Source of the DNA: a virus
IMG/VR virus record: IMGVR_UViG_3300022674_000006
Span: 1-25,628 of that record
Length of the DNA stretch: 25,628 nucleotides
Direction: 5' to 3' (one strand)
Shown piece after piece: positions 1-25,628 of the stretch. Positions within the stretch are counted from its first letter, which is position 1; every line of letters begins with the position of its first letter. Below the pieces are notes generated by a model, which worked only from the letters and a program-made list of their open reading frames with translations, made no database searches and was not told where the DNA came from. The position numbers and the translations under genes were made by a program.

Positions 1-136
1 CTTTCCAATAAGGGTTTCCCCAACCATCTAAATGTTTTTGTTGTAATACTAAAATGGTTTCACCAAGTTCAGGTTTACCTTCAATTGGTTTTATTCTTTT
101 AACCCATCTTAATTCGGGTAGTGTTTCATTCCACAT
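1..136 (-). CDS. Hypothetical protein, 5' part (runs off left edge)
   Basis: The minus strand is open from an ATG at 136 to the window edge and gives 45 residues beginning MWNETLPELRWV and continuing through KPELGETILVLQQKHLDGWG. It is preceded by the A/T-rich leader AAATAAATATT, like other genes here. The pattern of a short segment mentioning a value to be returned (ETILVLQ) is common in small phage proteins of unknown role, but I do not recognise the family. It is separated from the next gene upstream (292-690) by about 155 bases in which I see no clear promoter or terminator. The C-terminal part lies outside the window. Confidence 0.6.
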   Translation of the reverse strand, partial: MWNETLPELRWVKRIKPIEGKPELGETILVLQQKHLDGWGNPYWK

Positions 137-291
137 AATATTTATTTTTCGTTTTCAATTCCGTAGGCTTACATACCTACAACAATGTTTAAAATGCATT
201 AAAACGCCATTTTACACTTATCATTTGCATTACTATATAAATGTTTAATCTATTAAACAATACTATACATATCTGTTTACATTAATAAACA

Positions 292-690
292 TTAAAAATA
301 AACAAAAGGAAGGTTTACTATCCCTTTTGACATTATTTCAAATCTCATTAAGCTATTCCTTTCGTTTAGGATATATACATTGTTGTCTTTAATCCATAAG
401 TCAATCTTGCGCCCGTTGTTATACCCTGATATGGATAGCTTGTTACGCTCGATATTAGTATAGACTATCTTGGTTCTTAATTTACCAGTCAATGATACTA
501 CTATTGAATCTTGTGAGATAGTAAGTAATCCATTAACTTTCATTGGTGCATTGCTTCCTAGCACATTAGTGTAGTTCTTTATCTCGTACTTTAAGTTAGG
601 TACTGGATAGTCGAAGTATCTATGGCTAGGCAGTTGTCCAAGTAGTAATGTGCTTAGTAGTATTAGTAGTAGTGTTAATATTTTACTCAT
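292..690 (-). CDS. Small exported protein with signal peptide
   Basis: This 132-residue protein starts MSKILTLLLILLSTLLLGQ, a classic signal peptide: a lysine near the start, a run of about 15 leucine, isoleucine and threonine residues, then a small-residue boundary near 18-20. The rest is beta-rich and polar (for example LTISQDSIVVSLTGKLRTKIVY and KIDLWIKDNNVYIL) with no cysteines. Expected location is the periplasm or outer side of the inner membrane of a Gram-negative host. It lies 5 bases after the stop of the preceding gene. I do not recognise a family. Its position at the end of the nucleotide-metabolism cluster gives no strong hint. It could alter the host envelope during infection, but that is only a guess. 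Confidence 0.7.
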   Translation of the reverse strand: MSKILTLLLILLSTLLLGQLPSHRYFDYPVPNLKYEIKNYTNVLGSNAPMKVNGLLTISQDSIVVSLTGKLRTKIVYTNIERNKLSISGYNNGRKIDLWIKDNNVYILNERNSLMRFEIMSKGIVNLPFVYF

Positions 691-694
691 GGTT

Positions 695-898
695 TCATAA
701 TTTATTTATTTTATCATTTAATCTTTTTTCTAAATATTTAAATTTTAGCCAATCTTCTATAATATCTTTATGTTTACCTTTAAGCCAATCAGGCCATTGG
801 GGACTTTTAATATACTCAATATTTTTATGCTTATCCCACCAATATTTAAGCATTCGTTTGTCAAGTTCAGTATTTTCTATTATTTTATTATCGTCCAT
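695..898 (-). CDS. Hypothetical 67-residue protein
   Basis: A short, highly charged protein beginning MDDNKIIENTELDKRM and ending LEKRLNDKINKL. It is rich in tryptophan (WWDKH, SPQWPDWLKG, EDWLKF) and lysine. It overlaps the upstream gene by 19 bases and is followed after 5 bases by the exported-protein gene, so it sits well in the operon. The upstream overlap and consistent strand support it being real. No motif is recognised. Confidence 0.5.
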   Translation of the reverse strand: MDDNKIIENTELDKRMLKYWWDKHKNIEYIKSPQWPDWLKGKHKDIIEDWLKFKYLEKRLNDKINKL

Positions 899-1110
899 CT
901 TATTTCTTGTTTATTGGATAAATTTGAATGAATAATAACTTCTATGTCAGATAGATTATCAACATTTAGTGGTACAAACCATCCTTGTAAATTATCATCA
1001 ATATAATAGAAGTGAGTTTCCATAAGAGTATCTCTAATTAAAGAATCTATTTCTAGACTATCTTTTCTAGCTCTGCTTTCCAAAAAAGATATTTCATGTT
1101 TTGTTGTCAT
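880..1110 (-). CDS. Hypothetical 76-residue protein
   Basis: The protein starts MTTKHEISFLESRARKDSLE and contains a central segment (YYIDDNLQGWFVPLNV) followed by a beta-like SDIEVIIHS. It overlaps the DUF4406 gene upstream by 17 bases and the next small gene by 19 bases, a packing typical of this array. No family is recognised. The overlapping ends make an independent promoter unlikely, so it should be made from the same transcript. Confidence 0.5.
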   Translation of the reverse strand: MTTKHEISFLESRARKDSLEIDSLIRDTLMETHFYYIDDNLQGWFVPLNVDNLSDIEVIIHSNLSNKQEIRWTIIK

Positions 1111-1432
1111 AATTATTTCTTTTATAAGTTTTTAAATCTTTAATATTATAAAAAACAGGTATTCCTAATTGCTTAGCGAAATTAACTTCTCCGTCTGCAC
1201 CTTTAGATTCACCTGGTAGTCTTAGTAAAGCGTCACATGATTTAATCCATTCTAAATCCATATAAATCCAATCTTCATACGGTCTAGGATGAGCCATGTG
1301 TTGGAAGTGGCTATAAAGAGGAACGAAGGGTAAAAACCCCTCGTCCATCAATATATCCGCCATATCCATTTGAACCTTTACATTAACTGCCACATCACCT
1401 ATGGTGTATGGACTTGCAATGTATACTTTCAT
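1094..1432 (-). CDS. DUF4406 / nucleoside 2-deoxyribosyltransferase-like protein
   Basis: This 112-residue protein opens with MKVYIASPYT, the YIASPY signature at the end of the first beta strand in nucleoside 2-deoxyribosyltransferase-like (DUF4406) proteins. Further family features follow: a helix with DMADILMDEGFLPFVP, then EDWIYMDLEWIKSCDALLRLPGESKGADGEV at about residues 52-83. There the aspartate of CDALLRLPG and the GESKGAD-E segment are expected to line the ligand pocket. Family members bind nucleosides or nucleotides; the exact reaction of DUF4406 phage proteins is not established. Its neighbours include a ribonucleotide reductase and a nuclease, which suggests a role in nucleotide salvage or host nucleotide scavenging. 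It starts 2 bases after the exonuclease gene ends. Confidence 0.85.
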   Translation of the reverse strand: MKVYIASPYTIGDVAVNVKVQMDMADILMDEGFLPFVPLYSHFQHMAHPRPYEDWIYMDLEWIKSCDALLRLPGESKGADGEVNFAKQLGIPVFYNIKDLKTYKRNNYDNKT

Positions 1433-1434
1433 AA

Positions 1435-2361
1435 TTATAGTTTTAAGTTTTTAAGATATACTGTATTACTCATTCTAAATTCAACGTTGTCATCTTTACA
1501 ACGCATTATTCTTTGTATAGTGCCTGCTGGCGTTGTGGTAGTTCTTACTAATTCTAAGTTAGTTCCTCCACAATCAGGACATGAATACTTTCCATTCCCT
1601 TTTAACGCTCCTACATGCATCATAGCTCTCATATAAGGCTTCATAGCATAATACATTTCTTCAGTAGATATAATATCTCCAATATTATAATCTAACATCT
1701 TCTGCATGTATTCTTTTTGCTCAGCGGGTGTTCCACTTTCAACCATATTCCACATATGTACGCCTTCATGATTTTGTTTTAAAGTAATACCTAAATATTT
1801 ACAAGTAAACGCCATAGAATAACTTGGTAGTCTAAATAATCGTTTACTTTGTTTCATAATATCAAATGAGCGTACCATAGTATTAACATATAATCTATGT
1901 TTTAATGCTCTTGCATTAATCCAACGATTATCAAAACGGTCATTATTTTGACCTATAACCATATCTGCGGAATTGTATTCTTCTAGAAATCTTTCCATAA
2001 GACCTCTATCATCATGCGTATCCATATCCCAATGGTCTGTATGAACCTCATCTTCTCCTAGCCATTTCCAAGCTATAGATATTATTTTAGGTTCATCTTG
2101 AAGTTGACTATAATTAACATATTGTTTACCTGTCCACCATAGTTTAGCTTCAACTTGAGAAGTTTCTATATCATATATCATGAGTTTAACTTCTTTATTC
2201 CCATTAGGGGCCCATTTGTTTATCTTTTTTCTAATTTGTCTATCCGCACTTTGTGGGATATCCTTATCTATATCTCTTATGAAATTAGCAATCTCCGTAG
2301 AAGATTTACCCATTTCATGCAGTGCTAAGATAACTGCTTTATGTTTTTTTGACCAATTCAT
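1435..2361 (-). CDS. DEDD-family 3'-5' exonuclease with N-terminal HTH and C-terminal zinc-ribbon-like end
   Basis: This protein has 308 residues from the ATG at 2361; a start nine codons earlier would run into the preceding gene. The first 45 residues (HKAVILALHEMGKSSTEIANFI) look like a helix-turn-helix. An RNase H-like exonuclease domain follows: motif I is YDIET, motif II lies in VIGQNNDRFDNRW, and motif III is the YNIGDIISTEEMYY segment. These supply the acidic metal-binding residues of DnaQ-like or DNA polymerase-type 3'-5' exonucleases. The C-terminus has CPDCGG followed by a later single cysteine, so a zinc ribbon is incomplete or atypical. Likely roles are processing of DNA ends or proofreading for a separate polymerase; no polymerase domain is present in this ORF. 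It begins one base after the sigma-like gene. Confidence 0.8.
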   Translation of the reverse strand: MNWSKKHKAVILALHEMGKSSTEIANFIRDIDKDIPQSADRQIRKKINKWAPNGNKEVKLMIYDIETSQVEAKLWWTGKQYVNYSQLQDEPKIISIAWKWLGEDEVHTDHWDMDTHDDRGLMERFLEEYNSADMVIGQNNDRFDNRWINARALKHRLYVNTMVRSFDIMKQSKRLFRLPSYSMAFTCKYLGITLKQNHEGVHMWNMVESGTPAEQKEYMQKMLDYNIGDIISTEEMYYAMKPYMRAMMHVGALKGNGKYSCPDCGGTNLELVRTTTTPAGTIQRIMRCKDDNVEFRMSNTVYLKNLKL

Positions 2362-2362
2362 A

Positions 2363-2791
2363 TCAATATATATTGTCGATAGATGCACTATTATCTAAAT
2401 AGACGTAGATTATTCTATCTCTTTTTTGAGTAGATACATTTCTTCTTTTATGATATTTAGGTCGTCCAGTTGCGTCATGATTTTTTAGTTTTCGTAAAAA
2501 GTCATAAGTTAAATTGATAACCATAGATGTGGCTAAAGCAAAACCATTGCCTCTATCCGCATTATATCTAAGTAAGTATCTGATTAATAACTTCTCAAGG
2601 ATATACATTTCTAGTTCATAATAAACTTCGTTTTGTATATCCTTGATGTTAAATTTAGAACTATGAATTATATTTCTTGTTAAATCAACTAAAAATCGTC
2701 CTAATTTTTCAGTCCATCTCCCTTGTTCCTTAGACTTCTTTGATTCTAAATCAAAAGTATGCTTGTCTATAAATACTTGATTATAATACAT
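2363..2791 (-). CDS. T4 gp55-like late sigma factor candidate
   Basis: The likely start is the ATG at 2791, just after the stop of the upstream gene, giving 142 residues from MYYNQVFIDKH. The central part (KEQGRWTEKLGRFLVDLTRNIIHSSKF, then LLIRYLLRYNADRGNGFALATSMVINLTYDFLRKLK) resembles the small sigma-70 region 2-like proteins of T4 gp55 type. These share a helix with an RYNxxxGNxFAxxT pattern and a following F-LR-LK. Such proteins bind host RNA polymerase and direct it to phage late promoters. The basic tail (GRPKYHKRRNVS) fits DNA contact. The assignment rests on pattern recognition only. If right, it would control late genes that lie outside this window, perhaps the plus-strand genes beyond the right edge. 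Confidence 0.6.
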   Translation of the reverse strand: MYYNQVFIDKHTFDLESKKSKEQGRWTEKLGRFLVDLTRNIIHSSKFNIKDIQNEVYYELEMYILEKLLIRYLLRYNADRGNGFALATSMVINLTYDFLRKLKNHDATGRPKYHKRRNVSTQKRDRIIYVYLDNSASIDNIY

Positions 2792-2792
2792 A

Positions 2793-3047
2793 TTAATCTT
2801 TATATTTAAGAACAGCGGCATCCTCACATTGTAGAATAAAATATATAAAGTCTTCTAGTTCTTTTGTTGGGATTTCAGTTATTATTTTTATATTTAACAA
2901 GGAAACTTTATCATTGAATTTTACTAAAGAATCTACTGCATACGCTATCTTGGATAGAGTAATCTCTTCTAAGTTTGTTACAAATGAATTAGTTTCCTTG
3001 TTAACAAAAATTAAGTTATCGTAATTAGCTAATATATCAAATCTCAT
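2793..3047 (-). CDS. Hypothetical 84-residue protein
   Basis: I chose the ATG at 3047 (MRFDILANYDNLIFVNKET); an upstream in-frame start would overlap the gene before it. The sequence has alternating hydrophobic stretches (LSKIAYAVDSLV, VSLLNIKIITEIP) and ends FILQCEDAAVLKYKD. It reads like a small mixed alpha/beta protein. No family is recognised. It sits directly before the sigma-like gene with one base between them, so the two are probably co-translated. Confidence 0.6.
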   Translation of the reverse strand: MRFDILANYDNLIFVNKETNSFVTNLEEITLSKIAYAVDSLVKFNDKVSLLNIKIITEIPTKELEDFIYFILQCEDAAVLKYKD

Positions 3048-3066
3048 GTGTAGTTTTTTGTTATAT

Positions 3067-3375
3067 TTACGACAATAAACCAAAAAGGTTACGTAAATTC
3101 CTAACTTTTTTAGGTTTACCTGTTAGACCACTCTCTTCAGCAAGTAATTTCTTTTGGTTTTTAATTACTGTTAAGACTTTTTGAGATTCTCTTTCTCGTT
3201 GTCTACTTTCTCTTAATTTTTCAGTTAAATCAGAAACTTTAACTTTAAGCGTGTCAATTTCTTCCATCGCCATAGTTAAATTTTGTTTCAAACTCTTTTG
3301 GATATCTCTATTATCCTTAGCCAATTGATATAATTCGGCTTTATTATATTTGTTTAATGGTTTTCTTATGCTCAT
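3067..3375 (-). CDS. Coiled-coil hypothetical protein
   Basis: From the ATG at 3375 this gives 102 residues starting MSIRKPLNKYNKAELYQLA, which looks like a short N-terminal helix often seen before coiled coils. Residues about 20-75 are a strong heptad-like coiled coil (SLKQNLTMAMEEIDTLKVKV, DLTEKLRESRQRERESQKVL). The end is basic (GKPKKVRNLRNLFGLLS). It could be a scaffolding or DNA-associated small protein; the sequence does not say more. The chosen start avoids overlap with the phosphatase gene, which ends at 3380. Confidence 0.65.
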   Translation of the reverse strand: MSIRKPLNKYNKAELYQLAKDNRDIQKSLKQNLTMAMEEIDTLKVKVSDLTEKLRESRQRERESQKVLTVIKNQKKLLAEESGLTGKPKKVRNLRNLFGLLS

Positions 3376-3379
3376 CTTT

Positions 3380-4069
3380 TTATATATATAAAATATTGCC
3401 ATTACTAGTTAATTTACCAAATTTACCATCTGTAACAACAGAACCGTTGCTAAATATAGTTTTATAATTTGCTAATTTAATAGTACCAGCGTTAATTATG
3501 TCTTTGTTATTATGAATGTGTCCAGATAAAAATAATTTAGGCTCTATTTGTAAAACTCTTTTTAATAAAGCATTACATCCACAAAATTCAATAATATTAT
3601 CTCTGTTATAAGATAAATCTAATATTCCTTTTGGTGGGCCATGAACTACTATAATATCTGTATCATCTGGTATATTAACCCATATATCATGTAGTTTAGC
3701 TCTAGCTTTCATAAATGACCAATTTCCAAATGTAGGTGTAAAAGGGCTTCCCCATATTTTTATACCTTCAATCTCAATAAAATCATTTTCTAAGTATATA
3801 ATACCTTTATCTAAAAAATCATCTTTAGTAATATACCCAGCTTCTATACTAGAATCATGGTTACCAGCAACATATATTTTATATTTTATATTTAAATTTC
3901 CAAACCATGTTAAAAATGCTGATACTTCTTGGTGATTTATATGTAATTGTTTAGGATTACTAGAATCTCCAGAAAATATAACAATATCTACATCGTCTGG
4001 CACATTAAGTAATTCATGATAAGTATGAGTGTCACTTATATGCCATATTTTAAATTTATCATCTTTCAT
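3380..4069 (-). CDS. Calcineurin-like metallophosphoesterase
   Basis: The 229-residue protein starts at the ATG at 4069 (MKDDKFKIWHISDTH). All five metallophosphoesterase motifs are visible in order: D-x-H in ISDTH (residues 13-15), GD in VIFSGDSSN, GNHD in VAGNHDSS, H in VVHGPPKG, and GHxH in LSGHIHN. These residues bind two metal ions and hydrolyse phosphoesters. The short, single-domain form resembles phage and bacterial phosphatases of the YfcE/UDP-hydrolase type or DNA-end-processing enzymes, but without long extensions the substrate cannot be named. It follows the reductase gene by 13 bases. A role in nucleotide metabolism is plausible because of this placement. Confidence 0.9.
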   Translation of the reverse strand: MKDDKFKIWHISDTHTYHELLNVPDDVDIVIFSGDSSNPKQLHINHQEVSAFLTWFGNLNIKYKIYVAGNHDSSIEAGYITKDDFLDKGIIYLENDFIEIEGIKIWGSPFTPTFGNWSFMKARAKLHDIWVNIPDDTDIIVVHGPPKGILDLSYNRDNIIEFCGCNALLKRVLQIEPKLFLSGHIHNNKDIINAGTIKLANYKTIFSNGSVVTDGKFGKLTSNGNILYI

Positions 4070-4082
4070 CTTATATTTTATT

Positions 4083-5124
4083 TTATCCACACTTGCTATA
4101 ACCACAACTTTTGCAGTTTAAGCATCCTTCTTCACGCACCAATTCTGATGAACACTCTGGGCATTTCTCAGATTGATGTTTATCGCTTGCGTATTTATTT
4201 AATACTCTCGCAATACTTTTACTAAATGCTGTAATATCACCTTCTGATTTTCTCAGTTGTTCAACAGCAAAATCAATAGCACCTCCATGTCTAAGCCCAA
4301 AACTAAGTAATCTAGTAATTACAGCTTCTTCTTTAGTCATTTTAGATGTTATATCTTCAATAAGTAAGTCATCTTTGATTTGTAAATTGTATTTTGACTT
4401 ACTAACTTTTATTAAATCACCAACTGATGGTTTAATATTCCATTCATTGGGTATTGCAAATACTTCATATGGGTTACCATGATAAAGTCCTACAATCACA
4501 ACGAACTCCTCTCCTCTATATTTTGTAATATGAATATCACAAGATAAAGATTTAGGGCGTTTAGGGGCATCTTTATATTTAAATGTCTCCTTAACCTCTG
4601 GATTTGTAACTAAAACTCCACTTCTAGAGCCGTCACGGTATACAGTTATACCTTTTAATCCAAGATTCCATGCTTTCAAATATATATCAGACACTTCTTT
4701 TTCTGATACTGTACTTGGTAAATTTATAGTTGAACTAATACTATGTGTAATATACTTTTGTAATATACTTTGTAATTCCACACGTTTAAGCCAATCTATG
4801 TCATTAGCTGTACTACCATACCAAGGCGAATCTTCAAAAAACGCTGTTAGTTGTTTATTATCTAATTCAGATATCCATTTATTAAAATGATTATCATCAT
4901 CAAAAGAAATTCCATAATCTGGAGAGCTTTTTTTAATCCACTCTTTAAATTTAGGATGTAATACAGGATATTCAGTCCATGAATCACCATTATCATCAAC
5001 AAAATTGACTTTAACATTTTCATCATTCGGATTAACCTTTTTACGTCTAGTATAAAACGGAGCAAATAGAGGCTCTATACCGCTAGTTGTTTGTGTTAAT
5101 ATACTAACTGTCCCAGTAGGAGCG
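4083..5124 (-). CDS. nrdJ: Class II ribonucleotide reductase, exon 2 (C-terminal part)
   Basis: This is the second exon of the split reductase. The frame opens directly after the intron with A-P-T-G-T (the conserved substrate-phosphate-binding segment APTGTVSI), then SSGIEP-like TSGIEPLFAPFY, and continues to the stop at 4083. Further in are KGITVYRDGSRSG, typical of adenosylcobalamin-dependent NrdJ proteins. The C-terminus has the CPEC...CLNCKSCGYSKCG cysteine cluster, the redox tail that re-reduces the active site. Joined to 6042-7504 it gives 834 residues, a normal NrdJ size. Without the intron an apparent start exists at 5195, but its first 24 residues come from intron sequence and are not reductase-like. 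Confidence 0.93.
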
Positions 5125-6041
5125 CAAATGTTATGTATGCCGTTTAAACATACTCTCAGAGTTTCCTCTGAGTATCGGACTATATCATCATCCATTAAGG
5201 ATGTTGGATTTTCGTGGGAAGGGTTATTGTTAGGCTCACCTTCCTAGTCTCTGAACCTTCTAATCTCTTTTAACCTAAGATTAGCTTGGCTGCTGATTGG
5301 CATGATTAATCACCAAATCACATAATTTTATAAAATAATCTTCATCATAATTTCTCTTCATAAAGTTTATATCTCTATGAACCCATTGAACATTTCCTTC
5401 AATATAACCAATGTTAGAATTTATCCTATCTAGAGATGCGTTCCACCCCTTATAGTTTAAATTTCCTTTATTGACAGTCATATTTGGTTGTTTTAATGTT
5501 ATATCTAATCCTGATAATGCACATTTATGACCTTGTTTAATCATCAATGTCCATAAATTATCAGTAGTCATATAGCCATCATCAAACTCAATATTTCTCT
5601 TTAAAGCATTTTGACTTATCTTTAATAATTGTGTTTTACTTAAATCACCAGTACCTTGATGACCAGTACTATAACCTTTATGTGCTATTTTTTTAGATTT
5701 AACATTAGCTAAATACTTTTCTTTATTAGAACAAGCTCTACATTTTGTTGCTTGTTTAGATTTAAGTATATCAGCCCTTATTAAATGTTCTGTGTTACAT
5801 AGAGTACATTCTACTTTGATATGTCCTCTATTACGATTTGATTTATCTTTTACCATATATACGCCTTCATCTATAACTTTATAGTTTCCAAACATGGTAT
5901 CTTTTTTTATGTTAATTCTTTTTCCCATTTTGTGCTTTTACTTCTTATATACGAAGCAAACCCAAAAAGGTTTAATTAATTTTAGCTTTCCAGCAATTTA
6001 TCCAATTTTTCAATACACATTACTGTGTAAAGCCACCATTG
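5125..6041 (-). ncRNA. Group I intron (IA2-like) in the ribonucleotide reductase gene, with HNH ORF
   Basis: The intron is 917 bases. The exon ends in ACCAU and the intron ends in G at 5125, and joining them restores T-I-A-P-T-G-T with the frame intact. P1 can form between exon CCAU and GUGG with a U-G pair at the 5' splice site. A P2 hairpin with a GUAA tetraloop lies at 6014-6031. P7 is formed by GACUA (5245-5249) and UAGUC (5178-5182) within GAUGAUAUAGUCC, like T4 td/nrdB introns. P9 has a GAAA tetraloop (5155-5172). The strand between GCUGG and CAGC gives P4. The HNH gene at 5281-5928 is nested between the 5' elements and P7. Confidence 0.92.
5281..5928 (-). CDS. HNH homing endonuclease in the reductase intron
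   Basis: This 215-residue protein starts MGKRINIKKDTMFGNY. A CxxC-x(n)-CxxC zinc-binding pair (CTLCNTEH and KCRACSNK, about residues 40-68) precedes a C-terminal HNH-type domain. In that domain GHKCALSGLDI, ASLDRINSNIGYIEGNVQWVHRDIN and the following FMKRNY match phage HNH enzymes of the kind found in group I introns. It nicks or cuts the intronless reductase allele so that the intron can be copied in. The last codons (NQQPS and stop) coincide with the intron's P4/Q-type element (CAGC...AAGCUAA). The coding end therefore doubles as catalytic RNA. The promoter or start signal is not obvious. Confidence 0.88.
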   Translation of the reverse strand: MGKRINIKKDTMFGNYKVIDEGVYMVKDKSNRNRGHIKVECTLCNTEHLIRADILKSKQATKCRACSNKEKYLANVKSKKIAHKGYSTGHQGTGDLSKTQLLKISQNALKRNIEFDDGYMTTDNLWTLMIKQGHKCALSGLDITLKQPNMTVNKGNLNYKGWNASLDRINSNIGYIEGNVQWVHRDINFMKRNYDEDYFIKLCDLVINHANQQPS

Positions 6042-7504
6042 ATGGTGCTCCAACTTACATTCCTACGCCCATATCTTTCCATTCTAGCATATTGTTGTGG
6101 AAACTCTTGTTGTAACATAGCATAAAAAGGATTATCCTCTCTATTTCTGTCCCAACCTTTAAAGGTTCCTCTTAGAATTGCTAAATCTGTAGTACAATCT
6201 AATTCAGACTCTAATTTAGCCTTCATTATTCCTTTGGCATATCTTAAAGCTAAATCAGAATCATATCCTACACCTAACATAGCAAATACATCTCCTAAAC
6301 CCGTAAACCCTAATCCAGTTCTTCTTGAAGCTGAAGCAGTTTCACGGACTTTATTCCATAAATTAAATTCCACACGCTTCAATTCCTCTTCTTCGGGGTC
6401 ATTGTATATTTTTTGGAGTATTCTATCAATGTGTTCTAATTCTAAATCAATTAAATCATCAGATAATCTCATTGCTTGATAATTAACTTGATAAAATTCA
6501 TTAAAATCAAAATATGCCTCTTTTGTAAATGGATTTTTAACAAAAGCTGTTAAATTTACTGCAATTAATCTACATGCGTCATAAGGTTGCATAGCAATCT
6601 CACTGCATGGGTTTGTTGTAACTTGTTTAAATTGAGGATAACATCCATCTGGTGAATAATTAACCATATTATCCCAAAACATTAATCCTGGTTCTGCTAC
6701 ACTATGTGCAGATTTAATAATTTCATTCCAAACATTAGTTGCACTAGCTGATTGCACAAGCAACTCATTTCCTTGAGAAAAACTTTGTACATAATCAGCA
6801 TCTTCAGTTACTGCATTCATGAAATCATCGTTAAGTTTTACTGAGATATTAGCTCCAGTTACTTGAGTTAAATCTCTTTTCATTTTAACAAAACTTAATA
6901 TATCTGGATGCGTTACATCCATACTAAGCATTAATGCTCCTCTACGACCATTTTGAGCTACCTCTCGTGTCGTATTAGAGAATCTATGCATGAATGATGC
7001 CGCTCCAGTTGAACTCTTTGCTACATTGCTTGTAGGAGCTCCTGCTGGGCGTAATGTAGATAAATCAATACCTACTCCACCTCTTCGTTTCATCAACTGA
7101 GCCATTTCCTCGTCTTTTTGGAATATACCTCCATACGAATCAACTGGTTGACCTACTACGAAACAGTTAGATAAAGACCCTATTGTGCCTGAACCTAATT
7201 GACTCATTATACTTCCTTGAGGAACAATATACTTAAAGTCTTTAAACAATAAATATATAACTTCTTCTGTTAAAGTTGGTGAGATTTTACCATATTGTGA
7301 CAGCGCATTATATTTTACAGCTGTTGTATCCAAGTTTGAATATTTAGCCTCAACTCTTGCGAATTGTTTAGCCATACGTTTATGCATTTGGTCATAATGA
7401 CTTTCATCTTCTAATGCATACTTACTTTTCCAAACGGAGATAGCTAATTCATCTCCATTAAACATTTCTCTATCTACTATTTTCTCTTCTTCACGGTTAT
7501 CCAT
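6042..7504 (-). CDS. nrdJ: Class II (adenosylcobalamin) ribonucleotide reductase, exon 1
   Basis: Exon 1 encodes residues 1-487 plus two bases of the next codon. It makes deoxyribonucleotides for phage DNA synthesis. Key elements are SNCFVVG (C114, redox cysteine), GGVGIDLSTLRP and RRGALMLSMDVTHPD in the barrel, TTNPCSEI (N298 to E302; C300 is the expected thiyl radical) and DACRL (C311, redox partner). RRNVSW ends the exon. A start at 7504 overlaps RusA by 28 bases; an alternative at 7465 (MFNGDELAISVWKSKY) would not overlap and also leaves the conserved part intact. Class II enzymes work with or without oxygen. There is no separate small subunit gene, which fits class II. Confidence 0.95.
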
Positions 7505-7908
7505 ACTCCAGGATTATTTTTATCTACTGTATAGGGTTTGTCATCAATCCATATACAAGTAGGAATTACACAATTCATGTCATCATCTTCTATAATATCA
7601 AAAGCTGTCATTAAATCAAATATGATTTGTACAGCATTATGAAAATCAAATCTACGCTTACTGTCTCTAACAAAATGAAAGCCCACTTCTATCGGATAAT
7701 CAAAACCAGAAAACAAATCCCGTAGTTCGTCTACGGGAAATGTTATATCTCTAGTTTTATATCCTCTAACTTCTTTTTTGCTAGATGAATAGCCTTGAAT
7801 GCCATGTTGTCTTAAATACTTCATCACAGTCTTTGACATAAATGACCCTTTTGAGGTATTTATACGACTGTTTTTTGAAGACGGAACATTGCCTTCAATA
7901 AATATCAT
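7477..7908 (-). CDS. RusA-type Holliday junction resolvase
   Basis: The 143-residue protein starts MIFIEGNVPSSKNSR, the usual RusA opening (a beta strand followed by P-S-K-N). The catalytic region RDSKRRFDFHNAVQIIFDLM (81-100) holds the conserved basic residues and acids (D88 and D98), and IIEDDDMN (106-112) gives the third acid cluster. RusA dimers cut four-way junctions and branched DNA, resolving replication and recombination intermediates before packaging. Its length is near the family's typical 120-140. It starts in an ATG overlapping the previous gene's stop and ends inside the start of the reductase gene. Confidence 0.92.
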   Translation of the reverse strand: MIFIEGNVPSSKNSRINTSKGSFMSKTVMKYLRQHGIQGYSSSKKEVRGYKTRDITFPVDELRDLFSGFDYPIEVGFHFVRDSKRRFDFHNAVQIIFDLMTAFDIIEDDDMNCVIPTCIWIDDKPYTVDKNNPGVWITVKKRK

Positions 7909-8321
7909 TACAATTCTAACATTAGTTCAATTGATTCGATATCGTCGGCAGATAAACCTAATGTTGTATTATTAAGTTTAACTTTTTGAATGTTTCCAGG
8001 ATATTCTAATTGTAAAGCTTCATTATAAGCTTCCATTTGAGTATCTCTAGCTTCAATAAGTGGAAGAAGCTCTGGATTGTTTCTAAGGGCTTCATATTCC
8101 TCTGTAGATTTAACGTCATGTTCTTTAATCATAGCGTCAAATTCCTCAGTAGGTTCAAATTCCTTATGAAACTTCTTATATTCTTCTTGGATGCTTCTGA
8201 AGTTTTTAACAACAGCTATACCGAATCCAGAAGTTCTAATACTTCTAATTGTTGGATTTATTAAAGCTTCTCCTAAGTCAAAAGCTTCCTTAAATGTAAT
8301 AATTGATTTTTCTTCACTCAT
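7908..8321 (-). CDS. Hypothetical 137-residue helical protein
   Basis: Mostly helical and acidic, beginning MSEEKSIITFKEAFDLGEAL and with long charged helices (NFRSIQEEYKKFHKEFEPTEEFDAM, STEEYEALRNNPELLPLIEARDTQMEAYNEAL). The end has NTTLGLSADDIESIELMLEL. It resembles phage proteins of unknown function near recombination genes; I cannot name a family. It overlaps the next upstream gene by 4 bases and the RusA gene by one, so it belongs to the same transcript. A structural or adaptor role to the neighbouring nucleases is possible but not shown. Confidence 0.65.
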   Translation of the reverse strand: MSEEKSIITFKEAFDLGEALINPTIRSIRTSGFGIAVVKNFRSIQEEYKKFHKEFEPTEEFDAMIKEHDVKSTEEYEALRNNPELLPLIEARDTQMEAYNEALQLEYPGNIQKVKLNNTTLGLSADDIESIELMLEL

Positions 8322-8593
8322 AATTTTGGTTCTATTTCTATTTCGTTTAAATATATGTTAATAAATGCTTTAATCCTACTTCCTAAAACGTCTTGTTCAT
8401 CGACGTAAATGTTTAACTGAAAGGCTTTAGAGGCATAATCTTCAAGCTCCTCTTCTATTCCAGATAAAATAATTTTCATTAGGTCTTTAAATAGCATTAT
8501 TAAAGCGTCTGATTCATCTCTTTCATCGCATTTTATTAGTGTGTATATAGCTGACGCTTTATGCACTAATTCTTCTACAACTTTATCTCTCAT
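8318..8593 (-). CDS. Hypothetical 91-residue protein
   Basis: A small acidic, helical protein (MRDKVVEELVHKASAIYTLI, LMKIILSGIEEELEDYASKAFQLNI) ending ALNIY-like and IEIEPKL. Its first codon overlaps the stop of the nuclease gene and its last bases overlap the next gene, so translation is probably coupled. No known motif is visible. Confidence 0.6.
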   Translation of the reverse strand: MRDKVVEELVHKASAIYTLIKCDERDESDALIMLFKDLMKIILSGIEEELEDYASKAFQLNIYVDEQDVLGSRIKAFINIYLNEIEIEPKL

Positions 8594-9561
8594 TATATAA
8601 GTATATTACCTGATGATTCATAGGCTTCTTTTGAATAAGAAAATGAATTATTTGCTAAATGCCAATCATATTCCTCAGCTAATTGCACATAACCTTTTCT
8701 TACTAATCGTCCTTCTACTTCTCTACCATCACGACCTTGCAATAACGTTTCATCTGTTATGGTGAATGTTATTGGGCATAATGGGTCTATTTTAGATATG
8801 TATATGTACTTAAATGGCTCTATACTATAGTCTGGGTAATTTTCAAATGCCCATTCTAATACTGCATCATGATACATTGCCGCTTGTATATCATATCTTA
8901 ATTTAAAAAATTGTCTTATAAAATCCTCTTTAGCTACTGCGCCAGTTTTCAAATCTATAGGTACAATTTCCTTTTTATTGTGGTCTACTCTAATCCAATC
9001 TAATTTAGATTTGAATTTACCATTTTTCCAGATGATAACGACTTGTGGTAATAAGTCTACACCTTTTTCATCAGGGTTAACAAGATTTTTTGTAAATTCA
9101 TGTTCACTTACTGATTTAGCCATTGTTTGAGCTACAAGATAAGCTTCAGAAGATAATAACATTTTATTCTTCTTAGACTTTTCTAATTTTAAATATTCCC
9201 ATAATTGTGGAACATCTACTTTAGCTCTAAAAACATCTTCTTTTTTAACAGAAGACCATAGTCCTAACATTTTAGCTACAGCAATAGCCTCTTCAGGTGT
9301 TGCCTTTATGTTATTTTCTACCATAGCATCAGCAACTAAACCTAAACTTGCGGTTGGTTTAACGTTATCTGTTACTATGAACTTTTTATTAAAGGACTTC
9401 ATGTCTCCTTGAATTAACTCTTCAACTGCATGACCTAAAATAAAATATTCAGCATCTGCATTTTCAAATGGTTTGTTTATACTTCTTGGGCCTTCTTTAT
9501 CAAATTTAGATAAAGCACTGTAGCTTATAAGAGGTATATCAAAATAGTTTTCATCCTTCAT
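8593..9561 (-). CDS. PD-(D/E)XK superfamily exonuclease
   Basis: This is a 322-residue RecB/Cas4-like nuclease related to phage exonuclease VIII-like proteins (DUF3799-type). The N-terminal SYSALSKFDKEGPRSI and GHAVEELI (H44) form the first conserved blocks. The catalytic core is KSKLDWIRV (D188), PIDLKTG (D203 and K205), and the QxxxY motif in YDIQAAMYHDAVLEW (Q226, Y230). There is no cluster of cysteines for an iron-sulfur site. It probably degrades one strand of double-stranded DNA ends, giving substrates for annealing or for the Sak4-like ATPase encoded upstream. The start at 9561 overlaps the small membrane gene by 11 bases. Confidence 0.88.
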   Translation of the reverse strand: MKDENYFDIPLISYSALSKFDKEGPRSINKPFENADAEYFILGHAVEELIQGDMKSFNKKFIVTDNVKPTASLGLVADAMVENNIKATPEEAIAVAKMLGLWSSVKKEDVFRAKVDVPQLWEYLKLEKSKKNKMLLSSEAYLVAQTMAKSVSEHEFTKNLVNPDEKGVDLLPQVVIIWKNGKFKSKLDWIRVDHNKKEIVPIDLKTGAVAKEDFIRQFFKLRYDIQAAMYHDAVLEWAFENYPDYSIEPFKYIYISKIDPLCPITFTITDETLLQGRDGREVEGRLVRKGYVQLAEEYDWHLANNSFSYSKEAYESSGNILI

Positions 9562-9724
9562 CTGTCTTCTCCTTCTTAGGGTGTAAATAGCAAATTAAAA
9601 TACCTATTAGTCCAAGTATAAAACCATAAATAAATCCTGCTAATTCACTCCTATTTTTAGTTTTCATAATATTTAAACCCCATATACCTAAGAGTATCCA
9701 TATTATTAATGTTAATATTTCCAT
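9551..9724 (-). CDS. Small membrane protein
   Basis: The 57-residue protein starts at the ATG at 9724. It has two predicted membrane segments: LTLIIWILLGIWGLNI at about residues 4-19 and LAGFIYGFILGLIGILICYL at about residues 28-47, joined by a short charged loop (MKTKNRSE) and ending in a charged tail (HPKKEKTDEG). It is the first gene after the terminator at 9748-9773, so it may start a new transcription unit. Hypothetical functions include alteration of host membranes, but nothing in the sequence proves this. Confidence 0.6.
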   Translation of the reverse strand: MEILTLIIWILLGIWGLNIMKTKNRSELAGFIYGFILGLIGILICYLHPKKEKTDEG

Positions 9725-9747
9725 AATTATATAGTTTACGTATAAAA

Positions 9748-9773
9748 TTGGGGAAGGTTTCACCCCTCCCCAA
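9748..9773 (-). terminator. Rho-independent terminator after the amidoligase gene
   Basis: On the minus strand TTGGGGAGGG and CCTTCCCCAA pair over 10 positions with one G-T wobble and a GTGAAA loop, followed by TTTTATA. The hairpin lies seven bases past the stop of the amidoligase gene (9781). The stretch of T on the minus side only indicates leftward termination. It would end the amide-bond gene block and separate it from the nuclease block. Confidence 0.9.
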
Positions 9774-9780
9774 ATATTTG

Positions 9781-10148
9781 TTAAAATAATTTAATTTTAG
9801 GCTCATAAGATGCATCATCTTGTGTGTCTCTTGAATATGATAAATCTTCTTCTTCCTTATAGTTAGAATAATATTCACACATATCTTCATAATGTAAAAT
9901 TAAAGCTTCAGCAGTATTTCCTTCAGGATAAACGAATTTAAAGATTTCTCTTATATCTATTTTATCTGAAGTTGTACTATCTGATTCTGCATATTTTACC
10001 ATAGTCATACACATAAGAAGCCAATAAATAATCTTATATTTATTCAATGTACCTTGATGTATTCTAAACTCTATAGTTCTAGATGGATAAAATATTAATG
10101 GTATAAGATTAACCCAATAATACAGTTTGTTATCGTAAAAGCATTTAA
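9781..10148 (-). CDS. Amidoligase_2-like protein, exon 2
   Basis: This is the C-terminal exon. It reads in frame from KCFYDNKLYYWVNL through IPLIFYPSRTIEFRIHQGTLN to the stop at 9781. The RTIEFRIHQGT segment is the conserved C-terminal signature of the putative amidoligase (COOH-NH2 ligase) family, which uses a glutamine synthetase-like fold. The open frame continues upstream of the TTG at about 10047 for 33 more codons, so annotating only the later start would lose the signature. Downstream, the sequence continues as a helical region (IIYWLLMCMTMVKYAE) and an acidic tail. The exon 1 partner is at 10398-11439. Confidence 0.85.
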
Positions 10149-10397
10149 CTTTTACATCTATATATTTCTATATAGCTCGGACTATGTCTTCACCCTACTT
10201 TCACATATAGGGGTTGAGCGCTCGTGTCACTTTACTGTCCGTTCTGGACTCCATGTGTTAGTCTCTGCACTTTCCTATTGTTCCCAATAGGCTTAGCTCA
10301 AAATTGTCATATATGATTAGATACTTTTCATACTTAGAGTTCTTTTGAATTCACTCAATTTTACATATAGATTGCTCTATAAGGTCGCTATTATGTT
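10149..10397 (-). ncRNA. Small ORF-less group I intron in the amidoligase gene
   Basis: This intron is about 249 bases. The P7 strands are GACUA (10259-10263) and AUAGUC (10180-10185) in GUGAAGACAUAGUCC, close to T4-type introns. A P6 hairpin (10274-10291, CCUAUU and AAUAGG) and a P9 hairpin with a GAAA tetraloop (10158-10175) are clear. P4-like pairing exists between AAAAUUG and CAAUUUU. P1 forms between exon GUCGU and GCGAC in the intron. The exact ends are uncertain by one to a few bases: the preferred join (10398 with 10148) places the last exon base opposite an A instead of the usual G. Joining at 10154 is also in frame and adds two residues. Confidence 0.9.
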
Positions 10398-11439
10398 AAC
10401 GACTAGAAATATCCCATTTATGGGTTCTGGTTTTATCAGCTATATGGGTTATATAATTTCCTTTATATTCATATTTACAAACTGAATTATTGTTAAGAAA
10501 TGTTAAAATACTATCAAAATCTTTATGAGACTTTAATGGTTGTGTATAATTCTTTCTCTTAATCTTATTCACATTTGTAAACTTATAGTAAGGAAACATT
10601 CTATAAACTTGGTCTTGAATATTAACCATTAATGTATAAAATTTAGTAATAAATTCCTTGTTTGTTGGTACATTACCAATATGGCAATGCAAGGAATTTG
10701 TTACATCAAACTCACAAGTGTTTTTTAAAGTTTCAACAATTGGTATTAAGCTTGATATTTGTTTAAATGGTTTTGTCACATACTCATAGTTTCTAGTAGA
10801 ACCATCTCTAGCAGGAACAAATCCTTGCTCTAACATTGTTTTACCAGGTACTACACCAGAACATGTTTCAATTTCAACACCATAAGAATAACCTAAACTT
10901 AAATCATCTATAGCAGTTTTCTTTTTTTCTCTCCATTTAGCAAACATGTATTTATTAAATTCATAACCATATTGTAAATTTTTATATAAAGAACTGTATT
11001 CACGACTTCTAAGTATGCTGTCATCTTCGTAATAAAGCCTAGTGTCTTTATCATACCTCATTGTTTTAGCTAAATCCTTAGTAATAAAACTAACATTTCC
11101 ACCTTTAAAAACACCCTCTTCCCATTTATGATTAAAATATTTAGTAACAAGCTGTCTTCCGACATCCTTTATTATATATCGTCCTGGGGCTTTAGGCACT
11201 TTTCTTAAATGTTGAGCTAATCTTAATATTTGAGGAGGTGGGCTAAAATCAGCGACATATTTTTTGATATCTAAATCATAAAATAAATTTTTATCATCTT
11301 TTTTTAGCCATTTTCTAACTCCATTATGCATAACATCGAAGATGTCAACATTTATTTCAAAGTATTCACCTTTTAGCTTATAACAGTTAGACCGTAGAGC
11401 TTTTTCTCCATTAAATTTTACTACAGTATAATCTTTCAT
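10398..11439 (-). CDS. Amidoligase_2-like protein, exon 1
   Basis: The exon encodes 347 residues from MKDYTVVKFNGEKALRSN. An N-terminal region of about 180 residues has no recognised motif. The catalytic part follows: GYSYGVEIETCSG (residues 183-195, with the two metal-binding glutamates of the glutamine synthetase-like fold in VEIET), a second acid-containing strand YEYVTKP (218-224), and NSLHCHIGN (248-256, histidine-containing strand). These are typical of Amidoligase_2 proteins, which join a carboxyl group to an amine using ATP. The exon ends HKWDISSR, and the exon 2 protein continues KCFYDNKLYYWVNL. It overlaps the GATase gene by 4 bases, so the two may be coupled. The full product is about 469 residues. 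Confidence 0.88.
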
Positions 11440-13454
11440 ATTACTAATTTGTTTTCGATAAATTTACTAATATCTTCAATTAATATCTCAGCTGATTGAT
11501 TTCCTTGAAATTGTTGAAGTTGTTTAATAGTATCACTACATGAATCCATAAATTCTAATGCTACATCTCTAACTTTCAAACTTTCTTCTTCAGTTTCAAT
11601 TTCACCAAAAGGAAGTTCGTCATCGTTATTAGTATCATCGACATCTTCATCTCTATATAGTCTATCTAAAAAATCAGCATAAGCTTCATCATCATCAAGT
11701 TGAGCCCTTTTAGTTTTGATACATTTTACATTAGAATATCTAAACATATTTTCATCATTTGATATTAATTCTATACCATCAAAATGATATGTAAATAATT
11801 CTGTAACTAAAATATTAAGGTCATCTACATTTGTAACAATGTCGCCAACAGCAATTCCTAATTTATTAGTTTCACCAGGGTCAGTTCCGCTAGGCAATAC
11901 AATTACGCTTTTATTAAAATCTAGTTTAGATTGATTACTTACTTCATCATCTGTTAAATCTATATCATATAAAAAACCGTAATTGAATATATACGTACCT
12001 CTATTATAAAATAAAGGTTCATATTCTCCATGGTATTCTGCTAATTCTCTTTTACAAAATACTAAATTACAATAATCATCCACATAATAAGGAATAGGTT
12101 GGTCAGAATATTGAGATAATTCTAATGCAAAATCTTCATTGCCAAATTCTAATTCTAATTCACGTAATAAATAAGAAAAGTCTTGGTATGATAAATTTAC
12201 ATCATCATCTACAAGAATACCTTGAATAAAAGTATATTGTTTAGCATTAGCATCAGGATAACCTTCTTCGTTTAATCTCAAATGCCCATTTGCTGGTATA
12301 TTCGCATACCAATATCTACCTTTATTGTAATAAACTTTATTTCTTTCCATTAAATCAAGGTCAACTTCTTCATTTTGAATTTGACCATCTTCTAATGGGT
12401 TAAAAAATCCATCACCAGAATGAGTATCTACAGTCATTAATTTTTCAAATACTATAGCTTTATATTTCTCATTGTATTCGTCTAAATCGTCTATACTATC
12501 AATATTCGTTATATCCTTATCCTTTAATGCAGGGGAGTGATTATTGCAATCATCATAACAATCTTCATCATAAATATTATAACGTCTATTTATCATGTCA
12601 GCTAATGTTCCTTTATCATTAAGATGATTTTTATTGCCACCACTTAACTTCTTCAAACCACTCCCCGAATGCTTTTTTAGCCTTAGCTGTACGGGTTGGT
12701 CTTTACGAAGTAATTTATCAGTTTGCAATTGTTTTCTCTCAATATCCATAACATGTTTTATTTCACAATTATCACCAATTGAGATTGTAAACACCTTATT
12801 ATGAGGAACTTCTTCTATAGCTTCAAGTTCTTTATCATCTAAAGTTACATTTTCAAGCTGTTCTTTTAAAGATGCAAAATAAAGACCTTCTTTCATTTCT
12901 ACAACATGTAAAGGTCTTTCTATAAATATATCTTTAGCATCTTCTGCTCTCTTAGACGCTCCCTTATAAAAATACATAGTATTTGGGTCATCCAAGTATA
13001 CAAACATAAGGGCAGCTGCTCCACGATAATCTTCTAATACTCCAAATTCTTTTTTTTCTAAGATTTTAGCTAGTATTATACTATCTGTATCATCATGTTC
13101 AGCTTTAACTCCATATTTTTTAGCCAAATCTAGTTTATTATAAATAGTACCGTTATGTACCATTACAATATTACCAAATTCTATTGGTTGTGCCCCTTTC
13201 ATTGTCACGGGATAACCAAATGTAGGTTGCCTAGTATGACCTAAAAATACTGACTTACGGTTTAATTTTCTCCAATTAACATTTTGAGTAAATTCTTGAG
13301 CCTTAATGATGTCTTTTATAACTCCACTATTATTATTCCAAAGTCCTGTTGACTGCTTGCCTCTTTCCTCATTATATATTAATAATGATTTAAAGGCCAA
13401 TAAATTAATTCCTGTTTTACTTGTTTTAGGCACAAAGGCCGCTAATCCACACAT
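11436..13454 (-). CDS. Class II glutamine amidotransferase with long acidic C-terminal extension
   Basis: The 672-residue protein starts MCGLAAF, so removal of Met1 leaves Cys2 as the N-terminal nucleophile of an Ntn hydrolase. The amidotransferase domain covers about residues 1-230. It carries the expected RGKQSTG (31-37), GHTRQPTFG (72-80), HNGTI (100-104) and DTDS (122-125) residues for glutamine binding. It releases ammonia from glutamine for transfer to another substrate. The remaining 430 or so residues are unusually acidic (for example DDNNDDELPFGEIETEEES) and show no known synthase domain. This differs from GlmS and asparagine synthetase, whose partner domains are recognisable. In context, the ammonia acceptor is probably a product of the neighbouring ligases. 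Confidence 0.9.
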   Translation of the reverse strand: MCGLAAFVPKTSKTGINLLAFKSLLIYNEERGKQSTGLWNNNSGVIKDIIKAQEFTQNVNWRKLNRKSVFLGHTRQPTFGYPVTMKGAQPIEFGNIVMVHNGTIYNKLDLAKKYGVKAEHDDTDSIILAKILEKKEFGVLEDYRGAAALMFVYLDDPNTMYFYKGASKRAEDAKDIFIERPLHVVEMKEGLYFASLKEQLENVTLDDKELEAIEEVPHNKVFTISIGDNCEIKHVMDIERKQLQTDKLLRKDQPVQLRLKKHSGSGLKKLSGGNKNHLNDKGTLADMINRRYNIYDEDCYDDCNNHSPALKDKDITNIDSIDDLDEYNEKYKAIVFEKLMTVDTHSGDGFFNPLEDGQIQNEEVDLDLMERNKVYYNKGRYWYANIPANGHLRLNEEGYPDANAKQYTFIQGILVDDDVNLSYQDFSYLLRELELEFGNEDFALELSQYSDQPIPYYVDDYCNLVFCKRELAEYHGEYEPLFYNRGTYIFNYGFLYDIDLTDDEVSNQSKLDFNKSVIVLPSGTDPGETNKLGIAVGDIVTNVDDLNILVTELFTYHFDGIELISNDENMFRYSNVKCIKTKRAQLDDDEAYADFLDRLYRDEDVDDTNNDDELPFGEIETEEESLKVRDVALEFMDSCSDTIKQLQQFQGNQSAEILIEDISKFIENKLVI

Positions 13455-13456
13455 AT

Positions 13457-14236
13457 TTATTTTTTTAAGTTTGTGTTAATAATTTTATTAGCTAATGATT
13501 TATTGTAAGTATTAATACAAGTAATCACATCAGCTTCCAATTCTGTTGGGAGTTTAATCCCTAAATTAAATAATTCAAATGCTTTTTCAACTCCAGCATA
13601 TACACTACGCATATACTTCTCATCGAAAATCCAATAATTACTTAATGTTCGGTATTCAAATCCAAAATCTTTCATTCGGTATGCTCCTGCTTTCCCATAC
13701 ATTTTTCTTCTGTTAACATCTTTGTCATCTAATACTGATTGTACACCTATAGTGTAATCTAATAGTTTAATGAGCTCTATGCTATCATCTTCGTTATGTC
13801 CATCATAACCTACATGTATGTGTCCAGCAGCACTACGAAAGTTCCCATTCGCATCTGGAGATGGGTTTTCTTCTCTGGTATATGCTGTAAAATCTGGAAT
13901 ACATCCAAACGTCCTTGCTATTTCCGAATCTAAATATTTTGGTTTAAATTCAGCATAAGCTACGTCAGAAATATCACATTTTTTACTTTGCATATCTGTT
14001 TTAATATAATCTAGAAAGTCTACGTGTTCTGATACAAATGATTCTACATCTAATACGGGTAAAGTATTAAATTCAACCATTACATTATCTACTAAAACAC
14101 TTCTACCTTCATCATCAATCGGTACGGGACACCATTTGTCTCCCTGTATAAGTTCTATCGCTGGAAAGAACTCTAATTTTCCATTAATCTTTTTTGTAAC
14201 GAAAAGTTCTGGGTCTGACCCTAATGTAAAGTTCAT
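13457..14236 (-). CDS. COOH-NH2 ligase type 2 (phage phiEco32-like amidoligase)
   Basis: The start at 14236 (MNFTLGSDPELFVTKK) directly follows the stop at 14238 of the gene upstream and gives 259 residues. The family signatures are visible in order: GSDPELF (6-12), VEFNT (54-58), AGHIHVGYDG (137-146), GKAGAYR (181-187) and FEYRTLSNYW (193-202). The conserved glutamates and histidines correspond to the metal and ATP site of the glutamine synthetase-like fold. This family was described from phage phiEco32 and relatives and is predicted to form amide bonds between amino acids or peptides. It sits in the same operon as another amidoligase, an ATP-grasp ligase, an amidotransferase and a cyclotransferase. 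Confidence 0.92.
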   Translation of the reverse strand: MNFTLGSDPELFVTKKINGKLEFFPAIELIQGDKWCPVPIDDEGRSVLVDNVMVEFNTLPVLDVESFVSEHVDFLDYIKTDMQSKKCDISDVAYAEFKPKYLDSEIARTFGCIPDFTAYTREENPSPDANGNFRSAAGHIHVGYDGHNEDDSIELIKLLDYTIGVQSVLDDKDVNRRKMYGKAGAYRMKDFGFEYRTLSNYWIFDEKYMRSVYAGVEKAFELFNLGIKLPTELEADVITCINTYNKSLANKIINTNLKK

Positions 14237-14237
14237 G

Positions 14238-15116
14238 TTAAATAAAATTAAATCGTGATTTATTATATAAATTAATATCATATAAAGAGTCTGCTATAAG
14301 AACGTTTTTGTTGGATTCTTTTATAATCCAATAATAATTATTTATTATTAAATTACTAGAATCAATAAACCCTTCATTGTCTATACATTTAACATATGTT
14401 TTATCACTAATGTTATTATGTTTAGTTGATAAAATATTATAAACCTCTAACCATTTTCTCTGCCTAACTAAACTTTTTAGTTTTTTTATCGAAACAGGAT
14501 GAGGTCTCATAATATTAAATGTATTTAAATTACTATGAAGTTTAACTTTCATTCTCCTATTTAAAAATTCTATAGGAGTTATATAACTTATTTCTTCATA
14601 ATTGTGCAATTGTATTGGAGACATATCATTAAATGAAAAATTGAATAAATGTCCTAATTGAAATATCTCCCAATTGTCTAAATGAGATAAGTCTTTTCTT
14701 TTTCTTAAATTTAGTATTCTTCTTGGTAAATGTCTATAATGAGATGAATATAAATATCTAATCATACTTAAAATAAGTAGATTATAATAATTAGCCTCTG
14801 TTTCTTTAGACGTAAATCTAAGTATGACACACCTTTCATCTGAATCATGCATCGTCACATTAAATCCAAATACATTAATGAAATCAATCCATTTTTGTAT
14901 AAAAGATTTACTTCTATTTTGCAAAGGAAGATAATCAAAATGAACATCTATATCTATTATTTTACCTATTATATGTTCAGGATTTAACACTATAGCTTTA
15001 CCTACTATAAAATTACAACATTCTACAGTAGTTTTAGCCATTGATTTTATTTGAACCCCATCTTTATATATAGATTTTATAGTAATAGTTGTATGTCTTG
15101 TAGTTTCATCTTTCAT
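14238..15116 (-). CDS. Unknown 292-residue protein in the amide-bond operon
   Basis: The protein begins MKDETTRHTTITIKSIYKDG. The first 130 residues look alpha/beta (VHFDYLPLQNRSKSF, ERCVILRFTSKE). The middle is basic and helical (RHLPRRILNLRKRKDLS). The last 55 residues (KTYVKCIDNEGFIDSSNLIINNYYWIIKESNKNVL...KSRF) resemble the small SH3-like end domain found on many phage proteins, with the KCIDNxG and later K-SRF pattern. Its start overlaps the ATP-grasp stop (ATGA) and its stop nearly abuts the ligase start. Conserved location would imply a partner or substrate role, such as carrying the modified group. I cannot assign a function. Confidence 0.75.
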   Translation of the reverse strand: MKDETTRHTTITIKSIYKDGVQIKSMAKTTVECCNFIVGKAIVLNPEHIIGKIIDIDVHFDYLPLQNRSKSFIQKWIDFINVFGFNVTMHDSDERCVILRFTSKETEANYYNLLILSMIRYLYSSHYRHLPRRILNLRKRKDLSHLDNWEIFQLGHLFNFSFNDMSPIQLHNYEEISYITPIEFLNRRMKVKLHSNLNTFNIMRPHPVSIKKLKSLVRQRKWLEVYNILSTKHNNISDKTYVKCIDNEGFIDSSNLIINNYYWIIKESNKNVLIADSLYDINLYNKSRFNFI

Positions 15117-16027
15117 TTTTTAGCTAAATTATTGTAACTTGTTATAAAGTCATGTAAATTATTTTCATGAGTATTCCCTATACCATATCTTCTTGTGTAA
15201 GCGTCATGGTCAAATGGAATATTACAATACTTAGATATAGCTTCTGTATATCTTCTATGTGTTGTAGTTCCTCTTTTCATACCAGGAGCAGTATTAACTT
15301 CTAGTACATAAAATTCATCATCTTTAGTTTTTACCAAATCAATAGCTGCAAAATCTAAATCTAAGGCTTTTATAGCATTTAATGAAATACTTATCATATC
15401 ATAAAAATAGTTTCCATCTTTATCCCATAAGGTTAAATCACCTCTTGTAAATGACCAACCATTCATTAGATTCTTAACTTCTTTATTTGCTACAATTATA
15501 CCTTTATTTCGCATTCTGTCTTTAGACATTTGGCGTTTTTGAACAATATCAATAACTTCACCATCAAATACGTGAACTCTATATTCTATATCAGTGTCTA
15601 ACATAGACGTATAAAGATTACATTTAACCAATTGGTCTTCTGCTCTAGCTATAACAATACCTTTACCTTTTGAGGCTCTTGTTAAAGTTCTACAGAAAAT
15701 ATTTTCGGATAAATGGAATAGAGATTTTGCATTTTCCAAATCTGTTGCGAAAAATGGTACATTAACTCCATTTTTCCCTAATATAGTTAAACAATCAACT
15801 TTAGAAGATGCTTTTCTAACAGCTTCTGATTTATTCAAAATATCTACATTTTTTCCTTCTAATACAGGAATGTCTCCTTGAAATCCCCAATTTACAACTA
15901 CATCATTCAATCTAGGTTTATAGTTTCTATCGGGAAATATTCTTAAAGTATTAAAATATTTTGAAATTGTTTTTGCGGATAATGAATTACGTTTATACGG
16001 TAATATCATTGGTCTTTTCCTATTCAT
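15113..16027 (-). CDS. ATP-grasp ligase (RimK-like)
   Basis: This is a 304-residue ATP-grasp protein. It has the lysine-containing loop SKGKGIVIA (119-127) for nucleotide binding, the central strand EYRVHVFDGEVID (148-160) followed by VQKRQM, and the metal-binding C-terminal part DFAAIDLV (225-232) with EVNTAPGM (243-250). The acidic and asparagine residues of EVNTAPG coordinate magnesium. Such enzymes activate a carboxyl group as acyl phosphate and join it to an amine or thiol. Related members add amino acids to proteins (RimK) or make peptides. The substrate here is unknown. It is preceded by the cyclotransferase gene and followed by the overlapping unknown gene. Confidence 0.9.
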   Translation of the reverse strand: MNRKRPMILPYKRNSLSAKTISKYFNTLRIFPDRNYKPRLNDVVVNWGFQGDIPVLEGKNVDILNKSEAVRKASSKVDCLTILGKNGVNVPFFATDLENAKSLFHLSENIFCRTLTRASKGKGIVIARAEDQLVKCNLYTSMLDTDIEYRVHVFDGEVIDIVQKRQMSKDRMRNKGIIVANKEVKNLMNGWSFTRGDLTLWDKDGNYFYDMISISLNAIKALDLDFAAIDLVKTKDDEFYVLEVNTAPGMKRGTTTHRRYTEAISKYCNIPFDHDAYTRRYGIGNTHENNLHDFITSYNNLAKK

Positions 16028-16040
16028 TGTTTTTAATTTA

Positions 16041-16469
16041 TTAATTTATATTAAATTCTGATATGTATGTTCTCCAATTTATTATTCCATCCGCTTCTAT
16101 AGGTTTTGTATGAGGGTCTCTATTGAAAATATAAATATAGGCATCCCCAAATTTTGTTTCAATAGTTTTTTCTCTATACAGCCCATCATTTTGTCCAGGA
16201 GTTACTCCTTCTAACAATCTTATAAACTTCAAACATTCTTCTGATACAGCATATACTTCTGTGTATATCTGATTTCTAGGTTCTAAGGTTACTCCAGGAA
16301 ATGCTCCAAGGTCATACATAGAAAATTCATCTTTAGTGATGTCTTTTCCTAAGAATACCGCTTCTCCTGTTTTTATAAACTTTCCTATTATTCTCTCATG
16401 ATTATGTAAACCTTTTAATAATGAACCATATACTGCTACTCTTTGATTTAAATTATCCATAGTTTTCAA
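16041..16469 (-). CDS. Gamma-glutamylcyclotransferase-like protein
   Basis: The 142-residue protein (or 139 from the third-codon-later ATG) has the GGCT/AIG2 fold. The substrate loop is VAVYGSLLKGLHN (11-23), the middle part has FPGVTLEP, and the predicted catalytic glutamate is E87 in RLLEGVTPG. The C-terminal strand DAYIYIFN and then the INWRTYI end fit the family. Members cleave gamma-glutamyl-amine linkages with formation of 5-oxoproline. With ligases next to it, it may remove or edit gamma-linked amino acids. The start overlaps the end of the preceding gene by 17 bases. Confidence 0.88.
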   Translation of the reverse strand: MKTMDNLNQRVAVYGSLLKGLHNHERIIGKFIKTGEAVFLGKDITKDEFSMYDLGAFPGVTLEPRNQIYTEVYAVSEECLKFIRLLEGVTPGQNDGLYREKTIETKFGDAYIYIFNRDPHTKPIEADGIINWRTYISEFNIN

Positions 16470-16833
16470 ATATAAATTTATTTAGTTTAATATTATTTGG
16501 TTTATACCTTATATCCTCAAATGTAAGATATGGGTCATCAGGCATAACACTAAAATCTTCTAAAGTATTTCCTTCTGTCATTATATCCCAATAAAGTAGA
16601 ACATACTCATGTTCATTAGTTAAAGAAAAAACAAATATGAATTTTGTTTCTTCAACATTATAATAATCCTCTTCAATTTCGAATATAATCTCATTAAATA
16701 ATAATCTTTTTCTCCATTTTGATTCTCTATGATTATAACATATATCACGTAATTCTTTTATTTTAGATAATGCATCTGGGTCTTTATCCATTATGATGCA
16801 TTTTCTGTCATAATAATTTAGTACTTCACTCAT
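16453..16833 (-). CDS. Hypothetical 126-residue protein
   Basis: It begins MSEVLNYYDRKCIIMDKDPDAL, then DICYNHRESKWRKRLLFNEIIFEIEEDYY, and a central beta-strand block KFIFVFSLTNEHEYVLLYWDIM. The residues around Y/W in LLYWDI suggest a soluble alpha/beta protein. No family is recognised. The start overlaps the primase stop (ATGA) and its end overlaps the cyclotransferase start, so it links the replication block to the amide-bond block in one transcript. Confidence 0.6.
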   Translation of the reverse strand: MSEVLNYYDRKCIIMDKDPDALSKIKELRDICYNHRESKWRKRLLFNEIIFEIEEDYYNVEETKFIFVFSLTNEHEYVLLYWDIMTEGNTLEDFSVMPDDPYLTFEDIRYKPNNIKLNKFIFENYG

Positions 16834-17822
16834 AATAAATATTTTAACATTCGTTTTGTTGCTAATTCGCCATAATCATGTCTAAAATCAGAAATATCTG
16901 TTTGCTCTTTTAAATCTGTTGGAATATGTATGTGTCTTAACCCATACTTTTCACCAAATTTAGCTGCATTAGATAATCCCGCTTCATCATTATCAAAAAA
17001 TATTACAATCTCGTCGTACCTTTTCTTTAATTTTTCAAAATTAACATCAGGTATCCAAGATGATTCATTATTTGTACCTATGGCGTTATAATTTAATCCT
17101 TTTAATGCTAATCTATCTTTTCTAGATTTTGTTATTATAAGTAATTCCCCTCGTTTGGGGATGTCTTTTATACCATCAATAACTAAATTATTTAAATTAG
17201 TCTTCCATTTATTAATTTTACTAAATGGTTGGTATATTTTACGTCTAAAATAAGTTCCGTCAAAATAAAAGTCATAACAATAGGAATATTTTTCTGCTAT
17301 AACAGAACCCCAATCGTTAAACCAATATGTTGAAATAGGAAAAGTTTCAGTTCCTAATTCTTTTCGTGTTATTCCATATGATAACCAATAGTCAGCATCA
17401 TGTTGTTGCCAATTACGTCTAGTAACATGTAAATGTAATTCTCTAGCTAATTCATTTGGTGTAACATTTTCTACTATTTTAGATTTAGTCGGTTGTAATA
17501 CAATAGGAGATGCTGAATAATCAGCAAGACCTAAGTTCATGTCTCTATTTACTACTCTTAATACATCATGAAAATCAATACCTTTGAGTTTCATTAGGAA
17601 TTTAATCCAATTACCAGAGTCTCCTCCTCTCATATCATTATATATTACATCTCCTGTCTCAGAGTTAACAACTAACCCAAAGGAAGGATTGCTGTCCTTC
17701 CTAAAGGGTGAATTAGTTGCTTTCCCGACGTTTAATTCGGGCATGTAATATTTAAATATTTGATAAGGAGTCACTTTCTTTAATATATTTTCAAGTGTTA
17801 GTTCTTCACCAAATTTAAACAT
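16830..17822 (-). CDS. DnaG-type primase with degenerate zinc-binding and Toprim features
   Basis: The 330-residue protein has a CHC2-like N-terminal segment in which the usual cysteines are absent: SPFRKDSNPSFG (38-49) replaces CPFHxEKTPSF, and YNDMRGGDSGNWIKFLM (61-77) has no Cys-x-x-Cys. The Toprim domain is visible as LLIITKSRKDRLAL (227-240) and IVIFFDNDEAGLSNA (272-286). The D277 and D279 pair for metal binding is present. The usual first-strand glutamate (G-E-x-D) is replaced by T-K-S-R-K-D. It would make RNA primers for the phage helicase. The gene ends the replication block and overlaps the next gene by 4 bases. Confidence 0.85.
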   Translation of the reverse strand: MFKFGEELTLENILKKVTPYQIFKYYMPELNVGKATNSPFRKDSNPSFGLVVNSETGDVIYNDMRGGDSGNWIKFLMKLKGIDFHDVLRVVNRDMNLGLADYSASPIVLQPTKSKIVENVTPNELARELHLHVTRRNWQQHDADYWLSYGITRKELGTETFPISTYWFNDWGSVIAEKYSYCYDFYFDGTYFRRKIYQPFSKINKWKTNLNNLVIDGIKDIPKRGELLIITKSRKDRLALKGLNYNAIGTNNESSWIPDVNFEKLKKRYDEIVIFFDNDEAGLSNAAKFGEKYGLRHIHIPTDLKEQTDISDFRHDYGELATKRMLKYLL

Positions 17823-17834
17823 ATTTATATAATA

Positions 17835-18461
17835 TTAGAACGGCATATCGTCTCCGCCTTCAGATTCTTCATCATCATTTCCAAAAGCTGGAACTGGTGG
17901 TGGAGCTACATCTGGTTGAGCTTCACTTGGGTCTAACCGTTTAAAATCATTAGGATTATTCTTATCGAATTTCAATTTTGTATCTGCATCTGCTACAACA
18001 GGCATATCTGCGCCTGGTGCAATTGCTTCAACAAAATCAAACATAGGAATAGATGTACGGTATTTTGTTTTAGGGTTACCATCCTTATCTGTTCCTAAAT
18101 ACTCCTCTGCTTGTAGCTTTAATCGTAATTTACGACCTGACCACATAGAGTTTAATGCTTTAGCCATTTCATCTAAGCTTTCAAAGTTTTTATCAACTAA
18201 GATTTCTAACTTATTAACTGCTGAATGAATAGCCATAATTTTACGCATTGTAATCACTTGAGATTTTTCAGTAACATACAACTTTTGGATTGTACTGTTA
18301 TCATCAGTATCTCCTGTAATTTTTAGATTAATTTGAATGAAAGGAGTTTTCTTTTCATTCGGAGCAACACCGCTCTCTACACTGATGATAGTTACGGAAT
18401 TATTAATACCATAACCAACATACTTCTTGTCTTCAGGGACATTTTTAAAATCAAAATTCAT
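17835..18461 (-). CDS. Single-stranded DNA-binding protein candidate with acidic tail
   Basis: The 208-residue protein begins MNFDFKNVPEDKKYVGYG. It has beta-strand-rich middle segments (VTIISVESGVAP, FIQINLKITGD) and a long helix (MRKIMAIHSAVNKLEILV). The last 30 residues are proline-rich then acidic, ending DDEESEGGDDMPF. This very closely resembles the end of bacterial SSB (DDDIPF), which binds partner proteins. It sits between the primase and the Sak4-like ATPase, as phage SSBs often do. Domain type (OB fold) is inferred, not proven. The tail is strong supporting evidence. Confidence 0.72.
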   Translation of the reverse strand: MNFDFKNVPEDKKYVGYGINNSVTIISVESGVAPNEKKTPFIQINLKITGDTDDNSTIQKLYVTEKSQVITMRKIMAIHSAVNKLEILVDKNFESLDEMAKALNSMWSGRKLRLKLQAEEYLGTDKDGNPKTKYRTSIPMFDFVEAIAPGADMPVVADADTKLKFDKNNPNDFKRLDPSEAQPDVAPPPVPAFGNDDEESEGGDDMPF

Positions 18462-18481
18462 ATCTAATTTGTGTTTTTAAT

Positions 18482-19156
18482 TTATTCATACTTATTAATT
18501 TTCTCCAAAATTGGAGCTAGGTCATTATCTACATGTAGTTCATCAAATAACCCCATTGGTGTTTTTGCTTCACGACCTGTACCATCTTTATTAGTTAAAA
18601 AGTAATATCTAGGCTTACCGTCTATAATTTCTACATCTGCAAAAAATTCATATGTTACGTAGCTAGGTATTTTTACTTTTTGTTCTAACAATTTTCCTGG
18701 TGTGTATAATGTTGTTGTTTTCACTCCATTTGAGTCTATCACTTCTTGGGTGTGCCCTATCATTACAATTGTTAGGTCGTCTCTATATTCGCCATCCTGT
18801 TCACTTGCAAGTAATGCATTATACGTATCCGTAGCTAATGCGTCCCATTTTGCGAATCCAGGAATCTTTGAATCCTTTCTAGTTCGATAGTTAAAATAGT
18901 GTGTAATATCCTCTATAATAACTGTCTTAATGTGTGGTGCTTTGGCATTAATGTTATCTAATGCCGCTTTTAAATTTATTAAACCTACTACTTTTGCTAA
19001 ATTCTTATTTTTAGAATTATATAGTTTTTTAGCTCCTGCAAATGGCAAAGGCTTTGTATTAGGTGTTATAATAAATGTACTTTTTGGGTCTAGGTTTCTT
19101 AATGATGTAGATTTACCTGCACCACTATCTCCTATAATTAAAATATTCTTACTCAT
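18482..19156 (-). CDS. Sak4-like P-loop ATPase
   Basis: A 224-residue RecA-like or AAA_24-type ATPase. Walker A is GDSGAGKST (9-17), Walker B is VIIED (79-83), and a sensor-like IGHTQ (133-137) follows the LTIVMI strand. Proteins of this layout are often Sak4-type single-strand annealing or recombination ATPases encoded beside phage SSB genes. The role fits recombination-dependent replication with the exonuclease further downstream. It begins 13 bases after the helicase gene ends. A general helper ATPase is an alternative. Confidence 0.82.
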   Translation of the reverse strand: MSKNILIIGDSGAGKSTSLRNLDPKSTFIITPNTKPLPFAGAKKLYNSKNKNLAKVVGLINLKAALDNINAKAPHIKTVIIEDITHYFNYRTRKDSKIPGFAKWDALATDTYNALLASEQDGEYRDDLTIVMIGHTQEVIDSNGVKTTTLYTPGKLLEQKVKIPSYVTYEFFADVEIIDGKPRYYFLTNKDGTGREAKTPMGLFDELHVDNDLAPILEKINKYE

Positions 19157-19168
19157 CTTTCTTTCTCT

Positions 19169-19476
19169 CTATTTTAAATAATACTTCCTGTATCTTTTTA
19201 GATTATCCATATCAAATTTCGTTGGGTCTTTAGGTAATTCAAATAATTCCCCAGTCTCACCCAAAAATAGTAATGGAAACACACCAAAAGCAGCTCCATG
19301 TCTATTCTTTACAATATTCAATATCAATAACTTATTACCAAATCCTATTTCAGTGTGACCTCCGTTAACAATATCTGCAACTTGAAATCCAAAGAACTTC
19401 GCATGTCGTTCTCTACTAGGACTCATCAAGCCTAATACAACGTTAGCTGCATCAAACATTCCCGCATTACCTTCTA
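19169..19476 (-). CDS. DnaB/gp4-type replicative helicase, exon 2
   Basis: The C-terminal exon continues the helicase after the intron as EGNAGMFDAANVVLGLMSP, then RERHAKFFGFQVADIVNGG and KLLILNIVKNRHGAAFGV. Such KNRxG residues are the arginine-finger-containing end of DnaB-type helicases (usual form KNRxG). Joining 20789 to 19476 gives 371 residues with no frame disruption, reading DFRDG-L-EGNAGM. Starting at 19459 would lose part of the protein. A short positively charged end (YRKYYLK) closes it. Confidence 0.88.
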
Positions 19477-19489
19477 CTATGGTCGTTAA

Positions 19490-19981
19490 TCATAATACGT
19501 TCTCTTGTATTTTAAAACAATCTTTTTTAGATTTAATCCATCTATTAATAGTACCTCTATTAACATTTAGTTTAACTCCAGCATCAGTAACACTATCATA
19601 AACAATCCCTTTTATGGAGCATTTATGAGCATTTCCTGATATTTTATCATACATTGGATTATTTTTACCCGATTTATCTGATATATTCCATCCAAATAAA
19701 TCCATATTATAACCTTTATTATATGCTTCAAATTTATCAATATAAAATTGCTCTAATTGATATGCTTCTTTTTTATTAGAAGTAATTATTGTATCAATTT
19801 CAATTAATTCAAAATTTTCAATACCATGCTTTCTTATAGCCTGATGAAAATTAGATGTTGAGCCGAACCTTACCTTTCTTAAATGAGAAAGGTTACGTTT
19901 ATGTAAAGTTTCAGAGGTTAAACCTATGTATACTTTATTATTGATTAAATTTTTATATTTATATATTATGTATGTTTTCAT
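19490..19981 (-). CDS. GIY-YIG homing endonuclease with NUMOD1-like C-terminus
   Basis: This 163-residue protein has the GIY-YIG catalytic core: TYIIYKYKNLINNKVYIGLTS (Y4-I and Y18-I-G), R29 in LHKRNLSHL, then the glutamate in QLEQFYIDKFE. The C-terminal segment GIVYDSVTDAGVKLNVNRGTINRWI resembles a NUMOD1/helix-turn-helix DNA-binding module. It cleaves an intronless target so the intron can be copied. The sequence lies 3' of the P9 element, an unusual place, because most such genes are looped out of an earlier peripheral stem. No Shine-Dalgarno sequence is present. Confidence 0.9.
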   Translation of the reverse strand: MKTYIIYKYKNLINNKVYIGLTSETLHKRNLSHLRKVRFGSTSNFHQAIRKHGIENFELIEIDTIITSNKKEAYQLEQFYIDKFEAYNKGYNMDLFGWNISDKSGKNNPMYDKISGNAHKCSIKGIVYDSVTDAGVKLNVNRGTINRWIKSKKDCFKIQENVL

Positions 19982-20105
19982 GTTTTATTATATACTTATG
20001 AACTGCTACATATTACTATGCAGATGAGACTATATCTTCACCCTAATAGGGCGGCTAGTGTTTCGAACCACTTGGTTCTACTTCCTTTCGGAATAGTCGT
20101 TACAC

Positions 20106-20678
20106 TCATTTCTGAAATTTACGATAGTTAGGTTTGGACTTTAATGCCCTTACGGCCTCATAACTTACACCTGTTGCTTTAACTATCTTTTCATATATAC
20201 CATTATGAATTCTTCCTGAAGCATGCTTAGGAGCTTCCTTTAGCATTTTTAACACTTCTTCTATTTTATCATTAGAATATTTAGACCAATTACAGTCTTC
20301 ACCATATTTAGGTTTATTTAACTCTGTTTTATAAGCATGGGTTTGATTTTCACTATTGGTACACCATTCTAAATTAGAATAATGATTATTAGTTTTATCT
20401 CCATCTATATGATTGACTTGTAATCTTTCTCCTATTCTTTCTACAAAATACAAAGCTACTAATCTATGTACTGTTTTAGTCACATGTTGACCTTTATAAT
20501 TAAACTGTACATATTTATAACCTTTATGATTTAATCTTTGTGTTAAAAGCTTACCCTTCATTGGTACTATATGACCTTGTGGGTATTTACGCTCTCTATC
20601 TTTACTTCTTACATTTCCATAGTTACTTACCTCGTAAGCACCATCGAACAATTCTATTGTTTTATATATTTCTTCCAT
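20106..20678 (-). CDS. NUMOD4-HNH homing endonuclease in the helicase intron
   Basis: This 190-residue protein starts MEEIYKTIELFDGAYEVSNYGNVRSKDRE, the NUMOD4 signature. The HNH core is QVNHIDGDKTNNHYSNLEWCTNSENQTHA (about residues 86-114), with the two histidines and two asparagines expected. The C-terminal third (EEVLKMLKEAPKHASGRIH, KIVKATGVSYEAVRALK) is a helix-turn-helix-like DNA-binding part. It probably nicks the intronless helicase gene. It is placed between P4 elements and P7, the usual site for a group I intron ORF. It ends about 6 bases from the GUGUAACGACUA P7 strand. Confidence 0.9.
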   Translation of the reverse strand: MEEIYKTIELFDGAYEVSNYGNVRSKDRERKYPQGHIVPMKGKLLTQRLNHKGYKYVQFNYKGQHVTKTVHRLVALYFVERIGERLQVNHIDGDKTNNHYSNLEWCTNSENQTHAYKTELNKPKYGEDCNWSKYSNDKIEEVLKMLKEAPKHASGRIHNGIYEKIVKATGVSYEAVRALKSKPNYRKFQK

Positions 20679-20788
20679 ATTATTAGCTCGGTATTAACCT
20701 TCTCTTATATTACTATATACGAATGTAGGTTGTCCACCGAATTAACTAGCTTTTCGATACACATTACTGTGTAAAGGGGCCAATTTTA

Positions 20789-21596
20789 ACCCGTCTCTAA
20801 AATCAGAGTCTTTTGGTAATATATCGTCTAATTTAACCCTGTCTGTAGAGTTAAATCCCCGATTGAGCTGTTGTGTTACTACAAATGTGAAAAGGTATCT
20901 ATTTCTAGCCTTAATCATGACATCAGCCATATCATCTATCATTTGTTTTCTACTTTGACCACTTATACATTTTACTAATGATATATGGTCAACTACTATA
21001 ATAGTAACTTGTGATGGGTCTTTCTCTGTATATGATTTAAATACAGGTAATATTTTACCATCTTTTGTTTTTATATTTCGCTTCTCTATTTCACCATATT
21101 CCTCTGCTAATTTATTAACATAAGTACTAAAACTTATATGATTTAATGACATATCTAATATGGTTACTGCCTCTTCAAAGTCTTTAACATAGTCTTCAAA
21201 GTCTTTTGACTCTAATAGAGCATTGATATACCCATCTAGAGTATGCTCTGTCCAATGACTTAATAAATACTGCGCATCGACTAGTAATCCATGATATCTA
21301 TGTATCCATCTAGAAGCCAATTCTGCGATTATTTGACTCTGTGGCATCTCAAGCGAGAAGTAATGTATCTTTAACGCATACTTCTTTCCTTTCAATCTCC
21401 AATCATCAAATACATTGAATACAAATAGTTCATTTGCAGTTTTTGATTTACCTGCTCCTGAACCTCCACCTATTAAATATAAGCGTTCCTTCCTCACTCC
21501 TGGAATAAAATTGTTAAATTTTGTTAAATTAAAAGGTATTCCCTTATTTAACCCTAACATTCCAGCGTCTTTCTCTTCTTTAAACTTTTTTAACAT
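20789..21596 (-). CDS. DnaB/gp4-type replicative helicase, exon 1
   Basis: The exon encodes 269 residues plus one base. It unwinds DNA as a ring at the replication fork. Walker A is GGGSGAGKS (43-51), Walker B ends in IIVVDHISLV (199-208, D203 first), and TQQLNRGF (241-248) corresponds to the glutamine-containing coupling motif (usual QLxR). There is no N-terminal primase or collar domain, so the protein is a helicase core only, with primase encoded separately. The exon ends DSDFRDG, part of the DFRxS/G loop near DNA-binding residues. Intron removal is needed for the last 100 residues. Confidence 0.93.
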
Positions 21597-21611
21597 GTGT
21601 TATTCTCCTTT

Positions 21612-22124
21612 TTATTGGAAACCTAATACACTTGTTTCAGCGTCTTGAACATCTTCGTCTTTATAAAGTTCCCAGCTACGATTATTAACCCAAGTTTTCA
21701 TATTATTCATATATTCTAACTTTTTAGTTTGTAATCTATAAGCTAATTCTTTACGCAGACCTTTTTTTATATCTAAATATGTGTTATGATTTGCTAAATG
21801 TTTACTTATTTTTTTAAATATGTCAATACCAATCTTAGATTCTGAGGATTTTGGCCTCAAAGCTCTTCCGCTTGGTGTTCTCGCTGGATACATGTTCCAG
21901 ATTTCTTCAAATAATTTTTTAACATCTGACTTATTGCCAAATATCTCTTTCGATTTATACGTCAAATTCGTACCTGAATCATCCACATCAAGGAAGCCCT
22001 TTTCCGAGAGCTCCTTGATTTCATCTGGATGAATTTTATAAGGGTCTGTATTTTCATGTACAGACACTAAATAATAGTATTGATTTGGCGATAAACCATA
22101 CTTTCGTATAAATTTATCCATCAT
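21612..22124 (-). CDS. Putative helicase loader or replication initiator
   Basis: The 170-residue protein begins MMDKFIRKYGLSPNQYYYLVSVHENTDPY and reads as a winged-helix-like domain through DPYKIHPDEIKELSEKGFLDVDDS. The C-terminus, MYPARTPSGRALRPKSSES and MKTWVNNRSWELYKDED, resembles the FWxxYPxR and W-LxxRxWE ends seen in replisome organisers and DnaD-like loader proteins. It sits 15 bases before the helicase gene, which is the usual position of a loader. The assignment is by context and pattern only. Confidence 0.6.
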   Translation of the reverse strand: MMDKFIRKYGLSPNQYYYLVSVHENTDPYKIHPDEIKELSEKGFLDVDDSGTNLTYKSKEIFGNKSDVKKLFEEIWNMYPARTPSGRALRPKSSESKIGIDIFKKISKHLANHNTYLDIKKGLRKELAYRLQTKKLEYMNNMKTWVNNRSWELYKDEDVQDAETSVLGFQ

Positions 22125-22138
22125 CTCTATGCCTTCTC

Positions 22139-22663
22139 TTAATTGCTTAGTATAGCATTTAATACGGATGGTGTAAATTCTACATCCGCTATTGTTAAAG
22201 ATATTTCATCATCAACATCAAATGCTTCATGAACAAATTTGTCGTCAAGAGCATACAAAAAAGGTCTAATTGTTTCCAATAATGCTAAAGGTATATCAGC
22301 ATTTTTTGTTTCTACCATTTTTGTAATATTGTTGACACTGATATCTAAGTCTTTAAGATTTACATCTTTATAATTCTTAAAAACTTTAATAGCAACATCA
22401 TCCTTTTTAACTTTCCAACAAGTGCTCATTCTAGGAGCTAATTCATCTGTAATTTTTGAATTAAACTCCTCTATTTCTTTTTTATTAGCTTCTGTAAAGT
22501 CTGTTTCAACTTCTATTAGATTATTACCAATATCGTTTATGGAAGTAATAGTTTCTTTTCTATAAACTATTTCTTGCCCTAATTCTTCAGTAAGGTCAGC
22601 AAAAGCTAATCCTGATACTACATCACCTACTTCAAAAGGTGTAATTTTTTCAAATAGTTCCAT
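22139..22663 (-). CDS. Hypothetical 174-residue acidic protein
   Basis: It begins MELFEKITPFEVGDVVSGLAFAD, and the FEVGDVVSG phrase is common in proteins with small SH3-like domains. The remainder is acidic and helical with a C-terminal segment (EAFDVDDEISLTIADVEFTPSVLNAIL). Its ATG overlaps the stop of the gene before it (TAATG-type overlap). I recognise no family. Its position between replication genes suggests a function in the replication programme. Confidence 0.6.
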   Translation of the reverse strand: MELFEKITPFEVGDVVSGLAFADLTEELGQEIVYRKETITSINDIGNNLIEVETDFTEANKKEIEEFNSKITDELAPRMSTCWKVKKDDVAIKVFKNYKDVNLKDLDISVNNITKMVETKNADIPLALLETIRPFLYALDDKFVHEAFDVDDEISLTIADVEFTPSVLNAILSN

Positions 22664-23358
22664 TAGCTTAATTCTTTAATAAATTTTTCATATGTTTTTG
22701 TATTCCAATTTCTAGCGTATTTATATTTTTTATCAGGATAAATAGGTACAACAGCACCTTCTAATCTAAAAGTATCATATACACTATTAAAAGTTTTATA
22801 ATTAGATAATGTATCTAGTATATTAACCTTCCTCATACTACGTTTTGCATCATTATAATTCATATCACTAAAGTAATGACCTACAAAAGAAGGAACATTA
22901 CCTTTATAATAACAATTTATAGCTATACAAAACCTTTGTGTTTCATTATATTTATCTTTAAATATACGTTTAAGATTAAAATAATGTTTTATTGTTTCTG
23001 TAAAAAGGTCTTTATTACACTCTTGTTTTTCACCATTATCATATTCTCCTTCCCATAAACATCTTAATATAGTAGTGAATACAATTAAGGCTCCATTATC
23101 ATTATTAAAATCTCCTGTAGTTATATAAATATTATCATCTTTAGAAGATAATCTATAATTGAACTTAAATCCCATTTTTTTCAAGTCACGTAAAAATTCT
23201 CTAGTTCTAGACATAGAAAAAATTCTTTTTTCCTTTTCTATTATTATTTCCTTTTTACCTTTCGTATACCTAGACAATAAAGGAGCAAAACATATTTGGT
23301 CGCTATAAGTAGTATATTCTCCTCTATATTTAGTTCTAAATGAACATGATGATGCCAT
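22663..23358 (-). CDS. Hypothetical 231-residue protein
   Basis: The protein starts MASSCSFRTKYRGEYTTYSDQI and is basic, with a middle part (NNDNGALIVFTTILRCLWEGEYDN) and (RFCIAINCYYKGNVPSFVGHYFSDMNYNDAKRSMRKV). Many tyrosines, phenylalanines and lysines are present and a few cysteines. No motif is recognised and the length does not suggest a standard enzyme. It precedes a coupled gene and follows a gene after two bases, consistent with a shared transcript. Confidence 0.6.
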   Translation of the reverse strand: MASSCSFRTKYRGEYTTYSDQICFAPLLSRYTKGKKEIIIEKEKRIFSMSRTREFLRDLKKMGFKFNYRLSSKDDNIYITTGDFNNDNGALIVFTTILRCLWEGEYDNGEKQECNKDLFTETIKHYFNLKRIFKDKYNETQRFCIAINCYYKGNVPSFVGHYFSDMNYNDAKRSMRKVNILDTLSNYKTFNSVYDTFRLEGAVVPIYPDKKYKYARNWNTKTYEKFIKELS

Positions 23359-23360
23359 AA

Positions 23361-23660
23361 TTATAAATTTTTAATATACATCTTTAATGAACCTGTTTTT
23401 GGATACCCAACTCTTCGTTCAAATGTATGTTTATTATTAAATCCTAAAGACTTTAAATTCTTCTCCAATATATCTTCTCCTGGAGATACTATCACAAAAA
23501 CTGATGTTTGTCCATTACCTGTAGTTACACCTACTTCTTTATTCTCAAGCATTTGTTTTCTTAATACTTCTACAGCATATTTTAAATGAGTTAATGGTGT
23601 ACCATTGTGCACATCATTAATTTGGCATAATGCACAACATGCCGTTGTTGTTTTTTCCAT
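23361..23660 (-). CDS. Hypothetical 99-residue protein
   Basis: It begins MEKTTTACCALCQINDVHNGTP and has one CCALC cluster, then a helix (LKYAVEVLRKQMLENK) and a beta-like middle (VGVTTGNGQTSVFVIVSPGEDI). The end is basic (SLKMYIKNL). The cysteines are too few for a defined zinc finger. It starts after the terminator and possible RNA at 23688-23782, so it may have its own promoter, but I see no clear match. Confidence 0.6.
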   Translation of the reverse strand: MEKTTTACCALCQINDVHNGTPLTHLKYAVEVLRKQMLENKEVGVTTGNGQTSVFVIVSPGEDILEKNLKSLGFNNKHTFERRVGYPKTGSLKMYIKNL

Positions 23661-23687
23661 AGTTATTTAATTATAAGTTAATAAAAA

Positions 23688-23708
23688 TGAGGATATAAGG
23701 GTTCCTCA
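23688..23708 (-). terminator. Rho-independent terminator with UUUUUAU tail
   Basis: On the minus strand TGAGGA and TCCTCA pair over six perfect bases around a nine-base loop, followed directly by TTTTTAT (complement of 23681-23687). It lies 87 bases beyond the stop of the 23795 gene. It could end the early gene run or a short RNA that precedes it. Confidence 0.75.
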
Positions 23709-23782
23709 ACCCCAGCCAATCAATTGATTGTTACTCCGATACGGCTCTATTATTCTATTATCCAGGCTTTCACGGCTATCCT
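23688..23782 (-). ncRNA. Candidate small structured RNA, unidentified
   Basis: This gene-free stretch has unusually high self-complementarity for such an AT-rich genome. AGGATA at its 5' end pairs with TATCCT near the 3' end over six bases. Within it are a perfect palindrome (23717-23730), a CCG-UAU-CGG hairpin, a direct repeat of ATAATAGA, and a GGGTT-AACCC stem that competes with the terminator hairpin. It ends at the terminator. It does not fit a tRNA cloverleaf, a known group I core or a riboswitch that I recognise. A small regulatory or decoy RNA is possible. Confidence 0.35.
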
Positions 23783-23794
23783 GTAGAATTTAGT

Positions 23795-24013
23795 CTAATA
23801 TATTTCATAATCGTTTGAATATAATTTATGACTAATGTTTGCAAATCTAAACGTCCAAGAGGAATCATCATTGATACGAAATCTTAAATCATCTAAAATT
23901 GAAGCTATCGTAACAGTTTTTCCAAGGTATATATCCATGTCTCCACGTTTATTCCAAGTTTCTGGTCTACCTTCGTTTTTTAATACTACTACATCGCCTA
24001 CTTTATATTTCAT
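23795..24013 (-). CDS. Small SH3-like hypothetical protein
   Basis: This 72-residue protein starts MKYKVGDVVVLKNEGRPETW and contains GDMDIYLGKTVTIASI, then FRINDDSSWTFRFANI. The KVGDxV opening and repeated short beta strands with WTF near the end resemble small SH3-like barrel proteins that occur in many phages. Its role is unknown. It follows the next gene upstream after three bases and precedes the possible RNA. Confidence 0.65.
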   Translation of the reverse strand: MKYKVGDVVVLKNEGRPETWNKRGDMDIYLGKTVTIASILDDLRFRINDDSSWTFRFANISHKLYSNDYEIY

Positions 24014-24016
24014 AGC

Positions 24017-24304
24017 TTAGTATATATCAAAGGTTTCATCAAAATCATTATATTTCTTAAAACCTTTGGCGTTAACATCTATAGTACTACCTACCTTTGG
24101 GTAACTACCATTTGATTTTTCCAATATTTTACATCGAAGTACAGGGTCTTTGTTATCACTCCAACCACCAAAACTATAAGGTTTATAATATCTTACAACT
24201 TGTAGTTTTAGTAATGGTTCTAAATATTGACCTCTAGATTTTTTAAATAGCCCATTTGGTTTAATAATATCGTCTTTTTTAAATAATTGCTTTTCTTCTG
24301 TCAT
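24017..24304 (-). CDS. Hypothetical 95-residue protein
   Basis: The protein begins MTEEKQLFKKDDIIKPNGLFKKS and has a middle segment VVRYYKPYSFGGWSDNKDPVLRCKILEKSNGSYPKVG. The alternation of charged and beta-prone stretches with DDIIKP near the start again suggests a small beta-barrel like the neighbour at 23795-24013, perhaps a paralogue with extra loops. It comes directly after a hairpin terminator (24318-24348), so it likely begins a new unit. Confidence 0.6.
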   Translation of the reverse strand: MTEEKQLFKKDDIIKPNGLFKKSRGQYLEPLLKLQVVRYYKPYSFGGWSDNKDPVLRCKILEKSNGSYPKVGSTIDVNAKGFKKYNDFDETFDIY

Positions 24305-24317
24305 AATTTAAAATTTT

Positions 24318-24348
24318 AAAATAGCCCCATATTTCAGAGGCTATTTTT
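24318..24348 (-). terminator. Hairpin terminator, possibly bidirectional
   Basis: AAAATAGCC and GGCTATTTT are perfect complements around a loop of about 11 bases, and T-rich sequence follows on both sides. It lies nine bases past the stop of the 24357 gene. The two-sided A and T runs allow termination in either direction, although all nearby genes run leftward. Confidence 0.8.
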
Positions 24349-24356
24349 AATTAATA

Positions 24357-24830
24357 TTATTGAGATAATAACTCACCAATCTTACTTAAAGATTTAGCCA
24401 GTTTATCTTCTGCTGACAAGTGTTGTTCAACTTCTTTTTTGATAGCATTTAGCGTATCTAAAGCTTCTTTGTTTGCTACTACTAAGATTCTACTCTTAAT
24501 ATCATCAACCCAAGCTTTCTCTGTTGAACCAGCTATCTTAAATGGTGGTGTTTTTATACCTTCAGGTAAAATAGCTTTAGCTGATTCAGCATATGCTCTT
24601 GCTTTTCCTACTACAGAAGAATGAGCCATAATAAGAATATCTGTCTTATTAATGTTTTTAATATAACCAAAACCAGGTAGTTCACCTGTTGTTTGTGGCT
24701 CTTTAGGCATTCCTCCTCTTAATTTAGAAATCTGTCTGTTAACTTCTTCTAATAATGCAGGAACATCAGATTTTGTCATGTTTGCTAAATCCCATTGTTG
24801 TTTTTTAGCTACTTCATTTTCTTTTTTCAT
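24357..24830 (-). CDS. Hypothetical 157-residue helical protein
   Basis: It begins MKKENEVAKKQQWDLANM and contains SDVPALLEEVNRQISKLRGG, GELPGFGYIKNINKTDIL, then helices AESAKAILPEG and IKKEVEQHLSAEDKLAKSL. The pattern suggests a compact helical bundle with short beta segments. Terminator sequence follows immediately, and its start is preceded by an A/T leader (AATTAAAA). No family is recognised. It may be an abundant early protein, because it is flanked by its own terminator. Confidence 0.65.
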   Translation of the reverse strand: MKKENEVAKKQQWDLANMTKSDVPALLEEVNRQISKLRGGMPKEPQTTGELPGFGYIKNINKTDILIMAHSSVVGKARAYAESAKAILPEGIKTPPFKIAGSTEKAWVDDIKSRILVVANKEALDTLNAIKKEVEQHLSAEDKLAKSLSKIGELLSQ

Positions 24831-24850
24831 TTTTAATTTGTATTTAATTA

Positions 24851-25015
24851 TTAATTAATATGCCCATCGGAACTTGTAATTAAATATGCCATTTTATGAT
24901 GAGCTATGTTTTTACCTTGGTCTCGCCAAGTGATATCATGAGCAAATAAAGCTTTTTGTATAGAAATACCATGCTGCTTGTTTTTAATTCTAATTTTACA
25001 TTCAGTATATTTCAT
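24851..25015 (-). CDS. Small hypothetical protein, 54 residues
   Basis: An ATG at 25015 opens MKYTECKIRIKNKQHGISIQ, continuing ALFAHDITWRDQGKNIAHH and ending LITSSDGHIN at the TAA at 24851. It overlaps the upstream gene by 14 bases and fills what would be a gap. The overlap, strand, and composition similar to the neighbouring short genes support it. No function is known. Confidence 0.55.
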   Translation of the reverse strand: MKYTECKIRIKNKQHGISIQKALFAHDITWRDQGKNIAHHKMAYLITSSDGHIN

Positions 25016-25232
25016 AAATTAATCTTGATTCATCATATTGTCTTCGTACTTTTTCTTCAAAAAATATTTGAATCCATTTTAGTCTAAGTTTTTCACCCAT
25101 AGCAACTAATTTATGATTCCTTAAATATTTATAAGCATTATTTAAATGGTCGTCGTCCATACTAGTTACATGAATTTTTTCTCCATTACTAGTAATCCAT
25201 ATTTTTCTTTCAGCATAAGTAGTAGCTTTCAT
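25002..25232 (-). CDS. Small hypothetical protein, 76 residues
   Basis: It starts MKATTYAERKIWITSNGEKIHVTSM and has a basic middle part (YKYLRNHKLVAMGEKLRLKWIQIFFEEKVRRQY). The WITSNGEKIHVT segment is a short beta hairpin. Its start overlaps the stop of the gene at 25229-25420 (ATGA). The second half looks like a charged helix. No family is recognised; early host-takeover proteins often have this size. Confidence 0.6.
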   Translation of the reverse strand: MKATTYAERKIWITSNGEKIHVTSMDDDHLNNAYKYLRNHKLVAMGEKLRLKWIQIFFEEKVRRQYDESRLIYEIY

Positions 25233-25420
25233 GATATAATTTGCATATTTCCTATACCATTTGCTTCGGCATAGATAAATTTGTTATTTAATTCTATCAT
25301 TTCTCTTATATCCTTTAACCTTAAATAATAATAAGGCTTTTCTGGATTTTTATGAGTTAACAATACTATATCTGGTGTTAATACAGGTGACCATTTATAG
25401 TCAGGGTAGTGCATTTGCAT
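25229..25420 (-). CDS. Small hypothetical protein, 63 residues, first gene of the leftward array
   Basis: The first leftward gene in the window begins MQMHYPDYKWSPVLTPDIVLL and continues KNPEKPYYYLRLKDIREMIELNNKFIYAEANGIG. Its ATG at 25420 lies 14 bases from the large hairpin at 25434-25541, so the hairpin would be in the leader of the leftward transcript. A second in-frame ATG lies two codons later. No family is recognised. Confidence 0.6.
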   Translation of the reverse strand: MQMHYPDYKWSPVLTPDIVLLTHKNPEKPYYYLRLKDIREMIELNNKFIYAEANGIGNMQIIS

Positions 25421-25433
25421 GAATAAAAATTCT

Positions 25434-25541
25434 GTAACCGTTCACAGAGCACCGCATCTGCTTTGTTGTCGGGCACTTGAAGTACAAAAGTACGTCTACG
25501 CGCCCGACACCTTGCATCTGCGGCACCCTGTAAACGGATAC
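25434..25541 (-). repeat. 108-base symmetrical inverted repeat, likely leader RNA hairpin
   Basis: The two halves are near-perfect inverted repeats centred at 25487.5, with an apical GTAC-AAAA-GTAC. The outer arm pairs about 23 positions, then come short internal loops and TGTCGGGC with GCCCGACA. Four of the non-matching positions in the outer arm (at 25443, 25448, 25450 and 25451 on the left side) become G-U wobbles only if the RNA is read leftward. This favours function as RNA from the minus strand. It sits between divergent genes and is richer in GC than the rest. A DNA-level role as operator, origin or recombination site is possible. Confidence 0.8.
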
Positions 25542-25568
25542 AAAATTTTAATCAAAAACTTAGAAAAA

Positions 25569-25628
25569 ATGGGAGGAAAAATGAAAGGATCGTTGGCCGT
25601 CAAATTAAATCAACCCGAACCGATCGAT
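25569..25628 (+). CDS. Start of a plus-strand gene (partial)
   Basis: Only the first 16 to 20 codons are inside the window: MGGKMKGSLAVKLNQPEPID, with starts at 25569 or 25581. GGGAGG with an A/T spacer precedes the second ATG, so the 25581 start has a strong Shine-Dalgarno sequence; this differs from the leftward genes. The base composition is also more even. No family can be assigned from so few residues. Confidence 0.5.
   Translation, partial: MGGKMKGSLAVKLNQPEPID

Follow-up and report, generated by a model that had tools for sequence, protein, structure and literature searches.

A hairpin between divergent phage genes

Near the right end of a viral record of 25,628 nucleotides (this whole stretch is the window that we analyzed), a large hairpin lies between genes that point away from each other, and its pairing favors one of the two possible RNAs. 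What put the hairpin there, and which process keeps one strand foldable? The original prediction was that a 108-base inverted repeat, located between a leftward gene array and a plus-strand gene, had been selected as a leader RNA for the first leftward genes.

The structure itself is as predicted. An imperfect palindrome of 108 nt occupies exactly 25434-25541 and is found once in the record. The leftward RNA of this region has a predicted folding energy of -67 kcal/mol (z -10.3; 0 of 200 shuffled sequences were as good), and the rightward RNA reaches -45.6 kcal/mol (z -5.7). If position i of the leftward RNA pairs with position 109-i, then the outer arm has exactly four wobble pairs, U10-G99, G15-U94, U17-G92, and G18-U91. 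These are the four transition differences that had been pointed out: all are G-U in the leftward RNA and A-C in the rightward RNA. Besides the wobbles, the outer arm has one mismatch in the leftward RNA (U4-U105). The reported contrast in GC content also holds, with 0.53 in the hairpin versus about 0.24-0.36 across the window.

The 5' arm of the leftward RNA, GTATCCGTTTACAGGGTGCCGCAGATGC (25514-25541, minus strand), consists of an IS66-like terminus and a conserved core, as judged from its sequence and from an alignment of related copies (A1, described below). The 3' arm is GCAGATGCGGTGCTCTGTGAACGGTTAC (25434-25461, minus strand); its outer end, read inward, is GTAACCGTTCACAGAG, which resembles the outer end of bacterial elements. 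The motif GCAGATGC is present in both arms in the same orientation, which leads to a tandem G-A / A-G internal loop in the leftward RNA. The GA of this loop is at 25517-25518 on the 5' side and at 25457-25458 on the 3' side (both on the minus strand).

The neighboring genes are also arranged as described. On the left is the first leftward ORF (25229-25420, minus strand), which encodes 63 amino acids and has no family match; its ATG is 13 nt from the element, which lies upstream of it. On the right is a plus-strand gene that begins with MKGSLAVKLNQPEPID (25581-25628) and runs off the record. It has a Shine-Dalgarno-like GGGAGG in front (GGGAGG and ATG at 25571-25583). The original prediction missed an 8-bp direct repeat that adjoins the hairpin on both sides: AAAATTCT at 25426-25433 and AAAATTTT at 25542-25549.

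We propose that the hairpin is a non-autonomous, palindromic, MITE-like mobile element, from a high-copy family of Desulfobacterota with IS66-type ends, that was inserted in trans into the phage. We put the probability of this explanation at roughly 0.88. A transposase acting in trans, most likely from an IS66-family element in a host cell, would have inserted the element into the AT-rich gap that separates the divergent phage genes, with a duplication of 8 bp at the target. The strand bias in G-U pairs, the tandem G-A loop, and the tandem wobbles would then be inherited properties of the element.

Close relatives of the hairpin are dispersed in Desulfobacterota

The window copy is 102/108 identical (94%) to a dispersed repeat of the Desulfobacteraceae MAG_Ve_Sed_19, which contains at least 40 copies. 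The repeat in this genome is 158 bp long: an outer end (GTAACCGTTCACAGGG) is followed by about 34 bp and then by the 108-bp hairpin, which terminates in CCCTGTGAACGCTTAC. A scan of bacterial genomes for the core gave at least 120 stretches; among the matches listed, all but about 16 (which we judged to be chance matches from their sequences and folds) belong to one repeat family in Desulfobacterota MAGs. Using a covariance model, which gives the window copy a score of 101 bits, we found relatives in 44 of 395 Desulfobacterota genomes. The highest count, at least 150 copies, is from G343, whose complete chromosome (contig C1) is 3.1 Mb. The bacterial copies, which thus fill genomes of sulfate reducers, are at dispersed sites and their flanks are unrelated to one another. 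Like MITEs, the element is short (108-158 bp), it has inversely repeated ends, and we saw no conserved ORF within it.

Weaker relatives that keep the core, with other flanks, are found in two other phyla: in 7 of 398 genomes from the phylum of a Photobacterium (Pseudomonadota), and in 6 of 199 genomes from the phylum of a Phycisphaeraceae MAG (Planctomycetota), with up to at least 18 copies per genome. Even the weakest of these (33-40 bits) are likely to be homologous to the element. Neither the window copy nor its diverse relatives, including those from Pseudomonadota and Planctomycetota, had any meaningful match in Rfam.

In several of the Pseudomonadota relatives (L239-L243, L246, L247, and L249), the shared sequence also extends into the flanks, by about 30-45 bp on the upstream side, from AGGGYGTGTTGATC, and by more than 110 bp on the downstream side, which includes an apparent second hairpin that often follows CT. 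This looks like a further family of long non-coding repeats that is built around this core.

Target-site duplications and IS66-type ends

If the repeat is mobile, insertions should be flanked by duplications of the target. Among the full bacterial elements, 37 of 53 have 8-bp target-site duplications that match at 7/8 or 8/8 positions. When we shuffled the flanks among copies, 2.3% matched at 7/8 or better. The duplication around the window copy (AAAATTCT and AAAATTTT) matches at 7/8. Two 8-mers at the same distance match this well at 0.05% of positions in the window, or at 0.17% of AT-rich ones.

The IS66 family is described as having terminal repeats that begin with GTAAGCG and direct repeats of 8 bp (PMC11946415). 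Most of the type A copies from bacteria have GTAAGCG ends, and the ends of the window copy are GTAACCG and GTATCCG. One genome with the repeat, G009, also has an IS66-family element (L148; PF03050) with an 8/8 duplication, and one side of this element is bounded by GTACCCATTCACGGGG. The repeat in L056 has exactly this outer end, and the repeats of G009 itself differ from it by one base (GTACCCGTTCACGGGG). Elsewhere in the same order, IS66 transposase genes (PF03050) have GTAACTATTCAGC or GTAAATATTCGG as their boundaries, again with 8/8 duplications, and the GTAACTATTCAGC ends resemble the second subfamily of the repeat. The outer parts of the two subfamilies resemble the two kinds of IS66 ends. 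These similarities suggest that an IS66 transposase moves the repeat. We did not find an IS66 gene in MAG_Ve_Sed_19, which is fragmented and has the closest copies among the matches listed, or in most of the other MAGs.

We infer that the phage was once inside a cell with copies of the family, and that this host, where the insertion would have occurred, was most likely a desulfobacterium.

Where a duplication is clear, most insertions measure about 158 bp and include an extra outer end at a distance of 50 bp. The window copy, however, is a bare 108-bp hairpin, and the case for its mobilization in this form depends on a single 7/8 duplication. Also, because the record ends 87 bp to the right of the hairpin and because repeats often break assemblies, there is a slight chance of a chimeric join on the right side of the element.

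The strand bias is found across the family

Three of the four wobble pairs in the window copy are already present in bacterial copies, and only G15-U94 is particular to the window copy. We collected 63 distinct copies that match the core pattern (alignment A1). In each of the 63, the better fold is that of the sense strand (mean -67.5 versus -52.5 kcal/mol), changes on both sides are seen at 23 of 35 pairs, and the outer arm has 66 G-U versus 17 A-C cells. Because the search pattern biases the conservation of the core in this set, we relied instead on hits from the covariance model (A2). Among 33 aligned copies collected with the model, whose hits also favor G-U over A-C slightly, G-U pairs exceed A-C pairs in 30 copies and the reverse is true in 1 (30 of 31 informative copies; 107 versus 17 cells). 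If the three recurrent wobble pairs are removed, the same copies give 51 versus 17 cells and 20 versus 4 copies (p = 0.0015). At the internal loop, 28 of 36 model hits retain the GA on the 5' side, and 32 of 36 retain it on the 3' side.

Because G-U outnumbers A-C across the family, the strand-specific constraint is a property of the element that was inherited with the repeat family, instead of being shaped as a phage leader. The original prediction of selection on a leader RNA was therefore supported as to a strand-specific constraint but not as to a leader of phage genes, as the hairpin is an inserted bacterial repeat. If we had to guess, we would say that the sense strand serves as an RNA that is functional or protected.

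Some copies have arms that are unlike IS66 ends and yet are paired, for example CGCAAACCTTCGCCA...TGGCGAAGGTTTGCA and AAAAAAATCGCGTCA...TGACGCGATTTTTTC. A plain MITE model does not predict such arms. Across the 11 copies of this kind, an average of 12.6 of 14 outer positions are paired, versus 8.7 after an exchange of arms among copies. This pairing could come from selection on the fold or from template switching that keeps restoring the palindrome. The symmetry of the whole family might then reflect DNA mechanics, namely template switching, or the folding of single-stranded DNA during transposition, which would select one strand. The paired arms fit this explanation, and single-stranded DNA tolerates G-T better than A-C. 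However, correction by template switching would erase the conserved wobbles and the tandem G-A mismatches, and both have been retained, which speaks for selection on the fold. In G343, 50 copies are on the plus strand and 53 are on the minus strand, among 103 copies listed, and their orientations do not fit the replichores. This lack of a replication-strand bias weakens the explanation from single-stranded DNA. We consider DNA mechanics to be a serious contender for the symmetry, with somewhat less than even odds.

Several copies in G343 have completely different, fully complementary outer arms.

Does the hairpin act as a leader in the phage?

A cis-acting leader is expected always to precede a gene and to be in the same sense as that gene. 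Around the bacterial copies, where genes were predicted as long ORFs only, the next downstream gene is in sense for just 20 of 55 intergenic copies and is antisense for the other 35. The orientation of the downstream gene is likewise mixed in the complete genome of G343. Many of the intergenic copies have their start about 10 bp or less from a stop codon. In the phage, we found no intrinsic terminator (a GC-rich stem followed by a T-run) at 25200-25628, and a promoter scan of the record ahead of the leftward ORF gave nothing promoter-like in the leftward direction above the level expected by chance.

We also searched for the hairpin in other phages. DNA similarity searches of phage and plasmid records did not find anything that resembles it, and the viral contigs that we scanned with the type A and type B cores gave no match. 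When we scanned viral contigs for the paired core, 19 of 20 matches looked like chance, and one was a true but divergent relative (L019; 58 bits). Searches for relatives of the phage with the nearest protein or with Sak4 led to no homologous locus; they returned only L002 and remote phages.

Given these results, it is very improbable that the hairpin evolved in the phage as a leader RNA for the first leftward genes, with a 5' hairpin that stabilizes or regulates the early transcript. The leftward RNA does fold better, and the element is only 13 nt upstream of a leftward ORF. But the same element is found in many bacterial genomes with target-site duplications, it is in sense with the downstream gene at a minority of sites, the scans with type A and B cores found it in no viral contig, and the record has no leftward promoter-like site upstream of it. 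Together with the wobbles that were already present in bacterial copies, these observations largely refute a phage leader. The original prediction had itself named a match to a recombination site as evidence against a leader, and the match to a mobile element is essentially that. Leftward transcripts that start to the right of the element would begin with a very stable hairpin, which is possibly a side effect of the insertion.

An intermediate explanation is that a transposed element has since been put to use by the phage, as a domesticated leader, as protection for the 5' end of an mRNA, or as an insulator between divergent operons. The window copy has stayed intact and paired: compared to the bacterial copies, it has C-G in place of one G-C pair and G-U in place of another. 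Also, the element was placed where it would precede the leftward genes. On the other hand, six is a small number of differences, the C-G pair matches the outer ends of other copies and is therefore possibly inherited, and no related phage with the same locus turned up in the nearest-protein and Sak4 searches. We view domestication as unlikely, but less so than a leader of phage origin. An insertion of a bacterial element, as in our main proposal, accounts for this conspicuous hairpin without calling for any new biology in the phage. It also provides a clue to the host of this phage (contact with Desulfobacterota) and an example of a phage that carries a bacterial MITE-like repeat.

As to L019, we first guessed an actinobacterial host from its GC content, but we dropped this idea. 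Its genes look, by eye, like those of a Mu-like phage. A second repeated hairpin (GAAGGGGGACAYGGTTCCCCTTCG) lies beside the divergent relative in L019 and is found again 2.9 kb away (343-385 and 3235-3276). L002 is a nearly identical viral contig of 7 kb, with a protein that is identical to the window's Sak4-like protein; it ends short of the hairpin.

Comparison to known repeats

Like the element, IS66 insertion sequences have GTAA(G/C)CG ends and 8-bp duplications (PMC11946415 and our measurements). Unlike them, the element has no coding capacity and is mostly one long hairpin, and some copies have other arms. The IS66 elements that we checked lack the conserved strand-biased core. In a literature search, we found no paper that describes an IS66-ended repeat with this sequence.

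REP sequences and BIMEs, which are moved by RAYTs, are also high-copy intergenic palindromes that tend to be at gene ends. A REP measures 20-40 bp and has a GTAG or CGTC tag (PMC3733652), whereas the element has a length of 108-158 bp, GTAA ends, and 8-bp duplications. ERIC, Correia/NEMIS, and the hairpin MITEs of Thiomargarita are large intergenic hairpins of 70-300 bp that are non-coding (PMC3733652, PMC4853749), but their sequences and ends are different. The Thiomargarita MITEs have TATA-type ends and, according to the authors, no IS partner (PMC4853749). Like the element, the multicopy families reported from Geobacter, which is related to Desulfobacterota, are intergenic palindromes (PMC2996986). 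Integron attC sites are the core sites of gene-cassette arrays in one orientation; the copies of the element that we noticed in passing were single and intergenic, and they had both orientations.

Taken further, the data hint at an undescribed and abundant mobile family with a constant strand-specific core, GCAGATGC-RAGGC ... AACRMAG-GCAGATGC, whose arms and ends have been exchanged between lineages (IS66-type in Desulfobacterota, and different flanks in the two other phyla, Pseudomonadota and Planctomycetota). Here, the core would act as RNA, and phages would pick up the element and could spread it. We offer this broader scheme tentatively and consider it more doubtful than not. The family is absent from Rfam despite having at least 150 copies in a 3.1-Mb chromosome, its pairing is strand-biased, and its arms are complementary even where the transposon ends have been lost. 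With these features, the family can be used to test whether miniature elements carry a selected RNA. Why the sense strand of a miniature element stays foldable is a question for the repeat family.

Other features of the phage record

Two leftward genes in the window seem to be interrupted. A ribonucleotide-reductase-like gene (identified by eye; 4083-7504, minus strand) is seemingly split into ORFs at 6020-7504 and 4083-5195, with an HNH-like endonuclease ORF between them (5281-5928) and a group I intron match from Rfam at 5155-5455 (54 bits). Similarly, at 19169-21596 (minus strand), a DnaB-like helicase ORF (20742-21596; PF03796) seemingly continues at 19169-19459. Between these parts are HNH-like and GIY-YIG-like ORFs (by eye) and a sub-threshold match to a group I intron (20006-20190; 35 bits, E = 6.5e-7).

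Finally, a run of ORFs at 10396-16469 (minus strand) includes, by eye, amidoligase-like, class II glutamine amidotransferase-like, ATP-grasp-like, and gamma-glutamylcyclotransferase-like proteins. This run is possibly a cassette for peptide or surface modification.
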